The position numbers were made by a program, and so were the translations under genes. The notes below the pieces were generated by a model. That model saw nothing but the letters and a program-made list of their open reading frames with translations. It ran no database searches and had not been told where the DNA came from. This document shows, piece by piece, positions 1-64,000 of a stretch of DNA of 64,000 bases. Positions within the stretch are counted from its first letter, which is position 1. The number at the start of each line of letters is the position of its first letter. Source of the DNA: Rhodococcus sp. G-MC3 (GTDB taxonomy: Bacteria; Actinomycetota; Actinomycetes; Mycobacteriales; Mycobacteriaceae); NCBI RefSeq assembly GCF_030063335.1, contig NZ_JASISW010000004.1, positions 248,001 through 312,000 on the forward strand, written 5' to 3'.

Positions 1-1343
1 TCGATGCGGTGAGCGCCGAACAGAATCCGACGCAGAGCCTCTTCGGTCGTCTCCGCCCGCGCCGACCACCGTCTCGCTCGATGAACTGCCCTGGACGACT
101 GCATGGTCACCGTTGCCGAATCGGCGGCGTCGAACACCACGACAACTTCCCCTGCCCGACCAGGCCCTACCTCGTCGGCCAGTCGCGCCAAGGTATCGGG
201 AGAGAAGCGAACACGTCCCGACACCGCGACGGCGAATCGGCACCGCGCCAGAATTGCCGCCTCGGGTACCCCGCTGCGAACCCGCGAATCATCGATCCGC
301 AATTCAGTGTGCAGCTCGACGGCGTCGTCTCCGACCAACCACACTGCGCTGTCACTTCCCCGGACTGCGCTGGCAATCGTCAGCGACAGCGATGCTGCTG
401 TGTGCCCCAGCGTGGACACGAGAACCACGAAGTCCGGGATCCAGTAGTGCAGACCCGACGTTCGCGCTGCCGGATCGGTGATCGACGACGCCAACGCGAG
501 CGCCTCTGCATTTTTGCTTGAAATCCTATCCGGCACAGCTCTTTCCGCCCAATCAGGTCCGTCGTGCCACGCCAGCGCATCGGACGCATGGGCGAACACT
601 GCACCCATCATGAACGCTCGATTCGCGAACTCCCAGTCTTCTCCGCCGTAGCGAACGAAGGTGGAATCAAAGCCACCCGTGTCCAGGAAAAGCTGCCGGC
701 TACAGGTCAACACCGCGCTCAGCATGTACTTGTATCCGTCCCAACCCGGTTCCAGCAGATCCGCTGTTCGCTCGTAGCCGTCCACCAGCCACTGCGGTTC
801 ACTCTCGTGCGAACGGGCGCGCCAGGAGTTGTCCGCGATCCACGTAGCCACTGTGTCCACGGTGACCGATGACAGGTCGGCATGTTTCCGCCGGCCGACG
901 ACCATCACGTCCGGCGCGGCAGACGGTAGCCGGACAGCTCGCCGCACGTAATCGGGCACCGGCACCGTGTCCGCGTCGAGAAAGCACAGAATTGATCCGT
1001 TCGATGCGGCTGCGCCCAGATTCCGCGCCGCGGCAGCTCGAAAACCCCTGTTCTCCTGCCGCACCACCGTGATCGAGAGGTCCGCTGCCCACTGATCGAT
1101 GTCGGGCGGCGTCGCCGACCCGTCGTCGGCGACAACCACGTCGATGAGCTCGCGCGGATAGGTCTGGGTCGTCAACGCTTCGAGCACGAGCGCCAACTGA
1201 CGTGGTTGCTCGTAATACGGGATGACAACACTCACCGTCGGTGTGTGTTCCGCTTCTTTCGCGAGGTCCCAGCGATTGTCGGGCAGGATCTCGCGGCCGC
1301 CCGCCTCTCGGAACGGCGGGAGTGCGATCGGTACGGAAGTCAT
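1..1343 (-). CDS. Family 2 glycosyltransferase, 3' end beyond window
   Basis: This is an inverting GT2-type glycosyltransferase that should transfer a sugar from a nucleotide donor on the cytoplasmic side of the membrane. The fold starts with VSVVIPYYEQP (about residues 37-47). It has the nucleotide-binding DDGS at 73-76, the metal-binding DAD at 123-125, and a GGEDWE acceptor/catalytic segment at 233-238. At least 447 residues are visible and no stop is reached at the window edge, so a C-terminal extension of 150 or more residues follows the GT2 domain. The ATG overlaps the stop of the upstream glycosyltransferase by 4 bases, so it is the third gene of a leftward operon. Acceptor and sugar are unknown. 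The family call is firm from the motifs; the pathway is not. Confidence 0.85.
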   Translation of the reverse strand, partial: MTSVPIALPPFREAGGREILPDNRWDLAKEAEHTPTVSVVIPYYEQPRQLALVLEALTTQTYPRELIDVVVADDGSATPPDIDQWAADLSITVVRQENRGFRAAAARNLGAAASNGSILCFLDADTVPVPDYVRRAVRLPSAAPDVMVVGRRKHADLSSVTVDTVATWIADNSWRARSHESEPQWLVDGYERTADLLEPGWDGYKYMLSAVLTCSRQLFLDTGGFDSTFVRYGGEDWEFANRAFMMGAVFAHASDALAWHDGPDWAERAVPDRISSKNAEALALASSITDPAARTSGLHYWIPDFVVLVSTLGHTAASLSLTIASAVRGSDSAVWLVGDDAVELHTELRIDDSRVRSGVPEAAILARCRFAVAVSGRVRFSPDTLARLADEVGPGRAGEVVVVFDAADSATVTMQSSRAVHRARRWSARAETTEEALRRILFGAHRI

Positions 1344-2362
1344 CGGGTACACCTGAGAAAGAAGTCGTCGTACATTCGCGCGACATCAGCCGCCGACGGC
1401 ACAGGTGAGACCGAGGGGGCGATCCACGTTCGAGCCGGATCGTCGACAGCGTCCGACATCGACGCTCGAAGCGCGTCCTGCCCGTCCTCGTGCAGGGTCA
1501 CCACACCTGGTGACCGTGCATTCAGTTCTTCCGTGTAGGAACCACGCGGCACCAGCGGCTTGCGACCGCAGGCGATCCAGGTGTTGATCGAACCGGACGC
1601 GGACAGGTGGCGGTGGTAGGCGACAGGGACGGTAATCGTCGCCGCCCTCGCTCGTAGCTCCTCGTCGTCGAGAAAGCCTGTGATCTCGAAGGATCGCCCG
1701 CTCCGATCAGCCGCGGAGCGCAATTCGTCCACGAGATATTCGTGTCCGGGCGATGGCATTCCCAGCGCTACGAAGCCGATGTCCGCCGGCAGCTCCTTCG
1801 CAGCGTCCATCGCCTCGGCATGGCCCTTCCCCGGGTAGACGAACCCCAGCACACCCACTGTTCTAGGCCCCTCGCTCGCGCGAACGATCATCGGCGTCTC
1901 GATCACCGGCGTCTCGATCATCAGGGGGACTACCTCGGGATCGATCCTCTCCGACACATGTTCCCGAAACAAGGAAGCCTCGTGCTGACTTGACACCACC
2001 ACTCCTGCAGCATGTTCGGCGACGTCACGGTAGAAGGCGGCCCTCGCGACCATCCCCGAGCCATCCGAGTGCTGCGGAAGGTCGTGCAGCGTCACCGATA
2101 CCGGTCTCCCGATCCCTCGAATCATCGTCGACAATGCCGCCGTTGCATGTGCAGGTGTCCGCCCGAACAGCCTGTCGGTGACGTGAACATGAACGAGCGT
2201 GCAGTCGGCCAACTCGGTGGGAATGCCCGGGTGAGGAGTGTGCGCGTAGGCAATCCGCTGACGGTCACCTGTGCCGTTCAACGCCCCGTGAACCGCGACG
2301 GCGTACCTGACCACGCCGTGCGTCCTCGGTCCCACGACGAGATGGCCGACGGACGTCTTCAC
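1340..2362 (-). CDS. GT4-like glycosyltransferase
   Basis: A predicted retaining glycosyltransferase of the GT-B fold, about 340 residues. The C-terminal half has the usual donor-binding look: GVLGFVYPGKGHAEAMDAAK, then LDDEELRARAATITVPV and an acceptor-side SGSINTWIACGRKPLVP. The frame is open for 46 more codons upstream, but the GTG at 2362 overlaps the preceding stop by 4 bases (GTGA), as elsewhere in this island, so that start is preferred. It lies between a WcbI-like gene and a GT2 gene in one leftward operon. The substrate cannot be read from sequence. A small in-frame tandem repeat near 1888-1920 duplicates an IETP peptide. Confidence 0.75.
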   Translation of the reverse strand: MKTSVGHLVVGPRTHGVVRYAVAVHGALNGTGDRQRIAYAHTPHPGIPTELADCTLVHVHVTDRLFGRTPAHATAALSTMIRGIGRPVSVTLHDLPQHSDGSGMVARAAFYRDVAEHAAGVVVSSQHEASLFREHVSERIDPEVVPLMIETPVIETPMIVRASEGPRTVGVLGFVYPGKGHAEAMDAAKELPADIGFVALGMPSPGHEYLVDELRSAADRSGRSFEITGFLDDEELRARAATITVPVAYHRHLSASGSINTWIACGRKPLVPRGSYTEELNARSPGVVTLHEDGQDALRASMSDAVDDPARTWIAPSVSPVPSAADVARMYDDFFLRCTR

Positions 2363-3345
2363 GCGGTGAGCCCGAGAATGTCGACGAGCTCCGCATACCG
2401 CGCGAATGCAGCCGTGACGAATTGGGGATGCTCCAGATACCAGCGTGATTGAACTTCGAAAATTTCTTCTTGGCCGAGCGACGCCCCGTCCACGGTCCAT
2501 TCTTCGCGCGCGTTCGCATGCAGACCGAACGCGTCGATCACCCGCTTCTCCAACGGCGCGCGAATGTTTCCCAGCAGCTCACGCTCCGGCGGCGTTGGGT
2601 CCGTGCACCCAAGCGTGCTCAGTATCCGACGACCGAGCTCGAGCAGACCATCGTTGCCAGGATGATTGATCGTGTGCGCGGCCCTCTCGCCCAGGCCGAG
2701 GAGCACATCGGATATTCCGACGTCGCAATTACGCAGTTCACGGCTGCGCAGTTGGCCGACACTCCAGTCGGCCACCGCACGCAAACGCTCTTCCCCTACC
2801 TCGAAGTCCCATTCGTCGAAGCGCCGACGCCCCTCGCGCACCCCGAGCAACGTCCGAAGGTCGTGGTACGGGACAGCGGGTGGCACCGCCGACGGACTAT
2901 CCGGGTGACGCACGATGACCTGGAACGGGAACATGCCGCAGTACCGAACGACTGGCCAGACGATCGTCCTCGACGGCCGCTTGGATCTGTCGCGGACCTC
3001 GGCCGTTCCGATGGGCAGGCCTCGATAGCCTGCACGCACAGGTTGTGACACGAGGACATCCGCAGCCTCCGCGATCGACGAGACGAACGGCATGTCCGAC
3101 GCTGTCAGTTCGTGCACGGGGGGCACCCGAATGGTGCGATACGCAGCATCGGGCGAACTCGACAATACGATTCGCAAAGCTTCGGCCTGGCAATTTCCCC
3201 AGACGAGAACCAGCGGTCGCCGGTCTCGAACCGGCGGCTCGGTGACACGGTAGAACTCGCCGTAGTGACGCGTCCGACCGTCCACCGCGTCGCGCGCAGA
3301 GGGAGCCGCAGCTCGCTGTGCGCTGTAGTATTCGGTTGTCGCCAT
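2359..3345 (-). CDS. WcbI-like polysaccharide biosynthesis protein
   Basis: About 328 residues. The N-terminal segment LVLVWGNCQAEALRIVL matches the start of WcbI-type putative acyl/acetyltransferases found in capsule and glycan clusters, where the GNCQ strand forms the nucleotide/CoA-binding edge. The C-terminal part carries a conserved-looking INHPGND segment. The ATG at 3345 is chosen over upstream in-frame starts because GAGGGAG lies about 8 bases before it. It is the first gene of the leftward arm of the island and is divergent from the GT at 3426 across about 80 bases, which must hold both promoters. Modification of a glycan by acylation is an inference from family context. Confidence 0.7.
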   Translation of the reverse strand: MATTEYYSAQRAAAPSARDAVDGRTRHYGEFYRVTEPPVRDRRPLVLVWGNCQAEALRIVLSSSPDAAYRTIRVPPVHELTASDMPFVSSIAEAADVLVSQPVRAGYRGLPIGTAEVRDRSKRPSRTIVWPVVRYCGMFPFQVIVRHPDSPSAVPPAVPYHDLRTLLGVREGRRRFDEWDFEVGEERLRAVADWSVGQLRSRELRNCDVGISDVLLGLGERAAHTINHPGNDGLLELGRRILSTLGCTDPTPPERELLGNIRAPLEKRVIDAFGLHANAREEWTVDGASLGQEEIFEVQSRWYLEHPQFVTAAFARYAELVDILGLTA

Positions 3346-3425
3346 CAAGACACTCCCTCTCGAGCAACCGGGCCGGGCCCTCACACTCCCCGTATATCCG
3401 ATCTGTCCCAGAGGAACCCTCCAAC

Positions 3426-4517
3426 TTGATCACACCCCGTACCGTCGCCTCGGTTCCGACCGCACACGCCTACGTATCGCATCTCGAGGCGGTCCATGGG
3501 CGGCCCAGTGCTACCCGACGCCTCCCGGACCCCGTGCCGTCCGGCGCGGACGGTACCGACCGGTGGTGGCCGCCGCGCTGGCTCGACCCCGAGTGGCTCG
3601 AAGCGCATGTAGAGGACATCGATCTGCTACATCTGCATTTCGGTTTCGATTCCCTGCCCGTCGAGCAACTCGAACAGGTCGTCGGTGTGCTACGCGCGCA
3701 TGCCATTCCGCTCGTCTTCACCGTGCACGACCTTCACAATCCGCATTTCGAGGACAACGCTCTGCATACCGCTCACCTCGACGTACTCGTTCGCGCCGCC
3801 GACGAGCTCATCACCCTCACACCGGGCGCTGCCGCCGAGTTGCTCGCCATCTGGGATGTCTCTGCCACCGTGATTCCACACCCGCACGTCGCACCGCTGA
3901 ACGCACTGGGCCGTCCGCGCGAGAGGTCGACCGAGTTCGTCATCGGGATGCACGCGAAAAACCTGCGAGCCAATCTCGATCCACTCGCTGTTCTGGACAC
4001 GGTCGTCGAAACCGCGTCCGCACTCCCCAACGCGAGGGTGAGAATCGATGTGGACGCGACCGTGTTCGACGATCCGCGGTCCGATTCCGCCGACATCGGC
4101 CGTGCACTGTTGCGATACCGGTCCAGTCTCGTGGACGTTCGAGTGCACCCACGGTTCGACGACGCCGAACTATGGCAATACCTCACAGAAATCGATGTGT
4201 CGATCCTGCCGTACCGGTTCGGGACTCATTCGGGCTGGCTCGAGGCCTGCCACGACCTCGGAGTGGCCGCAGTGGTTCCCGACTGCGGATACTTCGCGGA
4301 GCAAAGAGACTGCCACACATTCGGTTTCGGTATCGGAAGATTCGACTCGGTCGGACTGTCCGACGCGGTGAACAGGTCCTACGACGCGCGATTCGATGTA
4401 TCCACGGTGACGCGCGCAGCGCGCGAACTCGAGCGAACACACATCGCGCAGCGTCACGACGAAATCTATGCGCGTGCAACGGCACGGACCTTCGCATCCG
4501 CCGGTGACAACCGATGA
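3426..4517 (+). CDS. Glycosyltransferase (GT-B fold, GT4-like)
   Basis: A putative glycosyltransferase of about 363 residues. The N-terminal half has the HLHFGFDSLP and VFTVHDLHNPH segments typical of GT4 acceptor domains. The C-terminal half has FVIGMHAKNLRANLD and DVSILPYRFGTHSGWLEACHDLGVAAVVPDCG, the GT-B donor-site region. A TTG at 3426 with AGAGGAA upstream is the likely start, since nothing before it looks coding. Its ATGA overlap with the next gene makes it the first of four translationally coupled genes. It probably acts in a cell-envelope glycan or glycolipid pathway; the product is unknown. Confidence 0.72.
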   Translation: MITPRTVASVPTAHAYVSHLEAVHGRPSATRRLPDPVPSGADGTDRWWPPRWLDPEWLEAHVEDIDLLHLHFGFDSLPVEQLEQVVGVLRAHAIPLVFTVHDLHNPHFEDNALHTAHLDVLVRAADELITLTPGAAAELLAIWDVSATVIPHPHVAPLNALGRPRERSTEFVIGMHAKNLRANLDPLAVLDTVVETASALPNARVRIDVDATVFDDPRSDSADIGRALLRYRSSLVDVRVHPRFDDAELWQYLTEIDVSILPYRFGTHSGWLEACHDLGVAAVVPDCGYFAEQRDCHTFGFGIGRFDSVGLSDAVNRSYDARFDVSTVTRAARELERTHIAQRHDEIYARATARTFASAGDNR

Positions 4518-4834
4518 CCGCACGATTGCGCATCGCGATCCTCGGTTCCTCCAGTTTCCCCATTGCCGAACCGTTCGCGGGCGGGAAGGGGCCCCACCTG
4601 GCAATCGATGCTGCACGGCTCGCTGGTATACCGCTGAGGCTCGCCGGTCCACCGTCGAACACGGCTTACTTCGCGGACGAAGTGGTGCCGCGACTCGGGG
4701 ACGGCATCAGATCCGTGGGACATCTACGTCAGAAGGAACTCGCCACGCTCGTCGGAACCGCCGACGAGAACGTTTGCTCCGAGACTCGGATGGTCGATCT
4801 GTACGAGACCATGCTGGGCGGCGAGGCAGCGTGA
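4514..4834 (+). CDS. Internally shortened GT4-like protein (106 aa)
   Basis: The first 30 residues (RIAILGSSSFPIAEPFAGGKGPH) are a standard GT4 N-terminus. The next block (GPPSNTAYFADEVVPRLGDGIRSVGHLRQKELATLVG) resembles the start of the C-terminal Rossmann domain. The last block (SETRMVDLYETMLGG) resembles a GT4 C-terminal helix. A normal GT4 has roughly 350-400 residues, so most of both domains, including the EPFG-like donor site, is missing. The frame is intact and coupled by ATGA and GTGA overlaps on both sides. That suggests either a recently deleted pseudogene kept for coupling or a small partner protein. Catalysis is unlikely. Confidence 0.6.
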   Translation: MTARLRIAILGSSSFPIAEPFAGGKGPHLAIDAARLAGIPLRLAGPPSNTAYFADEVVPRLGDGIRSVGHLRQKELATLVGTADENVCSETRMVDLYETMLGGEAA

Positions 4835-5817
4835 TCGGCTACTACGCGCACCATCAAGGCTCCGGTCATGTCAACCGGGCAACATCCATCGCAGCAGCGG
4901 TGCGCGAGCCGCTGACCGTCCTGTCCTCTCGTCCGCGTCCCGGTAGCAGCGACGTCGCGTGGGTCGAGCTACCGCTCGACATCGACGATGACGTTGTCGA
5001 CTACGTCGACCCGACCGCGGGAGGAATCGTGCACTGGGCGCCGACCGGGGTCGGTGGACTGACCGACAGGATGGCCGCGATCGCTGCGTGGATCGTTGCC
5101 GAGCGTCCACGATTGTTCGTCGTGGACGTATCCGTCGAGGTGGCTCTGTTCGTCCGACTCCTAGGCGTCGATGTCGTCGTCGTGGCAATGCCAGGTGAAC
5201 GCGACGACGAACCGCACAGGTTGGCGTACCGCCTTGCGACGGCAATTATCGCCCCCTGGTCGGACTCCGTCTACGACCCCGAGTGGTTGCACCCGTACGC
5301 CGAATCGACGACCTATGTGGGGGCGATCAGCCGGTTCGACGGGCGCGCACGACAACCGATACCCGGCGCTGCCGAGATTCTCGTGCTCGGCGGCGCAGGC
5401 GGAACATCCTTGACTACAACCGATGTCGAACACGCTGCGTCCGCCAACTCTGGCTACCGCTGGAAGGCTGCCGGCATCGATCGTGCGTCGTGGGTCGACG
5501 ATATCTGGCCTCTGCTGTGCTCGGCGTCGGTCGTCGTCACCCACGCCGGACAGAATGCCATCGCCGACATCGCGGCGGCCCGCGTTCCGGCGATCGTCAT
5601 TGCTCAATCTCGCCCGTTCGCTGAGCAGGACGCGACGGCGCGCGCACTCCACAGAGCCGGCGCCGCAGTCGTCACGACCGAGTGGCCCGATCCTGGGCAG
5701 TGGCAACCGCTGCTGCATTCCGCTGCGGAACTCGACCTCGACGCGTGGACGCAGCTTCGGCAGCCCGGCGCTGCTACGCGCGTTGCGGAACTACTCGATT
5801 CGATCGTGGCCCGATGA
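4831..5817 (+). CDS. GT28/MurG-like glycosyltransferase
   Basis: About 328 residues, starting at a GTG that overlaps the previous stop by 4 bases. The N-terminus IGYYAHHQGSGHVNRA contains the GSGH loop of MurG/GT28-like and macrolide-type transferases. Toward the C-terminus ILVLGGAGG opens the second Rossmann domain, and VVVTHAGQNAIADIAAARVPAIVIAQSRPFAEQ is the classic nucleotide-sugar donor segment with THAGQN. It should transfer a sugar from a UDP or related donor to a membrane or carbohydrate acceptor. The downstream GT2 overlaps it by 4 bases. A specific role in peptidoglycan is not implied, because the neighbours are not cell-division genes. Confidence 0.75.
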   Translation: MIGYYAHHQGSGHVNRATSIAAAVREPLTVLSSRPRPGSSDVAWVELPLDIDDDVVDYVDPTAGGIVHWAPTGVGGLTDRMAAIAAWIVAERPRLFVVDVSVEVALFVRLLGVDVVVVAMPGERDDEPHRLAYRLATAIIAPWSDSVYDPEWLHPYAESTTYVGAISRFDGRARQPIPGAAEILVLGGAGGTSLTTTDVEHAASANSGYRWKAAGIDRASWVDDIWPLLCSASVVVTHAGQNAIADIAAARVPAIVIAQSRPFAEQDATARALHRAGAAVVTTEWPDPGQWQPLLHSAAELDLDAWTQLRQPGAATRVAELLDSIVAR

Positions 5818-6635
5818 ACATCGCAGTGGTCACCGTCGTCGCCGGCCGTCACGATCACCTGCGCGCCCAACTGCGCGGCCTCGCCGAGTCATCCGTCACT
5901 CCAGCACACCACGTCGTCGTGTCCATGGGAGACAAGGACATTGCCGGTATCGTCGACGCGTCGCCGAACGACGCCACCGTCGTCGAACTGGGCGCGGTCT
6001 CCCATCTCCCTCTCTCCGCGGCCCGCAATCAAGGCGCACGAGCGGCAGTCTCGTCGGGCGCAGATCTGATCGTATTTCTCGACGTGGATTGCATTCCAGG
6101 AACCGACATGCTCGGCAGGTACGCATCAGCCGCAGCGGAAACCGACAATCACCGCACACTGTTGTGTGGACCTGTGACGTATCTACCTCCGCGGGACGTC
6201 GACTGGACGGCAGCGGAATTGATGGAGAACACCGACCCGCACCCGGCACGTCCCGCCCCACCGCCCGGTCTTGTGATCGACGGCACCGACTACGACCTTT
6301 TCTGGTCCCTGTCCTTCGCTCTCACGCCCACGACGTGGAACCACATCGGCGGTTTCCACGAGGAGTACACGGGATATGGAGGCGAGGATACCGACTTCGC
6401 AGCAACCGCCCGCGCGGCGGGAGTCGGGCTCCGGTGGGTCGGCGGCGCCGACGCCTACCACCAGCACCACCCGGTGTCGTCGCCTCCCGTCGAAAGATTG
6501 GACGACATCGTCCGCAATTCTGCAGTGTTCTTTCGCCGTTGGAATCGGTGGCCGATGGAAGGCTGGCTCGCCGAGTTCGAACGCGCCGAGATGATCGAGC
6601 GCAGCCGCGATGGCAGAATTCGGGTAGTGAGATGA
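5814..6635 (+). CDS. Family 2 glycosyltransferase
   Basis: A 273-residue GT2 enzyme. It begins MNIAVVTVVAGRHDHLRAQLRGL, has the SAARNQGA and FLDVDCIPG (DxD-type metal site) motifs, and ends with a GGFHEEYTGYGGEDTDF segment like that of chondroitin or galactofuranosyl-type GT2 enzymes. The ATG is embedded in the stop of the preceding gene (ATGA). It is the last gene of the rightward glycosyltransferase operon; a 98-base gap follows before a GNAT gene with its own ribosome site. Compared with the GT2 at the left edge it lacks the long C-terminal extension. Confidence 0.82.
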   Translation: MNIAVVTVVAGRHDHLRAQLRGLAESSVTPAHHVVVSMGDKDIAGIVDASPNDATVVELGAVSHLPLSAARNQGARAAVSSGADLIVFLDVDCIPGTDMLGRYASAAAETDNHRTLLCGPVTYLPPRDVDWTAAELMENTDPHPARPAPPPGLVIDGTDYDLFWSLSFALTPTTWNHIGGFHEEYTGYGGEDTDFAATARAAGVGLRWVGGADAYHQHHPVSSPPVERLDDIVRNSAVFFRRWNRWPMEGWLAEFERAEMIERSRDGRIRVVR

Positions 6636-6733
6636 ACGAGGCGTGAACTGCGCGGTTCACGTATGAACTCCGCGACAACGGGTACCTGTTATGACGTCTC
6701 AACCGAAATAACGATCGACAACGAGGGGGTCAC

Positions 6734-7240
6734 ATGAGTGTGTCGCCGACAGCAATTGCGTCCGACCATCGCCCGACTCTGGTCAGGTCCTGGGCCCAGG
6801 ACCTGGGCGTCGAGCAACTTTACGCAGTATTGAAGTTGCGCGTCGAAGTTTTCGTCGTCGAACAGGCGTACTTCTATCCAGAACTGGACGGACTGGATCT
6901 TCTACCGAAAACGCGGCATTTCTGGCTCGAACAAGGCGGCGAAGTCATCGGTACGGTCCGCTTGCTAGAAGAAGTAAACGACAATACGACGGAATTTCGT
7001 CTCGGTCACCTGTGCACCCGCCGCTCGGAGCGCGGTCATGGTCACACCACAAGACTGCTGCAGGCGGCATTGGCGGATGTCGGGTCCGCGATCTGCCGGA
7101 TCGACTCGCCCAGCTATCTGGTAGAAATGTACACCCGCCACGGCTTCGTTCAATCCGGCGACGAGCGTCTGGACAACGGTGTCCCGCTGGTTCCGCTCGT
7201 GCGAAACCAGCGAAGCCGTCCTGACTTCCCCCGGGCCTAA
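6734..7240 (+). CDS. ElaA-like GNAT N-acetyltransferase
   Basis: A 168-residue acetyl-CoA-dependent acyltransferase of the ElaA branch of the GNAT fold. The hallmark segments are LKLRVEVFVVEQAYFYPELDGLD, HFWLEQGGEVIGTVRLL, LGHLCTRRSERGHGHTTRLLQAAL (acetyl-CoA pyrophosphate loop, RxxGxG-like) and YTRHGFVQSGDE. GAGGGGG lies 5 bases before the ATG. The substrate is unknown. The stop overlaps the convergent small gene by 3 bases. Confidence 0.8.
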   Translation: MSVSPTAIASDHRPTLVRSWAQDLGVEQLYAVLKLRVEVFVVEQAYFYPELDGLDLLPKTRHFWLEQGGEVIGTVRLLEEVNDNTTEFRLGHLCTRRSERGHGHTTRLLQAALADVGSAICRIDSPSYLVEMYTRHGFVQSGDERLDNGVPLVPLVRNQRSRPDFPRA

Positions 7241-7419
7241 CTTCCCTCGGTGTCGTCCACGAATGCCCACTCACCGTCGTGGTCGACTTCGAGCCTCCAT
7301 CCGAGTTCGGTGTTGTCGGCCTTCTCGTCGATGAACCATGCGTGCGCGTCCTCCGCGCTCTCGATGTCCTTGGTCGCGACGACGTCGCCGGTCGGGTCGA
7401 GCACTCTGTAATCAGCCAT
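7237..7419 (-). CDS. Small acidic hypothetical protein (60 aa)
   Basis: A 60-residue acidic protein beginning MADYRVLDPTGDVVATKDIESAEDAHAWF and ending WAFVDDTEGS. It has no signal peptide or membrane segment. The even composition and the alternation of predicted strands and helices look like a genuine small folded domain of the kind common in actinobacteria. No function is recognised. It is convergent with the GNAT gene and divergent from glgX. Confidence 0.6.
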   Translation of the reverse strand: MADYRVLDPTGDVVATKDIESAEDAHAWFIDEKADNTELGWRLEVDHDGEWAFVDDTEGS

Positions 7420-7492
7420 GCGTGAGTCGTACCCCCTGCACAGGCGGTCTCAAACGTGGTTTATCGGGCCCCGCCGTGGGTAATGACCGTCA

Positions 7493-9535
7493 ATGTCAGA
7501 TACATCCCCCGTCAGCAGGCCGTACCCACTCGGCGTATCACTTCTCACCAGCGGCGAAGCCGATGTCGCGGTGTACTCCGAAACCGCAGATTCGATCACC
7601 GTGGTGGTTCTCGACGAGACAGGCCACGAAACATCGTCGACTGTTCTCGGCGATCGAACCGGCCACGTCTTCCACGGTTTCGTGGACGGCCTGACGAACG
7701 GGAGCCGATACGGATTACGTGTCGATGGACCGTGGGATCCGGCGGAGGGGCTGCGGCACAACAGGAACAAGCTTCTCCTCGACCCGTACGCGCGAGCTGT
7801 GTCGGGATCGGTGGACTGGAACGAATCGGTGTTCTCCCATCATCACGAGGAGCCCGAGTCCATCAACGAAGCGGATTCCGCAGGCTCGATGCCGGTATCG
7901 GTTGTCGTGGATTCGAACTTCGATTGGGGATCGGACACGTCGCCTCGAATTCCGTTGGACCACACAGTGGTCTACGAAGTACACGTCAAAGGTTTCACTG
8001 CCCAGCATCCGGATGTAGAGGAAAGCATTCGTGGAACATACGCCGGGCTCGCTCACCCCGCAGCCATCCAGGCACTCGTCGACCTCGGTGTCACGTCGGT
8101 CGAACTGCTGCCGGTTCATCAGTTCGTCCAGGACTCGCATCTGCTAGAGGAGGGACGTCGAAACTACTGGGGCTACAACTCGATCGGGTTCCTGGCACCG
8201 CACAACGAGTACAGCAGCTCCGGTGACACCGGTGGACAGGTCGACGAATTCAAGACCATGGTGAAAGCCCTTCACGAGGCCGGTATCGAAGTAATCCTCG
8301 ACGTCGTCTACAACCACACTGCCGAGGGCAACCATCTCGGTCCGACGCTCTCGCTCAAGGGCATCGACAACCGGTCCTACTACCGACTCGTCGACGAGGA
8401 CCGGGGTTCTTACTTCGACACCACCGGCACGGGCAACAGCCTCAACGTCGGTCACCCGGCAGCACTGGCCTTGATCATGGATTCACTGCGATACTGGGTC
8501 ACCGAGATGCACGTCGACGGGTTCCGGTTCGACCTGGCCAGCACGCTGACTCGGCAGGATTCGGATCTGGACAAGCACAGTGCGTTCCTCGACCTCGTGC
8601 ACCAGGATCCGACGCTCGCCTCCGTCAAACTCATCGCCGAGCCGTGGGACACCCACGGATATCAGGTCGGTGGATTCCCCGCTCGCTGGTCGGAATGGAA
8701 CGGCAAGTTCCGTGACGACGTCCGCGACTTCTGGCGCGGCGAAGCGGGTTCACTCGGCGCTTTCGCGCAACGCATCACCGGCAGCCCAGATGTGTACGAG
8801 GACACTCGCCGTCCGACCCTCGCGAGCGTCAACTTCGTCACTGCCCACGACGGATTCACGTTGGCCGACCTGACCAGCTACGACGAGAAGCACAACGAAG
8901 CGAACGGCGAGGACAACGCGGACGGCGAATCCGACAACCGTTCATGGGGGTGCGGCGCCGAGGGCCCGACCGACGACGAAGGCATCAAGGCGCTTCGGAG
9001 TAGGCAGCAGCGTAACCACATGGCGACGCTCCTGTTGTCGGCCGGTGTGCCGATGATTCTGGGCGGCGACGAGATCGGCCGCACCCAAGGCGGAAACAAC
9101 AACGCGTACTGCCAGGACAACGAGATTTCCTGGTTCGATTGGTCCGCCGCGGATCGGCCGTTGCAAGAGTTCACCGCCGAGCTGATTCGTCTTCGCTCGA
9201 ACCACGCGGCGCTACGTCCTCGTTGGTTTCGGCACGACAGTGCATCGAACGAAAAGACCTACGTCGACTTCTACCGCGCGGACGGCGAGAAGCTCTCCGA
9301 CGAGGACTGGTCGGATGGAACGGCTCTGTCCCTGCTTGTCATGATGGCATCGGCGCGAGACGACACCGCCTTTGCCTGGATGGTCAATTCTTCCTCCGGC
9401 CCAGTCGAGTTCACGCTACCGGGATCAGGGTGGACGCAATTGATTTCCAGCGACCCCGAGCAAGCGTACGAGAGCTCGGGGCCGACGATACTGATCCGAG
9501 AGCACTCGTTCACTCTGCTCGCAGACAAGGCCTAG
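7493..9535 (+). CDS. glgX: Glycogen debranching enzyme GlgX
   Basis: A 680-residue GH13 isoamylase-type enzyme that hydrolyses alpha-1,6 branches of glycogen or limit dextrins. The N-terminal CBM48-like beta domain includes YGLRVDGPWDPAEGLRHN. The catalytic barrel contains VYEVHVKGFT and VILDVVYNHTAEG. The nucleophile is Asp347 in DGFRFDLA, the acid/base is Glu383 in LIAEPWD, and the third acid is Asp453 in FVTAHDGFT. Length is typical for GlgX/TreX (about 650-720). No trehalose genes (treY/treZ) are adjacent, so glycogen turnover is the likelier role. It ends 4 bases before the convergent stop of the acyl-CoA dehydrogenase gene. Confidence 0.95.
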   Translation: MSDTSPVSRPYPLGVSLLTSGEADVAVYSETADSITVVVLDETGHETSSTVLGDRTGHVFHGFVDGLTNGSRYGLRVDGPWDPAEGLRHNRNKLLLDPYARAVSGSVDWNESVFSHHHEEPESINEADSAGSMPVSVVVDSNFDWGSDTSPRIPLDHTVVYEVHVKGFTAQHPDVEESIRGTYAGLAHPAAIQALVDLGVTSVELLPVHQFVQDSHLLEEGRRNYWGYNSIGFLAPHNEYSSSGDTGGQVDEFKTMVKALHEAGIEVILDVVYNHTAEGNHLGPTLSLKGIDNRSYYRLVDEDRGSYFDTTGTGNSLNVGHPAALALIMDSLRYWVTEMHVDGFRFDLASTLTRQDSDLDKHSAFLDLVHQDPTLASVKLIAEPWDTHGYQVGGFPARWSEWNGKFRDDVRDFWRGEAGSLGAFAQRITGSPDVYEDTRRPTLASVNFVTAHDGFTLADLTSYDEKHNEANGEDNADGESDNRSWGCGAEGPTDDEGIKALRSRQQRNHMATLLLSAGVPMILGGDEIGRTQGGNNNAYCQDNEISWFDWSAADRPLQEFTAELIRLRSNHAALRPRWFRHDSASNEKTYVDFYRADGEKLSDEDWSDGTALSLLVMMASARDDTAFAWMVNSSSGPVEFTLPGSGWTQLISSDPEQAYESSGPTILIREHSFTLLADKA

Positions 9536-9539
9536 CGCG

Positions 9540-11321
9540 TCAGAACCACTCCGGCTTCACGTCGAGAGTGGTTCTGTCCAGGCTCGCCAGCAGATCGAGC
9601 TGCGGGTCGACCTTGGGTAATTCGTAGAGGAAGAAGTACCGAGCTGCGCTGCGCTTGCCGTCGTAGAAATCCCCCGTCTTGCCCTCGACTGCAATAAGCT
9701 GCTCGAGCCACATCCACGCGATCACGATGTGTCCCAACGCCTCGAGGTACACCGTCGAGTTGGCCAGTGCCACTGCTGGGTCGCCAGTGGACCACAGGAC
9801 AGCGGTCACGCTGACCGCCCGGTTCCAGTGCGTCTCGAGTGTCTCGGCGAACTCGGCGGTGGCGCCGCTGGTCGCTCGTGCACGTTCGATGGTGCCCGCT
9901 ACGCGGCTGCCCAGTGACACAAGACCGGCACCGCCCTGCATCGTCACCTTGCGTCCGAGTAGGTCGAGACCCTGAATACCGTGCGTACCTTCGTGAATAG
10001 GGTTGAGCCGGTTGTCTCGGTAGTACTGTTCCACGTCGTAGTCGCGGGTGTAGCCGTAGCCACCGTGTATCTGGATCGCAAGGCTGTTCGCCTCCAGACA
10101 CCACTGCGACGGCCAACTCTTCGCAATCGGCGTCAGCACGTCCAACAGGAGCGTGGACTCCGCCTTCGTCTGCTCGTCCTCGGTGGTGTCCTGCTCGTCG
10201 ACGAGCCGCGAGCAGTAAAGGCCAAGCGCCAGAGCGCCTTCCACGTAGGACTTCTGCGCGAGCAGCATGCGTCTGATGTCTGCATGCTCGATCAGTGCCA
10301 CCGGCGGGGACGAGGGATCCTTCGCTCCGAGCGGACGACCCTGCGTGCGCACCTTCGCGTATTCGAGCGACTTGAGGTAGCCGACGTAGCCCAAAGATAT
10401 GGCCAGGAACCCCACTCCGATGCGCGCCTCGTTCATCATGTGGAACATGTACGACAGTCCGCGATGCTCCTCGCCGACCAGGTAACCGATGGCACCGGAA
10501 CCTCGGGTGTCGGAATAGGTTCCGTCTCCGAAGTTCAGCAGGGTATTGGTGGTACCGCGATTGCCCATTTTATGGTTGAGCCCCACCAGGGCGACGTCGT
10601 TGCGGGTGCCGTCGGGGAGAAACTTCGGCACGATGAACAGGGAGATTCCCTTGACGCCCGGGCCGCCGCCCGCCGCCTTCGCCAGCACCAGATGGACGAT
10701 GTTGTCGGTCAGTTCATGGTCGCCCGCCGAGATCCACATCTTCGTGCCGGTAATTCGATAGCTGCCGTCGTCCTGCTTCACCGCACGAGTGGTGATGTCG
10801 GCCAGCGACGAACCCGCCTGCGGCTCCGACAGGCACATGGTGCCGAAGTACTTGCCTTCCAGCATGGGCCGTACGAACTGATCGATTTGATCCGAGGTAC
10901 CGTATGTAGCAATAAGATTCGCGTTCGCCATGGTGAGAAACGGATACGACGACGTCGAGGCGTTCGCGGCTTGGAACCAGGCCATTGCAGCACGCGCGAC
11001 GGTCGTGGGTAACTGCATCCCACCGATACTCTCGTCGAACTGGCCCGCGATGAGGCCTGCTGCGGCGTAAACTTTCAGTGCCGCTTTGACGTCGTCGATC
11101 ATCTCGACCGTTCCATCGGCGCGCATTCTCGGTTCGCTGGCGTCGGCGAGTCGGTTGTGTGGCTCGAAATGCTTGTGCGCGATGTCAGCGCAGAGGTCCA
11201 TCACCGCATCGAACGTCTCCTTGGAGTGCTCTGCAAATCGTCCACGCGTGGTCAACGACTCGACGTCGAGCCATTCGTACAGCAGAAAGTCGATATCGCG
11301 GCGGCTGAGTACCTCGGTCAT
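9540..11321 (-). CDS. Acyl-CoA dehydrogenase, long C-terminal-domain class
   Basis: A 593-residue FAD-dependent acyl-CoA dehydrogenase that introduces the 2,3 double bond in an acyl-CoA thioester. Visible segments include GTMCLSEPQAGSSLADI (flavin-binding loop), TGTKMWISAGDHELTDN, MGNRGTTNTLLNFGD, and the region of the catalytic base in NPIHEGTHGIQGLDLLGRK. At nearly 600 residues with an extra C-terminal helical domain, it belongs to the FadE5/DmdC-like class rather than the 380-residue class. It lies 55 bases downstream of a TetR gene on the same strand and is likely controlled by it. The chain length it prefers cannot be deduced. Confidence 0.92.
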   Translation of the reverse strand: MTEVLSRRDIDFLLYEWLDVESLTTRGRFAEHSKETFDAVMDLCADIAHKHFEPHNRLADASEPRMRADGTVEMIDDVKAALKVYAAAGLIAGQFDESIGGMQLPTTVARAAMAWFQAANASTSSYPFLTMANANLIATYGTSDQIDQFVRPMLEGKYFGTMCLSEPQAGSSLADITTRAVKQDDGSYRITGTKMWISAGDHELTDNIVHLVLAKAAGGGPGVKGISLFIVPKFLPDGTRNDVALVGLNHKMGNRGTTNTLLNFGDGTYSDTRGSGAIGYLVGEEHRGLSYMFHMMNEARIGVGFLAISLGYVGYLKSLEYAKVRTQGRPLGAKDPSSPPVALIEHADIRRMLLAQKSYVEGALALGLYCSRLVDEQDTTEDEQTKAESTLLLDVLTPIAKSWPSQWCLEANSLAIQIHGGYGYTRDYDVEQYYRDNRLNPIHEGTHGIQGLDLLGRKVTMQGGAGLVSLGSRVAGTIERARATSGATAEFAETLETHWNRAVSVTAVLWSTGDPAVALANSTVYLEALGHIVIAWMWLEQLIAVEGKTGDFYDGKRSAARYFFLYELPKVDPQLDLLASLDRTTLDVKPEWF

Positions 11322-11376
11322 GTGGGTTTCCGTTCGTGCGAAGGTGGATTCTTTCCAACGATACGGCGCAACGACG

Positions 11377-12036
11377 TTACGACGACGCGAGCGGTTCGGT
11401 CCACTTTCGGGGTCGGGTCCTGGCTAGAGCCAGCGCGCGCGTGCGCGAATTCGCGCCCACCACACCGGGGATCAACAGCTCCCACATCTCGGTCAGGCGC
11501 GCGTACAGATCTGCCCGTCCATACAGCACTTCGGACAATGTCTGGACTCCGGTGAAGGCACCGACGATGAATTTTGCCAATGCATCGACATCGACACCCG
11601 CAGCGAGGTCACCTTCACGCGATGCGCGCTCGGCCAGCGTGCGAATCGACTCGATCCAGTCGAAGTACGGCCGCTGTACGGGCCCCTGGATGCTTCCGAT
11701 CTCGAGAGTCAACCGCATGCCGCCGCGAGCGACAGGCTCGTCGACCAGCTGCCGAGCCATTTCCTGGCTGACCAGAATGAGCGCGTCCAGCGCTACCGGA
11801 ACCTGTTCGACCACCAGACGTGAACCCTCCATCGCCATCTGGTGCTGGGCACCGATCACCGCGTGGGCGAGGTCTTCCTTGGACGAGAAGTGGAAGTACA
11901 TCGCACCCTTGGTCACGCCTGCGCTGGCCAGGATGGTGGTGAGACTCGCGGTTCCGTACCCGAACTTCTCGAAGCTTCTCGCAGCGCCCACCAACACTGC
12001 TTGGCGTGTGTTTTCAGCGCGCTGCTGCATGCTCAC
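11377..12036 (-). CDS. TetR regulator, ScbR/ArpA (gamma-butyrolactone receptor)-like
   Basis: A TetR-family repressor of about 219 residues (an in-frame ATG two codons later is equally possible). The helix-turn-helix SLTTILASAGVTKGAMYFHFSSKEDLAHAVI, the FTGVQTLSEVL segment and the LLIPGVV C-terminus follow the pattern of autoregulator-binding proteins such as ScbR. That family binds gamma-butyrolactone signals and derepresses target genes. No AfsA-type butyrolactone synthase is present here. It lies directly upstream of the acyl-CoA dehydrogenase gene on the same strand, with a perfect 16-base palindrome about 80 bases before its start. The ligand may instead be an acyl-CoA, given the neighbour. 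Confidence 0.8.
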   Translation of the reverse strand: MSMQQRAENTRQAVLVGAARSFEKFGYGTASLTTILASAGVTKGAMYFHFSSKEDLAHAVIGAQHQMAMEGSRLVVEQVPVALDALILVSQEMARQLVDEPVARGGMRLTLEIGSIQGPVQRPYFDWIESIRTLAERASREGDLAAGVDVDALAKFIVGAFTGVQTLSEVLYGRADLYARLTEMWELLIPGVVGANSRTRALALARTRPRKWTEPLASS

Positions 12037-12117
12037 CAGCCGCTCGGCGCCGTTGCGCGGTCAAACCCGAAGATTCACACTCGTAGTACACCGATCAACT
12101 ATATCGGGTCCGGTGTC

Positions 12118-12133
12118 GGTCATTCGAATGACC
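12118..12133. promoter_or_regulatory. Perfect 16-bp palindrome, candidate TetR operator
   Basis: GGTCATTCGAATGACC reads identically on both strands. It sits between the TetR gene (start about 12036) and the end of the IPP isomerase gene, in the only non-coding gap upstream of the TetR/acyl-CoA dehydrogenase unit. A second imperfect dyad (ACCGAT, then ATCGGG) lies 15-25 bases nearer the TetR start. TetR proteins usually bind dyads of this size. A terminator role is less likely, since no T-run follows. Confidence 0.5.
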
Positions 12134-12153
12134 TTGTCCAATGTTCGTCGAGG

Positions 12154-12786
12154 TCAGTCGAGGTCACCGACCGAGCGGGCAGCCTCCGGGAGATCCGCGC
12201 TGCTCCCCGACGGCCACTGGGACGGGTCGTCGCCCAGCCCGCGCAACAGCGGCATCTGCTCCCGACACCACGGAGATACTGTGCCGCCGTCGGACACGAA
12301 CTGTGAGAACTCAGACCACGGGATCCAGTTCGCCCGAGCCACCTCGGCTGGATCGGGCCTCGGCGCAGGTCCGTCGTACAACACTCCGTAGACCGGGCAC
12401 AGCTCGTTCTCGACCACTCCGTCATCCATCACCGCCCGGTAACGGAAATCCGGAAGGAGAAGCCGCACACTCGTCGCCGCGATTCCCAGCTCCTGTTCGA
12501 GTCTGCGTACGACCGCATCGGAGAGGTCTTCACCAGGTCCCGGATGGCCGCAGCAAGTATTGGTCGTCACCGAAGGCCAGGTCTTCTTGTGGTGCGCACG
12601 CTCGGTGATCAGGACGTCTCCATGCGAATTGAAGACGTAGCACGAGAAAGCGAGGTGCAATGGTGTCGACGTCGTATGCACGATCGATTTGAGCGCTGTC
12701 CCGACGCTGTGTCCAGCGTCGTCGACGAGGACGACGTACTCGGTTACCACGGGTGAAGTAGAAGACACGCCTCCATGGTGCCGCAT
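12154..12786 (-). CDS. idi: Isopentenyl-diphosphate delta-isomerase, type 1
   Basis: A Nudix-fold enzyme that interconverts IPP and DMAPP using divalent metal, feeding isoprenoid (quinone, carotenoid, polyprenyl carrier) synthesis. The catalytic cysteine lies in TNTCCGHPGPGE, the Nudix-like segment is LSDAVVRRLEQELGI, and the catalytic glutamate lies in ENELCPVYGVL. The ATG at 12786 gives 210 residues. Upstream in-frame codons are Arg-rich and look non-coding, and a GTG at 12768 is another option, because the GGAGG near it is too close to serve. It follows a thioesterase gene on the same strand by 11 bases. Confidence 0.92.
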   Translation of the reverse strand: MRHHGGVSSTSPVVTEYVVLVDDAGHSVGTALKSIVHTTSTPLHLAFSCYVFNSHGDVLITERAHHKKTWPSVTTNTCCGHPGPGEDLSDAVVRRLEQELGIAATSVRLLLPDFRYRAVMDDGVVENELCPVYGVLYDGPAPRPDPAEVARANWIPWSEFSQFVSDGGTVSPWCREQMPLLRGLGDDPSQWPSGSSADLPEAARSVGDLD

Positions 12787-12797
12787 CTCGCGGCCGT

Positions 12798-13208
12798 TCA
12801 AACTTGCAATGCCTGATCGGACACGAGCGAAGCGATGGACGCGCGCTGTGCGTCGGTGAGCGGGCATGCCGCACCGTCCACTACTCGCACGACGGTGAAG
12901 GCTGCAACCGCTGAACGAATATCCGCTTGAAAGATCGACACTTCGAGGACGAGCGAGCTTGTGCCGACTCGCGTCACCGCCACCTCGACATCAACCGACC
13001 CCACCAACAGTTCGCGCGAGAAGTTGGACGAGATGTTCACGATCATCACATTCGCAGCAGTGATGACGCGCTCGCTCACCTCCAACAGTGCACCTGCCCA
13101 CGCCTCTGTCGCCAGTTCGAGCGCGAGATACGCCGGAACGTGGGCAACCTCGATAAGAGTGCCGTCGCGGGCCGGGCGGTGCGAGAGAGCCATCGTCTTC
13201 CGGTACAT
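12798..13208 (-). CDS. Hotdog-fold acyl-CoA thioesterase
   Basis: A small 4HBT-like thioesterase of about 136 residues. It has the pattern SHRPARDGTLIEVAHVPAYLALELATEAW, then a VNISSNFSRELLVGSVDVEVAVTRVGTSSLVLEVSIFQ beta-rich core typical of hotdog folds. The start is uncertain: the ATG at 13208, an ATG five codons later and upstream TTG/GTG codons are all possible, and none has a strong ribosome site. It is 11 bases upstream of idi on the same strand, so the two may be co-transcribed. The substrate is unknown. Confidence 0.65.
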   Translation of the reverse strand: MYRKTMALSHRPARDGTLIEVAHVPAYLALELATEAWAGALLEVSERVITAANVMIVNISSNFSRELLVGSVDVEVAVTRVGTSSLVLEVSIFQADIRSAVAAFTVVRVVDGAACPLTDAQRASIASLVSDQALQV

Positions 13209-13370
13209 GACGCGAACGGTACCGCGTGAGATGCGCAATGTTTGTCACTGTTACTTCAGTGGGTAGTGACATAGTCGGCGGCACGTAGAACTTCGTAGCG
13301 CCGCCGGGCGTGTTCGGGAGAGTTGAGACCACAGCTCCCCGGGCATGTCGCTCGTCTCCAGCCTCAACGG

Positions 13371-13822
13371 ATGTTGGGGAATTGGAGCCCGAGCCGCCGC
13401 ACCCTCCTTGGAGCAACCGGTGCAGCGGTGCTGGGCGCCGCAGTAGGAACCGCACATCGGAGCGCGGCTGCGCCACTCTTGCCCGTCCGGTGCACCGACC
13501 GGTATCAGGGGTACCGAGCCCAGGACCGCACACTCCCCTACTCCGCGTTCATGGCCGACGAGACGGCGCTCGCACCACGCGTCGTTCTCGATGCACATGC
13601 CTCGTGCGACGGCCGCAATGTGCGACTGATGGTTCGGCTGGCTCGCTCGTCAGGTCCGCCCGACGGCTGGCTGCGTGGGCCATCGGACGTGGCGCCTCGC
13701 TCGATCCAACCGATCTGGTGGTGAGCATCGACCTGGCCGAGGACCTCATGCCGCACTGCGGTCAGGAGGTGAATCACCTCGCCGGTTTCCTCCCCGAGCT
13801 GCATGCGACGTTTGGGTCCTGA
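13371..13822 (+). pseudogene. Tat-exported small protein, apparently frameshifted
   Basis: An ATG at 13371 begins a typical twin-arginine leader: SPSRRTLLGATGAAVLGAAVG followed by an Ala-rich cleavage region. The mature part reads on to a TGA at 13724 (117 residues). The overlapping +2 frame is GC3-rich and coding-like from about 13685 and continues as DPTDLVVSIDLAEDLMPHCGQ to a stop at 13822. This suggests one original gene broken by a single-base frameshift near 13680-13700, or a sequencing error there. No family is recognised. Either the 117-residue form is real and the tail is chance, or the protein was about 150 residues. Confidence 0.4.
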
Positions 13823-13922
13823 CGACCGAAAATGGCTACTCCGCTTGCCGTTTCACGGACTTTTCAGACAACTCGGGCTATGAACAGCGTCACGGTTGAT
13901 TCCTCCCGGCACGGGCATATCA

Positions 13923-13935
13923 TTACCTGAGGTAA
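13923..13935. promoter_or_regulatory. TTACC-TGA-GGTAA dyad upstream of car
   Basis: A perfect 5-base inverted repeat with a 3-base centre lies 53-65 bases before the carboxylic acid reductase start. It is well placed to be an operator overlapping the promoter. A related TTAC/GTAA dyad precedes the AurF-like gene at 21663-21683, so the same TetR-like regulator could see both; this is inference. Confidence 0.4.
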
Positions 13936-13987
13936 CGAACTCGATTGATTGTTTACCTTTTGCCGACTACGGAGGGGATTTTCGCGC

Positions 13988-16900
13988 ATGACTTCCGCTA
14001 TGGACACACGACGACAGCAGCGATTCGCCGAACTGCATCGAACGGACGAACAATTTCGTGCAGCCGAGCCGCATTCAACCGTGGCCGATGCTGCACATTC
14101 ACTCCAACCGAACCTGACCAGGATCGTCACCGAGATCATGGAGCGCTACTCGGACCGCCCTGCACTGGCGCGCCGTGCACGAGAGATAGTGCAGCGAAAC
14201 GGCAGAGCGGAGATCGCGCTACTTCCGCGTATGGAAACCATTACCTATGCCGAGGCCTGGGACTGCGCCGGCGCACTCGCCGCAAGCCTGGCTTCTGGCG
14301 AAACCAGGCTCGCACCAGGTGATTTCATTGCAACACTGGGTTTCGCCGGGGTGGACTACGCCGTCATCGAACTTGCGACGATCAGGCTCGGCGCGGTCTC
14401 GGTGCCGCTTCAGGCAGGAGCAAGTGCTCGTCAACTCATCGACATCGCCCGCGAGACCGAGCCGACCATGCTTGCGGCCGACGGTGACAACCTTGCCGTC
14501 GCTGTCGAGATCGCCCAACAATGTTCGACGATTCGGACCATTCTGGTTCTCGATCACGACGACCGTGCCGACCTCGACCGAGAGCGCCTCACCGCCGCGA
14601 GATCCGCTGCAACATCGCAGTCCGTGGTCGTCGAACCGGTGTCCGAGGCAATCTCGCGGGGACGCGACACGACACCGTATCCACTGATCGAGTCGCAGGA
14701 CGCCGAGCGTCTCGCGACACTCATCTACACATCGGGTAGCACGGGAACGCCCAAGGGTGCAATGCACACCGAGCGAATCGTTGCAGAAAGCTGGGCCGGA
14801 GCGTGGAATACCACCGGCCCGAAAGCCGCTGACGGTCAAGGATTTCCTGTCGTCACGCTCGACTACCTTCCCATGAGCCACCTCGCCGGCCGTGCGTTGG
14901 TTTTCATGACCCTGAGCGCCGGGGGCACCGTCAATTTCACTGGTGCGCCGGATCTGTCGACACTCTTCGAGGACTTCTCACTGGCGAAGCCCACACTCGT
15001 CATGCTCGTGCCACGGGTGTGCGAAAAGATCAGGCACACAGCGATTGCCGAGATCGACCGTCGATTGAGTGCAAGTGCGGACGGCGACCCTGCCACCGTT
15101 CGAGACGACGTACTCACCCACTTCCGCAACGTCACCTTCGGCGGCAGAGTTCTCGCAGCTGTAGTCGGGACGGCGCCGATCGCCGCCGAGGTGAAGGACT
15201 TCATATCCGAACTATTCGACATCGGTGTTCAGGACAACTACGGCTCCACCGAAGCAGGAATGGTCTTGCACGACGGCGTCGTCATGCGCCCTCCAGTCAT
15301 CGACTACCGACTCGAAGACGTCCCGGAACTCGGATATTTCAGCACGGACAAGCCCTACCCACGCGGAGAACTGCTGCTCGCGACAGCGACGATCATCCCC
15401 GGCTACTACAAGCGGCCCGACGTCACGGCGGAGACGTTCGACGCCGACGGCTTCTACCGCACCGGCGATGTTGTCGCCGAATTGGCACCCGACCAGCTGG
15501 CCTATGTCGATCGCCGCAAGAACGTTCTCAAACTCGCGCAGGGTGAATTCGTCGCCCTCGCACGCCTCGAGGCGGCGTTCGGCACCAGCGAACTCGTGGA
15601 TCAGATCTTCCTGTACGGCAACAGCCAACGCTCGTATCTCTTGGCGGTCGTCGTTCCGACATCGCGAATCACCGCAGCTGGTGCAGTCACTGCTTCGTTG
15701 CACACCATCGCGCGGAACGAAGGACTGAACTCGTACGAAATTCCCCGCGAGGTCATCCTCGCGGAGTCTCCGTTCACCCAGGAGAACGGACTCATTTCCG
15801 GCGCCGGAAAGCAGTTGCGCCCCAAGCTGGTGGAGAAGTACGGCGCTGTCCTCGAAGCCCGGTACACCGACCTCGAAGAGTCTCGGACCGACCAGCTCAG
15901 AAAACTGCGACGCCGTGGTCCTGACGCTCCCATTCTCGAGACCGTCCGCGAGTCGGCGCACGCGTTGCTCGGATGCGCGGGTACCGACGTCAGTCCCGAA
16001 GCCCGGTTCGGTGACCTGGGTGGAGATTCATTGTCTGCCCTGACATTCTCGGACCTTCTACGCGAGATCTTCGATGTCGAGGTTCCGGTCGGTGTCGTCA
16101 CCGGCCCCTCCTCCGACCTGCGCGCCCTCGCCGATTACATCGAGGCGCGGCTCGGTTCGACCGCTGACACAGTCACCTTCGACTCGGTACACGGTAAGAA
16201 TTCATCGACAGTCCAAGCCGACGACCTCACCCTCGACGCGTTCCTCGACACCGACACGTTGAAAGCCGCACAGGACGTCGCCGGTCCTCGCGCCGAGACA
16301 CGGACGGTTCTGCTGACCGGCGCGAACGGCTACCTTGGCCGCTTCCTGTGTTTGGAGTGGTTGCAGCGCATGGCCGATGTCTCCGGAACCGTCGTGTGCC
16401 TCGTACGTGGCCGGGACGCCGCCAACGCACGCGTGCGACTGGACGCGGCATTCGACTCCGGTGACGCCGAACTGTCAGCTCGATACAACCAACTGGCCGA
16501 CGCTGCACTCGAGGTGGTTGCCGGAGACATCGGCAACGAACGCCTCGGCCTCGACGTCGCGACGTGGGACGATCTGGCACAACGCGTGGACCGAATTGTG
16601 CACCCCGCCGCGCTGGTCAACCACGCGTTGCCCTATCACCACATGTTCGGTCCGAACGTCGTCGGGACCGCGGAAGTCATCCGGCTCGCCACAGCCGATC
16701 ATCTCAAGCCGGTGACGTACCTGTCGACTGTTGCTGTGGCAGCGGGGGTCGAGAACTTCGTCGAGGACGGAGACATCCGCCGAGAAAGCGCCACGCGCAG
16801 TGTCGACGAGTCGTACGCCAACGGCTACGGAACGTCGAAATGGGCAGGTGAAGTACTGCTGCGCAACGCATTCGATGTTCTCGATCTTCCAGTCACCGTG

Positions 16901-17500
16901 TTCAGGTCCGACATGATTCTGGCGCACAGCACATGGTCGGGCCAACTGAACGTGCCGGATGTGTTCACGCGACTGGTGTTGTCAGTCGCTGCCACCGGCT
17001 TGGCGCCCAAGTCCTTCTACCGCACCGATACCGGCACTCCGACCGACGACGATGGTCGCCCCCGAGCCCACTACGACGGTCTGCCTGCCGATTTCAGTGC
17101 AGCCGCGATCACTGCGCTCGGCGGCGACGCTGTGTCTGGGTACACCACCTACGACGTCCTCAATCCGCACGACGACGGCATCTCGCTCGACACGTTCGTC
17201 GACTGGATGATCGAATCAGGTCGCAGCATCGAGCGAGTCGACGACTACGACGAGTGGTTCGCACGGTTCTCCACTGCCATCGCCGACCTACCCGAGTTGC
17301 AGCGGTCGAAATCGCTTCTGCCGCTTCTCTACTCGTACGAGCAACCCGAGTACCCCTCGGCAGGAGCTCATCTACCGGCCGAGGGCTTCCGAGCCGCGGT
17401 CATCGAGGAGGGCGACGGAGACATCCCGCATCTGGGTCGCGGGCTGATCGAAAAGTACCTCAGAGACCTCGAACAGCTAGGACTGCTGGCTCCCGCGTGA
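13988..17500 (+). CDS. car: Carboxylic acid reductase (CAR)
   Basis: A 1170-residue multidomain enzyme that reduces carboxylic acids to aldehydes with ATP and NADPH. The adenylation domain has YTSGSTGTPKG from residue 247, then DYLPMSHLAGR, QDNYGSTEAG and FYRTGDVV. The carrier domain has the phosphopantetheine Ser681 in GDLGGDSLSAL. The reductase domain starts with LLTGANGYLGRF near 775 and has Tyr947/Lys951 in YGTSKWAGE. GGAGGGG precedes the ATG at 13988; upstream in-frame codons belong to the leader. Length and order match actinobacterial CARs. A phosphopantetheinyl transferase must be supplied from elsewhere. Natural substrate is unknown; aromatic and fatty acids are typical for the family. 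Confidence 0.95.
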   Translation: MTSAMDTRRQQRFAELHRTDEQFRAAEPHSTVADAAHSLQPNLTRIVTEIMERYSDRPALARRAREIVQRNGRAEIALLPRMETITYAEAWDCAGALAASLASGETRLAPGDFIATLGFAGVDYAVIELATIRLGAVSVPLQAGASARQLIDIARETEPTMLAADGDNLAVAVEIAQQCSTIRTILVLDHDDRADLDRERLTAARSAATSQSVVVEPVSEAISRGRDTTPYPLIESQDAERLATLIYTSGSTGTPKGAMHTERIVAESWAGAWNTTGPKAADGQGFPVVTLDYLPMSHLAGRALVFMTLSAGGTVNFTGAPDLSTLFEDFSLAKPTLVMLVPRVCEKIRHTAIAEIDRRLSASADGDPATVRDDVLTHFRNVTFGGRVLAAVVGTAPIAAEVKDFISELFDIGVQDNYGSTEAGMVLHDGVVMRPPVIDYRLEDVPELGYFSTDKPYPRGELLLATATIIPGYYKRPDVTAETFDADGFYRTGDVVAELAPDQLAYVDRRKNVLKLAQGEFVALARLEAAFGTSELVDQIFLYGNSQRSYLLAVVVPTSRITAAGAVTASLHTIARNEGLNSYEIPREVILAESPFTQENGLISGAGKQLRPKLVEKYGAVLEARYTDLEESRTDQLRKLRRRGPDAPILETVRESAHALLGCAGTDVSPEARFGDLGGDSLSALTFSDLLREIFDVEVPVGVVTGPSSDLRALADYIEARLGSTADTVTFDSVHGKNSSTVQADDLTLDAFLDTDTLKAAQDVAGPRAETRTVLLTGANGYLGRFLCLEWLQRMADVSGTVVCLVRGRDAANARVRLDAAFDSGDAELSARYNQLADAALEVVAGDIGNERLGLDVATWDDLAQRVDRIVHPAALVNHALPYHHMFGPNVVGTAEVIRLATADHLKPVTYLSTVAVAAGVENFVEDGDIRRESATRSVDESYANGYGTSKWAGEVLLRNAFDVLDLPVTVFRSDMILAHSTWSGQLNVPDVFTRLVLSVAATGLAPKSFYRTDTGTPTDDDGRPRAHYDGLPADFSAAAITALGGDAVSGYTTYDVLNPHDDGISLDTFVDWMIESGRSIERVDDYDEWFARFSTAIADLPELQRSKSLLPLLYSYEQPEYPSAGAHLPAEGFRAAVIEEGDGDIPHLGRGLIEKYLRDLEQLGLLAPA

Positions 17501-18100
17501 TACAGCAGGTTGTGCGGAGTCCTCGCCGAGCCAGTCGACGGAGTTGCGTCCGGACCAGTTGGCGAGCCGCTCGGTAGGGCCGGCGTGAGGGCGCGGTTCG
17601 ACAACCGCACCGAACGGAATGTCCGCGGACCCACGGATGTCCGCCGGCAGGAACTGCGGGAACACCGCCGCGACGACGCCGACCCCCGCGGGATCGGCCT
17701 CGGCGGATTGTCCGGTCGCCACCGCGAGATCCCACCCGTGCACGAGCGTCTCGTTGAGGTAGCCGATCATCACGCCGCGGCCAGGAACGGTTCCCCACGG
17801 CACGGTGATCACGGCGTCGAGCAGAGAGTCGTCCTCCCACACGGCCAGCGCAGCGGCAGCTCCCGAGGCGAAGTCACCGGCCGGATCGGCCAGGTCGGGC
17901 AGATCGACGCCGACGGCCAGTACATCTCTACCTTCACCGGCGGCACGTGCGCGGCGGACGGTGCCCACGAGGTGGCCGATCAGTGCGCGGACGTCGAATT
18001 CCGGACACGGTGTCGGGAGGGACATCTGATCGTCGGTGACGGCGGCGGCGAGGCCGGTGGTCCACTCGAGTGCGTTGCGGTAATGCGGGCGGGGATCCAT
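17477..18100 (-). CDS. TIGR03086-type DinB/mycothiol-isomerase-fold protein
   Basis: A 207-residue protein of the actinobacterial TIGR03086 family, related to mycothiol-dependent maleylpyruvate isomerases. Signature segments are LPTPCPEFDVRALIGHLVG near the N-terminus and MIGYLNETLVHGWDLAVATGQ in the middle; the conserved histidines there usually bind metal. It overlaps the last 24 bases of car on the opposite strand. It is divergent from a WYL-domain regulator with a short dyad between them, the usual arrangement of a target gene and its regulator. The reaction is unknown. Confidence 0.8.
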   Translation of the reverse strand: MDPRPHYRNALEWTTGLAAAVTDDQMSLPTPCPEFDVRALIGHLVGTVRRARAAGEGRDVLAVGVDLPDLADPAGDFASGAAAALAVWEDDSLLDAVITVPWGTVPGRGVMIGYLNETLVHGWDLAVATGQSAEADPAGVGVVAAVFPQFLPADIRGSADIPFGAVVEPRPHAGPTERLANWSGRNSVDWLGEDSAQPAVSRGSQQS

Positions 18101-18146
18101 TTTTTCTCCTTGTGTCGGCGTGAGAGGCAGTCAATCCGGTAATCAC

Positions 18147-18159
18147 GACACGTTGTGTC
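18147..18159. promoter_or_regulatory. GACAC-GTT-GTGTC dyad between divergent genes
   Basis: A 5-base perfect inverted repeat lies 25 bases before the likely start of the WYL regulator (18184) and 46 bases before the divergent TIGR03086 gene. The position suits an operator used by the WYL protein for both promoters. Confidence 0.4.
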
Positions 18160-18183
18160 ATGTATTCCTGGCAGACTTTCCTC

Positions 18184-19119
18184 ATGCGCGCGGACCGGCT
18201 CCTCTCACTCGTATTGCTGCTGCGCAATCGTGGCCGCATGTCGGCGTCCACGCTCGCGAAAGAACTAGAGGTGTCCGAGCGGACAGTCCTGCGCGATATC
18301 GACGCTCTGTCGACGTCGGGCTTCCCCGTTTATGCCGAGCGCGGGCGCAACGGCGGATTCGCGTTGATGCCCGGTTTCACGACCGATCTCACCGGCCTCT
18401 CGATCGCCGAGGCCAAGGCGCTGCTTACCGGCGAGGCATCCGAATCACTCGGTATGGCAGCAGATTTCGCGTCCGCCATGCGCAAGGTAGCGGCGTCGAT
18501 GCCCGACGAGCAACGACGAGCAGCGACTACGGTGGCCGACCGCGTGCTGGTGCGACCCGAAGGGTGGTACGCCGATCCCGCTCCGGACGAACACCTGGCC
18601 GCCGTGCAGCAGGCGGTCTTCGTCGGTTTAAGGCTTCGTATCTCGTACGCGGGGCGTGGCCGGGACGTCACCGAGCGGACCATCGATCCGATCGGCCTTG
18701 TCTACGCGGCGGGGCGGTGGTATCTGATGGCGACTCATCGCGGTAAGGACCGCACCTACCGTCTCTCGCGCATTCGGGCCGTCGTGCAGCTCGACGAACC
18801 AGCTCACCGCAGCTCGGTGGTCGACCTCGCGGCGCTCTGGGCAGGTCGACGCGAACGGTTCCGTAGCACAATCGAACTGGTGCCTGTAGTCATAAGCGTG
18901 AGCCTCGGGAGGCGGGACGAACTCGCCGCCGCTGCGATTCGGGTAATCGACGAAAAAACGGTCGACTCCCACATCGTCATGACGGTGGTACTCGGGGACG
19001 TCGGCCATGTCGCATGGCTCGCGTTCATGTTCGGCGACGACGTCGAGGTACTCGGGCCGGAGGAGGTTCGGCGGGCGGTCGCCGACCGGGCGCGAGTTCT
19101 GGCAGCCCGTCATTCCTGA
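18184..19119 (+). CDS. YafY-like HTH/WYL-domain regulator
   Basis: About 311 residues. The N-terminal winged helix is RADRLLSLVLLLRNRGRMSASTLAKELEVSERTVLRDIDALSTSGFPVYAERGRNGGFAL, followed by the WYL ligand-binding domain (RWYLMATHRGKDRTYRLSRIRAV) and the WCX C-terminal region (VAWLAFMFGDDVEVLGPEEVR). The ATG at 18184 is preferred over one 8 codons earlier because the family starts at MRADRLLSL. It is divergent from the TIGR03086 gene and probably controls it and itself. The ligand is unknown. Confidence 0.85.
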   Translation: MRADRLLSLVLLLRNRGRMSASTLAKELEVSERTVLRDIDALSTSGFPVYAERGRNGGFALMPGFTTDLTGLSIAEAKALLTGEASESLGMAADFASAMRKVAASMPDEQRRAATTVADRVLVRPEGWYADPAPDEHLAAVQQAVFVGLRLRISYAGRGRDVTERTIDPIGLVYAAGRWYLMATHRGKDRTYRLSRIRAVVQLDEPAHRSSVVDLAALWAGRRERFRSTIELVPVVISVSLGRRDELAAAAIRVIDEKTVDSHIVMTVVLGDVGHVAWLAFMFGDDVEVLGPEEVRRAVADRARVLAARHS

Positions 19120-19206
19120 CCGCTCGTCGGCCTGGGCTTCAATCGCGACGCCGGTGTACGTAGGGCACTCACCGACCGAGCGGTACAGCAGGATGGAGCG
19201 TCGGAT

Positions 19207-20664
19207 CTACCGGGTGCCCCGACGCTGGAATCGCCTCTTGCGAGCGGGCGGATCTGCGGCGATATCTGCGAGAAGAGCGTCCACGGTCTGTTCGGCATCG
19301 ACCTTGTTATCGCCGATACCTCCCGTTGCTCCTCGCTTGGCCCAACCGACGACATAGCGACCAGGCACTGCCGAGCCGTCGTCGTTGATGACGCGTCCCT
19401 CGAGATTTCGAATAGCTCCGGACATTGCGTCGAAAGGCATTCCGGGAGAGGGTGTTCCCCGATATCCGACTGCCAGGAGCGCGAGGTCGGTTGCCACCGT
19501 GACCCCGTCGCTGAGTTCAACCGACTCGACTCGATTGTCGCCCGTAAGTGCCTTCGGCGCACGTCCGAACGCGAAGACGATCCGTCGTTCGGTGCCGGCC
19601 GCTTGCAGATCGACAATCGGCGCGCCTCGGAGCGCTGACGCCGGCGCGGACACAGGCAATTGTTCGATCGCCCCGAGGACGCCCTCAGGGCCCGCGACCG
19701 CGACCTCGACACCGGGACGTGAAACGAGTGCCTGACATTCCGACCGAGTGAACGCGGCGAATTCGGGACCTCGCCGCGCTGCGATGACCACCTGGGTGAC
19801 CGTGCTCTTGCGCAACGAAGCAAGAGCGTGGCGTGAGATTTCGGTGTTCTCCAGGACGTTCGGATCCGCGGTGAGTATGCGAGCAGCGTCCAGTGCGACG
19901 TTGCCGTTTCCGATGATGGTGACCCGGTGAACTCCGGTCAGGTCGACGGCATCGGCCGGGACGTCGGGATGTCCGGTGTACCACCCGACCACCGTGCGAG
20001 CACTGATGAATCCGGGCAGTTCAGTACCGGGAATGTCGAGTGGACGATCGTTGTCCGCGCCGACTGCGTAGACGACGGAGTCGAACTTGCGCGCGGTCTC
20101 CTCGTGGGAAATGTCGGCGCCGACCTCGACGCCCAACCTCATCGTCACTCTCGGATGAATGAACAAGCTGCGGAAGTGCTCGCCGATCTGCCGGGTGCCG
20201 GCATGGTCGGGAGCGACACCGAAGCGCGCAAGCCCGCCCGGAACATCGAGTTTGTCGAAGAAAGTGATTCTGCTGCCGGGAACCCGCAGCAGAGCTTGCG
20301 CCGTATAGCACGCAGCCGGACCGGTTCCAATGATCGCCACGTCGAATCGCGGCATCGTGTTGATCGAACTCGGCGGAAACGTGGGCGGGTCCCACGCGGC
20401 GACTGCCGGCCGATCCCGGTAATAATCGGCGTTGATGTCGGCATACACAGCCTGGTCGTCCGATAGCCGCGACACTCTGGAAATCGCGTCGACCGGGCAG
20501 GCATCAGCACAGGCGCCACAGTCGATGCAGCTTCGCGGATCGATGTAGAGGAGCTCGGTCTTCCCGAAATCCGGCTCGCCGGGCGTCGGGTGAATGCAGT
20601 TGACCGGGCACACCGAGAGACACGATGCGTCGTTGCAACAGTTCTGCGTGATGGCGAAGGCCAC
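19207..20664 (-). CDS. fprB: FprB-type ferredoxin-NADP reductase with fused ferredoxin
   Basis: A 485-residue electron-transfer flavoprotein. The first 65 residues form a 7Fe/8Fe ferredoxin with two cysteine clusters (CCNDASCLSVCPVNCIHP and CIDCGACADACP). The rest is an adrenodoxin-reductase-like enzyme with the FAD motif IIGTGPAACYTAQALL and the NADP motif TIIGNGNVALDAARIL. It would pass electrons from NADPH through FAD and iron-sulphur clusters to an oxygenase. The GTG start at 20664 has GGAG 7 bases before it. It lies 48 bases downstream of an AurF-like diiron oxygenase on the same strand, its probable partner. Confidence 0.88.
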   Translation of the reverse strand: MAFAITQNCCNDASCLSVCPVNCIHPTPGEPDFGKTELLYIDPRSCIDCGACADACPVDAISRVSRLSDDQAVYADINADYYRDRPAVAAWDPPTFPPSSINTMPRFDVAIIGTGPAACYTAQALLRVPGSRITFFDKLDVPGGLARFGVAPDHAGTRQIGEHFRSLFIHPRVTMRLGVEVGADISHEETARKFDSVVYAVGADNDRPLDIPGTELPGFISARTVVGWYTGHPDVPADAVDLTGVHRVTIIGNGNVALDAARILTADPNVLENTEISRHALASLRKSTVTQVVIAARRGPEFAAFTRSECQALVSRPGVEVAVAGPEGVLGAIEQLPVSAPASALRGAPIVDLQAAGTERRIVFAFGRAPKALTGDNRVESVELSDGVTVATDLALLAVGYRGTPSPGMPFDAMSGAIRNLEGRVINDDGSAVPGRYVVGWAKRGATGGIGDNKVDAEQTVDALLADIAADPPARKRRFQRRGTR

Positions 20665-20712
20665 GTCATGTCTCCGTCGTCTTTGGCAAAATCGAGAAGG
20701 TGGAGCGTCGAA

Positions 20713-21621
20713 TCACAACATGTGAAGGCGCTTGTAGATTACCTCTGCCGGCTTGGTGACGAGGCCACAGTCGTGCAGAAACGCCATCAGGTGCTCGCTG
20801 CTGGTTCGCATCATCATGTGGTGATGCGCGTTGTTCTTCGCTTCCTTCATCGCGCGGTCGGCGTCGAGACCTGCGGCAACGTAGACGGCTTTGTTGACCA
20901 TGTTCGAGACGATGATCCGCGCGGCGATGGCAACGACGAGTGCACTTGCCTTGCGTCGACCAGCACTCTTGCCCTCGATGCGCTCGCGCATCTGCGCGCG
21001 GGCGAACGTCATGTGGCGTGATTCCTCGACAACATGGATCTTGCTGGTCGTCCGGACGAGAGGAAGCACGTTCTCCCCGCGCATCCAGTCGCGCTGCATG
21101 ACGTCGAGCACCTCTTCGGCCACCAGGATGCCGCCGTATGCGGCCTCGGCGGAGGCAATCGCCTTGAAGCCACGGCCGAGCTCACGCGAAATCTTGCGAG
21201 GAAGGTAGGCCTTGATGCCCATCTTGGTGCATGCGCGAGCGAACATGATGGAGTGACGGCACTCGTCGGCGATCTCGGTCAGCGCGAACTGGAAGTCCGA
21301 GTCCGAGGAGTCCTTGCAGTACTGATCACGAAGAACCATCTGCTGAAGAATCATCTCGAACCAGATGCCGGTGCTCATGATCGAGCAGACCTCGTGGCGA
21401 GTCAGCAGAATGCGCTGATCCTCGGTCATCTCGTTCCACATGTCGGTTCCGTAGAGCGTGCTCCACTCGGGATTCAGGCCGTACAACGACGGGTCGAGAT
21501 CCTCGTCCCATGCCACCTCTTCCATCGGATCGTATGAAAGCTGCGCAGCAGAATCGAGCAGTCGCGCAGACACGTCCTCGGCTTCGAGCAGGGCGGTCGG
21601 TGCTGTGGTCGTGCTGTTCAT
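20713..21621 (-). CDS. AurF-like diiron oxygenase
   Basis: A 302-residue helical protein of the AurF (p-aminobenzoate N-oxygenase) diiron family. Likely iron ligands are seen at RHE (about 76-77), the TEIADECRH segment (Glu116, Glu120, His123) and VVEESRHMTFA (Glu199, Glu200, His203), giving ferritin-like ExxH pairs. Such enzymes oxidise amines to nitro compounds or hydroxylate substrates and need two electrons per turnover, which the downstream FprB could supply. AAAGGAAG lies about 9 bases before the ATG. Whether it is an N-oxygenase, hydroxylase or fatty-acid-modifying enzyme cannot be told. Confidence 0.8.
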   Translation of the reverse strand: MNSTTTAPTALLEAEDVSARLLDSAAQLSYDPMEEVAWDEDLDPSLYGLNPEWSTLYGTDMWNEMTEDQRILLTRHEVCSIMSTGIWFEMILQQMVLRDQYCKDSSDSDFQFALTEIADECRHSIMFARACTKMGIKAYLPRKISRELGRGFKAIASAEAAYGGILVAEEVLDVMQRDWMRGENVLPLVRTTSKIHVVEESRHMTFARAQMRERIEGKSAGRRKASALVVAIAARIIVSNMVNKAVYVAAGLDADRAMKEAKNNAHHHMMMRTSSEHLMAFLHDCGLVTKPAEVIYKRLHML

Positions 21622-21662
21622 GGTGCGTACTTCCTTTCGTCGACGATGAAGTCGGATTAGCT

Positions 21663-21683
21663 GTTACCCAGATTACCAGTAAC
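21663..21683. promoter_or_regulatory. GTTAC/GTAAC dyad upstream of the AurF-like gene
   Basis: GTTAC and GTAAC form an inverted repeat with an 11-base gap, and inside it TTAC-CA-GTAA forms a second dyad. It lies 42-62 bases before the oxygenase start, in a 246-base AT-rich gap shared with the divergent glycosyltransferase. It is a candidate operator. The remainder of the gap (21684-21867) shows only AT-rich promoter-like DNA. Confidence 0.35.
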
Positions 21684-21867
21684 TTCTCATCACAGATACA
21701 CCTCGAGCAAAATTTTCGGAATTACACGTCGTCAAGCATCCCCAAGTTCTAAAATCGAAGAACAATCTTTTTTACTTTTTCAGCCGGAAGCATTATTCTC
21801 GAGGTTGGTTTTCGGGCTGATCCGATCTCCTCCGCTTATACCAAGGACGACCGATAGCCATGCTGTC

Positions 21868-23046
21868 ATGAGCACCGTCGTATATCTGGCAGGCAAGAGC
21901 ATGGACTCCCTCGCCGATCCCGACGTCGCCTTGGCCGAGGCCCTCGCCGAATTCGTGCACGTTCTGTGGGTCGATCCAGCTCCCCGGACGCCGAGCAAAC
22001 GTGGAGACCAATCTGGCATCGACCGAATTTCACCGAACCTGACCCGGTTGCGTCGTGCGCCTGTCGTCGGCCCCGGTAGTCGACTCAACCATCGACTCAG
22101 CCGCCATCTCGCTCGGAGGTCGCTCGCAAGGTCCATCGCTGACGCTCTGAAAGAACTCGACGAAACCAGCAACGCTGTTGTCCTGTCGGATCCGACCGGA
22201 CATTTTCCGCTGTCCATCAGCGGCCACCGGCTCTACTACTTGACCGACGACTGGGTGAGCGGCGCAGCCAAGCACCGAGTCGCACGTGGCGCAGTGCGCA
22301 AGACGATCGAGCACAACTGCGAGGCAGCCGATACCGTAGCCGCAGTCTCACACACCTTGGCAATCCGCCTACATCTGTACTCGAAGACCATCGATGCCGT
22401 GCGGGTCGTGCCGACCGGATGCACCGTCCCTGACGCCATGCGGCCCACACCGCCCGATCTTCCGACCATGTCACCGATCGCGCTCGTCGGCCCGCTCGAC
22501 GAAAGTCTCGACTACGACATCCTCGATGCGGTCGCGCGGACCGGGACGCACATCGTTGTCACCGGCCCGGTGAACACCGCCGATCCCACGACCGCTGGGC
22601 GAGCCGAAACGTTTCTTGCTCACCGCAACGTCCACTGGGTCGGGACTCGCCCCGATGCGTCGGCGGCCGACTACCTTTCGGGGGCGACCGTCGGCATTGC
22701 CCCCTTCCTCGTCGATGCGTTCAACCGAGCACGGTTCCCCGCGCAGACCCTCGACTACCTGGCATCCGGGCTTGCTGTCGTGACGACAGATCTTCCCGCG
22801 ACGCGGTGGCTCGACTCCGAGCATGTCTCGATTGCCGAATCGCCGCAACAATTTGCCGACATGGTTCTCGAATATGTTGCCAGCGAGCCAACTTCAGCTT
22901 TGTCGGCTGCACGCCGAGACGTCGCAGCGAAGCACACCTGGACGGTGCGGGCCACCGCGCTCGCCCGACTCATGGCGTTGCCCACCGACGCCTCTACGCG
23001 CACGGACTCCCGAGGCCGCGACGGGTCAGCCAAGATATTTCGCTGA
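21868..23046 (+). CDS. GT-B fold glycosyltransferase (GT1/GT4-like)
   Basis: A 392-residue glycosyltransferase-like protein of the type that carries LYYLTDDWVSGA in the first domain. In the donor domain it has AADYLSGATVGIAPFLVDAFNRARFPAQTLDYLASGLAVVTTDLPATRWL, the region that binds the nucleotide sugar. The ATG at 21868 (MSTVVYLAGKS) is chosen; the 21 codons before it do not look coding. It stands alone, divergent from the diiron oxygenase and convergent with the MFS gene. It may act with the glycan genes at the left of the window, but nothing here proves it. Confidence 0.75.
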   Translation: MSTVVYLAGKSMDSLADPDVALAEALAEFVHVLWVDPAPRTPSKRGDQSGIDRISPNLTRLRRAPVVGPGSRLNHRLSRHLARRSLARSIADALKELDETSNAVVLSDPTGHFPLSISGHRLYYLTDDWVSGAAKHRVARGAVRKTIEHNCEAADTVAAVSHTLAIRLHLYSKTIDAVRVVPTGCTVPDAMRPTPPDLPTMSPIALVGPLDESLDYDILDAVARTGTHIVVTGPVNTADPTTAGRAETFLAHRNVHWVGTRPDASAADYLSGATVGIAPFLVDAFNRARFPAQTLDYLASGLAVVTTDLPATRWLDSEHVSIAESPQQFADMVLEYVASEPTSALSAARRDVAAKHTWTVRATALARLMALPTDASTRTDSRGRDGSAKIFR

Positions 23047-23064
23047 ACCGGGCGGCATTCGCCC

Positions 23065-24327
23065 TCAGGCTCGGGAGAATGAAATCGCCACCGCACCGAG
23101 CGCACCGACCAGAGCGAATGCGTAGAAACCCCACGGCGACGCCAGGCCTGCGCCTAGAAGTGCACCACCGAGAATCGGTCCACAGATCGCACCGAGGCGC
23201 CCGATACCTGCCGACCAACCGAGCGCAGTCGCGCGTGCTTCGGGCGGATACGCGGCACTGGTGAACGCGTAGACCAGCACCTGCGCACTGAAGACGAAGC
23301 AGCCGGCGAGGAACACGAGAACGTACACACCGAACGGAAGCTTGATGCTCAGTGCCGCAAGGAACAGAGCAGCGCAAGAAAACCAGAAAATAGCCGCAGT
23401 GCGTGCACCGATTTTGTTCGCCACTCGGCCAGCGACGAGAAGTCCGACGACGGCACCGAAATTGAGTACCAGTAGAAGTGTCAAGGCCGCGCCCAGTTCG
23501 TATCCTGCCGCGCGCATGATGGTCGGCAACCAGGTGTTGAGCCCGTACACGAGCAGCAGACCCATGAACGACGTGATCCAGATGGCCACACTGTTTCGAA
23601 TCATGCCGCGAGAGAACAACGTTCGGATCGGGTTGACCACGGGCGCCGGATCGGTAGGTGCAGGCTCCAACTGCAGGCCGTGCGCCGACGCCACCGCCTC
23701 TGCCTCCTCGCGGCGTCCCTTGATCAGCAGGTAGGCGGGCGACTCGGGCAGGTATTTGAACATCAGCGGCAACAGTACGAGCGATGGCACTGCTCCGGCG
23801 ACGAACATCGATTGCCACCCGAACGGTTCGATCAGCACCAGCGCAAGCACCGCAGTTCCGACGGCACCGACGTGGTATCCGGTCATCACCGTGGTCGAGG
23901 CCGAACCCGACTTGCGCCGGGGCGAGAACTCGGTGACGAGTGCGAGCGCAGTCGGCAGTGCTCCTCCGAGCCCGACGCCTGCGAGGAACCGCAGGAGACC
24001 GAACACCAACGGGTTCGGCGCGAATGCACACAGCAGCGTCAGCAACGAGAAGGCAGCCACAGCGACGATCAACGATTTACGACGACCGAGCACGTCGGTG
24101 AGAGTTCCGATCGTCAGCGCTCCGATCGTCATGCCGACCAAACCTGCCGTAGAGATTGCGGTGATGGTCGCGGTATCGGCGCCGAAGGCGGTGTCATCGA
24201 GGATCGATGGGATCGAGGCACCGAGAACCACTAGATCGAAACCGTCGAGAAGCACGGAGACCCAGCAGAGGGCAACCACTACCCGTGCCGTCCCAGACGT
24301 GACGGTGGCCGTAGAAGTCGAGGTCAT
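23065..24327 (-). CDS. MFS transporter, aromatic acid:H+ symporter type
   Basis: A 420-residue 12-helix MFS protein of the AAHS type (PcaK/BenK relatives). It has the DGFDLVVLGASIPSIL first helix, the GTLTDVLGRRKS loop 2-3 signature and the PESPAYLLIKGRREEAEAV central loop. Relatives import aromatic acids such as 4-hydroxybenzoate. It follows the mycosporine-type operon on the same strand after a 111-base gap that carries its own dyads, so it may be a separate unit. Transport of the aromatic-like product or precursor is possible but unproven. Confidence 0.85.
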   Translation of the reverse strand: MTSTSTATVTSGTARVVVALCWVSVLLDGFDLVVLGASIPSILDDTAFGADTATITAISTAGLVGMTIGALTIGTLTDVLGRRKSLIVAVAAFSLLTLLCAFAPNPLVFGLLRFLAGVGLGGALPTALALVTEFSPRRKSGSASTTVMTGYHVGAVGTAVLALVLIEPFGWQSMFVAGAVPSLVLLPLMFKYLPESPAYLLIKGRREEAEAVASAHGLQLEPAPTDPAPVVNPIRTLFSRGMIRNSVAIWITSFMGLLLVYGLNTWLPTIMRAAGYELGAALTLLLVLNFGAVVGLLVAGRVANKIGARTAAIFWFSCAALFLAALSIKLPFGVYVLVFLAGCFVFSAQVLVYAFTSAAYPPEARATALGWSAGIGRLGAICGPILGGALLGAGLASPWGFYAFALVGALGAVAISFSRA

Positions 24328-24345
24328 GAGTACGCCGTTCGCATA

Positions 24346-24383
24346 GTGAACACCTGTTCGGTGTAGTTCGAACTATTGTGAAC
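24346..24383. promoter_or_regulatory. Cluster of GTTC/GAAC dyads before the MFS gene
   Basis: The segment contains GAAC-ACCT-GTTC (24348-24359), a perfect 12-base palindrome TAGTTCGAACTA (24364-24375), and GTGAAC at both ends. It sits 19-56 bases upstream of the MFS start. This density suggests a regulator-binding site specific to the transporter, such as an IclR or TetR operator, and argues for its separate control from the upstream operon. Confidence 0.45.
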
Positions 24384-24438
24384 CAGCACACACGCCTTGC
24401 GCAAATATGGCTCGGTTGGCCGCACGCGCCCTGCAGGC

Positions 24439-25197
24439 TCAGCCGCCGGCCACCATTCCTCGGTGCATGACACGGTCGCCTACAACGCCGGAGTGGTCGG
24501 CCTTGTGCATCACGCACCGGTTGTCCCACATCACCACGTCGCCGGGTGACCACGAATGTCGGTACACGTTCGGTTCTCGCGTCGAGTGGTCCACGAGGTA
24601 CTCGATGAACTCGGCGCCGTCGGATTCCGACATTCCGCTCACAGCGACGCACCGCGCGGGCGCCGACAAGTAGAGCGACTTTTGATGCGACAGAGGGTGC
24701 TTCAACACCAGAGGATGAACAGCGGAGCCGTCCATGCCCGCGAGGCCCGTGACTCGGTGGGTGACTTTTCGACGATCGACGAACGAGCGATCCGCCGCCG
24801 GCAGGGTGGCGTACGCGCGGTACTGATTGCTGAACAGGGTCTGGCCTCCGGCAGCAGGTACTTCGACGGCGCGAAGAGCCGTGTAGGCCGGTGGATGCCG
24901 AACGTACGTGGTGTCGACATGAAAGGTCGACTTCGGTGGCGTCTTTCGCCCGACGTTGCTGATGACATTCAGGTCGGAGTATCCGTCGACGGGCGTCTCG
25001 CCCTCGGTGAACACGAGGTCACCGAAACATCGGAGGAACGAGACGAACTCGACATCGTCGATGTTTTGACTCCGGATGACCAGTACACCGTGTTCCGCCA
25101 GTAGGCGCCTCAGTTCGGCGATCTCGTGAGATCCGAGACAACCCACGTGGACGTCGTCGACCCCTGCCCCGATCGGAGCGAATGCCTCATGTCTCAC
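24439..25197 (-). CDS. TauD/TfdA Fe(II)/2-oxoglutarate dioxygenase, last gene of MAA operon
   Basis: A 252-residue dioxygenase of the TauD/TfdA family, using Fe(II), O2 and 2-oxoglutarate. The facial triad is visible: HVD in STFHVDTTYVRHPPAY, and the distal His in VMWDNRCVMHKAD. The 2-oxoglutarate-binding Arg is in VMHRGMVAG. The GTG at 25197 overlaps the mysD stop by 4 bases, so it is translationally coupled to mycosporine-type synthesis. By context it should oxidise the imino-amino acid product or a side chain, as the Fe/2OG enzyme MysH does when it makes palythines in cyanobacteria. Whether it is a MysH homologue or an independent analogue is not known. It is slightly shorter than typical TauD (about 280). 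Confidence 0.82.
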   Translation of the reverse strand: MRHEAFAPIGAGVDDVHVGCLGSHEIAELRRLLAEHGVLVIRSQNIDDVEFVSFLRCFGDLVFTEGETPVDGYSDLNVISNVGRKTPPKSTFHVDTTYVRHPPAYTALRAVEVPAAGGQTLFSNQYRAYATLPAADRSFVDRRKVTHRVTGLAGMDGSAVHPLVLKHPLSHQKSLYLSAPARCVAVSGMSESDGAEFIEYLVDHSTREPNVYRHSWSPGDVVMWDNRCVMHKADHSGVVGDRVMHRGMVAGG

Positions 25198-26231
25198 GAC
25201 GTCGTCCTTTCCCGTGACAACTCGCCGAGCGAGTGGGCGAACAGTTCGGTGACCGATATCCCTGCCGCCGCCGCCATCACTGCGACGACACTGCTCGGCG
25301 AGTACGAGCAGTACAGTCCGGCTTCGAGGAACCACACCTCACCATCGGGGTCGATACGAAAATCGAACAGGCTGTAATGACGGCAACCCAGCGCGACGTG
25401 GCACCGACGTGCTGCGGCCCAGACCTTCTCGGTGATCGGATCGTCGACATCGACGATCCATGCTCGCGTGTCGTTCTTGGCTACGAGATACAGATCCCCG
25501 TCCGGCGTTCGATCCAGCTTGTCGGAGCGTCCTCGAATCGGATTCGACTCCTTGTCGACGGCGTATTCCTCGAGCGGCAGGCACATCAATTCACCATCGA
25601 TGACGACGATGCCGCAGCGCACTTCGCGTCCCAGCTCGATGTACTGCTCGATCAACACGGCTCTCGACAATTTCAGCGCTTCGCTGATCGCATCGTCGAG
25701 AGCTTCCGAATCCCGAACCAGGGCAACGCCCATCGAGTTGTCGGAGTCCACGGGCTTCACAACGACGGGAAGCTCGGTCTCACTCACGCCGACAGCTCGT
25801 GCCAGCTCACCCCGCGGAACAGCAACTCCCGCTGCCGCAACGACGGCGCGGGCGTAGCTCTTGTCCGCGGTCATTGCCATCACCTCAGGGGTGTTACCGA
25901 GATACGGCACCCCGAGCAGATCGAAAAGACTTCGGTACGACGTCATTCCGGGCCGACAGAACATCTGCGGCACCATCACGTCGATGCCTTCGGCTGCAAT
26001 CCTGGCGATTGCCTCGGCTGCCGACAATGTTTGCGCCATGGAGATATCCACGAGTTCGACACCGCTGGGAAAGCACCAACCTCCGTCTGGGGAGACGAAC
26101 GCGATGGTCAGCCGGTAGCCCGGCTCGTCGGCGAAAGCAGCGAGGAACCCTTTCGCATACACCCGCGACAGTTCGGCGTGAAAGTCATCCACGGCCGAGC
26201 CGACGAGCGCCAGAACGGTTCGCGTCACCAT
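25194..26231 (-). CDS. mysD: D-Ala-D-Ala ligase-like enzyme (MysD type)
   Basis: A 345-residue ATP-grasp ligase of the D-alanine-D-alanine ligase family. It has GVPYLGNTPEVMAMTADKSYARAVVAAAGV, PVVVKPVDSDNSMGVALVRD (ATP-binding lysine strand) and FDFRIDPDGEVWFLEAGLYCSYSP (metal-binding segment). In mycosporine-like amino acid clusters this enzyme joins a second amino acid, typically serine or threonine, to mycosporine-glycine to give shinorine or porphyra-334. Its ATG overlaps the mysC stop by one base. The genuine peptidoglycan Ddl would be expected near cell-wall genes, which are absent here. The amino acid it adds cannot be read from sequence. Confidence 0.85.
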   Translation of the reverse strand: MVTRTVLALVGSAVDDFHAELSRVYAKGFLAAFADEPGYRLTIAFVSPDGGWCFPSGVELVDISMAQTLSAAEAIARIAAEGIDVMVPQMFCRPGMTSYRSLFDLLGVPYLGNTPEVMAMTADKSYARAVVAAAGVAVPRGELARAVGVSETELPVVVKPVDSDNSMGVALVRDSEALDDAISEALKLSRAVLIEQYIELGREVRCGIVVIDGELMCLPLEEYAVDKESNPIRGRSDKLDRTPDGDLYLVAKNDTRAWIVDVDDPITEKVWAAARRCHVALGCRHYSLFDFRIDPDGEVWFLEAGLYCSYSPSSVVAVMAAAAGISVTELFAHSLGELSRERTTS

Positions 26232-27529
26232 CAGTCACCGCCTGTCTCGACCAATTTGCCGATGTTGAAATCGATTCGTGTCCATTCGCGCCCACTCCTC
26301 AAGTTCTTCAACAGCAGACTCGGAACCTGGAGATGGTGGACGAGCAGATACGGGAGAGGATCCCACTGCGCGTAGATCGCATCGGTTCCCCCGGTGATCA
26401 CACGGAGCCGATCGCGCCGCGAGGAGCGAGTCACCAAGCCCCAGAGTTCGTGGTAGATCCAGTACGTCGGTTTCGCTTCCGGCTTCGGCACGAGAACATC
26501 GTCTGCGGTTTCCAGATACGCACCGGCCAGACCCGGATGGTTGTAGAACATCGTGATGGCCGAATGCGTGCGCGGATTGCATTCGATGGCGTAGACCTGT
26601 CCGTCTGCAGCCTCGATGAAGTCGAACGACAACTGTCCGGTAACGCCGAGCGCGCCCACGAATGTCTGTACCCAGGCCAAGATATCGGGCTTGTCCACCA
26701 TCGCATAGTTGACCTGGAATGCGGAGGACTCGCAGCAACCGTAGACCTGTAGTGCACCGCTGCGCACCGTTCCGTGAGTGCAGTACTCCTGGCCGGAAAT
26801 GAACTCTTGCAGGATCCAGGGGTCGCTGTCGGAGATGGACAGAGTGCGCGCGAACGCCAAGTTCTTCTCGGGCGTCTGCGCCGACAGCCGAGTGAGATCC
26901 ATTCGGCCCACCGGGTTGTAGGCGATCCGTTTGAGGATGTATTCACGCCCCGCTCGAAAGTCGAACGATGCAATCTGCTCGGCATCGGTGATGCGGGCCC
27001 AATGCGGCACCGACAGCCCCAGACCGGTTGCGGCCGCGGAGAATGCACTCTTGTCGTCCAACATCCCGACGACTTCGGCGTTGCCGTGGATCACCTCGCA
27101 CTGCTCGTCGAGCAAGGTCATCGCCGCAGCATCGTGGATACTTGCCGCTGGACTCGCAACCGGAACGAACACGTCCACTCTCTCGTGCTCCACCAGTTCG
27201 AGAAGTGCTCTGGCGTAGCCAGGTTCGGTCGGTTCGGGTATGCAATGGAAGCTATCGACAGCGCGAGAGAACCGGTGGCCGGTGTACCGGTACTTGGCCG
27301 ATTCAGCCAGGACGACTCGGTGTCCGGCAAGGTGAAATGCCCGGGCGAGGCTCAGCGCCTTCGTCATCTTGCCCCCGGTTACCAAGACTGTTCGTCCCGA
27401 TGGCGCGGCGGCGGCGGGTCGCCTGCGCAGCAGTGCGACCCCGACGACGGCTGCATCGATCGGCAGAGTCAAGAGCAGAGCGCCCAAGGCTCCGGCCGTT
27501 CGCAACCTGGCACGGCAGTGCACGGGCAT
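26231..27529 (-). CDS. mysC: ATP-grasp mycosporine-glycine synthase (MysC type)
   Basis: A 432-residue ATP-grasp enzyme. It begins with a hydrophobic segment (ALGALLLTLPIDAAVVGVALL, about 14-35), as MysC proteins of cyanobacteria do. Then come VLVTGGKMTKALSLARAFHLAGHRVVLAE, the ATP-binding EYILKRIAYNP strand and GQLSFDFIEAADGQVYAIECNPRTHSAI. MysC activates 4-deoxygadusol and couples glycine to form mycosporine-glycine. The ATG follows the mysB stop with no gap (TAG then ATG). Predicted attachment to the membrane by the N-terminal helix is inference. Confidence 0.88.
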   Translation of the reverse strand: MPVHCRARLRTAGALGALLLTLPIDAAVVGVALLRRRPAAAAPSGRTVLVTGGKMTKALSLARAFHLAGHRVVLAESAKYRYTGHRFSRAVDSFHCIPEPTEPGYARALLELVEHERVDVFVPVASPAASIHDAAAMTLLDEQCEVIHGNAEVVGMLDDKSAFSAAATGLGLSVPHWARITDAEQIASFDFRAGREYILKRIAYNPVGRMDLTRLSAQTPEKNLAFARTLSISDSDPWILQEFISGQEYCTHGTVRSGALQVYGCCESSAFQVNYAMVDKPDILAWVQTFVGALGVTGQLSFDFIEAADGQVYAIECNPRTHSAITMFYNHPGLAGAYLETADDVLVPKPEAKPTYWIYHELWGLVTRSSRRDRLRVITGGTDAIYAQWDPLPYLLVHHLQVPSLLLKNLRSGREWTRIDFNIGKLVETGGD

Positions 27530-28360
27530 CTACGCGTCGACTCGGCGAATCAGTGTCACCCCGTCACGCATCGGCAGCAGTACCTGCTCGACACGGGAAT
27601 CCTGCACCAAAAATCTGTTGAATTCGTCCACTGCATCTCCGTTGGGGGTTCTGCTGCCTGCGTCGGCGTAGGGCGCGCCCTGCAGCAGGGTGTTGTCGAC
27701 GGCGATCACCGCGTTCGGCGACAACAGGTCGCTGTCGATCAGCGCCCGGTAGTAGTCGAGGTAGCCCGTCTTGTCGGCGTCGATGAACACCAGATCGAAA
27801 GGTGTCGATGTCCCCTTCAAACGAGCCAGTGTCTTCGCTGCCGGCCCGATCTCGACGGTGATCCGGTCACCAGCCGAGGACGATGTGAAACACTCACGCG
27901 CGACGTCGGCGACGAACTCGTCGACCTCGCATGCGACCACCTCGCCGCCCGCCGGTAACGCTTCGGCCATCGCCAAGGCGGAGTAGCCCGTGAACATGCC
28001 GATCTCCAGCACTCGCCGAGCCCCGGTCATGTGCACCAAGAATTTGAGCAGTTGCCCCTCGACGTGTCCCGAAAGCATCTCCTGCTCCAACGGACCCGAA
28101 CCCGACACGACGGCCCTCGACGCCCAATGCATGCTCTGCGTTCGGCGTGACAGCTCGGCCAATGCCGATGACTCGGGAGTGGTGCACGAGTCGAGGTACG
28201 GATCGAGGCCGGTTGCCAGATCTCGCGCCCGGCGCAACCGGAACGACAACTCCTCGGGGACATCGCACGACTCCAACAGTTTTGCCAGTTCCGTCAGCTC
28301 CGAAGCGAGGATGGTGGTCGGAGTGACCGGCCTCGGCGGAAGGGTGACCAACTCAGTCAT
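27530..28360 (-). CDS. mysB: SAM-dependent O-methyltransferase (MysB type)
   Basis: A 276-residue class I O-methyltransferase related to caffeoyl-CoA methyltransferases. The SAM motif is [20 protein letters not shown], followed by [10 protein letters not shown] and [20 protein letters not shown]. In the mycosporine pathway this step methylates 2-demethyl-4-deoxygadusol to 4-deoxygadusol. The ATG at 28360 is chosen because it overlaps the end of the cyclase gene by 8 bases; codons before it belong to that gene. The C-terminus ends exactly at the mysC start. Confidence 0.88.
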
Positions 28361-29576
28361 CGGTTCCGTCGCGACCACTGGTGAACATGTCGATGCCCTC
28401 GCCGCCACGATCGAAATCGAGGCAGATCTTCTTGTGCAGCGTCAGCACGTCCCCCAACTCATCCGTTGTGATGTCGTTGAGAAAACTGCACGAGCCGATG
28501 GGGTCGGGAACGGCGGCGCGCAGCATGCCGTCACGCGTCTTCAGAATGGACGCGGTTGCGTCCGTGAGGAGTTCGGGCGTGAGATACGGACTGTCGAGCG
28601 CGAGTCCGAGGCGGCTCATGGCGCCGAGGACACGGTCACGGTCCTCCGACGATATCTGCCCTCGCTGCTCGGCAAGTGTCGTGGACAACGCCATGTCGAT
28701 ATTGATGGCGTGGCCGTGAAAGAAAGGCGCAGGGGGCGTAAGTTCGAGCGTCGGACTCCAGGTGTGACCGAACGCGATCACGCGGTCCAGTTCGATCTCG
28801 TGCAGATTCGGAGCTTCGAGCTCGAGCATGGTCTCGATGGCCTGATACGTGAGGCGGTCTGCGACTGCTCGAAGCTCTGCGCTGCCGTCGAGATGTCCGA
28901 ATCGAGTGCGAAGCAACTCGGTTCCATGTTCGTCGAGCATGTCGAAGATGGCCGAGTTACCGACCACCGAGATTTTGATCAACTCGGCCATACCGTTTCG
29001 GACCTGGTCCTCGGGGAGTGTGCCCAGGAACGAGAAGTCGAGCAACACCTTTTGCGACGCGTGGTACGCACCCAACCGGTTCTTGTGCTTGCCGTAGTTG
29101 ACCGCCACCTTGATCGACACGCTTGCGTCGATGAGACCGATCAGCGTGGTCGGGATGCGAATGTACGGAGTGTTGCGTCGGTAACCGGCGCACGCGAATC
29201 CTGCTACGTCGGTGGTCAATCCGCCGCCGACCACCAGAACGGGTTCGGTGCGTATCAACCCGAACGAGTCGAACTCGCCGACGATGCGCTCGAAAGTTTC
29301 CAACGATTTCGCAGTCTCGGCAATCTTGACCGGCACCACAGTCAGTTCGATCTCATGATGTGTGAAGTAAGAGTGAATCCTGTCTCCGTAGATGGAGTAG
29401 ACCGACTCGTCGACCACCATCAGACAACGGCCGTAGCCCCGGTAGCTGTTGGCGAGCTCGTGATTTTCAGGCGCGAACACTCCGTCGACGTAGATCAGAT
29501 CGTATTCGATCTTCTCGTATCCCTCGACGTGAAACGCTCGTTCGGTCGCGGTGACCTGCGCTTGCATTGTGCTCAT
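28353..29576 (-). CDS. mysA: Sugar phosphate cyclase, DDGS-like (MysA type)
   Basis: A 407-residue NAD-dependent sugar phosphate cyclase of the dehydroquinate synthase superfamily. It has the [13 protein letters not shown] nucleotide site (about 115-127), a [17 protein letters not shown] block (156-172) and MAELIKISV. The segment [11 protein letters not shown] (269-279) replaces the HTFGHAIE of true dehydroquinate synthase, as in the EEVS/DDGS branches. With mysB, mysC and mysD next to it, 2-demethyl-4-deoxygadusol synthase, acting on sedoheptulose 7-phosphate, is the best call. A 2-epi-5-epi-valiolone synthase cannot be strictly excluded by eye. The ATG overlaps the HAD gene stop by 4 bases. 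Confidence 0.87.
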
Positions 29577-30244
29577 GCGTTATCACCTTCGGCCAACGTG
29601 CTCAGCCGGTTGGGGTCGAGACGGTCGACAACCTCCTCCGCGGCAGAGAAGTCTCCGCCGGTCGTGTTGGCGTTCGGGAATGCGACGCAGCGGATGGACG
29701 CGGCGGCCGCCGATGCCACTCCGCCTTCGTTGTCTTCGATGGCAACACAGTGGGCCGCGTCTTCGCCGAGACTGTCGACGGCGAAAAGGTAGGACGCAGG
29801 GTCGGGCTTGACTTGCGACACCGCCGTGGTGTCCACGACGACATCGAACGAGTCTGCGCTCAGTGTCTCGAACGAATCCAGAAGCGCAGACACGTTTTCC
29901 GGAGATGTCGTGGTCACGAGGCCGAGTTTGAACCCGTGTTCCCGTGCTTTCGCCATCGTGTCGAGAACGCCAGGCCTCGGTTCGATTCCCTCGGTGGCAA
30001 GAAGGGTGCGAAAAATCTCGGATTTCGTCGAATGCACTGCGGCGGAGTCGACTTCTTGATTCTTGGAAGCCGCGTAGTCGGCAATGCGGGAGGCGCCCCC
30101 GTTACCACCGAGCATCGACGCGTAGTCCTCACGCGACCACGTCCAGCCCAGGTCGTGCTTCGCGAAGGCGTCGTTGAATGCTCGTCGTTGCATTTCCGAA
30201 GTGTCGGCGAGCGTACTGATGGATCCGAACAATATGGCGGTCAT
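29573..30244 (-). CDS. HAD-fold protein lacking the catalytic Asp pair
   Basis: A 223-residue CbbY/phosphoglucomutase-like HAD protein that opens the mycosporine-type operon. The cap and core motifs are present: [22 protein letters not shown], motif [11 protein letters not shown], motif III SQVKPDP and motif [12 protein letters not shown]. Motif I reads [14 protein letters not shown] instead of hhhhDxDGT. Gly7 stands where the nucleophile should be and Ile9 where the acid should be. Classical phosphatase chemistry is therefore not expected; a binding, scaffolding or regulatory role in sugar phosphate handling is possible. GGAGGG precedes the ATG at 30244. Recollection of similar GSIGTL-type HAD sequences in other bacteria suggests a subfamily, but this is unverified. 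Confidence 0.8.
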
Positions 30245-30440
30245 GAAATGTCCCTCCATGAAAACGTGGATGTGCGCGCAGTGTGCAACGAGACACGGCG
30301 GGGGCGGCACTTTTCACACACCGCCCGGGCCGACCTTCTCTGTCGCCGTGATTCCAAGTGTGTCCATGGCGAGTGTCAGGGCACCGATCGCAAGTATCAC
30401 GAATCAGTAACAAAAAATAACAGAATGGTAACGCTGCTTG
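30245..30440 (-). promoter_or_regulatory. Leader and promoter region of the MAA operon
   Basis: This 196-base gap separates the PucR gene from the first operon gene and must contain the promoter for the six-gene unit. It is AT-rich near 30400-30440, with two GTAAC words 19 bases apart (30408-30412 and 30427-30431) flanking an A-run. No clear stem-loop with a T-run, riboswitch or small gene is visible. Confidence 0.35.
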
Positions 30441-31958
30441 CTAGGACTTCCGATCCCACGCGAGGAGCGCGAGCAGGATCTCGGCACGGACCCTTGCCTG
30501 CCCGAGATCGCACTCGAGCACCTCTTCGATTCGAGCGATCCGGGCGCGCAGTGTGTGCCGATGAATGCCGAGTCTCGACGCCGCCGACTCCCACTGACCG
30601 TTCATTTCCAGATAGGTGCGCAACGTCGTCACCAAGGTGCCGGTGTGCGCGCCGTCGTATTTCGCGAGAACGGGAACGATGGTCGAAGCGATCGTCAACA
30701 ACACCTCTCGTGCCGATTGCGATGCCAGCACTGTGTCTTCGCCCAGTGCGCGGAACTGACGGACCGGCGATTGTGGTGTCGCCAGATCGCATGCCAACCG
30801 CGCCTCCTCCAGCGCATGTTTCGCGTCGGTAATCGGGTGGATGTCGCTCAAGCCCGCGCGTAGCGAACTGCGCACTGCTCCGGGCAATCCGGCGAGCATT
30901 CCCCGCACGTACCCCAGATCGTCGGTTCCACCGAGAAGTACGGTGAGCGCTTCGGTACCGTTCTGAGCGAACATGTTTCGGCCAATACTCGCCAGCGCGC
31001 TTTCGATGTGGTCTTCGACGGCCCCGATCGCGTCGGCACCGAGCAGCAGCACTCGGACATTGCCATCGGGGTCTGCTGCATCACCGAGCACCGTTTCCAA
31101 GGATTCGGCCGACACGCTGTCGTGCAACAGAAGAGCGAGAGCTGTTGTATTGAGCTGCGATTGTCTAGATCGCAACCGCGTCGACTTCTCGAGTTCCATC
31201 GTCAGCAAAGACACCGCGTGGCCGAGCAGTATGCGATCGATGTTGGACAGGGAACCCTTGGAGGACACCGCGAGGTAATCGCGCGCACCGGCTCCTGTAC
31301 CCACCGACTGAAGGGTGAGTGTGTGTTCGGGAGTCCCGACGGTAATCGACGCCCCCGTCGGCGCAGCCCCGCTGCGCTCGATGGCGGCGCGGGCCTCGTT
31401 CGGCAATTCGCGACGATCAGGCGGATGTACCAGCGATGTACGCGGCCCGACGAGCGCAACGGCGCTCGACGTCGCGAGTGCAAGCTCACGCACCACAGCC
31501 GACGATCCCCCACGTAGCGCACTCCTGGTCATCCGCGTTTGAACCGTCGCGGCGCGCAGCACGTGCTCGTAGTCCTGCTCTGCGAGCCGAGCCATGACAG
31601 CCCTGGTGACTGCGGCGAACGGAGTTGTCAACGGAACCTCGAGCAATGGGAGTCCGTATTGATCGGCTGCCCGGATCAACGCATCCGGAATTTTCGCATG
31701 GGAAAGTCCGGTGCCGAATGCGAGCGCCGCAACGTTCGCATGATCCAACCTCTCGACATAGGCGGTGAGCCCTGTCGCAGCGGGCGAGAAGTCCAACCCT
31801 GTTGTCAGAACCAGCTCACCGCCGGACAGCCATGGCGAAGGATCCTGCAATTCGGTCGGTTGGACGAACTGAATTTCACGTATCGCGCGCTCGGGTCCAC
31901 CGCGCCGTTCCAACGCCAGTTGCTGCTGCCCAAGCAACCACGCAATGGAGACCGTCAC
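30441..31958 (-). CDS. PucR-family regulator of GABA genes
   Basis: A 505-residue PucR-type activator. The N-terminal purine-catabolism-like sensory domain (PTELQDPSPWLSGGELVLTTGLDF) is followed by a GGDEF-like middle region and a C-terminal helix-turn-helix (TYLEMNGQWESAASRLGIHRHTLRARIARIEEVL). The GTG at 31958 is preferred over longer frames because AAGGAG lies 7 bases before it. It is divergent from gabT across 198 bases that contain paired palindromes, matching the GabR-like role of PucR proteins in GABA use. It is also upstream of the mycosporine-type operon, but its target is more likely gabT-gabD. Confidence 0.82.
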   Translation of the reverse strand: MTVSIAWLLGQQQLALERRGGPERAIREIQFVQPTELQDPSPWLSGGELVLTTGLDFSPAATGLTAYVERLDHANVAALAFGTGLSHAKIPDALIRAADQYGLPLLEVPLTTPFAAVTRAVMARLAEQDYEHVLRAATVQTRMTRSALRGGSSAVVRELALATSSAVALVGPRTSLVHPPDRRELPNEARAAIERSGAAPTGASITVGTPEHTLTLQSVGTGAGARDYLAVSSKGSLSNIDRILLGHAVSLLTMELEKSTRLRSRQSQLNTTALALLLHDSVSAESLETVLGDAADPDGNVRVLLLGADAIGAVEDHIESALASIGRNMFAQNGTEALTVLLGGTDDLGYVRGMLAGLPGAVRSSLRAGLSDIHPITDAKHALEEARLACDLATPQSPVRQFRALGEDTVLASQSAREVLLTIASTIVPVLAKYDGAHTGTLVTTLRTYLEMNGQWESAASRLGIHRHTLRARIARIEEVLECDLGQARVRAEILLALLAWDRKS

Positions 31959-32091
31959 AAGATCACTCCTTCTGGCGCAACTAGCGCACACCGTTGTGGA
32001 GTGCACAATCGATGCTAGTGGACATTTCGGCACTCGGCAGCTGGTCCGTACTGATCGATACTGAACAACGAGGGAGCAGTGACGTCAGGAA

Positions 32092-32118
32092 CAACGACGT
32101 TCAGATCAACGACGTTCA
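32092..32118. promoter_or_regulatory. Tandem AACGaCGTT palindromes before gabT
   Basis: The 12-base word CAACGACGTTCA occurs twice, at 32092-32103 and 32107-32118, 15 bases apart. Each copy contains the dyad AACG-A-CGTT. They lie 39-65 bases before the gabT start in the gap shared with the PucR gene. This is the strongest candidate for the PucR binding site. Confidence 0.55.
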
Positions 32119-32156
32119 CAAGCCCCAGCCGCCAGTTCCACGAAGGGAATGCCGAC

Positions 32157-33521
32157 ATGACCGAGTACGAATACCGACTCCCGCAGGAACGACGCATCGC
32201 GACGGAGTTCCCCGGACCCAAGTCTGCAGCACTGGCGCAGCGCCGGGCCAAGGTTGTCGGGGCTGGTGTGGCCTCGACCCTGCCGTTGTACGTCGCCGAT
32301 GCCGACGGGGGCGTCATCGTGGACGTCGACGGCAACTCCCTCATCGATCTCGGTGCAGGTATCGCGGTGACCACGGTAGGCGCATCCAACCCAGCCGTCG
32401 TCTCTGCAGTGCAGAACCAGGTCGCACATTTCACCCACACCTGCTTCATGATCGCCCCCTACGAGGGATACATCGAGGTTGCCGAGAAACTCGCCGAGCT
32501 GACCCCCGGCGAGCACGAGAAGCGCAGCGTTCTGTTCAACAGCGGCGCCGAGGCCGTCGAGAACGCGGTCAAGATCGCGCGGCACGCGACCGGGCGCGAC
32601 GCCGTCATCGTGTTCGACCACGCCTACCACGGCCGGACCAACCTGACGATGGCGCTGACCGCGAAGTCGATGCCCTACAAGCACGGATTCGGACCGTTCG
32701 CTCCCGAGGTCTACCGCGCACCGATGTCCTACCCCTTCCGTGAAGGCCTCAACGCCGACGGCAGTGCGATCACCGGAGCTCAGGCGGCAGCTCGCGCGAT
32801 CTCGGTGATCGAGAAGCAGGTCGGCGCGGACAGCGTCGCCGCAGTGTTGATCGAACCGATCCAGGGTGAGGGCGGGTTCATCGTTCCCGCCGAGGGATTC
32901 CTGCCGGCACTGGCCGAGTGGGCAAAGAGCAACGGCGTCGTCTTCATCGCCGACGAGGTCCAGTCCGGCTTCACCCGAACGGGCGCCTGGTTCGCCAGCG
33001 AGCACGACGGCATCGTGCCCGACCTGGTCACCACGGCCAAGGGCATCGCAGGCGGAATGCCGCTCGCGGCAGTGACCGGACGCGCGGATCTCATCGACGC
33101 CGTGCATCCCGGCGGCCTCGGCGGAACCTACGGCGGGAACCCTGTCTCGTGTGCAGCAGCGCTCGCATCCATCGAGCAGATGGAGACGCTCGACCTGAAC
33201 TCGCGCGCCCGTCGCATCGAGGAAACGGTGACGGCACGCCTGACTGCACTGAGCAAAGAGGTCGACATCATCGGCGAGGTTCGTGGCAGAGGCGCGATGC
33301 TCGCTGTCGAACTGGTGGTTTCCGGTGGACGCGAACCAAACCCCGACGCCACCAAAGCCATTGCTGCACGGGCGTTGAAGGATGGTGTCGTCGTGTTGAC
33401 CTGCGGCACCTACGGCAACGTGATCCGCCTGCTACCTCCCCTCGTGATCTCCGACGCGCTCCTCGACGAAGCGCTGACGGTTCTAGAGGACTCCATTCGC
33501 ACTGTTGCACAGGAGAACTGA
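32157..33521 (+). CDS. gabT: 4-aminobutyrate aminotransferase
   Basis: A 454-residue class III PLP aminotransferase that moves the amino group of GABA to 2-oxoglutarate, giving succinate semialdehyde. Visible features are LFNSGAEAVENAVKIAR, VFDHAYHGRTNLTMALT, EPIQGEGGF, VFIADEVQSGFTRTG and the PLP lysine in VTTAKGIAGGMPLAAV. The ATG at 32157 has GAAGGGA 9 bases upstream; earlier in-frame codons fall in the regulator-binding repeats. It is followed after one base by gabD, so both enzymes are made together. Confidence 0.93.
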   Translation: MTEYEYRLPQERRIATEFPGPKSAALAQRRAKVVGAGVASTLPLYVADADGGVIVDVDGNSLIDLGAGIAVTTVGASNPAVVSAVQNQVAHFTHTCFMIAPYEGYIEVAEKLAELTPGEHEKRSVLFNSGAEAVENAVKIARHATGRDAVIVFDHAYHGRTNLTMALTAKSMPYKHGFGPFAPEVYRAPMSYPFREGLNADGSAITGAQAAARAISVIEKQVGADSVAAVLIEPIQGEGGFIVPAEGFLPALAEWAKSNGVVFIADEVQSGFTRTGAWFASEHDGIVPDLVTTAKGIAGGMPLAAVTGRADLIDAVHPGGLGGTYGGNPVSCAAALASIEQMETLDLNSRARRIEETVTARLTALSKEVDIIGEVRGRGAMLAVELVVSGGREPNPDATKAIAARALKDGVVVLTCGTYGNVIRLLPPLVISDALLDEALTVLEDSIRTVAQEN

Positions 33522-33522
33522 C

Positions 33523-34977
33523 GTGAGCAAGCAATCAGCCCTCATCGCTTCGCTGCCTACCGAGCTATGGCTCGGCGGAATTGCGACCCCGGCATCGAAC
33601 GGTGCCCGATTCGACGTGCTCGATCCTGCGACGGGCGACGTGCTGAGCTCCGTGGCCGACGCATCGCCGGAGGACGCGGTCGCTGCCCTGGATCGCGCTG
33701 TCGCGGTCCAGGCATCGTGGGCGGCAACACCGGCTCGTGAACGCGGCGAGATCCTTCGTCGCGCATTCGAGCTACTGCACTCTCGTGCCGACGATTTCGC
33801 ACTGCTGATGACTCTCGAAATGGGGAAGTCGCTGCAGGAGAGTCACGGTGAAGTGAAGTACGGTGGCGAGTTCCTCCGGTGGTTCTCCGAGGAAGCGGTC
33901 CGCATCGGCGGGCGTTTCACCCAGGCACCTGCAGGCAACGGCCGAATCCTGGCCACCAAGGCACCGGTCGGCCCGGTTCTCGCGATCACCCCGTGGAATT
34001 TCCCGTTGGCGATGGGTACCCGCAAGATCGGCCCCGCGCTGGCCGCCGGTTGTACGGTGATCGTCAAGCCTGCGGAGGACACACCACTGACGATGTTGCT
34101 GCTCGGTCAGGTGTTCGCCGACGCCGGACTGCCCGAAGGCGTGCTGTCGATCCTCCCGACGTCCGACGCCGCCGGCGTGAGCGGGCCTCTCATGGAGGAC
34201 CCGCGTCTACGCAAAGTGACGTTCACCGGTTCAACCGGCGTCGGCAAGTTGCTGGTCCGTGCGTCGGCGGAGCGGCTGCTGCGGACCTCGATGGAACTCG
34301 GGGGCAATGCCCCGTTCATCGTGTTCGACGACGCCGATATCGATGCTGCCGTCGACGGTGCGATGCTGGCCAAAATGCGCAACGGCGGCGAAGCGTGCAC
34401 TGCAGCGAACCGTCTCTACGTAGCCAATTCGGTGCGCGAGGAGTTCACCCAGAAGTTGACCGCGCGCATCGCAGCGCTGAAGGTCGGCCCCGGTGTCACA
34501 CCGGGCACCGATATCGGCCCTCTGATCAACTCGAAGCAGTTGGCAACGGTCACAGCACTCGTCGAGGATGCGGTCGCCAAGGGCGCCCGTGTCCGTACCG
34601 GCGGACAGGCACCGGGGGGTGTCGGATTCTTCTTCACCCCCACCGTCATCGACGAGGTGCCGAACACTGCGAACCTGCTGCGCGACGAGATCTTCGGCCC
34701 CGTTGCTGCGGTCATCGGTTTCGACACCGAGGACGAGGCGATCGCGGCCGCCAACGACACCCAGTATGGACTGGTGTCTTACTTCTACACCCGAGATCTC
34801 GATCGGGCGATGCGCGTGTCCTCGGCACTCGATACCGGCATGGTCGGTGTCAACCGTGGTGCAATCTCCGATGCGGCTGCCCCGTTCGGCGGTGTGAAGG
34901 AATCCGGCTTCGGCCGCGAAGGCGGCTCGGAGGGCATCGACGAGTACCTCGAAACCAAGTACATCGCCCTTCAGTAA
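33523..34977 (+). CDS. gabD: Succinate-semialdehyde dehydrogenase
   Basis: A 484-residue aldehyde dehydrogenase that oxidises succinate semialdehyde to succinate with NAD(P). It has ITPWNFPLAMGTRKIGPALAAGCTVIVKPAEDTP, the NAD loop FTGSTGVGK, the catalytic Glu in MELGGNAPFIVF and the catalytic Cys in NGGEACTAANR. The GTG start at 33523 has AGGAG upstream and sits one base after the gabT stop. The pathway from GABA to the TCA cycle is complete in these two genes. It is convergent with the GntR gene. Confidence 0.92.
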   Translation: MSKQSALIASLPTELWLGGIATPASNGARFDVLDPATGDVLSSVADASPEDAVAALDRAVAVQASWAATPARERGEILRRAFELLHSRADDFALLMTLEMGKSLQESHGEVKYGGEFLRWFSEEAVRIGGRFTQAPAGNGRILATKAPVGPVLAITPWNFPLAMGTRKIGPALAAGCTVIVKPAEDTPLTMLLLGQVFADAGLPEGVLSILPTSDAAGVSGPLMEDPRLRKVTFTGSTGVGKLLVRASAERLLRTSMELGGNAPFIVFDDADIDAAVDGAMLAKMRNGGEACTAANRLYVANSVREEFTQKLTARIAALKVGPGVTPGTDIGPLINSKQLATVTALVEDAVAKGARVRTGGQAPGGVGFFFTPTVIDEVPNTANLLRDEIFGPVAAVIGFDTEDEAIAAANDTQYGLVSYFYTRDLDRAMRVSSALDTGMVGVNRGAISDAAAPFGGVKESGFGREGGSEGIDEYLETKYIALQ

Positions 34978-35000
34978 TCAGCCCTCAGTAAGCGCTACTG

Positions 35001-35663
35001 CTACAACAGGTTTCGCACTGCGGTTTCGAACCCGTCCACGTGCGCGAGCGTGAGCTCTGCGGCCGCTGTTTCGTCTCCGGAGGCGATGGCACGCAACAGG
35101 GCCTCGTGCTCGCGCACGTGGTGGGCTACGTGCGGTAAACGATCGAGAAACAGGCACCAGATTCTGGTGGCGTGCGCATCGAGGCTGACGAGTATGTCCT
35201 CTAGGTGGGCGTTTCCGGCGGCGCGATAGATTGCGCGGTGCACCCGAACATCTTTGCGTAGAACTTCTTTCGGGTCTTGATCGTCGCCGATCATGGCGAT
35301 ATCGTCCGCCAGTTCCACGAGTGCGCGACGCATCTCGGCGGTCGCCGTTCGTGCGGCACGGGCGGCGGCGAGCGGCTCCAGCTGACGTCGAATCTCGGAG
35401 ATGGACGACAGGTCCGTCATGTCGACTCCCGTCGCGAACGTTCCCCGCCGCGGAAATGCCACCACGAGACGATCGCGTTCGAGGCGCTTGAGCGCTTCAC
35501 GCACCGGCGTACGGCCGTAGCCGAGATCGACGCCGAGTTTTTCGTCGTTGAGGGGCTCCCCCGGCGCGATGTCCAGCATGATCAATCGCTCTTGAAGAAT
35601 GTCGTAAGCGTGATCGGCATTCGTCTTGTCGGACTCCACCGTTGTCACCGCATTCACACTCAC
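35001..35663 (-). CDS. GntR/FadR (FCD) regulator of the sarcosine genes
   Basis: About 220 residues: a GntR winged helix (AYDILQERLIMLDIAPGEPLNDEKLGVDLGYGRTPVREALKRLERDRLVVAFPRRGTF) followed by an all-helical FCD ligand domain with the expected histidines (DVRVHRAIYRAAGN, HVREHEALLRAI). The start is uncertain among several GTG codons; the one at 35663 has AAGG five bases upstream. It is divergent from soxB. A TGATATATCA palindrome lies in the gap and recurs before purU, so it likely represses both until sarcosine or a related C1 compound is present. Confidence 0.83.
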   Translation of the reverse strand: MSVNAVTTVESDKTNADHAYDILQERLIMLDIAPGEPLNDEKLGVDLGYGRTPVREALKRLERDRLVVAFPRRGTFATGVDMTDLSSISEIRRQLEPLAAARAARTATAEMRRALVELADDIAMIGDDQDPKEVLRKDVRVHRAIYRAAGNAHLEDILVSLDAHATRIWCLFLDRLPHVAHHVREHEALLRAIASGDETAAAELTLAHVDGFETAVRNLL

Positions 35664-35708
35664 TTTCGCCTTGACCACCGACCGATCTGACCATACTCTA
35701 CGAGAAGG

Positions 35709-35721
35709 TTGATATATCAGT
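35709..35721. promoter_or_regulatory. TTGATATATCAGT, candidate GntR operator at sox
   Basis: The 10-base perfect palindrome TGATATATCA (35710-35719) lies 34-43 bases upstream of soxB and about 47-56 bases upstream of the divergent GntR start. The identical 13-base word is found upstream of purU at 41638-41650. AT-rich dyads of this kind are typical GntR-family sites. Confidence 0.6.
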
Positions 35722-35752
35722 TCAATGCCAAGGAAGGTCGTCACCGGTTCTC

Positions 35753-36988
35753 ATGACCATTGCACCCCCTCCCGGCGCGCAACTACCCGAGCACCCGGAA
35801 TTCCTGTGGCGGAACCCCGAGCCGAGGAAGACTTACGACGTCGTCATCGTCGGCGGCGGCGGCCACGGGCTGGCCACCGCTCACTACCTGGCCAAGAACC
35901 ACGGAATCACCAACGTGGCCGTTCTGGAGAAAGGGTGGCTCGCTGGTGGAAACATGGCCCGCAACACCACCCTGATCCGCTCCAACTATCTGTGGGACGA
36001 GAGCGCGAACATCTACGAGCACTCTCTCAAACTGTGGGAGGGACTCGAAGAGGACCTCGACTACCCGATCCTGTTCAGCCAGCGCGGAGTTCTCAACCTC
36101 GCGCACAGCCTCCAGGATGTCCGCGACAGCGTCAGGCGAGTAGAGGCGAACAAGCTCAACGGCATCGACGCCCAGTGGGTCGAACCCGACGAGGTGAAGA
36201 AGCTCTGTCCGCTGGTCGACATCTCCGACGACATCCGCTATCCCGTACTCGGAGCGACCTATCAACCGCGAGCAGGAATCGCCAAACACGACTATGTCGC
36301 ATGGGGATTCGCACGCCGAGCCAGCGCAGCGGGCATCGACATCATCCAGAACTGCGAAGTCACCGGATTCGTCACCGACGGCAACAGGGTCACCGGAGTG
36401 AAGACAACACGCGGCGACATCGGAGCCGGTCAGGTCGCACTGTGCGCCGCCGGGCACACCACGACGCTGACCGACATGCTCGGGTTCAGAACACCCGTCC
36501 AGTCCCACCCGCTTCAGGCACTCGTCTCCGAACTGCTCGAGCCCGTCCACCCGACCGTCGTGATGTCCAACGCAATTCACGTGTACGTGTCGCAGGCGCA
36601 CAAGGGTGAGCTCGTCATGGGCGCAGGCGTCGACTCCTACAACGGATACGGCCAGCGCGGTGCTTTTCACATCATCGAACGGCAGATGGCAGCCGCCGTG
36701 GAACTGTTTCCGGTCTTCGCCCGAGCTCATCTGCTGCGGACGTGGGGCGGAATCGTCGACGTCTGCCCGGACGCCTCCCCCATCGTCGGGCGCACTCCCT
36801 ACGACAACGTCTTCCTCAACTGCGGATGGGGAACAGGCGGTTTCAAGGCAACTCCAGGACTGGGATGGTGCCTTGCAGACACCATCGCGCACGACGCCCT
36901 TCACCCCTACATCGCGCCGTTCGGTCTCGACAGATTCGTCTCCGGCGCGCTGGTCGACGAACACGGCGCCGCTGCCGTCGCCCATTAG
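35753..36988 (+). CDS. soxB: Sarcosine oxidase beta subunit
   Basis: A 411-residue flavoprotein subunit of heterotetrameric sarcosine oxidase, which oxidatively demethylates N-methylglycine to glycine with formation of 5,10-methylene-THF and peroxide. The dinucleotide-binding motif is [22 protein letters not shown], followed by [15 protein letters not shown] and the C-terminal [18 protein letters not shown] and [16 protein letters not shown] segments. The beta subunit carries substrate-binding FAD and covalent FMN. First gene of soxBDAG; soxD starts 15 bases later. Confidence 0.94.
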
Positions 36989-37003
36989 AGCGGAGAGAGA
37001 ACC

Positions 37004-37282
37004 ATGCAGCTCATCGAATGCCCCTGGTGCGGGCCGCGCGAGGAGACCGAGTTTCACTACGGGGGCGAAGCACACGTCGCCTACCCAGCCGATCCGGAGG
37101 CTTTGACGGACGAGCAATGGGCCCACTACGTATTCTTTCGCAACAACCCCAAGGGTCTGTTCGCTGAGCGGTGGAGTCACAGCGCCGGCTGCCGACGGTG
37201 GTTCAATGCTGTGCGCGACACCGCAACCTACTCGTTCCAGGGCGTCTACCGCCCGGGCGAGCCGAGGCCGGCGATATCGTGA
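37004..37282 (+). CDS. soxD: Sarcosine oxidase delta subunit
   Basis: A 92-residue zinc-binding subunit. It starts MQLIECPWCGPREETEFHYGGEAHVAYP, where the CPWCG knuckle supplies zinc ligands with a downstream His/Cys (HSAGCRRWF). Length and order match SoxD of known complexes. GGAGAGAG precedes the ATG. The stop overlaps the soxA GTG (GTGA). Confidence 0.93.
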   Translation: MQLIECPWCGPREETEFHYGGEAHVAYPADPEALTDEQWAHYVFFRNNPKGLFAERWSHSAGCRRWFNAVRDTATYSFQGVYRPGEPRPAIS

Positions 37283-40143
37283 CGACACCGAACCGTACCG
37301 ACGACGGTGGACGCATCGACCGGTCCACCTCGGTGTCCTTCACATTCGGGGGCCGCGCGCTGACGGGCCACGTCGGCGATACCCTCGCTTCGGCGTTGCT
37401 GGCCAACGGTATTCATCAGGTGACCTCCAGCATCAAGCTGGGACGACCACGCGGCATCACCGCTGCATGGGCCGAGGACACCGGCGGGCTCGTTCAGATC
37501 GAAAAGCCGTTCCCCGAGCCGATGCTGCTCGCCTCCACGATCGAACTGTACGAAGGTCTCGTTGCCCGCGGCATTCCCGGGCAGGGCTGCCTCGCTGACA
37601 TCGGTGATTGCGCTCATTACGACGCGGTACACCAGCACACCGATGTTCTCGTTGTCGGCGCCGGGCCCGGCGGCCTTGCCGCCGCACTGACGGCAGCGCG
37701 CTCAGGCGCACGGGTGGTACTTCTCGACGAGCAGTGTGAAGCAGGCGGAACACTTCTCGGGACCGCCGACCTCATCGACGGCGTCCCGGCGATGAGGTGG
37801 GTAGCGGCGACGGTCGCCGAACTCGCGAGTTACCCGGATGTTCTGCATCTCCAGCGAACCACCGCATTCGGAACCTATGACGACGGTTTCGTGCTCGCCC
37901 TGCAACGTCGTACCGACCACCTCGGATTCGATGCACCGGCAGCTTCTCCGCGACAACGGATCTGGCGAATTCGCGCTCGTCGGATCGTCATTGCCACCGG
38001 CGCACACGAACGCCCGGTCGTATTCACCGACAACGACCGCCCCGGCATCATGCTCGCCGGTGCCGCTCGCACGTTCCTGCACCGCTACGGTGTCACGGTC
38101 GGCGAGAAGGCCGTGGTGTTCACCACGAACGACAGTGCCTACGCGGCAGCCGTCGATCTCGCCGACGCAGGCGTGCACGTCACCGTCCTCGACTCACGGC
38201 CGGTCGCTCCCGCAGAGTGGGTGTCCCAGTGCGGCACACGCGGAATCGAAGTCCGTTCCGAGTCCGTCGTCACCGGCACGCGGGGCGAGAATCGAATCAC
38301 CGACGCACTCGTCGCATCGAAGGCCGACGGCGAGATCGGACCGTCGATGCCGCTGGCCTGCGATGTACTACTGGTCAGCGGCGGCTGGAATCCCGCTGTC
38401 CACCTCTTCAGCCAGTCCCGCGGAAAGCTCCGGTACGACGAGCGGCTCGGCGCATTCATGCCCGGTGAAGACATCGAAGGGATTGATGTCACTGGATCCG
38501 CAGGCGGCATCTTTTCCCTCGGAGCATGCATCGACGCAGGACAGGATGCCGCGTCGAAGGCACTCGCGGCCCTCGGCAGAACTGCAGGCGAACCGCTGTC
38601 GGCAGTTCGAGCCACCAGCACCGACCCCACCTTTACAGATCCCATGATTCTCTGGCGGATTGCCGATAGGCGCGGCGTGCACACCCAGTTCGTCGATGCC
38701 GCCCGTGACGCGACCGTCGCCGACATCGCTCGCGCGGTGGGCGCAGGGATGACAGCGATGGAGCACATCAAGCGCTACACCACAATCGGTACTGCGCACG
38801 ATCAGGGAAAGACCTCGGGCGTCCTCGCCTCGGGCATCACAGCCGAGCTCCTCGGCAGGCCGATCGAGACTTTGGGCACCACCACGTTCCGCCCGCCGTA
38901 CACCCCCGTCGCGTTCGCGGCTCTCGCCGGCCGCGCGCGCGGCAAGCTCTTCGATCCGGAACGCCGTACAGCGATTCATGATTGGCATGTCGGACGGGGT
39001 GCTGTGTTCGAGGACGTCGGACAGTGGAAGCGTCCTCGCTTCTACCCTCTCACCGGCGAGGACATGGACGCCGCGGTACTGCGTGAATGCACCGCTGTAC
39101 GAGGCAGTGTCGGGATTCTCGACGGTTCCACCCTGGGCAAGATCGACGTCTCCGGCCCGGATGCGGGCGTTCTGCTCGACCGTCTGTACACGAACATGAT
39201 GAGCACGCTGAAGGTCGGGATGGTTCGCTACGGCGTCATGTGCGGTGTGGACGGAATGGTCATCGACGACGGCACCGTCATGCGCCTCGACGACGAGCGT
39301 TTTCAGGTGTTCACCACCACCGGTGGCGCTGCGAAGATCCTCGACTGGATGGAGGAATGGCTCCAGACCGAGTGGCCGGAGCTGGTGGTTCGACTCACAT
39401 CGGTCACCGAGCAGTGGGCAACATTTCCCGTCGTCGGACCGAAATCTCGCGCGGTCGTCGGCGAAGTGTTCCCCGAACTCGATGTCTCCCAAGAGATGTT
39501 CCCGTTCATGGCGTGGCGCGCCGCCCAGATCGGCGGCGTTCATGTGCGCGTTGCTCGAATCAGCTTTTCGGGTGAACTGGCGTACGAGGTCAACGTCGAC
39601 GGCTGGCATGCGCCCGCCGTGTGGTCGCGACTTCTTGCTGCGGGAGAGCACTACGGAATCACTCCGTACGGCACCGAGACGATGCACGTTCTCCGCGCCG
39701 AGAAGGGGTATCCGATCATCGGCCAAGACACCGACGGCACCGTCACCCCGCATGACCTCGGCATGAGCTGGGCTGTGTCGAAGAAGAAAAAAGACTTCGT
39801 CGGCAAGCGCTCGTTCGCCCGCACCGAGAACAGCAACCCATTGCGAAAGCAGCTTGTCGGATTGCTTCCACTCGACAAGGAAACGGTCCTGCCGGAGGGT
39901 TCACAGATCATCGAAACGATCGACAGCGGCGTTCTGCCTCCGCCACCGGTGCCCATGCTCGGGCACGTCACGTCGAGCTATATGAGCGCCGAACTACGCA
40001 GACCCTTCGCTCTCGCATTGATCAAGGGCGGACACGCCCGTATCGGCGATACCGTCCACATTCCCGTCGGCGGCGAGTTGATCGCCGCCGAGATCACCGG
40101 TTCCGTACTCGTCGATCCCGAAGGAGCGCGCCGCGATGGCTGA
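37279..40143 (+). CDS. soxA: Sarcosine oxidase alpha subunit
   Basis: A 954-residue subunit. The N-terminus has the ubiquitin-like fold with GHVGDTLASALLANGI and FPEPMLLASTIELYEGLVARGIPGQGCL. The NAD/FAD motif is VLVVGAGPGGLAAALTAARSGARVVLLDEQ. The C-terminal third is a glycine-cleavage T-protein-like folate domain (GSVGILDGSTLGKIDVSGPDAG, FSGELAYEVNVD). It binds NAD and folate and channels the methyl group to tetrahydrofolate. The GTG at 37279 overlaps soxD by 4 bases, and the end overlaps soxG by 8 bases. Confidence 0.94.
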   Translation: MTTPNRTDDGGRIDRSTSVSFTFGGRALTGHVGDTLASALLANGIHQVTSSIKLGRPRGITAAWAEDTGGLVQIEKPFPEPMLLASTIELYEGLVARGIPGQGCLADIGDCAHYDAVHQHTDVLVVGAGPGGLAAALTAARSGARVVLLDEQCEAGGTLLGTADLIDGVPAMRWVAATVAELASYPDVLHLQRTTAFGTYDDGFVLALQRRTDHLGFDAPAASPRQRIWRIRARRIVIATGAHERPVVFTDNDRPGIMLAGAARTFLHRYGVTVGEKAVVFTTNDSAYAAAVDLADAGVHVTVLDSRPVAPAEWVSQCGTRGIEVRSESVVTGTRGENRITDALVASKADGEIGPSMPLACDVLLVSGGWNPAVHLFSQSRGKLRYDERLGAFMPGEDIEGIDVTGSAGGIFSLGACIDAGQDAASKALAALGRTAGEPLSAVRATSTDPTFTDPMILWRIADRRGVHTQFVDAARDATVADIARAVGAGMTAMEHIKRYTTIGTAHDQGKTSGVLASGITAELLGRPIETLGTTTFRPPYTPVAFAALAGRARGKLFDPERRTAIHDWHVGRGAVFEDVGQWKRPRFYPLTGEDMDAAVLRECTAVRGSVGILDGSTLGKIDVSGPDAGVLLDRLYTNMMSTLKVGMVRYGVMCGVDGMVIDDGTVMRLDDERFQVFTTTGGAAKILDWMEEWLQTEWPELVVRLTSVTEQWATFPVVGPKSRAVVGEVFPELDVSQEMFPFMAWRAAQIGGVHVRVARISFSGELAYEVNVDGWHAPAVWSRLLAAGEHYGITPYGTETMHVLRAEKGYPIIGQDTDGTVTPHDLGMSWAVSKKKKDFVGKRSFARTENSNPLRKQLVGLLPLDKETVLPEGSQIIETIDSGVLPPPPVPMLGHVTSSYMSAELRRPFALALIKGGHARIGDTVHIPVGGELIAAEITGSVLVDPEGARRDG

Positions 40144-40714
40144 CTTGTCGGTGCCCATCAGTCCCCTGCACGGTCTCGCCGAACGCTGTGCGGCGCAGCC
40201 GGAGTCGGTGTCCGTCTGGGAGGAGCCGTTCACCGCGATGACCGATCTGTGGGTAGATCCCACCGGCGAAGGCGGCCGGGCCGCAGCAGTCGTCCTCGGC
40301 GCCGCACTGCCGGCGAGTCCCGGCAGGTCGATCGAGACCACGGTTGCAACGGCGATCTGGTTCGGCCCGGAGGAATGGCTGGTCACCTCGCGCGCCACGT
40401 CGGCGGCAGACCTGGAATCCTCTCTGCAGCAGGCAGTGCGACCTCACGGCGGCAGCGCCACCGATGTCTCGGCCCAACGCACCTCGATCAGACTGTCCGG
40501 CGAACATGCACGGTTCGTGCTGTCGAAAGGATGCTCGCTCGACCTTCATCCCAGCGTGTACTCCCCGGGCACCGCTCAGCAGACCATGCTCGGACAGGCT
40601 GCCGTGGTGATCATCGCACTCGACGACGGCGGCGCCGACTACCGGTTGCTCGTACGCTCGTCGTTTGCGCGGTACCTGCTGGAATGGCTGTTCGACGCAT
40701 CAGCGGAGTTCTGA
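40136..40714 (+). CDS. soxG: Sarcosine oxidase gamma subunit
   Basis: A 192-residue subunit resembling a T-protein-type fold: ATAIWFGPEEWLVTS, TDVSAQRTSIRLSGEHARFVLSKGCSLDLHP and YRLLVRSSFARYLLEWL are the conserved stretches. The ATG lies inside the last codons of soxA. It closes the soxBDAG operon and is convergent with purU 17 bases away. Companion genes often seen with this operon (glyA, sdaA) are not adjacent. Confidence 0.9.
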   Translation: MADLSVPISPLHGLAERCAAQPESVSVWEEPFTAMTDLWVDPTGEGGRAAAVVLGAALPASPGRSIETTVATAIWFGPEEWLVTSRATSAADLESSLQQAVRPHGGSATDVSAQRTSIRLSGEHARFVLSKGCSLDLHPSVYSPGTAQQTMLGQAAVVIIALDDGGADYRLLVRSSFARYLLEWLFDASAEF

Positions 40715-40731
40715 CCCGTTCGCGCGAGCTT

Positions 40732-41577
40732 CTATTTGAATACCACGGTCCTGCTGCCGTGCAGCAGAACCCGGTTCTCGCAGTGCCACCGCACGGCACG
40801 AGAGAGTGCAAGCGCCTCGGCGTCCTGGCCGACCGTCGCGAGCCGCTGCGGATCGAAGCTGTGATCGATGCGGATAACTTCCTGCTCGATGATCGGGCCT
40901 TCGTCGAGATCCGGTGTGACGTAGTGGGCAGTCGCACCGACCTGCTTGACCCCACGATCGAATGCTTGGTGATAGGGCTTGGCGCCTTTGAATCCGGGAA
41001 GGAACGAGTGGTGAATATTGATCGCGCGTCCGTGCAATCTGCGGCATGCGTCGTCGGACAGCACCTGCATGTACCGGGCAAGGACGACAAGATCGACGTC
41101 GAATTCCTCGCAGATTTCGAACAGCCGCGCTTCGGCGTCACCCTTGGCCCCGGCAGTGACCGGGACATGCAGAAAAGGAAGACCTGCGGCTTCGGCCATG
41201 GGACGTAGGTCTTCGTGGTTCGATACCACAGCGACGAGCTCGGCCCCCAGAATCTCTGCGCGCCAACGGAAGATCAGGTCGTTGAGGCAGTGGCCCATCC
41301 GGGACACCATCACGAGGGCACGCGGCCGCGCATCTCCGGTGAAGGTGTATGTCATCGAAAATTTCTCGGCGAGGTTCTGAAACTTCTCGGAAAGGTCGGC
41401 GACACCCGTGCTTGCCGAAGAGAACGATGTTCGTTGGAAGAATTCGCGTCCGAGTGCGTCGTCGAATTGCTGATGCTCTTCGATATCGCATGCGTTCTCG
41501 AAGAGGAACGTACTGACGGCGTGGACGATGCCGGAGCGCTGCGGGCAGCTCAGCGTCAGGGTGTATGTCCGGCTCAT
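40732..41577 (-). CDS. purU: Formyltetrahydrofolate deformylase
   Basis: A 281-residue enzyme that hydrolyses 10-formyl-THF to formate and THF, balancing the folate C1 pool produced by sarcosine oxidation. The N-terminal ACT domain (YTLTLSCPQRSGIVHAVSTFLFENACDIEEHQQF) precedes the formyltransferase fold with AINIHHSFLPGFKGAKPYHQAF (catalytic Asn-His) and VTPDLDEGPIIEQ (catalytic Asp). The upstream palindrome identical to that of soxB suggests common GntR control even though the genes face each other. Confidence 0.93.
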   Translation of the reverse strand: MSRTYTLTLSCPQRSGIVHAVSTFLFENACDIEEHQQFDDALGREFFQRTSFSSASTGVADLSEKFQNLAEKFSMTYTFTGDARPRALVMVSRMGHCLNDLIFRWRAEILGAELVAVVSNHEDLRPMAEAAGLPFLHVPVTAGAKGDAEARLFEICEEFDVDLVVLARYMQVLSDDACRRLHGRAINIHHSFLPGFKGAKPYHQAFDRGVKQVGATAHYVTPDLDEGPIIEQEVIRIDHSFDPQRLATVGQDAEALALSRAVRWHCENRVLLHGSRTVVFK

Positions 41578-41637
41578 GGCGATCTCCTGATGGTCGATCG
41601 GTGGGCGTGCAACTCGAACAGCGGCGAAGCAAGTGGA

Positions 41638-41650
41638 TTGATATATCAGT
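41638..41650. promoter_or_regulatory. TTGATATATCAGT, second copy upstream of purU
   Basis: An exact 13-base match to the element before soxB, with the palindrome TGATATATCA at 41639-41648. It lies 61 bases upstream of the purU start in a 280-base gap (41578-41857). The remainder of that gap is moderately AT-rich and must hold the promoter of the GAF-ANTAR gene at 41858; no gene is visible in it. Confidence 0.58.
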
Positions 41651-41857
41651 CATAGATTACTCGTCGATCAGCGTTGCGCAAGAGGTGTCGTCGATCCCCC
41701 GATCGCGCCCATCGCCCGTCTCGCATAACAAGAAGATAACGAAACGGTCTCGGGGTCGTCACATAGCTGCACCGAGTCGCAAAACACCAGGTCAGAGTGT
41801 GCAGACTCTGCTTTAACCGCTTCACTTTCAGAGAGCGATCCGCCCATACTTGTTTCC

Positions 41858-42634
41858 ATGACAGCAGGACGCGTGGACGCGGCAACGGAAGGAACGTTCC
41901 GGGATTCAACCGCGCCGACCGTCCGATGGGGGCACCCAGCTCAAGGTGCGGACCTGGCAGACGCGCTCGGGACGAGGATCGACAACGACGACGAACTCGA
42001 CGCCGCCCTCCATGTTCTTGTCACCCTTGCCGGCAAAGCCATCGATGGCGCTGCCGGCTGCGGCGTCACCGTGACCATTTCCGATCGCACATTCACCGCG
42101 GTGTACAGCGACGCCAGAACCCTGATCGTCGACGCCGATCAGTACAAGGCAGGGGATGGACCATGCCTGCATGCCGTTCGCACCGGCGAAGTCGTCCGTG
42201 TCGACTCGGTCGCGGCGGATAGGCGTTGGCCTGAATTCGCCAAGTCGGCGTCCACGGAGAACATCCACTCGTTTCTGGCAGCGCCCCTGTACTGCGCGAG
42301 CACGAGGTTCGGCGCCCTGAACCTGTACGGACAAGCCCCGTCCGCCTTCACCGATGGCGACGTCGAGACCGCAACAGCCCTGACCGATGCATTTGCAGGC
42401 GCGCTTGGGGACTACGAACGCTTCGACCGGGTGCGCGGCGAGGCATCAGGCCTTCGGTTCACGATGGAGCACCGCGCCCCCATCGAACAGGCCAAAGGCA
42501 TTCTCATGGCGACGCACCGCATCGACGCCGATGCTGCGTTCGACATGCTCGTCGACATGTCGCAGCGGACGAACCGGAAGCTGCGCGATCTGGCTTTGCA
42601 GTTCGTCCGGGACTGCAGCGCTACCCCGACTTAG
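41858..42634 (+). CDS. GAF-ANTAR antitermination regulator
   Basis: A 258-residue two-domain protein. The GAF sensor (LDAALHVLVTLAGKAIDGAAGCGVTVTISD, YKAGDGPCLHAVRTGEVVRVDS, FLAAPLYCASTRFGALNLYG) is followed by a C-terminal three-helix ANTAR domain (IEQAKGILMATHRIDADAAFDMLVDMSQRTNRKLRDLALQF). ANTAR proteins bind paired RNA hairpins and prevent termination; in mycobacteria-like species GAF-ANTAR proteins act in stress responses. Stop and convergent pdxK stop overlap by 4 bases. The RNA target was not found. Confidence 0.88.
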   Translation: MTAGRVDAATEGTFRDSTAPTVRWGHPAQGADLADALGTRIDNDDELDAALHVLVTLAGKAIDGAAGCGVTVTISDRTFTAVYSDARTLIVDADQYKAGDGPCLHAVRTGEVVRVDSVAADRRWPEFAKSASTENIHSFLAAPLYCASTRFGALNLYGQAPSAFTDGDVETATALTDAFAGALGDYERFDRVRGEASGLRFTMEHRAPIEQAKGILMATHRIDADAAFDMLVDMSQRTNRKLRDLALQFVRDCSATPT

Positions 42635-43422
42635 GCCTGCCACCCCACCGCGGTGAACGGTGCGTTCGTCGTGATGCGCCCCACAATGCCCGCGTGCGCA
42701 AACTTCTTGGCCGTCGCCACCGCATCGAGGACTTCAGCCCCTTTTGCGAGCTCAGCGGTGATCGCTGCCGCGAAGATGCATCCCGCACCCGAGACTCGTT
42801 CGTCGCCGATCTTCGGTGCACGAAGAACAGTGACGTCCTGTCCGTCGAACACGACGTCGATCGCATCGTCGCCCGGTAGCCCGACGCCACCCTTGACCGC
42901 AACGTAGCGCGGACCGAGGTCAGCGATCCGGCGCGCAGCCTCGGCCAAGTCGTCGATCGTCTCCAGCGCATCCATACCCGCGAGCGTGGCGGCTTCGAAG
43001 AGGTTGGGAGTGACGACGGTGGCAAGTGGCAGAATCTCGGTGCGCAGCGCGTTGTCGGTATCGAGGGCCATACCCGGTTCCTGCCCTTTGCAGATCAACA
43101 CAGGATCGACGACGACGTGCCTCCACGGCTGCTTCTTCAGAGAGTTCGCTACGGTTGCAACGGTTCCCGGAGTGCCCAGCATGCCGATCTTGACGACGTC
43201 GAGATCGTGAGCAGCAGTGGCCGCCTCGATCTGGTCGGCAATGACGGAACCATCGATCGGCGCGAACCGATGTCCCCAGCCCGACTTCGGATCGAACGAG
43301 ACGATGCAGGTGATGGTTCCGACACCATACACACCGAGCTTCTCGAAGGTCTTCAGGTCGGCTTGCAGCCCAGCTCCGCCGGTGGCCTCCGAGCCCGCGA
43401 TGACAAACGACGTTGTCGACAT
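42631..43422 (-). CDS. pdxK: Pyridoxal/pyridoxamine kinase of the ThiD-like class
   Basis: A 263-residue ribokinase-fold enzyme that phosphorylates vitamin B6 vitamers. It has AGSEATGGAGLQADLKTFEKLGVYG at the N-terminus, the CIVSFDPKSGWGHRFAPI block characteristic of pyridoxal kinases of Firmicutes and actinobacteria, and the anion-hole segment DERVSGAGCIFAAAI. The Cys in GAGC replaces the Asp of other kinases, a known feature of ThiD-like pyridoxal kinases. A role as HMP-P kinase in thiamine synthesis is the alternative, but no thiamine genes are near. GGAGGAG lies upstream of the ATG at 43422. Confidence 0.82.
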   Translation of the reverse strand: MSTTSFVIAGSEATGGAGLQADLKTFEKLGVYGVGTITCIVSFDPKSGWGHRFAPIDGSVIADQIEAATAAHDLDVVKIGMLGTPGTVATVANSLKKQPWRHVVVDPVLICKGQEPGMALDTDNALRTEILPLATVVTPNLFEAATLAGMDALETIDDLAEAARRIADLGPRYVAVKGGVGLPGDDAIDVVFDGQDVTVLRAPKIGDERVSGAGCIFAAAITAELAKGAEVLDAVATAKKFAHAGIVGRITTNAPFTAVGWQA

Positions 43423-43614
43423 TTCTTCCGCTCCTCCACAGTGCACTGACTCTTTCGATTGCAGCCGAACGGCACGGCTGCAGCATCTGAATTATTGCAG
43501 CCGAGCTCTCGAGTGATTCAGCTCACGCCCTCGGCGGCGTTTGTTTTCGGGTCCGAGAGCCGACTTATACCTGTAACAGGCAAACACACACACTTCTGCA
43601 AGAGAGGTCGACAC

Positions 43615-43785
43615 ATGAGTTTCATCGACAAGGCAAAGAACGCAGCCGAAGACGCCCTCGGCAAGGCCAAAGAGGTTATCGGTGACGCCACCGACAACAA
43701 GAACCTCGAGGCCGAAGGCAAGACCGATCAGGGGAAGGCCGGCATCAAGAAGGTCGGCGAGAACATAAAGGACACCTTCAAGTAG
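43615..43785 (+). CDS. CsbD-like stress protein (56 aa)
   Basis: A 56-residue, Lys/Ala/Glu/Gly-rich hydrophilic helix: MSFIDKAKNAAEDALGKAKEVIGDATDNKNLEAEGKTDQGKAGIKKVGENIKDTFK-type composition and spacing are those of CsbD proteins. CsbD genes are usually under general stress sigma control; their molecular role is unknown. GAGAGG lies before the ATG. A short CCTGT-A-ACAGG dyad at 43570-43580 sits about 35 bases upstream, in a gap of 192 bases that otherwise shows nothing else. Confidence 0.85.
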   Translation: MSFIDKAKNAAEDALGKAKEVIGDATDNKNLEAEGKTDQGKAGIKKVGENIKDTFK

Positions 43786-43812
43786 TCCTGCTCTTCCCGA
43801 ACGCACTCAATT

Positions 43813-43852
43813 CCAGTAGGGCCGCCGATCCACGGAATGGCGACCCTACTGG
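43813..43852 (+). terminator. Stem-loop after the CsbD gene
   Basis: CCAGTAGGG (43813-43821) pairs perfectly with CCCTACTGG (43844-43852), with further GCC/GGC pairing inside the loop. It starts 27 bases after the CsbD stop. There is no long T-run, which is usual for actinobacterial terminators. It may alternatively be an antitermination target for one of the nearby ANTAR proteins. Confidence 0.5.
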
Positions 43853-43882
43853 ACATCCCTCTCGTCACGAACAGGACCACAG

Positions 43883-44155
43883 ATGACCACGACCGAACCC
43901 ACAGGCTCCCCCACTCGTAGCACCGATTCCCGCCGAGGAGGCTTCTTTTCCAAGATCGCGCTGGTTCTCGCGCTCGTGCTGGTCGTAGCGCTTGTCGTTT
44001 TCGTTCTCCAGAACACCGACCCGAGCCAAGTGGAGTTCATCGGCTGGAATTTCGAACTCGCCCAGAGCATCTGGCTCCTCGGTGCCGCTCTCGTGGGATC
44101 GGTCATCACGCTGGCCACGACCGCAGCGTTCCGCGTGCGACGAGTCGTCCGATGA
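43883..44155 (+). CDS. LapA-domain (DUF1049) small membrane protein
   Basis: A 90-residue protein with two predicted transmembrane helices: ALVLALVLVVALVVFVLQNTDPSQVEFIGWNFEL, then IWLLGAALVGSVITLATTAAF. The NxxPxxVxFIGW stretch between them is the LapA signature. LapA proteins act in envelope assembly, but the role in actinobacteria is unknown. The basic tail RVRRVVR is cytoplasmic by the positive-inside rule. Its stop overlaps the next ATG (ATGA). Confidence 0.8.
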   Translation: MTTTEPTGSPTRSTDSRRGGFFSKIALVLALVLVVALVVFVLQNTDPSQVEFIGWNFELAQSIWLLGAALVGSVITLATTAAFRVRRVVR

Positions 44156-44361
44156 TCCCCCTGATGGCGCGCAAATACATTTACCGCTACCTCATCATCG
44201 CTCTGGCGCTGCCGCTCATTGCTCGAATTCTGATTCTCGCCGGAGTTGCGATCGAAAAGCGCACGGGTACACCGAATGTCGCGTCGAACGTTCTCAAGAA
44301 GACAGGCTCGTTCGCGCAGCGCCGAGCCGAGAAGTCGTCGGGCAAACACCACGGCGGATAG
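44152..44361 (+). CDS. Small basic membrane protein (69 aa)
   Basis: A 69-residue protein with one transmembrane helix (YLIIALALPLIARILILAGVAIE) and a strongly basic C-terminus (LKKTGSFAQRRAEKSSGKHHGG). It is translationally coupled to the LapA-domain gene by a 4-base overlap, so the two small proteins probably work together at the membrane. No function is recognised. Confidence 0.6.
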   Translation: MIPLMARKYIYRYLIIALALPLIARILILAGVAIEKRTGTPNVASNVLKKTGSFAQRRAEKSSGKHHGG

Positions 44362-44569
44362 ATCGGCGCGCGCACCATGCTGGTGATGTATTGCGGATTC
44401 CTCGCAGAACGGAAACCTCGCCTGATTCGAGGTGAGTAGCGCCGCCGTCGCTGCGGGGGTATCAGCCTCACCCTCAGCGGGATACGGTTATCCCACGGGA
44501 ACAGAGCGGATGCCTGCGGACCACGCGGTATCGAGACCCTTTTCGGTTATCGGAAGGGTTGCGACTCTC

Positions 44570-45361
44570 ATGGCTCACAGCACGGACGACCAGGGAAACG
44601 ACACGCCCTCGGAATTTGCGGACACGATTGCCACCGCCCACTATCGGCGCGCGCACATGCTCGACCCTTCGGGTCTGGACAACGTCACGTCAAGGCTGGC
44701 CGTGGTGGTGGCCGACGGAACAATGCTGATCGAAGTGATGAATCGAGCGGCCGTGCTCGTCGTCGGGATGCTCGACGAGATCGCCTACGCGGGAATCACT
44801 GCCGCTTTCGACAGCGCGCCGTTCACCATAGCTCCAACCGATGACCGAGCGATCGCAATCGATGCGGAGCAGTATCGCACCGGAGACGGACCTTGTCTGC
44901 GGGCTGTGCGAACCAAGCGCTGGGTTCATCTCGGGTTGGACCAGGTGAAGCAGCTCTGGCCGGAAATCGGGCGTATCGCGGAGTCTGCGGGTATCGACAG
45001 GTTCGTCGCGGCACCGCTCGGTCGTCGCGATCGTACGGTCGGCTCGCTCAATCTCTACTGCTCCGAATCGGACGACGAGCAACACGCCATCGGCTTCGAA
45101 ACCGACGTACTGTCCGTTGTGGTGGATCATTTGAACATCGCGGTCCATGCGTACGGACGAGATCGAGAGTTGGGCGAGGCTGCGCTGGTGCTTCGCCAGG
45201 CAACGGCCGACCGAGCCACGATCGACACTGCGCTCGGTGTACTCATGGCACGTGAGAACCTCGGTTCGACCGAGGCGCGCGGCGTACTGCACGCACGTGC
45301 ACGCGATTCCGGGACATCCGTGGCGCAGACGGCGCAGCGTGTTCTCGCTACGGGCAATTGA
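44570..45361 (+). CDS. GAF-ANTAR antitermination regulator
   Basis: About 263 residues from the ATG at 44570; an ATG at 44510 is also possible. The GAF part contains LAVVVADGTMLIEVMNRAAVLVVGMLDE, YRTGDGPCLRAVRTKRWVHL and FVAAPLGRRDRTVGSLNLYC. The ANTAR helices are ATIDTALGVLMARENLGSTEARGVLHARARDSGTSVAQTAQRVL. It is the second of four such proteins within about 5 kb and is convergent with the third, 8 bases apart. Confidence 0.83.
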   Translation: MAHSTDDQGNDTPSEFADTIATAHYRRAHMLDPSGLDNVTSRLAVVVADGTMLIEVMNRAAVLVVGMLDEIAYAGITAAFDSAPFTIAPTDDRAIAIDAEQYRTGDGPCLRAVRTKRWVHLGLDQVKQLWPEIGRIAESAGIDRFVAAPLGRRDRTVGSLNLYCSESDDEQHAIGFETDVLSVVVDHLNIAVHAYGRDRELGEAALVLRQATADRATIDTALGVLMARENLGSTEARGVLHARARDSGTSVAQTAQRVLATGN

Positions 45362-45369
45362 GTTCAGTC

Positions 45370-46191
45370 TCAATCGCCGGCCGAATGCCCGTCGAACCGT
45401 AGTCTGCGACTCACGACATCGTCGGCTACGTCGACGATGGACCTGCGCTCTGCGTAGGCGTGAGCTCGAAGGCGCGACATGGCCTCGCCGATTCCGACTA
45501 CCAGTTGAACCGAGATCATCCCTGCGGCGTGGTTTATCTGCGGACGCGTGAACGGGTTGAAGTCGTCGGAATCCACCGAATCGGCAGGCGTCGTGATCGG
45601 CGGTGTGAACGCCCCCGTCAGCAATGCAGCGGCAATGTGGCGGGCGCCGTCGAGTGCCGCATGGTTCTGCGTGGTCGTGAGATCGCCTGCCGAGGCGCGA
45701 TAGAGCTCGAGGACACCGAATCCGATCGGGCCGCCTGAAAGCGGGAATGCCCACAGTGCCCGTACGCCCAGTTCCAGCGCTTCTTGCCTGAATCCGAACC
45801 ACATGCTCGCGTGGGCTTCGGACGAAAGATCGGCGTCGCAGACCGAACTGCCGGACTCGAACGCGTCGATGCACGGGCCGACCCCTGACGTGAACTGCAG
45901 TTCGCTGATGTCCTGCGCCACCTCATCCGTGGCGTAGAGCAGTTCGCGAGCTCCGCCGCTCGACAACAAGGTCACGGCCGCACCCGTGACGCCGGCGGCC
46001 CGCACCAGAGAGGCCGTGAGTCGTGTGATCGCGTCTCCGGACGACGAGACGCCGCCGGGGGTGGATTCAGACCCGGAATGCGCATGCGGACCGAATGCGG
46101 GGTCACCAGATGGTGTCGATCCCATCGATCCGCGTCCAATCGCTCGTTCGGAAGACCGCGACACGATTGCTCCTACGGGCCGGACGATCAT
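45370..46191 (-). CDS. GAF-ANTAR antitermination regulator
   Basis: About 273 residues with the ATG at 46191; a longer frame to 46284 would overlap the upstream gene by 32 bases and is less likely. The GAF domain has AGVTGAAVTLLSSGGARELLYATDE, FTSGVGPCIDAFESGSSVCDADL and WAFPLSGGPIGFGVLELYR. The ANTAR part is INHAAGMISVQLVVGIGEAMSRLRAHAYAERRSIVDVADDVVSRRL. The N-terminal 60 residues are Ser/Gly/Pro-rich and probably disordered. It is likely co-transcribed with the GAF-ANTAR gene at 46253. Confidence 0.83.
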   Translation of the reverse strand: MIVRPVGAIVSRSSERAIGRGSMGSTPSGDPAFGPHAHSGSESTPGGVSSSGDAITRLTASLVRAAGVTGAAVTLLSSGGARELLYATDEVAQDISELQFTSGVGPCIDAFESGSSVCDADLSSEAHASMWFGFRQEALELGVRALWAFPLSGGPIGFGVLELYRASAGDLTTTQNHAALDGARHIAAALLTGAFTPPITTPADSVDSDDFNPFTRPQINHAAGMISVQLVVGIGEAMSRLRAHAYAERRSIVDVADDVVSRRLRFDGHSAGD

Positions 46192-46252
46192 CTTCGATCT
46201 TACGAGATGGAGACGGATCAGGTCAGCAAGGCGCGAGGGATCCGTGGAGAGC

Positions 46253-47005
46253 TCAGGTGACCGAACGCACCGGATGTTCGGCATCGACCAATGCTTGTGC
46301 GATATCGCGCAATGGACGGTTTTCCTGCTGCGACAGTGTGGTGATCAGCGTGAAGGCTTCGACCGCGTCGATGGAGAAACGTTCCATCAGCATTCCTTTG
46401 GCCTGTCCGATGATGTCGCGGCTGGCCAACCCCGTCCGGAAGTGTTGCTCGTCCCGCGCGCCGAGCACTGCAATTGCTGCATGCGACGCAAGCGCAGATC
46501 CGACCCCGAGCGCGTCGGGGTCGAACGCACCCACCTGGTCGCTGAACACGAGAAGCACTCCGAGACTGCGATTGCCGGCGTCGGCGAAAAGCTGAAATGC
46601 TGCCATGCTCTGTACGCCGCGTGCTCGCGCCGAGTCGGCGAACGACGGCCATCGTTGCTCGTCCGACAAGTCGTCGGCGACGACGGTATCGATCTGCCAG
46701 ATCTCTCGTTCGGTCGGTCCTTCTCCGAGCTCGAACTGGTATCGACACAGATCGGTTGCGACGTCGTCGGTCGTAGCCATCACGGTGCGGTCGCGGCCGG
46801 CGATGACAGTGATACACGCATGGTCCGCGCCCGGTATCAATTCGATCGCCGATTTCGCGACCGTGTCGAGGGTCTCGTCGAGCGATGTCCGAGCGCCTCT
46901 GAGATTTCGCGCCATCGTGGCCATCGACGCCATGATGGCAGCGGGCGCAGTTGCTCGCCGATTGATCAGGTCGCTGGATGGTTCGACGGCATCGGTACCG
47001 GGCAT
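46253..47005 (-). CDS. GAF-ANTAR antitermination regulator
   Basis: A 250-residue protein beginning at 47005, where GAGGAG lies 4 bases before the ATG. GAF segments are AIELIPGADHACITVIAGRDRTVMATTDD, FELGEGPTEREIWQIDTVVADDL and AAFQLFADAGNRSLGVLLVFSD. The ANTAR domain is RDIIGQAKGMLMERFSIDAVEAFTLITTLSQQENRPLRDIAQALV. It has its own well-defined -10 element and is the first gene of a leftward pair. The four GAF-ANTAR proteins here differ enough in sequence not to be recent duplicates. Confidence 0.86.
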   Translation of the reverse strand: MPGTDAVEPSSDLINRRATAPAAIMASMATMARNLRGARTSLDETLDTVAKSAIELIPGADHACITVIAGRDRTVMATTDDVATDLCRYQFELGEGPTEREIWQIDTVVADDLSDEQRWPSFADSARARGVQSMAAFQLFADAGNRSLGVLLVFSDQVGAFDPDALGVGSALASHAAIAVLGARDEQHFRTGLASRDIIGQAKGMLMERFSIDAVEAFTLITTLSQQENRPLRDIAQALVDAEHPVRSVT

Positions 47006-47091
47006 GATCGATTCTCCTCGTCGCGGGCGGTCGATACCGTCAGCTCCGAAAACTGCGGCGGTGTCCGCGATGCTGTCTGAACGCAACCGTC

Positions 47092-47097
47092 ATTATA
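47092..47097 (-). promoter_or_regulatory. TATAAT -10 element of the GAF-ANTAR pair
   Basis: On the minus strand the sequence GGCTATAATGACGG contains a perfect TATAAT, about 87 bases upstream of the ATG at 47005. The -35 region is weak. The rest of the gap up to 47230 contains no visible gene. Confidence 0.5.
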
Positions 47098-47230
47098 GCC
47101 GCGCCCCGGAGCCCACCGTTGGATCGAGTAGTACTGACCCCAACGAACCGACCCCGAGCGCAACCACCTCAGCCTGGTCCAGCACGCCGACCAGCCACCA
47201 GGCCGGCGCAGTTCGCGAGAGAGTCGATCC

Positions 47231-47746
47231 TCAGATTTCGAACACGTTCCAGCAGATACTGTTTCGCAACCGTTGGTCGTCTAGGACGAGTTCGCGGATT
47301 GCAGCTGGAAGCTGATCGCGCTGCCACTGACATTCGCGCCTACCAGCGTCGTCACTGTCCACTGTGGTGGCGGCAGCGCGAACGGCCTTGATCGCATAGG
47401 CGGCTGCCCCCAGCTCGTGTGCGGCGACGTGCGCTACGACGCCTGCTTGACCGGCCGCGTACGCAGCATGCCTAGCCGCCCCGCCGAGTGCACGCGCGGC
47501 GCCCATCGCGTGACCACCGGACGCCCGGGCGCCCATCATCGTGACATCGCCGCGCACCCAGGCTCGGGCACTCTCGATGGCGTCTCGAGGCCGCGAGTCC
47601 TCGGGCGCCGTCGACTCGAACAGGTGAAGGACATGTTCCGCGCACGACGCCGCCCACAGCGCGAGCAGATGATGGTCGGAGTCGGTCAGCGTCCCGCCGC
47701 GACGGATCGTGATGAAGCGATCGTCTCGCACTCCGGGCAAGATCAT
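47231..47746 (-). CDS. Imm-5-like putative immunity protein
   Basis: A 171-residue protein that matches the pattern of the putative immunity (Imm-5-like) family: DDRFITIRRGGTLTDSDHHLLALWAASCAEHVL, SARAWVRGDVTMMGARASGGHAMGAARALGGAARHAAYAAGQAGVVAHVAAHELGAAAYAIKA, and a terminal QLPAAIRELVLDDQRLRNSICWNVFEI. Many such genes stand alone in actinobacteria without a toxin; none is recognisable beside it. The ATG at 47746 is the best start by family length. It is divergent from an alpha/beta hydrolase. Confidence 0.72.
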   Translation of the reverse strand: MILPGVRDDRFITIRRGGTLTDSDHHLLALWAASCAEHVLHLFESTAPEDSRPRDAIESARAWVRGDVTMMGARASGGHAMGAARALGGAARHAAYAAGQAGVVAHVAAHELGAAAYAIKAVRAAATTVDSDDAGRRECQWQRDQLPAAIRELVLDDQRLRNSICWNVFEI

Positions 47747-47846
47747 TCCCCGTGCCCCTTCTCCTGGCGGACTTCTTCCGAGACGAACGACTCTAACGCG
47801 TCGAGCCCGTGCAACGGGGGGTTCGAGCGCAGCTATGCTTCCGCGC

Positions 47847-48641
47847 ATGAGTCTGAGCCACGACATCGCAGGCACGGGTCCGGTACTGATTCTGGTGCAC
47901 GGCGTCGTACATCGTCGTCAAGCGTGGAACTCGGTTCTCGACCTGCTGACCCCGTATCGCACGGTGGTGACCGTCGATCTCCCCGGTCATGGCGAAACGG
48001 CAGCTCTCGCTCACAGCGACGCCGGCATCTCCGCCGCCCTGTTCGACGAGCTGGAGGCGTTCGTCGAGTCGGTCACGCCCGCAGGCACTCGTGCCCATAT
48101 CGCGGGCAACTCCCTCGGCGGGTATCTCGCCCTCGGTCTTGCCGCGCGAGGCGTGGTCGCGTCGGCCACGGCGCTCTCACCCGCAGGCTTCTGGAACAGT
48201 CCCACCGACCAGGCTCGCAGTATGTTGACCTTCAAGACTCTTCGTCTACTCGCTCGCGGCATGGGTCGTCATGCCCCTGCGGCGATGCGCTACAGAGCGA
48301 TTCGCTATCCAGCCCTGGCTGCTTTCTTCGCTCATCCGAGCCGCATTTCGTATGAGTCGGCAGTCGTCGACACGGCATCACTCACCACCAACGCGATGCT
48401 CGACACCGATCTCACCGAACAGTTCGCGTTCCCGCCCCTCACGCAACCAGCTGTTCCGGTGACGGTGGCCTGGGGGTCGCGCGACCTGGTGCTCCCCCAG
48501 TACCAACGGCACAACGTCCACAATGTCTTCCCGCATGCCCGCGTCATCAAGGTCCCCGGCGTCGGACATGTTCCGATGACGGACAACCCGGAACTGATCG
48601 CGTCCATCCTTCTGGCCGGAAGTGAACAAGCGTCCGTGTAG
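47847..48641 (+). CDS. Alpha/beta-fold hydrolase
   Basis: A 264-residue serine hydrolase. It has the oxyanion segment LILVHGVVHRRQAWNSV, TVDLPGHGET, the nucleophile elbow IAGNSLGGYLAL, an Asp in VAWGSRDLVLP and the catalytic His in GVGHVPMTDNPE. The order is that of esterases and epoxide-hydrolase-like enzymes. The ATG at 47847 begins MSLSHDIAGTGP, as typical for the family. The substrate is unknown. It is convergent with a TetR gene. Confidence 0.85.
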   Translation: MSLSHDIAGTGPVLILVHGVVHRRQAWNSVLDLLTPYRTVVTVDLPGHGETAALAHSDAGISAALFDELEAFVESVTPAGTRAHIAGNSLGGYLALGLAARGVVASATALSPAGFWNSPTDQARSMLTFKTLRLLARGMGRHAPAAMRYRAIRYPALAAFFAHPSRISYESAVVDTASLTTNAMLDTDLTEQFAFPPLTQPAVPVTVAWGSRDLVLPQYQRHNVHNVFPHARVIKVPGVGHVPMTDNPELIASILLAGSEQASV

Positions 48642-48692
48642 TTCTCGCCGCAGTTGCCCCTACCGTCGTCGTGACGACCGTCCGACAACGAG

Positions 48693-49319
48693 CTAGTCGG
48701 TGATCCCGCTGATCGCGGTGGCAGCCTCGTGTAGAACAGCTTTCAACGCGTCCACGGATGCTTCGTCGAACGATGCTCCCGGCATCGCCGAGTGCAGGGC
48801 GATCACGCCGGTGACCAATCCGAGCAGAACGGTCGCACGAACCTGCGGCTCGCCCCTGCTTCCCGATCGGTCGATATCAGAGGCCATGCGTGCGACCACC
48901 GAACGCAACGTTCGCCGCCGCAGTTCGGCCGTCGACTCGTCGTTCGTCGCCTCTCGAATGAAGAGCAGAAGGGGGTGCTCGTGACCGAACTCGGGCCAGG
49001 CGTCCGGGCGCAACCCGTCGAGCAGACTGTTCACCAACATATTTGGATGAGCAGCACCCTCTGCCGTGTCGCCTCCCTCTAGATCCTCCGCGGTCGCTGC
49101 CAGCACGGCGGCCAGCAGGCCGTCCTTCGAACCGAAGTAACGACTGATGAGCGATACGTTCACACCAGCGTCGGAGGCTACGTCGCGCACCGTCGTGCGT
49201 TCGAATCCGACAACGGTGAATCGCCTCTTGGCTGCCTTCACCAAGCTGGCTCGCGTCGCGTCCGCATTGCGCTCCCGCCCAGCGGCCGGAAGTGACTCGC
49301 CATCTTCATGTAAACGCAT
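48693..49319 (-). CDS. TetR regulator of the adjacent MFS exporter
   Basis: A 208-residue TetR protein with the helix-turn-helix SLVKAAKRRFTVVGFERTTVRDVASDAGVNVSLISRYFGSKDGLLAAVL and a helical ligand domain. It is divergent from an MFS exporter across about 70 bases that contain GTAAAC/GTTTAC-type dyads, one overlapping its own start codon. This gives the standard layout of a repressor that senses the exporter's substrate. Confidence 0.87.
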   Translation of the reverse strand: MRLHEDGESLPAAGRERNADATRASLVKAAKRRFTVVGFERTTVRDVASDAGVNVSLISRYFGSKDGLLAAVLAATAEDLEGGDTAEGAAHPNMLVNSLLDGLRPDAWPEFGHEHPLLLFIREATNDESTAELRRRTLRSVVARMASDIDRSGSRGEPQVRATVLLGLVTGVIALHSAMPGASFDEASVDALKAVLHEAATAISGITD

Positions 49320-49359
49320 GTTGACCACAATGCCACACACGGCTACCGTTTATGTAAAC
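49310..49359. promoter_or_regulatory. GTAAAC/GTTTA dyads between TetR and MFS genes
   Basis: GTTTA-TG-TAAAC is a perfect dyad at 49348-49359, followed 5 bases later by GTTT. A weaker copy, GTAAAC-GCAT-GTTGAC, lies at 49310-49325 over the TetR start codon. ATGTAAAC appears twice as a direct repeat. These are candidate TetR operators for both promoters. Confidence 0.5.
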
Positions 49360-49389
49360 ATCCGTTTGCCTAGTATCGAGGTCTGCACA

Positions 49390-50838
49390 TTGAGTAACAC
49401 CACCGACAGCCCCTCGACGCACACCAGCGTCCCGGTCTGGCGCGCGAACATCGAAATCTTTGCCATCGGACTGGGCGCGCTGATGGCGGCGCTGGCACAG
49501 ACCTTGATTCTTCCCGTATTGCCGGTGATCTCGAAGGATCTCGGCGCCTCCACCACCCAGGCGCAATGGCTGCTCACCTCGACACTGCTCGTCGGTGCGG
49601 CCGCAGTGCCCGTCATCAGCCGACTCGCGGACATGTACGGACGGCGGCCCATGCTCATCGTTGCTCTCGGCGCACTCGTCGTGGGCTCCGTAGTGGCTGC
49701 ACTGACGGACAATATCGCGGTGATGATCGCAGGCCGCGCACTGACCGGTCTGTCCGGAGCGGCGATCCCGCTCGGCATCAGCCTCCTCGTCGCCGTGCTC
49801 CCCGACGCACGCAAAGGCTCCGCCGTCGCTCTCGTGAGTGCGATGCTCGGCGTCGGAGGCGCTCTCGGGTTGCCGTTGGCCGGCCTGGTCGCCGACAACT
49901 TCGACTACCGCATTCTCTACTGGATCGGCGCGATCGGCGCAGTCCTCAGCATCGGCATGATTCTCGCGTTCGTCGGTAACCCACGCGGAACACGCACGGG
50001 CACCATCGACTTGCCCGGCGTTGCACTGCTTGTCGGCGGTCTGGTCTCGCTCGTGTTGCCACTGTCGCAGGGTTCGTCCTGGGGTTGGGGATCTTCGAAG
50101 ACGATCGGCCTGCTCGCTCTGTCGGTCGTCTTGCTGGCCGCGCTCGTATTCGTCGAGAAGCGCACCAGTAACCCACTGGTCGATATGCACGCACTGTCCA
50201 ATCCGCCTGTCGCGATCACCAACATCGCATCCGTCTTCGTCGGATTCGCTCTCTTCGCAAGCTTCGTCGGCACTGCGAACTACGTGCAGGCACCCGAAAT
50301 CAGCGGATACGGTTTCGGCTCGTCGGTTCTCGTGGCCGGCCTGTGCCTGCTCCCGAGTGGCATCCTGATGCTCGTACTTGCACCCGTCGCGGCGCAGTTG
50401 ATCAAAAAATGGGGCGGTGGATACGTCCTGGCCGCGGGCGGACTCGTCATTGCTGCCGGTCTCGTCGTGCGGATATTCGCGACTGGTGCACTGTGGCAGA
50501 TCGTCCTCGGAGCAACCATCGTCGGTGCGGGCACAGGCATCGCCTATGCCTGCTTGCCGACGCTGATCAACGTCCACACTCCGGCTGCGGATCTCGCCGC
50601 AGCCAACGGAATCAACTCGCTCGCCCGGTCCATGGGCAGCACCCTCGCCAGCGCGGTCGGCGGTAGCCTTCTGGCAGCCATCACCGTCACCGTAGGCGGC
50701 ACCGACATTCCCTCGCTCGGTGCCTACCGCGTCCTGTTCGTCATCTGCGCGGTGGCAGCAGTACTCGCCGCCGTCGCAGGAATCGCCATCTCGAAGATGA
50801 CTGCTGTTTCGCACAACCACGAACTACAGAACGTCTGA
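49390..50838 (+). CDS. MFS multidrug-type exporter (DHA2, 14 helices)
   Basis: A 482-residue transporter from a TTG at 49390 with GAGG 8 bases upstream; the upstream frame runs into the regulatory dyads. Motifs are GALMAALAQTLILPVLPVISKDL (helix 1), LADMYGRRPMLIVALGALVVGS (motif A), the antiporter motif C GVGGALGLPLAGLVADNFDYRILYWIGA, and about 14 hydrophobic segments. By type it exports drugs or metabolites using the proton gradient. It is controlled by the divergent TetR gene. Confidence 0.87.
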   Translation: MSNTTDSPSTHTSVPVWRANIEIFAIGLGALMAALAQTLILPVLPVISKDLGASTTQAQWLLTSTLLVGAAAVPVISRLADMYGRRPMLIVALGALVVGSVVAALTDNIAVMIAGRALTGLSGAAIPLGISLLVAVLPDARKGSAVALVSAMLGVGGALGLPLAGLVADNFDYRILYWIGAIGAVLSIGMILAFVGNPRGTRTGTIDLPGVALLVGGLVSLVLPLSQGSSWGWGSSKTIGLLALSVVLLAALVFVEKRTSNPLVDMHALSNPPVAITNIASVFVGFALFASFVGTANYVQAPEISGYGFGSSVLVAGLCLLPSGILMLVLAPVAAQLIKKWGGGYVLAAGGLVIAAGLVVRIFATGALWQIVLGATIVGAGTGIAYACLPTLINVHTPAADLAAANGINSLARSMGSTLASAVGGSLLAAITVTVGGTDIPSLGAYRVLFVICAVAAVLAAVAGIAISKMTAVSHNHELQNV

Positions 50839-50890
50839 CGCAGCAAAGACGAACAAGAGGAGTAATTCCGGTGGGGTTGCAGATCTTTCG

Positions 50891-51778
50891 TCAGGGTGAG
50901 TGTCGGTCCCCGCGGACTGCGACGTTGTCCGTTCGGGCCCACGACGCCAAGAGCTGCAATCTTTCGGCCGACGGTGACCCTGGTTCGGCGGTGTAGATCA
51001 GCATGACGTATCCCGGTTCCGCGGTGACGTACAACTCTTCGTAGGCGAGAGCAATCTCGCCGACTACCGGATGGTTGAAGCGCTTGGTCCCCGTGCCGTG
51101 CGTTCTGACATCGTGCGCCGCCCACAGTGTTCGAAATACTTCACTTCGCGTGGACAATTCACCGACAAGGTCCTGCAGTCCCCGATCGTGAGGATCGCGG
51201 CCCGCTTCCGAGCGCATGATCGCGACACACATCTCCGAGAAAAGCGTCCAATCCGGGAAGAAGTCATGCGACGCCGGGTCGAGAAACTGAAACCGCGCCA
51301 TGTTGGGAATCCGTCCACCGTCACCGATGATCGGAGAGAAGAACGCACGGCCCAGCTCATTGACGGCAATGATGTCCTGCCGCGAATTCCGCACGAAGGC
51401 AACAGCATCGGTGATCGCATCCAACGCCCAGTGCAGACTCGGACGTGCCGCGACGGCTTTCGAGGAACGGCGGCGCGGACGCCCTGACACCGGGATACCA
51501 TCTGCCGCCCGAGCCAGATCGAACAAATGAGCCCGTTCGGTATCGTCGAGCTGCAGTGCGCCGGCGAGGGCATCGAGCACAGACGAGGACGCTCCGCCGA
51601 GCGCGCCGCGCTCGAGCTTGGAGTAATACTCGACACTCACGCCCGCGAGTGACGCTACCTCCGAACGCCGAAGTCCGTGTACCCGGCGATTGGGGCCCGC
51701 AGGCAGCCCTGCCTGCTCAGGCGTGATTTTCGCCCGCCTCGTCGTCAGGAATTCGCGGACCTCGGCCTTGTTGTCCAT
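50891..51778 (-). CDS. XRE regulator with MmyB-like ligand domain
   Basis: A 295-residue regulator. The N-terminal helix-turn-helix is VREFLTTRRAKITPEQAGLPAGPNRRVHGLRRSEVASLAGVSVEYYSKLERG, and the C-terminal MmyB-like part includes DIIAVNELGRAFFSPI and GTGTKRFNHPVVGEIALAYEELYVTAEPGYVMLIYTAEPGSPS. Such proteins sit divergent to short-chain or medium-chain dehydrogenase genes and control them. The ATG at 51778 is preferred over a longer frame that would run into the shared promoter. Confidence 0.86.
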   Translation of the reverse strand: MDNKAEVREFLTTRRAKITPEQAGLPAGPNRRVHGLRRSEVASLAGVSVEYYSKLERGALGGASSSVLDALAGALQLDDTERAHLFDLARAADGIPVSGRPRRRSSKAVAARPSLHWALDAITDAVAFVRNSRQDIIAVNELGRAFFSPIIGDGGRIPNMARFQFLDPASHDFFPDWTLFSEMCVAIMRSEAGRDPHDRGLQDLVGELSTRSEVFRTLWAAHDVRTHGTGTKRFNHPVVGEIALAYEELYVTAEPGYVMLIYTAEPGSPSAERLQLLASWARTDNVAVRGDRHSP

Positions 51779-51811
51779 GTTTCGAAGGATAGGGCCAACG
51801 TCGCGAACAAG

Positions 51812-51842
51812 GGGTGCTCTGCTGGTACACCCTCTGTCAGAG
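51812..51842. promoter_or_regulatory. Dyads between XRE regulator and adh
   Basis: GGGTG (51812-51816) pairs with CACCC (51828-51832), and CTCTG-T-CAGAG forms a perfect dyad at 51832-51842. Both lie in the 101-base gap between the divergent starts and are candidate operators for the MmyB-like regulator. Confidence 0.4.
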
Positions 51843-51879
51843 ACTTCCTCGAATCTCGCGAGCGGTGTTGACTGCATTC

Positions 51880-52926
51880 ATGCCCACTACAGTGAAGGCG
51901 TACGCCGCCACCGCCCGTGACCAGCCGTTGACGCCCACCACCATCGAGCGCCGCGACGTCGGACCACAGGATGTCCGGATCGATATCAAGTTCGCCGGTA
52001 TCTGCCATTCGGACATTCACACCGCACGCGGTGAGTGGGGTGAGGTCGCGTACCCCTTGGTCGTCGGTCACGAAATCGCCGGAACGGTTGCCGAGATCGG
52101 CTCCAACGTAACGAAGTACGCGATAGGCGACCGCGTTGGAGTCGGCTGCATGGTCAACTCCTGCGGAGAGTGCGCCCAGTGCCTCAAAGGTCTTCAGCAG
52201 TACTGTCTCGTCGGAAACGTCGGAACCTACGCCGCGCTCGACCGTGACGGTACGACCACTCAGGGCGGTTACTCCCAGCAGGTAGTGGTGACCGAGAACT
52301 TCGTAGTCCGCATCCCGGAGGGCATCGCTCTCGACGCAGCAGCTCCACTGCTGTGCGCAGGCATCACCACCTACTCCCCGCTTCGGCACTGGAATGCAGG
52401 CCCCGGCAAGAAGGTCGCGGTCGTCGGAATGGGCGGACTCGGCCACATGGCCGTCAAACTCGCGCACGCCATGGGCGCCGAGGTCACCGTGCTGTCCCAG
52501 TCACTGAAGAAGCAGGAAGACGGCATCCGCTTGGGTGCCGATCATTACTACGCGACCAGCGATCCCGACACGTTCACTGCACTCGCGGGCACCTTCGACC
52601 TGATCATCAACACCGTCAGTGCCTCGATCGACCTGGACGCTCACCTGTCCTTGCTCGACGTGGACGGCGCATTGGTCAATGTCGGCGCACCCCCCGAACC
52701 GCTTCCCGTACAGATCTTTTCGCTGATCGGATCCCGTCGGACGTTCGCCGGCTCCGCCATCGGATCGATCGGTGAGACGCAGGAAATGCTGGACTTCTGC
52801 GCCGAACACGGCTTGGGAGCCGAGATCGAGGTCATCAGCGCAGACAAGGTCAACGATGCATGGGAGCGCGTACTCGCCTCCGATGTGCGGTACCGGTTCG
52901 TCATCGATACCGCGTCTCTGGCCTGA
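51880..52926 (+). CDS. Zinc-dependent alcohol dehydrogenase (MDR, CAD-like)
   Basis: A 348-residue medium-chain dehydrogenase of the cinnamyl-alcohol-dehydrogenase/YahK type. Catalytic zinc ligands are in [15 protein letters not shown] and [14 protein letters not shown]. The structural zinc site is the four-Cys cluster in [17 protein letters not shown]. The NADP fold has [17 protein letters not shown]. It probably reduces aldehydes to alcohols with NADPH, and could dispose of aldehydes such as those made by carboxylic acid reductase. An SDR gene follows 31 bases later. Confidence 0.9.
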
Positions 52927-52957
52927 CCGTAACTCGACCACCGAGGAGTCTTACCCA

Positions 52958-53623
52958 ATGACGACGATTGCAATAGTCGGAGCAGGTTCCGGCCTGGGCG
53001 CCTCGGTGGCACGCAGGTTCGGGCACGAGGGGTTCTCGATCGCGCTGATGTCGCGGACCCAGGCGAACGTGGATCGTCTGGCGGACGAACTGTCTGCTGA
53101 CGGCATCACCGCGCGCGGTTACGTCGCCAACACCCGCGACATCGAGTCCGTCAGCCGTGCCCTCGCAGCCGCCGCCGGAGACTTGGGACCGATCGAGGTG
53201 CTGCAGTACAGCCCCATCCCCGCACCCGAGTTTCTTCGCCCGGTACTGGACACCAGCGTCGGGGATTTGACCGGTGCCATCGAATTTTCGGTGTACGGGT
53301 CGGTCACCGCGTGCCAGCAGGTCCTTCCTGCGATGACCGAGCGTAGATCCGGAACGATCCTGCTGGTCAACGGGTCGAGCGGTGCTCATCCCAACGGCAA
53401 TGTCGCAGGAACGTCGGTTGCCTTCGCCGCCGAATCAGCTTACGGGGCAATGCTTCACGACGCCGTCGCCGAGCAGGGCGTCCACGTCGGCCAGCTAATA
53501 ATCCCGGGCGCAATCGGCGGCGGAGATCCGCTGTACGCGCCCGACGCACTGGCCGATCGCCTGTGGGCGATGCACACCGATCGCGGTTCGTTCCGCGTTA
53601 CCGTCGGCGCTGAGCAGGACTGA
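52958..53623 (+). CDS. SDR-family protein with a missing catalytic Lys
   Basis: A 221-residue Rossmann protein with the cofactor loop AIVGAGSGLGASVARRFGHEGF and strand 5 segment ILLVNGSSGAHPNG. The usual Tyr-xxx-Lys reads YGAML here (SAYGAMLHDAV), so the lysine is replaced by Leu, with a His one residue further. A classical dehydrogenase mechanism is therefore doubtful. GAGGAG lies 9 bases before the ATG. It is probably co-transcribed with adh under the XRE regulator. Confidence 0.8.
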   Translation: MTTIAIVGAGSGLGASVARRFGHEGFSIALMSRTQANVDRLADELSADGITARGYVANTRDIESVSRALAAAAGDLGPIEVLQYSPIPAPEFLRPVLDTSVGDLTGAIEFSVYGSVTACQQVLPAMTERRSGTILLVNGSSGAHPNGNVAGTSVAFAAESAYGAMLHDAVAEQGVHVGQLIIPGAIGGGDPLYAPDALADRLWAMHTDRGSFRVTVGAEQD

Positions 53624-53753
53624 CGACGTACTCGGCGCGCTGGGAGGTGTCGATCTGTCTCCTCCCACCGTGGCCCCGCTAGTCGCAGGAATCCCGCCAG
53701 TCCAGGGGTTCCCGTCGGTGCAGGACTTGCTCAGTTTGCTCAACGTGCGCTGA
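53562..53753 (+). other. Start-less coding-like frame, possible gene remnant
   Basis: A frame overlapping the end of the SDR gene continues open past its stop, with strong GC3 bias, as DDVLGALGGVDLSPPTVAPL and on to QDLLSLLNVR, then TGA at 53753. No ATG, GTG or TTG start with a ribosome site is seen. It may be the C-terminal remnant of a lost gene. The remaining gap to 53902 shows nothing else. Confidence 0.25.
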
Positions 53754-53902
53754 GCAGTAGTTTTGTCTGTTCTGCTCTGTTCATCGCTCCGAGTGCCGTC
53801 GAGCGATGGCATGGGTACGAAAGGGTATGGGCGCGATCTCTTCTCGCGGCGCCTCTCCTCGTGGTGTCTCCGCGATTACGTGACGCCGACAGTTCCGGCC
53901 GA

Positions 53903-55156
53903 CTAGAGCTCTTGCGGAATACTGTGCATCAACAATGTGGCGGCATCGAGCACCTGATCGCGATCGAAGGTGAGGCGGTATCGGTACGTGCGCAACCCAT
54001 CGGGGTTTTCGCCGAGGTCGAGCGCGATCAGCGCGGCGTTGAACAGCGGGTCCACTACGATCACCGATCGCTCGAGAGCCAACGGTTCCTGCACATCGAC
54101 ATCGACCGTGCGGTAACTGACAACGGCTTCCATCGGACGCCCGAACACAACGGTGAGTGCGCTGACGGTGGAAAGTCTCGCGAACGCCGCATGCCGAGCA
54201 GCCGACGGAATTGTCGAGTAGGGCACCGTGACGAGTACGACGGCAGTCGGTCCCATCGACGCAGCCCGATCCAGGAGATCGTCCTCGAGGGTTTCGAGTA
54301 AAGATTCGTCGATGCTCTTCACGGCGCCGCGGCTCTGATCGAGCCCGAACGGCGTGACAGCGGTCGGGGCTCGGACCGTCATCGCGGGCGCGGCGAGCTG
54401 CCTGACCGGTAGGCGGTCGACGGCTTCGAACTTCGGCAACGCCGCTGGAGGACCGTAGAACCAGCCCTGACCCCATCTGGCACCCAAGTACTGCGCACGG
54501 CGTTCGTGGGTCTCGTTCTCGATGCCTTCGGCGACGATCACCGCGCCGGTGCGTTCGGACTCTGCAGCGACGGCCGACAAGATTGCCGCAGTCTCCGCCG
54601 TGGTGCGTTGGTGGACGAGTCGCATGTCCAACTTGATGATGTCAGGACGCAGTAGCGCGAGCATAGCCAGACTCGACGAGTCGGCCCCCACGTCGTCCAC
54701 GGCGATCCGCCACCCCCTGTCGCGGGCATGAAGCGCAGCGCGAAGCAGCCCCGCAGGATTCTTCATCAGGTGACGTTCGGTGATCTCGACGACGATCGAC
54801 AACCTCGCTGCATCCGCCAGAACCGGCCGAGCGTACGCAGGCGGAGGCGCGTCGAGCGCTCGCGGTTCGGCATTGACGAACAAGGCGAGCTCGCGTGGCA
54901 GGTTGCCGACAAGCGCACCGGTCAGGGCCGACACTCTGCATTGCCAGTCGAAGTCGATCGTCGCATCGCATCGAGCCGCTGCGGCGAACATCTCTCCTGG
55001 CGAAGCCCAAACGCTCCCGGCCGCGGGCCTGACCAGCGCCTCGAAACCGACGAGCGCTCCTGAACCGAACTCGACGACGGGCTGGTACGCGGATTCGATC
55101 GGTCCAGGCGCGCCAAGCCGGTGCGCAAAGGGGTTCACAGCGTGCCTTCCGCTCAT
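53903..55156 (-). CDS. EAL-domain c-di-GMP phosphodiesterase with DICT domain
   Basis: A 417-residue protein. The N-terminal EAL domain (about residues 20-260) keeps the expected catalytic residues: FEALVRP, FVNAEP, VVEITER, VDDVGADSSSLAML, IIKLD, VAEGIE and GWGQGWFYG-like ends. It should hydrolyse c-di-GMP to pGpG, though DDVG replaces the usual DDFG. The C-terminal 150 residues (VKSIDESLLETLEDDLLDRAASMGPTAVVLVTV to TYRYRLTFDRDQVLDAATLLM) match a DICT sensory domain. The ATG at 55156 starts MSGRHAVNPF. It is divergent from a Ser/Thr kinase gene. Confidence 0.85.
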   Translation of the reverse strand: MSGRHAVNPFAHRLGAPGPIESAYQPVVEFGSGALVGFEALVRPAAGSVWASPGEMFAAAARCDATIDFDWQCRVSALTGALVGNLPRELALFVNAEPRALDAPPPAYARPVLADAARLSIVVEITERHLMKNPAGLLRAALHARDRGWRIAVDDVGADSSSLAMLALLRPDIIKLDMRLVHQRTTAETAAILSAVAAESERTGAVIVAEGIENETHERRAQYLGARWGQGWFYGPPAALPKFEAVDRLPVRQLAAPAMTVRAPTAVTPFGLDQSRGAVKSIDESLLETLEDDLLDRAASMGPTAVVLVTVPYSTIPSAARHAAFARLSTVSALTVVFGRPMEAVVSYRTVDVDVQEPLALERSVIVVDPLFNAALIALDLGENPDGLRTYRYRLTFDRDQVLDAATLLMHSIPQEL

Positions 55157-55294
55157 CGACGCGTCAGTTCCCCACCCGTGCCCATCTTGCCCGCACGAGC
55201 TCATGGGTTGCACATCGACTCCACGACTACGCAGGACCGGTGCGGCGCTAGAGTCGAGACCGCAGAGACGACGCGTATGGATGGAGTGAAGACG

Positions 55295-56563
55295 ATGGCA
55301 GGTCAGGACCCGTCGCCGATCCGCTCAGAGCACTTCTTCGCCGGACGCTATCGACTAGAGAGAGTGCTCGGCAGAGGTGGGGCAGCCGACGTCTTCCGCG
55401 CCGAGGATCAACTTCTCGGGCGGAGTGTGGCGGTGAAGATATTCCGACGTTCCGAGCACGTGCCGCACGAGGAGCAACGCATCGACGCCGAGATGCGAAC
55501 GTTGGCTTCGTTGTCGCACCCGGGCTTGGTGACGCTGTTCGATGCAGGACTCGCACCCGACAGTTCGGGACTGGACGTGCGATACCTGGTCATGGAGTTG
55601 GTCGAAGGTCCGACGCTCGGCGCATTTCGCAATCAGCGGTCACTGCCACTCGCTGTTGCTGCTCGTGTAGGACGCGAACTCGCCGACTCGCTCTCCTACA
55701 TCCACAGTGAAGGTGTGATCCACCGAGACATCAAGCCCGCCAACGTCCTGATCACCGAGGGCTCGGACAGCTTGACCAAACTCACCGATTTTGGAATTGC
55801 CCGAGTTGTCGACGCCGACCGTCTGACAGCGCACGGATCCGCGGTGGGCACCGCCCATTACCTCAGCCCCGAGCAGGCTACCGGCGCCGTCGCCGGACCT
55901 GCCTCCGACGTCTATTCACTCGGACTGGTCTTGATCGAATGTCTCAGCGGCCGAATGGCATTCGAGGGAAGTGCGACTGCTGCCGCCCTCGCCCGATTGC
56001 ACCGAGACCCCGAGGTTCCTGCAGAACACGGTGAAGGCTGGGCGTCACTGCTGACCAGCATGACCGCACGACGACCGCTGGACCGCCCATCTGCACTGGA
56101 GGTCTCGGATCGACTCCGTACTCTGGCGGACGCCGGATCGCCCGCGATCGGGACTGCGGTCTTGGCAACAAACCCTTCACCGGTCGGACTCGACGAGATG
56201 GACACGGTGACGGTTCGTCGCCCGGTCACTCGATGGGCGCTGATCCTGGGCGCATTGGGCACGATCTTCATTGCTGCACTGATCCTGTGGGGTATCACGC
56301 TCTCGCAAGGTCAATCGGGCGAGCAGACCAGCCCTCCTGCTGGATCCACTGCCTCGACTGCCGTTCCCATCAACCCCGAGGTGTCGATCACTCCTCCCCT
56401 CGACCAGATTCCCTCCCCCACTGCTCCACTGGTCGAAGCACCAGCCCCGGTCCCGACCGACCCCTCGGCGAAGGAGAAGGCACCACGGGGCGCACCAGGG
56501 AACAACGGCAACGGCAACTCGAATGGGAACAACGGCAACGGCAACGGCAAAGGCAACAACTGA
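55295..56563 (+). CDS. Membrane Ser/Thr protein kinase (PknA/B-type)
   Basis: A 422-residue Hanks-type kinase. The P-loop is VLGRGGAADVF, the ATP-binding Lys48 lies in VAVKIF, the catalytic Asp145 in HRDIKPAN, DFG at 165-167, and the SPEQ segment YLSPEQATG. A transmembrane helix (WALILGALGTIFIAALILWGITL) follows near 310-333, then a Pro/Thr-rich external region without PASTA repeats that ends in a low-complexity Asn-Gly tail of about 20 residues. The ATG at 55295 has GGAG 8 bases before it. The external sensor is unusually simple. It is followed by an APC permease 34 bases later. Confidence 0.9.
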   Translation: MAGQDPSPIRSEHFFAGRYRLERVLGRGGAADVFRAEDQLLGRSVAVKIFRRSEHVPHEEQRIDAEMRTLASLSHPGLVTLFDAGLAPDSSGLDVRYLVMELVEGPTLGAFRNQRSLPLAVAARVGRELADSLSYIHSEGVIHRDIKPANVLITEGSDSLTKLTDFGIARVVDADRLTAHGSAVGTAHYLSPEQATGAVAGPASDVYSLGLVLIECLSGRMAFEGSATAAALARLHRDPEVPAEHGEGWASLLTSMTARRPLDRPSALEVSDRLRTLADAGSPAIGTAVLATNPSPVGLDEMDTVTVRRPVTRWALILGALGTIFIAALILWGITLSQGQSGEQTSPPAGSTASTAVPINPEVSITPPLDQIPSPTAPLVEAPAPVPTDPSAKEKAPRGAPGNNGNGNSNGNNGNGNGKGNN

Positions 56564-56597
56564 TGCTCAGGGTCACTGGATGTGCGGACAAGCCGCG

Positions 56598-57881
56598 ATG
56601 ACACCGCATGGGCTACGCCGCGAACTCGGTACGACCGATGCCGTGGTGATCGGCCTCAGCGCAATGATCGGGGCCGGAATTTTCGTCGCGCTGGCACCCG
56701 CCGCTCGGGCTGCGGGATCGGGGCTGATGATTGCCCTGGCGGTCGCCGCTGTCGTCGCCTATTGCAACGCAACATCATCGGCTCGACTGGCAGCGCTCTA
56801 CCCGGCGTCGGGTGGCACCTATGTGTACGGCCGCGAGCGGCTCGGAAATTTTTGGGGTTACCTCGCAGGGTGGGGGTTCGTCGTCGGCAAGACTGCATCG
56901 TGCGCTGCCATGGCATTGACGGTCGGGGTGTACGTGTGGCCTGGCCACGCACATGCAGTGGCCGCAGTCACGGTCGCCGCGCTCACTGCGCTGAACTACG
57001 TCGGGATACAGAGGTCTGCCTGGTTGGCTCGCAGCATCGTGGCTGTCGTGATCACCATCCTGGTGATCGTCGTCGTGACGTCGACCATCTCGCCGAAATC
57101 GTTGGAGTGGTCGGCGAGCGCCGGCCCCGAGGTGTCGGTGACCGGTGTCCTTCAGGCCGCAGGCCTGTTGTTCTTCGCCTTTGCCGGCTACGCCCGAATC
57201 GCCACCCTCGGTGAGGAGGTACGCGATCCATCTCGCACCATTCCCCGGGCCATTCCGCTCGCTCTGGCGATCACACTCATTCTGTATGCCGCCACAGCGG
57301 CGGCACTACTGTGGATTCTCGGGCCGAGTGCGATGGGCTCTTCTGTTGCGCCGGTGACCGACGCGGCGCGCGCCACGGGCCTTCGATGGTTGGTGCCGAC
57401 CGTAGGTGTTGCCGCTGCCGCTGCGGCGGTCGGATCTTTGCTGGCTTTGATCCTCGGGGTGTCGCGTACGACATTCGCGATGGCCAGAGACCACCATCTA
57501 CCGCACCGATTGGCATCGATACATCCTCGGTTCGGGAGCCCGTACCGTGCCGAACTGGTTGTAGGAGCAGTTGTTACCGGGCTGGCAGCAACCGTCGATG
57601 TCGGTGACGCGATCGGGTTTTCTTCCTTCGCGGTTCTGGTGTATTACGCCATCGCCAATGTCTCGGCCTGGACGCTCACCACGACCGAAGGCCGACCTGC
57701 GCGCATCGTCCCGGCAGTAGGACTTCTCGGATGCGTCACCCTCGCGCTGGCTCTGCCTTTACCCTCCACGATCGCAGGCATCGGCGTTCTGGCCGCAGGC
57801 GCGATCACATATCGAGTGAGAATGTCCTGGCGCACCCGATCATCGACCGACACCACGGACGAATCCACTTCTGGCTCATAG
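56598..57881 (+). CDS. APC-family amino acid permease
   Basis: A 427-residue permease with about 12 helices. The first helix contains the substrate-binding GAGIFVALAP motif, followed by YPASGGTYVYGRERLGNFWGYLAGWGFVVGK and FFAFAGYARIATLGEEVRDPSRTIPRAIPLAL. The motifs point to a cationic or branched amino acid/polyamine exchanger-type APC protein; the substrate is not predictable. An ATG at 56580 is an alternative start. It is close behind the Ser/Thr kinase gene, so the kinase may regulate it. Confidence 0.88.
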   Translation: MTPHGLRRELGTTDAVVIGLSAMIGAGIFVALAPAARAAGSGLMIALAVAAVVAYCNATSSARLAALYPASGGTYVYGRERLGNFWGYLAGWGFVVGKTASCAAMALTVGVYVWPGHAHAVAAVTVAALTALNYVGIQRSAWLARSIVAVVITILVIVVVTSTISPKSLEWSASAGPEVSVTGVLQAAGLLFFAFAGYARIATLGEEVRDPSRTIPRAIPLALAITLILYAATAAALLWILGPSAMGSSVAPVTDAARATGLRWLVPTVGVAAAAAAVGSLLALILGVSRTTFAMARDHHLPHRLASIHPRFGSPYRAELVVGAVVTGLAATVDVGDAIGFSSFAVLVYYAIANVSAWTLTTTEGRPARIVPAVGLLGCVTLALALPLPSTIAGIGVLAAGAITYRVRMSWRTRSSTDTTDESTSGS

Positions 57882-57959
57882 ATATCCGTCTGAGCCTCGA
57901 TCACGCGGTTGATTGCGCGTACCCGCACCCCGATGTTCCAACCAGGGGTTCATCACTGC

Positions 57960-57997
57960 ATGTAGTGTAGCTACTACATGCGATGTAGTAGCTACAT
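57960..57997. promoter_or_regulatory. Overlapping TGTA/TACA inverted repeats, BlaI-type operator
   Basis: TGTAGCTACTACAT (57966-57979) and its exact reverse complement (57983-57996) flank a 3-base centre, forming a 31-base perfect inverted repeat. Extra half sites at 57960-57966 (ATGTAGT) and the nested dyad ATGTAG-TAG-CTACAT (57983-57997) overlap it. The array lies 39-76 bases upstream of the NRPS start, where it would block transcription. TACA/TGTA half sites are the established recognition pattern of BlaI/MecI repressors, and a BlaI-type gene lies at the right edge of the window. Confidence 0.65.
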
Positions 57998-58035
57998 AGC
58001 GGAATGATGCAGCCGTCGGGGAAGGTCGGTGCCAC

Positions 58036-61000
58036 ATGTCGAGTTTTGCTGCCATTACGACGACGTCCGCCCAGCGCGATATCTGGTATGCCCAGAATCT
58101 CTCCCCCGCCGTACCGTTCACAATTGCCCACTACGTCGATCTGGTCGGAGAAGTGGACCTGCAGGTTCTCGCACACTGTGCGGACCGAGCTCATCGCGAG
58201 TTCGGGTCGACCACCGTGCGGTTCGTCGACAACGACGGCGCCCCGGAGCAGCGGCGGGCCGCGGGGCGACTGTCCGTATCGGTCGTCGACCTCAGGTCCG
58301 AAGCCGACCCGGAAGCCGAAGCTCACCGGTGGATGGGTGATGATTGCCTGACGCCTTGCGCGCTCGATTCGCCGTGCTTGGTCACCGCAGCAATCCTGCG
58401 CATTACCGACCACCGGTGCTTCTGGTACACCAGAGCCCATCACATCGTCCTCGACGGTTACGGATCGATGATGGTGCTCCGGCGAACCGCCGAGCTATTT
58501 CTCGCCGCAACCACCGGAACGACACCAGATCCGGTCGATCCGATGAGTCCCGTCGACACTCTGACGGCAGACGCCAAATACACGGCGTCGACGCGTTACG
58601 AGCGAGACAAGCACTACTGGGCGAACATCATGAACGAGGTCGAATCGCAGACGTCCCTAGCCGGACGCTCCGCGCCGCCCGCTGCACACTGTCATCGCGT
58701 CAGCGGGACCATCCCGAACTCCGCTGTGCCCGAGTCGGATCGATGGATCGAGCGTGGAACCAAAACATCGACGGTGATGGTCGCAGCTTTTGCCGCTTTC
58801 CACGCCCGAATGACAGACACACCCGACACGACCCTGGCGCTTCCCTTGGCAGGAAGACCCACCGCCCGTCTACGGCAATCCGGTGGCACACATTCCACCG
58901 TGGTACCGCTTCCACTACCGGGAATCGGAACAACCACCGTCGACGGCGCAGTCAAACTCACCGAAGTCGCCGTTACAGGAGCCCTCCGGCACCAACTCTT
59001 TCAGTCCGCATACGGATCCGACGACGTCCACGATCGCGGACCCGTCGTCAACCTCATGCTGTTCGACGACCGCGTACCACTGGGGCCCGTCGACGGCACC
59101 CTGCACATCCTCACGACAGGTCCGGTAGCCGACATAGCGCTCGACATCCACCAGGGGCGCTCGGATGAGCAGTGGGGCTGGGAGTTCGAAGCCAATCCAG
59201 CCCTGTACTCCCCCGACGATCTCGATCTGCTCGCCCAGCGGTTCGTACATTTTCTTCATCAGTTCCTGCGTCCGGACGACCACGATACAAATATTGCCGA
59301 GCTCGAGCTCGAGCTCCCCGACCGCGCCAGCCCTCCCGTGCAGTCCGGGCGTCCTGCGACCGAAACTTCGACGCTGCCCGGTCTGCTCGTTCGACGTTGC
59401 AGCGATCGTGCACATTGTCCCGCAGTGCGATACAACGGCAGCGAGATCTCGTACAGCGAACTCGACAGAGAATCGAATTCCCTCGCCGGCGCACTCGCTG
59501 CCCACGGAATCCGGACCGGCGATACCGTCGCTGTGATGGTCCCGCGGTCCATCGATTCGGTGGTCGCATTCTGGGCGGTCGCACGATCGGGCGCTACCTA
59601 CCTCCCGATAGACTCGAACTTCCCTCCCGCGCGAATCGAGTACATCCTCGCGGATTCCGCGGCGAAGTTGGCGCTGTGCATCGACTCGACGCACACGAGT
59701 GCGGGTGCAGTCACCACCCTGAGAGTCGACGACGCCGGCAATCGCCGGCACGGGGATGCGCTGACTGCCCAAATCGCCCCGAACGATTCCGCGTACGTCA
59801 TCTACACCTCGGGTACCACCGGTGCCCCCAAAGGCGTGTCGGTCACTCATGCCGGGCTCGGCCCACTCGTCGCCCACATGGACGACGTATATCGACTGAG
59901 TACGGAGTCGCGAATACTGCACTGTGCATCAACGAGTTTCGATACGTCCCTGGTAGAAATGCTCGCCGCCGCAACCGCAGGATGCACCCTGGTGGTGCCG
60001 CCAACCGAGATCGCCGGTGGGCGAGAACTGACTTCTACGATGGCGCACGAAGGTGTGACTCACTTGTTTGCGACTCCATCGGTACTCGCCACTCTCGCGC
60101 CGGCTTCACTCGCCGATCTCGCGGTCGTCATCAGCGGTGGCGAACCGTGCCCACAGCAACTGGCAGACGCGGTGAGTGAACACGTGGCCCTGTTCAATGC
60201 CTACGGTCCCACCGAAACCACCTGCAGCGTGACGATGACCGGCGCGCTGACACCCGGAGAATCGGTCACCATCGGCACGCCGATGCGCGGTGTCGACACG
60301 ATGGTGTTGGACCGCAGTCTGCGGCCTCGACCTGTTGGAACACTGGGCGAGCTCTACATTTCGGCCGCTGCGGTGGCCCGTGGATATGTGGGACGACCGA
60401 AAGAGACCGCCTCTCGATTCGTCGCTGCGCCGTTCGGCCGACCTGGCCACCGCATGTACCGGACCGGAGATGTCGTTAGGCGGCGCGTAGACGGCACTCT
60501 CGACTACGTCGGCCGCGGTGATGCGCAGGTGAAACTGCGCGGTATCCGAATCGAACCGGCAGAAGTCGATGCCGCACTGTGCACCTTCGGGCCGGTGCAA
60601 CAGTCGATCACAACCATTGTCGAACCACGCGAGGGTCATTCGGTGCTCGTATCGTACGTGGTCGCGGCTCCGCATACGTCGATAGATCCCGTTGCGGTGC
60701 GCACCTTCGTTGCCGCACTGCTGCCGGCGTACATGGTCCCGGCGACAGTGACTGTGCTCGATTGCGTACCGCTGACTCCGAACGGAAAGGTGGACATGCG
60801 GGCATTGCCCTCACCGACAACGGCATTCGAAATGTCGTCCGTGCACGCCGCGCCTCGCGGGCAGACGGAAGTCGCGCTTGCCGAGATCTTCACCGCAGTC
60901 CTCGCCCTGGATTCGATCGACGCGAACATTTCCTTCTTCGATCTCGGCGGCAATTCGCTTGCTGCTACGAGAGTCGTAGGACAGATCAACGCTTGTTTGC

Positions 61001-62433
61001 ACGTATCGGTTGCAGTCCGCGACCTCGTAGCGCATCCGACCATTCGTTCTCTCGCGGCGACGCTCGAATACGCGGACGCCGCGATCACACGGCCGGTGCC
61101 CGGTAGCTCCGACGGCGTTGCGGTGATACCCCTCGCACCGCCACAGGCACACTTGGACAGAACTACCGACGTTGCGCTCTACAACCTGCCGTTCACCATC
61201 GAGGTGAGCGCCCCGGTGAACGTGGGTGCACTCGAACTCGCACTTCGCGACGTCATCGAGCGTCACCGGACGCTCCGTACTGTCTACGCGGATTCGCAAT
61301 GGGGGCCGCGGCAGATCGTACGACCGATGGATGTGGCCGACATCCCGGTCGTCGAATACGCCGACATGGATTCGCTTCTTGCCATGCTGCACAGAGGCTT
61401 CGACGTTTCTTCCGATCTTCCGATTCGTATCGGATACACCCGCGGCGCCACGACACACATCGTCGGTTGCACGATCCACCACATCGCGGCCGACGGGTGG
61501 TCACTCGGTGTGCTGGCCCGCGACATACTGGGGGCCTACCTCGCGCGCGTCGACGGAGCCGCGCCCGCGTGGACAGAGCTCCCGCTTCACTACGCCGACT
61601 ATGCAGTGTGGGCAAACGCAGCCACATACGATTCCGACGTCGAATACTGGCGCCGCGAACTCGCAGGTTGTCCGAGCGAGTTGCCGCTTCCCTTCGATCG
61701 GGAGCGACCCTCCGTCGCGAGTCTTCGTGCCGGGCGTAGGCAGGCATACATCGAGGACTATGCAGTGCAGAAGTTGACCGATGTAGGGGCACGCGTCGGA
61801 GCGGGATTGTTCACTGCTGTCCGCGCTGCCTTGGTCATCACTCTTGCCCGGCTCACCTCCAGCACCGACATCGTCATCGGGACCCCGACTGCCGGCCGGA
61901 CGGATCCGATGCTCGACGACCTCGTCGGCATGTTCGTCAACACCCTGGCGATGAGGACCGACATCTCCGGCGCGGAGTACATGACGGATGTCGTTCGTCT
62001 GTGCCACGACACCGAGGTTCGCGCGCTGGACCATTCCGGCGTGCAGTTCGAGGAACTTGTCGGCGTCCTCGAGCCTGCACGCCCCAGTTGGGCACATCCG
62101 TTCTTCCAGGTTGCGCTGTCCTACGACACATTCGTTCCGATGCACCTCGACACAGCCGATCTGATCGCCGCAATTGTGCCGCGGCCGGTGGACGTCGCTC
62201 GGTGCGACATCCATGTTCATGTCGCTGCCGTTCATGTCGCTGCCGTTCATGTTGCTGCCGAACCCTCGTCAGCAGGGATCTCAGCGCTGAACATCGACGT
62301 CGTGTACTCCCACGATGTGTTCGAAGACTCCACTGTCGCGGCGTTCACCGACAGTTTTCTCGGCGTCGTATCGGAGCTGTGTACCGACCCATCTGCCCGA
62401 TGGGCGATCTCGCCGAACAACCAGGAGCGTTGA
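58036..62433 (+). CDS. Nonribosomal peptide synthetase, C-A-PCP-C
   Basis: A 1465-residue single-module synthetase with an extra condensation domain. The first C domain carries HHIVLDG (135-141). The adenylation domain carries YTSGTTGAPKG from 590 and NAYGPTETT from 721. The carrier domain has Ser974 in FDLGGNSLAATR. The terminal C domain carries HHIAADG (1148-1154) and ends without thioesterase or reductase. Reading the ten pocket positions by eye gives roughly D-T-V-F-I-G-A-C-S-K, which matches no specificity I can name. It activates one amino acid, condenses an upstream acyl or aminoacyl donor to it, and then needs an acceptor in trans. A short in-frame tandem repeat lies near the C-terminus. 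Upstream operator repeats suggest BlaI control. Confidence 0.92.
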   Translation: MSSFAAITTTSAQRDIWYAQNLSPAVPFTIAHYVDLVGEVDLQVLAHCADRAHREFGSTTVRFVDNDGAPEQRRAAGRLSVSVVDLRSEADPEAEAHRWMGDDCLTPCALDSPCLVTAAILRITDHRCFWYTRAHHIVLDGYGSMMVLRRTAELFLAATTGTTPDPVDPMSPVDTLTADAKYTASTRYERDKHYWANIMNEVESQTSLAGRSAPPAAHCHRVSGTIPNSAVPESDRWIERGTKTSTVMVAAFAAFHARMTDTPDTTLALPLAGRPTARLRQSGGTHSTVVPLPLPGIGTTTVDGAVKLTEVAVTGALRHQLFQSAYGSDDVHDRGPVVNLMLFDDRVPLGPVDGTLHILTTGPVADIALDIHQGRSDEQWGWEFEANPALYSPDDLDLLAQRFVHFLHQFLRPDDHDTNIAELELELPDRASPPVQSGRPATETSTLPGLLVRRCSDRAHCPAVRYNGSEISYSELDRESNSLAGALAAHGIRTGDTVAVMVPRSIDSVVAFWAVARSGATYLPIDSNFPPARIEYILADSAAKLALCIDSTHTSAGAVTTLRVDDAGNRRHGDALTAQIAPNDSAYVIYTSGTTGAPKGVSVTHAGLGPLVAHMDDVYRLSTESRILHCASTSFDTSLVEMLAAATAGCTLVVPPTEIAGGRELTSTMAHEGVTHLFATPSVLATLAPASLADLAVVISGGEPCPQQLADAVSEHVALFNAYGPTETTCSVTMTGALTPGESVTIGTPMRGVDTMVLDRSLRPRPVGTLGELYISAAAVARGYVGRPKETASRFVAAPFGRPGHRMYRTGDVVRRRVDGTLDYVGRGDAQVKLRGIRIEPAEVDAALCTFGPVQQSITTIVEPREGHSVLVSYVVAAPHTSIDPVAVRTFVAALLPAYMVPATVTVLDCVPLTPNGKVDMRALPSPTTAFEMSSVHAAPRGQTEVALAEIFTAVLALDSIDANISFFDLGGNSLAATRVVGQINACLHVSVAVRDLVAHPTIRSLAATLEYADAAITRPVPGSSDGVAVIPLAPPQAHLDRTTDVALYNLPFTIEVSAPVNVGALELALRDVIERHRTLRTVYADSQWGPRQIVRPMDVADIPVVEYADMDSLLAMLHRGFDVSSDLPIRIGYTRGATTHIVGCTIHHIAADGWSLGVLARDILGAYLARVDGAAPAWTELPLHYADYAVWANAATYDSDVEYWRRELAGCPSELPLPFDRERPSVASLRAGRRQAYIEDYAVQKLTDVGARVGAGLFTAVRAALVITLARLTSSTDIVIGTPTAGRTDPMLDDLVGMFVNTLAMRTDISGAEYMTDVVRLCHDTEVRALDHSGVQFEELVGVLEPARPSWAHPFFQVALSYDTFVPMHLDTADLIAAIVPRPVDVARCDIHVHVAAVHVAAVHVAAEPSSAGISALNIDVVYSHDVFEDSTVAAFTDSFLGVVSELCTDPSARWAISPNNQER
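62215..62259 (+). repeat. 15-bp tandem repeat, three copies, inside the NRPS
   Basis: The unit GTTCATGTCGCTGCC occurs three times in tandem (third copy with one change), encoding repeated VHVAA in the last condensation domain. It is in frame, so copy number could vary without breaking the gene. Confidence 0.85.
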
Positions 62434-62915
62434 TGTCGACATTCGATGGACTTCCCGTCCATATACTGCTGGTCCATGCAATTGTCGTGCTGGCACCGCT
62501 GACTGCGTTGCTCGAAATTGTCTGCGCCGTATGGCGTCCCGCTCGGCAACGCCTCGTCTGGCTCGTGTTGGCGCTCGCTGTGTCCACCATGATTCTCACA
62601 CCGATCACCACCGATGCAGGCGAATGGCTGGAAAGGCACATCCCCTCGACGGAGGCGCTGAGAACCCACACCGAACTGGGCGACTGGATGATCTATTTCG
62701 CTGCCGGACTTCTACTCGTTGCAGTTGCTCTGACGGCGCTGCACATTACTGAATCTCGATCGACCGGCCGGCGCACGATAACAACCGTCGTCGTGGCGAT
62801 CGCGGCAGTGGTCATCGGCGTGGGCTCCACCATCGGGGTGTACCGCATCGGCGAGTCGGGGGCCGAAGCAGTATGGGGCGACACCGAATACACCCAGCAA
62901 GCACCGGATGAATAG
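62433..62915 (+). CDS. DUF2231 membrane protein
   Basis: A 160-residue protein with four predicted helices of the DUF2231 type: FDGLPVHILLVHAIVVLAPLTALL, RLVWLVLALAVSTMILTPITTDAGEWLE, WMIYFAAGLLLVAVALTAL and ITTVVVAIAAVVIGVGSTIGVYRIGESGAEAVW. The conserved HxLxxH (PVHILLVHA) at the start hints at a metal or haem site. Its ATG overlaps the NRPS stop by one base with AGGAG before it, so it is co-translated with the NRPS, possibly as a membrane partner. Confidence 0.85.
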   Translation: MSTFDGLPVHILLVHAIVVLAPLTALLEIVCAVWRPARQRLVWLVLALAVSTMILTPITTDAGEWLERHIPSTEALRTHTELGDWMIYFAAGLLLVAVALTALHITESRSTGRRTITTVVVAIAAVVIGVGSTIGVYRIGESGAEAVWGDTEYTQQAPDE

Positions 62916-62918
62916 CGG

Positions 62919-63806
62919 CTAGCGGAAGACGGACGTCGGAGGTTCCCCCCACTCGGGGCTCACGACGTCTTGCACCACATCGAACAATCCAACCGAAACC
63001 ACGCTCAGCGCTACGACGAACAACGCGATAACGAGCACCACCGAACGCTTCTGGGGCGGCGGAACGGGACCTGCCAGCGCTCGAACCCGTTCCACGATGT
63101 CACCTCCCGAACCTCCGGGTAGGTCCGTCGCGGACATTCTTCGATGCGCACTGTGCAGCAATGCAACTCGGGCGATGGCCTCTAGCACGACCTGGCGATC
63201 ACCCAGGGCAGCGAATTCGTCGGCCTGCCGCTCCGCGGCTCTCCGGACAATTACTGCGAGAGACCGTAGCAGCGGGTTCATCTCGGCGGAGACCTCGGCG
63301 GATTGAATCCAGAAATGATGACGGAACCGGAGGTGTGCCCTCTCGTGTGCCACGACAGCCGCGACCTGTTGCTCGTCGAGCGCCTCGATCAAGGCCGACG
63401 TCACCATCACGACGCCGCCTGCGGACGGCGAGGCGAAGGCGTCGGGCACATCGTCGTCGATGACAACGACATCGCTCACCGACGATCGCATTCGAGTGAA
63501 CGCGGCCGCTGCTCGGGCACTCGAGAACACCCTGGCGCCGTGCAACACCACACGGCACAGCCGCCACACGAGCACCGCAAGAACGAAGGCTCCTAGTACC
63601 CGTAGCCAGGGCACGGGCTGAGAGACGAGTACAGCACCCACCGCGGCTGCTGATGACGCAACAGCAAACGCGGTTACCAACGCCAACACCGGAACGACGA
63701 ACACCGTTGCCGCGGGGGTCAGGCTGCGACTCAGGATCGGCCGGGCAGGCCATAACGCGATACAGAGAATCCACGGCGTGAGGGCAACGAGGAGAAAGCC
63801 CGTCAA
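62919..63806 (-). CDS. M56-family (BlaR1-like) membrane metallopeptidase
   Basis: A 295-residue integral membrane zinc peptidase. It has three N-terminal helices in the first 80 residues, a cytoplasmic HExxH site (His154-Glu155, His158 in VVAHERAHLR) with the third ligand likely Glu193 in AAERQADEF, and a C-terminal helix (VVLVIALFVVALSVVSVGLFDVV). It lacks the external penicillin-binding sensor of classic BlaR1. Its TTG start overlaps the BlaI-type stop by 4 bases, as in blaI-blaR pairs. It presumably cleaves or inactivates the repressor after an unknown signal. Confidence 0.88.
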   Translation of the reverse strand: MTGFLLVALTPWILCIALWPARPILSRSLTPAATVFVVPVLALVTAFAVASSAAAVGAVLVSQPVPWLRVLGAFVLAVLVWRLCRVVLHGARVFSSARAAAAFTRMRSSVSDVVVIDDDVPDAFASPSAGGVVMVTSALIEALDEQQVAAVVAHERAHLRFRHHFWIQSAEVSAEMNPLLRSLAVIVRRAAERQADEFAALGDRQVVLEAIARVALLHSAHRRMSATDLPGGSGGDIVERVRALAGPVPPPQKRSVVLVIALFVVALSVVSVGLFDVVQDVVSPEWGEPPTSVFR

Positions 63807-64000
63807 GACGGTTTCTCCGAACGTGACGAAGACAGCAATTCGCGCAGCGTGGCCTCGTCCTCGGACCCGAGTGCGGCGACGAAGTTCGCCAACACCTCGG
63901 CCCTGGCAACCTTGCTGTCGAGTTCGGTGTGCATGCGGAGCGCTGCTTTCAGTGCAGGAAGCGACTCGGCGGGCGCAGCCAGCGAATAAACGAACGACCT
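63803..64000 (-). CDS. BlaI/MecI-type repressor, C-terminal part only
   Basis: The last 65 residues of a gene that starts beyond the right edge. The segment AALRMHTELDSKVARAEVLANFVAALGSEDEATLRELL matches the dimerisation helices at the end of BlaI-family repressors, and the coupling to an M56 peptidase supports this. The winged helix is outside the window. Its likely targets include its own promoter and the TGTA/TACA array before the NRPS. Confidence 0.72.
   Translation of the reverse strand, partial: RSFVYSLAAPAESLPALKAALRMHTELDSKVARAEVLANFVAALGSEDEATLRELLSSSRSEKPS

Follow-up and report, generated by a model that had tools for sequence, protein, structure and literature searches.

The cyanobacterial mysABCD genes (Anabaena/Nostoc) encode a desmethyl-4-deoxygadusol synthase (DDGS), an O-methyltransferase, an ATP-grasp ligase and a D-Ala-D-Ala-ligase (Ddl)-like ligase, and serve the synthesis of mycosporine-like amino acids (MAAs), small sunscreen molecules that absorb UV light. 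All four gene types are shared by the Rhodococcus operon described here, which differs in having genes for a HAD protein and a TauD protein beside them. DDGS is told apart from the related cyclase EEVS by two fingerprint sites (eLife paper). Two cyanobacterial oxygenases, MysH and the TauD-type MysI of Nostoc, are proposed to hydroxylate the glycine group of the MAA, which is then lost (PMC10510106).

Outside the cyanobacteria, HAD and TauD/TfdA proteins are conserved in MAA clusters, according to passages of the GATOR-GC preprint (2025, PMC11888242). These passages call the role of the HAD unvalidated, so that its function in the actinobacterial clusters is explicitly an open question. They also cite unpublished work in which shinorine, palythine and palythine-serine were obtained from the operon of Rhodococcus fascians D188 after its transfer to Streptomyces coelicolor M1152. 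The D188 operon and the GATOR-GC clusters have the same six gene types as the present one, with HAD and TauD conserved and palythines proposed as products, and the operon is thus not new in kind but belongs to a type that the preprint passages already describe. The main text of the preprint does not contain the word “nucleophile”, and its passages on these clusters mention neither a relation to CbbY nor the retention of the HAD where TauD is missing. A text search of a limited literature collection returned no further paper on MAA clusters with HAD and TauD.

Gene content and distribution of the operon

The window (the whole 64,000-nucleotide stretch of DNA that was analysed) carries a leftward run of six genes, all with their open reading frames on the minus strand. 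The run starts with a CbbY-like HAD-fold protein (29573..30244; HAD_2, 4e-23), followed by DDGS (mysA, 28353..29576; DHQ_synthase, 3e-29), an O-methyltransferase (mysB, 27530..28360; Methyltransf_3, 2e-47), an ATP-grasp ligase (mysC, 26231..27529), a D-Ala-D-Ala-ligase-like ATP-grasp protein (mysD, 25194..26231; Dala_Dala_lig_C, 3e-20) and a TauD/TfdA Fe(II)/2-oxoglutarate dioxygenase (24439..25197, with a GTG start at 25197; TauD, 1.9e-52). The mysC product matches NF005315/PRK06849 with 411 bits, above the cut-off of 406. Successive genes overlap by 4, 8, 0, 1 and 4 bases. This is the arrangement that an earlier note on this DNA had described (six leftward genes, overlaps of 0 to 8 bases), and the families it gave to the six genes are those found with Pfam and NCBIfam; the hydrophobic N-terminal helix that it saw on the ATP-grasp protein is also present.

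The O-methyltransferase and the MysC-type ATP-grasp protein lie next to the cyclase, in synteny with cyanobacterial mysABC. A ligase for the second amino acid (MysD or MysE) is supplied by the Ddl-like gene, whose 50–52% identical counterparts adjoin mysABC in two cyanobacteria (L091 and L093), and none of the six genes encodes an NRPS. The equation of the middle four genes with mysA-B-C-D in the earlier note is accordingly supported by the identity of the cyclase, the family matches and the synteny, and the operon is almost certainly an MAA biosynthetic operon of the actinobacterial type with HAD and TauD.

Scans of the operon found no promoter-like site, and terminators were at or below chance level. 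A PucR-family regulator (30441-32033) lies upstream on the same strand; it is not counted as part of the operon, being about 3 kb away from it in the closest relative (L032). On the downstream side, the same strand carries an MFS transporter (aromatic acid/H+ symport type, 23065-24327), which does not adjoin the operon in most relatives.

A scan restricted to named genomes found 79 loci; with further genomes added, the actinobacterial clusters came to 94, in which some species are present from both genome collections. HAD, TauD and the O-methyltransferase are all found in 79 of the 94, and five more have HAD and TauD without the methyltransferase. Six have the HAD but no intact or complete TauD match, three have neither, and one (L059) has a frameshifted HAD gene. 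In the named-genome scan, nearly all actinobacterial loci follow the order HAD-DDGS-OMT-MysC-MysD-TauD, OMT being the O-methyltransferase; Pseudonocardia, Kineosporia and Nocardioides differ in that their TauD gene comes after OMT and before MysC. These three genera have the gene set in common with Rhodococcoides, Williamsia, Mycolicibacterium and Aeromicrobium. The “few actinobacteria” of the earlier note was thus too low an estimate, and the keeping of the same genes in about 90 actinobacterial loci puts the set far beyond chance. The cyanobacterial loci of the scan had neither HAD nor TauD beside the genes. A plasmid origin of the operon was considered and dropped, since no close plasmid copy was found (the best, from Nostoc HK-01, is 62%), and the viral contigs searched gave no match.

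Several mycobacterial MAA clusters (L199 and L201, also L063, L067 and L076) are without the MysB methyltransferase. In two of these genomes, the best O-methyltransferase elsewhere scores E 1e-17, and the product of such clusters may therefore be unmethylated.

The cyclase and the predicted product

The closest solved structure to the cyclase is 5tpr (558 bits, E 9.3e-167), which we take to be the DDGS of Anabaena variabilis, although the title of the entry says dehydroquinate synthase. The EEVS ValA (4p53) comes next with 280 bits. Asp281 and His360 of ValA align with Ala268 and Thr347 in the window cyclase, as in the Anabaena DDGS, and these are presumably the two DDGS/EEVS fingerprint sites known from work on ValA. 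Judged by its sequence, the cyclase is a true DDGS. DDGS and EEVS are members of one family, the sugar phosphate cyclases, and an EEVS at this position would make the product an aminocyclitol or a gadusol-like compound instead of an MAA; however, the scores of 558 against 280 bits and the Ala268/Thr347 pair led to the rejection of an EEVS or gadusol-type cyclase, and with mysB-C-D downstream of the gene, such a product is extremely improbable. The earlier note had singled out a grouping of the cyclase with EEVS as decisive against its reading, and the cyclase does not group there. The other cyclase homologue in the genome is a dehydroquinate-synthase-like protein that is 29% identical.

Two actinobacterial MAA operons (L150:8818-10677 and L151:9131-10991) encode a divergent cyclase that is 37–38% identical to DDGS. 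In this protein, Lys156 is replaced by Arg and Thr347 by Lys, and the N-terminus is extended by about 150 residues that match no Pfam family. Both operons retain a GSISS-type HAD beside the cyclase, with the gene order reversed.

The pathway would start with the conversion of sedoheptulose 7-phosphate to desmethyl-4-deoxygadusol by DDGS, followed by methylation to 4-deoxygadusol. MysC would then add glycine to form mycosporine-glycine, and MysD a second amino acid to give a shinorine-type compound, although which amino acid cannot be predicted from the evidence. In the last step, TauD would hydroxylate the glycine side group, which would fall off and leave a palythine-type MAA.

In the TauD protein, His93, Asp95, His231, Arg242 and Arg246 are invariant in 62 sequences, so that all of the active-site residues are there, and the protein is modelled with a pLDDT of 90.2. 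We take His93, Asp95 and His231, the HxD...H triad, to be the iron ligands and Arg242 to be the arginine that holds 2-oxoglutarate, as expected of a TauD/TfdA protein. Arg246, four residues further on, presumably corresponds to the residue of E. coli TauD that binds the sulfonate or acid group of taurine. The gene matches PF02668 TauD only and does not belong to the phytanoyl-CoA dioxygenase family of MysH.

A palythine-type product, trimmed by TauD, is the likely outcome by analogy with the reaction proposed for MysH and MysI, which are also Fe(II)/2-oxoglutarate oxygenases and are proposed to strip the glycine group to yield palythines. MysI is likewise of the TauD/TfdA type, and MysH differs in belonging to the phytanoyl-CoA dioxygenase type. 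It is rather unlikely that TauD acts on something besides the glycine group, in another decoration or in catabolism. Such a role would agree with its closest solved relative, PlaO1 (E 1e-31), which is not an MAA enzyme, but it is at odds with the palythines made from a related operon (unpublished, in passages of PMC11888242) and with the proposal of the same chemistry for the TauD-type MysI in Nostoc (PMC10510106). The earlier note had suggested a product beyond shinorine or porphyra-334, which is plausible through palythine-type trimming by TauD; the suggestion is not new, having been made in passages of PMC11888242.

The HAD protein and its motif I

By sequence, the nearest solved structures to the HAD are those of the xylulose-1,5-bisphosphate (XuBP) phosphatase CbbY (5e-35), including the XuBP-bound D10N mutant. 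An AlphaFold2 model (pLDDT 94.6) has the CbbY-like HAD fold with a cap domain and matches CbbY with TM scores of 0.84–0.87, the CbbY-XuBP complex being the top match. The HAD thus shares with CbbY (4uar-4uau) its fold, cap residues and motifs II to IV, but in place of Asp8 (nucleophile), Asp10 (acid/base), Gly11 and His20 of CbbY, the cluster HADs have Gly, Ile, Ser and Gln.

The change is centred on motif I, which reads FGSIST instead of FDxDGT (residues 7–11, G-S-I-S-T, codons 30212..30226, minus strand). The alignment to CbbY has no gaps here, with Gly7 opposite the nucleophile Asp8 and Ile9 opposite Asp10. The residues were compared between 102 distinct cluster HADs and nine canonical CbbY-like proteins. 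Not one of the 102 has the nucleophile Asp, which is Gly throughout, and the second Asp is Ile in 101; DxDG is present in all nine relatives. The following Gly has become Ser in 101 of 102, and every cluster HAD has Ser for Glu, Gln for His20, Asn for Ser at 172 and Asn for Tyr at 193. Arg53, His71, Lys74, Lys146, Glu170, Asp171 and Thr194 are retained, and motifs II to IV are present, with Thr111, Lys146 and the Glu170-Asp171 pair invariant. Asp14 is not a shifted nucleophile, as it is also found in most of the canonical relatives.

With these switches, standard aspartyl-phosphate catalysis is not expected, although the remaining pocket is conserved. The HAD is very probably not a standard phosphatase. 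For it to be an ordinary one, motif I would have to be misread or supplied in some other way, which is highly unlikely: the Pfam and NCBIfam labels of HAD hydrolase and the intact motifs II to IV speak for it, but the gap-free motif I is altered in all 102 members, whereas the nine CbbY-like relatives compared keep DxDG. On these motif I states, a plain phosphatase was rejected. A role as an extra biosynthetic hydrolase is not supported, since all cluster members have replaced both the nucleophile and the acid/base Asp. The protein probably does something other than its hydrolase annotation says.

We found no prior description of the HAD of these clusters as a member of the CbbY branch that lacks the catalytic nucleophile. 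The clusters add a conserved HAD family that has lost the defining catalytic residue and is labelled a hydrolase by automatic annotation. The missing nucleophile in an otherwise conserved site makes DDGS binding, complex formation or unusual chemistry worth testing, and not phosphatase activity alone.

Possible roles of the HAD protein

The HAD is closely tied to the MAA genes. In 90/90 clusters, the HAD and cyclase genes share a strand and are no more than 400 bp apart, the HAD being upstream in 88. In a sample of 396 genomes of the phylum, the GSIST HAD is found in exactly the seven genomes with MysC, and the other three HAD matches at that cut-off have DxDGT and no adjoining MAA gene. In a sample of 399 genomes of the order, 26 of the 28 with MysC also have the HAD, and the two without it (G118 and G185) are of one genus, with a cluster that also lacks TauD; these co-occurrence counts are not phylogenetically independent. 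Pairwise HAD distances run parallel to the distances of the remaining operon proteins (correlations of 0.76–0.85), as co-inheritance predicts. The dN/dS ratios of 0.06–0.22 (six pairs) are comparable to those of the other operon genes (against the nearest relative of the window, 0.070 for HAD, 0.066 for DDGS and 0.205 for OMT) and indicate that the HAD is under purifying selection. The pathway can do without the HAD, as DDGS works in cyanobacteria that have none beside it and HAD-less clusters occur in G118, G185 and Kineosporia babensis.

TauD is gone and the HAD intact in three clusters (L064, L152 and L215), two of them in genomes without any TauD. Rhodococcus sp. 1168 has a broken TauD pseudogene (L083:12368-12721 and downstream) together with five intact genes, the HAD among them. 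These clusters weaken the idea of the HAD as a strict accessory of TauD. The opposite case, an intact TauD without a HAD gene, was not seen among the 94 clusters (in L059, the HAD is frameshifted).

The gene context leads us to favour, weakly and tentatively, a role for the HAD as a candidate sugar-phosphate-binding partner of the cyclase. This fits best because the HAD outlasts the loss of TauD and adjoins even the divergent cyclase of L150 and L151, although its position beside the cyclase may merely reflect operon inheritance. With its CbbY-family sugar-phosphate-binding fold, and unable to use the normal phosphatase mechanism after the loss of the aspartyl nucleophile, the HAD would bind the cyclase and hold, deliver or sense its ketose phosphate.

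The main rival, to which we give a lesser chance, is an enzymatically active HAD that uses a new, non-aspartyl mechanism (through Ser8/Ser10 or a motif IV metal site, for example) and acts on an MAA intermediate, perhaps together with TauD. The substituted residues are polar and invariant (Ser8, Ser10, Ser16, Gln19, Asn172 and Asn193), which suggests a rebuilt site rather than decay, and none of the 94 clusters has an intact TauD in the absence of a HAD gene. However, the HAD persists in the TauD-less clusters and beside the TauD pseudogene, and the report of palythine formation by cyanobacterial MysH does not mention a HAD (PMC10510106). In either case, we lean towards a nucleophile-less HAD lineage recruited into bacterial sunscreen operons, for new HAD chemistry or as a sugar-phosphate chaperone or sensor for a sedoheptulose-7-phosphate cyclase. 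Taken as a whole, the reading as a palythine-type MAA operon with a non-phosphatase HAD, for which the role of a sugar-phosphate-binding cyclase partner is weakly favoured, is fairly likely.

In the genome samples and plasmids covered, one relative of the HAD was found outside the MAA clusters. It is a nucleophile-less GSIGT protein, 43% identical, on plasmid pROLI81 of Roseobacter litoralis (L165:7989-8660), flanked by potassium uptake genes on one side and an L,D-transpeptidase on the other. GSIST-type HADs are thus not absolutely exclusive to MAA clusters, and as no cyclase was found on this plasmid, the role of the HAD may not be MAA-specific. The tree places the Roseobacter protein, on a long branch, with the cluster HADs (support 100/98) and separate from canonical CbbY.

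Follow-up and report, generated by a model that had tools for sequence, protein, structure and literature searches.

A conserved inverted repeat in front of a Rhodococcus NRPS gene is a putative operator of a BlaI-type repressor from the same gene cassette

Systems pairing a BlaI-type repressor with a protease are known mainly from beta-lactam resistance, and in mycobacteria from ATP synthase and cell-division genes. The protease neighbouring the mycobacterial repressor Rv1846c is not known to carry a sensor domain. The BlaI regulon of Mycobacterium tuberculosis was reportedly described by Sala et al. in 2009. According to PMC12565901 and PMC8265638, BlaI of mycobacteria has a bearing on cell division as well as on ATP synthase and sensitivity to beta-lactams. 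BlaI-type operators correspond to TACANNTGTA, i.e. TAC-N4-GTA, in the portion of PMC7253601 consulted.

The window analysed here is a stretch of 64,000 nucleotides from Rhodococcus sp. G-MC3. Close to its end, an NRPS gene and a DUF2231 gene face the genes for a membrane metalloprotease and a BlaI-type repressor. This set is referred to below as the cassette, and its features are as follows.

57963-57968, plus strand: putative -10 box TAGTGT, directly 5' of the operator; its TAnnnT offset is shared with most relatives
57966-57996, no strand: inverted repeat in its full extent, 14-base arms and 3-base spacer
57972-57990, no strand: putative operator core TACTAC-N7-GTAGTA, 5' of the NRPS; conserved as a footprint across 24/24 cassette loci
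58036-62433, plus strand: NRPS of 1465 aa, Condensation-Adenylation-Carrier-Condensation (Pfam; both HHxxxDG motifs)
62433-62915, plus strand: DUF2231 membrane protein (Pfam PF09990); its start overlaps the NRPS stop
62919-63806, minus strand: membrane metalloprotease, BlaR1/HtpX-like, HERAH at residues 154-158 (PF01435)
63803-64177, minus strand: BlaI-type repressor gene (PF03965), of which the window covers the 3' part to 64000

The arms TGTAGCTACTACAT (57966-57979) and ATGTAGTAGCTACA (57983-57996) confirm the exact 14-base inverted copy across 3 bases that a first-pass annotation had placed upstream of the NRPS. The repeat is located in a 154-bp gap between the end of a permease ORF (57881) and the NRPS start (58036), and its outer bases differ in the closest relative. 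Two details of that annotation had to be amended. The spacing TACTACA-N3-TGTAGTA is incorrect, as 5 bases lie between these arms and the 3-base spacer belongs to the longer 14-base ones; the extra TGTAGT half site upstream is better read as the -10 box. We regard TACTAC-N7-GTAGTA as a conserved, putative DNA operator.

As in the BlaI/MecI and BlaR1/MecR1 systems, a Penicillinase_R repressor is encoded beside a membrane HExxH protease, and TAC/GTA inverted half-sites lie over a promoter. Differences are several. The half-sites are spaced by N7, and the dyad, formerly described as of BlaI/MecI type, is thus distinct from the canonical N4 operator TACANNTGTA as this is given in the same portion of PMC7253601. 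The protease lacks the penicillin-binding sensor domain of BlaR1/MecR1, the putative targets are NRPS and DUF2231 genes rather than beta-lactamase or mecA, and, in contrast to classical BlaI autoregulation, the blaI promoter usually carries no operator. CopY/CopR repressors belong to the same superfamily and also have operators over the promoter, but CopY senses metal by CXC motifs (PMC7253601, in part), whereas the alignment of cassette BlaI proteins contains no cysteine. Titles and abstract openings of open-licence articles on BlaI, NRPS, Rhodococcus and Streptomyces do not describe the cassette.

The cassette BlaI, whose start codon is found 177 bases past the window end, scores 66.4 bits for PF03965 (Penicillinase_R; cut-off 22.6). 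The closest solved structure is 2g9w, which we take to be Rv1846c; an actinobacterial BlaI and a sensor-less protease are further traits shared with the mycobacterial system. In this genome, however, the gene resembling Rv1846c is another one, encoded on contig C102 and associated with N5 sites. The neighbouring protease (295 aa) reaches 50.6 bits for PF01435 (M48), above the cut-off. No match to PF05569 (M56) was obtained with the protein up to E 1, and the best of two relatives tried scored 15.3 bits against a cut-off of 31. Residues H154, E155 and H158, forming the HExxH zinc site, are invariant in 14/14 aligned proteases, and in the structure model the site is flanked on both sides by long helices. 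The top four Foldseek matches are all BlaR1, but they are weak (E 0.026 or worse, TM 0.3 or less). No transpeptidase or penicillin-binding sensor domain was found in the protease by Pfam. The initial description of a BlaI gene and a sensor-less M56 peptidase after the NRPS-DUF2231 pair therefore holds for the genes and for the missing sensor, while the protease is M48-like by Pfam and not M56.

The NRPS displays the domain set of a modular NRPS and the catalytic motifs HHIVLDG, HHIAADG and LGGNSL; a thioesterase domain was not found by Pfam. The putative ten-letter substrate code, at positions set by GrsA motif anchors, reads DTV[LF][IVL]GACSK in all the 24 C-A-T-C sequences aligned, a set including L081 and leaving out the broken L084. 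In many relatives a gene of family F4 is interposed between the DUF2231 and protease genes.

Searches for the NRPS in 121 genomes retrieved close full-length relatives mostly within the genus, with 63% identity to the protein of genome G021 and about 45% to most others. The relatives named are Rhodococcus and Rhodococcoides strains, and Gordonia aichiensis. Neighbourhoods of up to 20 kb have been compared in 26 genomes, which together with the window make 27 loci (L086 is much shorter). The BlaI and protease genes adjoin the C-A-T-C NRPS in 24/27, the loci left out being L081 (no BlaI), L085 (decayed) and L086 (contig end). The 24 cassette loci come from the species under study, 22 others of the genus and one other genus. 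CTAC-N7-GTAG was found 5' of the NRPS in all of them, in 23 by script and in L083 by hand; in the scripted loci the dyad starts 37-65 bases before the NRPS start codon. The dyad was not found at L081, where an NRPS homologue is present without BlaI and protease genes. At L085 NRPS, BlaI and protease genes are gone, and the dyad remains along with DUF2231 remnants; the genome in which L086 meets a contig end (G018) carries BlaI and protease genes on another contig. Since the cassette is flanked by different genes in several locus groups, mere persistence of the neighbourhood is an unlikely cause of the linkage. Synteny and a footprint in 24/24 loci strongly support the early proposal that the site ties the NRPS locus to BlaI and a membrane metalloprotease. 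In one genome (G032, locus L084) the NRPS is split into two open frames, and BlaI, protease, DUF2231 and both dyads are kept.

The dyad is not confined to this NRPS. In Gordonia aichiensis, genes encoding an aromatic-amino-acid hydroxylase, an NRPS of C-A-T-TE type with a different ten-letter code, and DUF2231 are arranged in a row, divergent from the BlaI-protease pair, and TACTACAACGAATGTAGCA is found upstream of the row. The same BlaI-protease-DUF2231 set with a different NRPS and the dyad indicates that the site follows BlaI and not the NRPS. In G257, from a further genus (locus L135), the DUF2231 and BlaI-protease genes are divergent and separated by TACTACTTTCTCGATAGTA, an N7 dyad with one mismatch. 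The G257 DUF2231 assignment scores 21.7 bits, below the Pfam cut-off of 26.4, and no NRPS was found in this genome. Similarly, G026 (strain KRD197; L098/L136) has DUF2231, BlaI, protease and dyad, and no match to the NRPS. Judging from G026 and G257, the BlaI-protease pair may have DUF2231 as its core partner. The Gordonia hydroxylase gene (L099:7601-8362), which encodes a biopterin-dependent enzyme, lies directly 5' of the NRPS gene and is a hint at the substrate of that NRPS.

The sites do not stand out by frequency. The exact TGTAGNNNCTACA occurs at 2 places in the 5.6-Mb genome, both inside the array, and the reversed pattern gives 17. When 2 mismatches are allowed, 5 matches are found in the window versus 7.7 expected, with no excess, which leaves the exact form as the sole unusual one. 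Over the genome, TACTAC-N(2..12)-GTAGTA is not enriched either, with 3 places (4 matches per strand, of which a nested pair shares one place) versus 7 for the backward control. Enrichment by counts alone was consequently dropped, and the case stands on position and conservation: what is unusual about the sites is their placement, in three promoter regions, and their conservation.

Within the genus, WACTACN7GTAGTW (tallied by hand from the result table) has 33 sites in 24/37 genomes, 30 of which are at the cassette locus; the backward control has 5. The three strict sites outside the locus, in G009, G007 and G001, count against specificity. The cassette protease is encoded in 25/37 genomes. Strict dyad and protease occur together in 23 genomes and are both missing in 11; one has the dyad only and two the protease only (Fisher p 1e-6, uncorrected for relatedness). 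The dyad-only genome, G012, has a decayed locus, and the dyads of the protease-only genomes G021 and G026 each carry one changed base. The relaxed pattern WACTACN7GTAGNW, present in 178/401 genomes of the family, is unspecific and was discarded as evidence of enrichment.

Position relative to -10-like boxes is conserved as well. Of the 23 NRPS promoters where the script had located the dyad, 20 have a TAnnnT hexamer directly 5' of it, although no promoter was detected by a sigma-70 consensus scan. A second dyad is present at the promoter of 21 of the 27 DUF2231 genes scanned (L077 and L078 are among those without it), and its right half-site reads TAG..T in 21/21. Where DUF2231 has its own promoter, the second dyad thus usually overlaps the putative -10 box. 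Both arrangements fit a repressor that would block RNA polymerase. The situation differs at the promoters of blaI itself. Among 28 scanned with a position matrix, two (L061 and L135) score at least 14.6, that of the genome under study gives a weak 6.6, and no clear N7 site was found in the other 25. On these grounds autoregulation of cassette blaI appears not to be general, and the site formerly predicted before the BlaI gene is weak here and absent from most relatives.

We think it likely, with good confidence, that the repeat is the operator of a dedicated BlaI-type repressor, the one that the cassette itself encodes. The bacteria would probably keep the NRPS silent for as long as the protease leaves this repressor in place. 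A BlaI dimer would occupy TACTAC-N7-GTAGTA, covering or adjoining the -10 box at the NRPS promoter (and at that of DUF2231 where this gene has its own), and would block transcription. Upon a signal, the adjacent membrane metalloprotease would remove BlaI, and NRPS and DUF2231 would be expressed together. What the loci show is a conserved site that goes with BlaI and protease, has a recurrent place relative to -10-like boxes and is absent where BlaI is absent; from this we infer binding, repression, proteolysis, signal and product.

The repeat might alternatively act in the NRPS transcript, as an attenuator or a stabilising 5' leader. The leader of this genome does fold as a long hairpin across the repeat (z -2.7), yet neither an Rfam match above the gathering score nor a terminator tail was found. 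Moreover, in 31 sites, 28 of which had been chosen by a pattern fixing CTAC and GTAG, the four core pairs are invariant but for one cell, and the flanks vary without compensation. At DUF2231 promoters the right arm shares bases with the -10-like box, and the transcript would therefore not contain the whole repeat. A role as RNA hairpin is accordingly very improbable. Inverted repeats with short spacers are operators of many regulator families, and a TetR, MarR, PadR or GntR type protein encoded elsewhere could bind the site. Against this, BlaI is the one nameable regulator beside the NRPS in every group (in the 20-kb neighbourhoods, where recurring families are not all named), and the dyad accompanies BlaI to loci hosting another NRPS or none; we give such a regulator little chance.

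A similarly small chance is left to the other BlaI of the genome (C102:85065), to which the cassette BlaI is a paralogue of 34% identity, and which by eye is the one most like 2g9w in the alignments. At its own promoter this housekeeping protein likewise has TACTAC half-sites, and TACTAC-N5-GTAGTA was found there in 30/30 loci examined (30 of 38 BlaI matches were taken in). These own sites are, however, N5 and not N7. Its gene is present in 37/37 genomes of the genus, yet a strict N7 site is missing from 11/12 of those lacking the cassette; since these 11 encode it too, the housekeeping BlaI is an improbable regulator of N7 sites, and the cassette BlaI remains the preferred one.

A site of the housekeeping type, TACTACTACGCGTAGTA (G000:C36:244327-244343, corresponding to L168:1501-1517), with N5/N2 half-sites, is located about 90 bases 5' of the gene for cytochrome bd oxidase subunit I (PF01654). 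Similar sites occur in many genomes of the genus, the link to bd oxidase having been seen in the genome under study. The arrangement suggests that the housekeeping BlaI may control bd oxidase.

A broader reading is tentative, and we hold it somewhat less probable than an even chance. The paralogous BlaI proteins would share TACTAC half-sites and be separated only by the spacer, N5 (or N2/N5) for the housekeeping and N7 for the cassette protein. The former type would act at the promoter of the housekeeping blaI gene itself and probably at that of cytochrome bd oxidase, the latter at the NRPS and DUF2231 promoters. BlaI, protease and DUF2231 would make up a portable module, which has taken over two different NRPSs and controls, through regulated proteolysis, what they produce, DUF2231 being a sensor, exporter or immunity partner. 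With the cassette, nature itself would provide a means to test if paralogous BlaI regulons are kept apart by spacer length alone. The conserved link between BlaI/protease and a small NRPS would also open a way of activating a silent peptide pathway through deletion of one repressor gene. Past the window end, a gene for a VIT-family transporter (PF01988; L003:7322-8062) is found beside blaI and divergent from it, and may be a member of the regulon.
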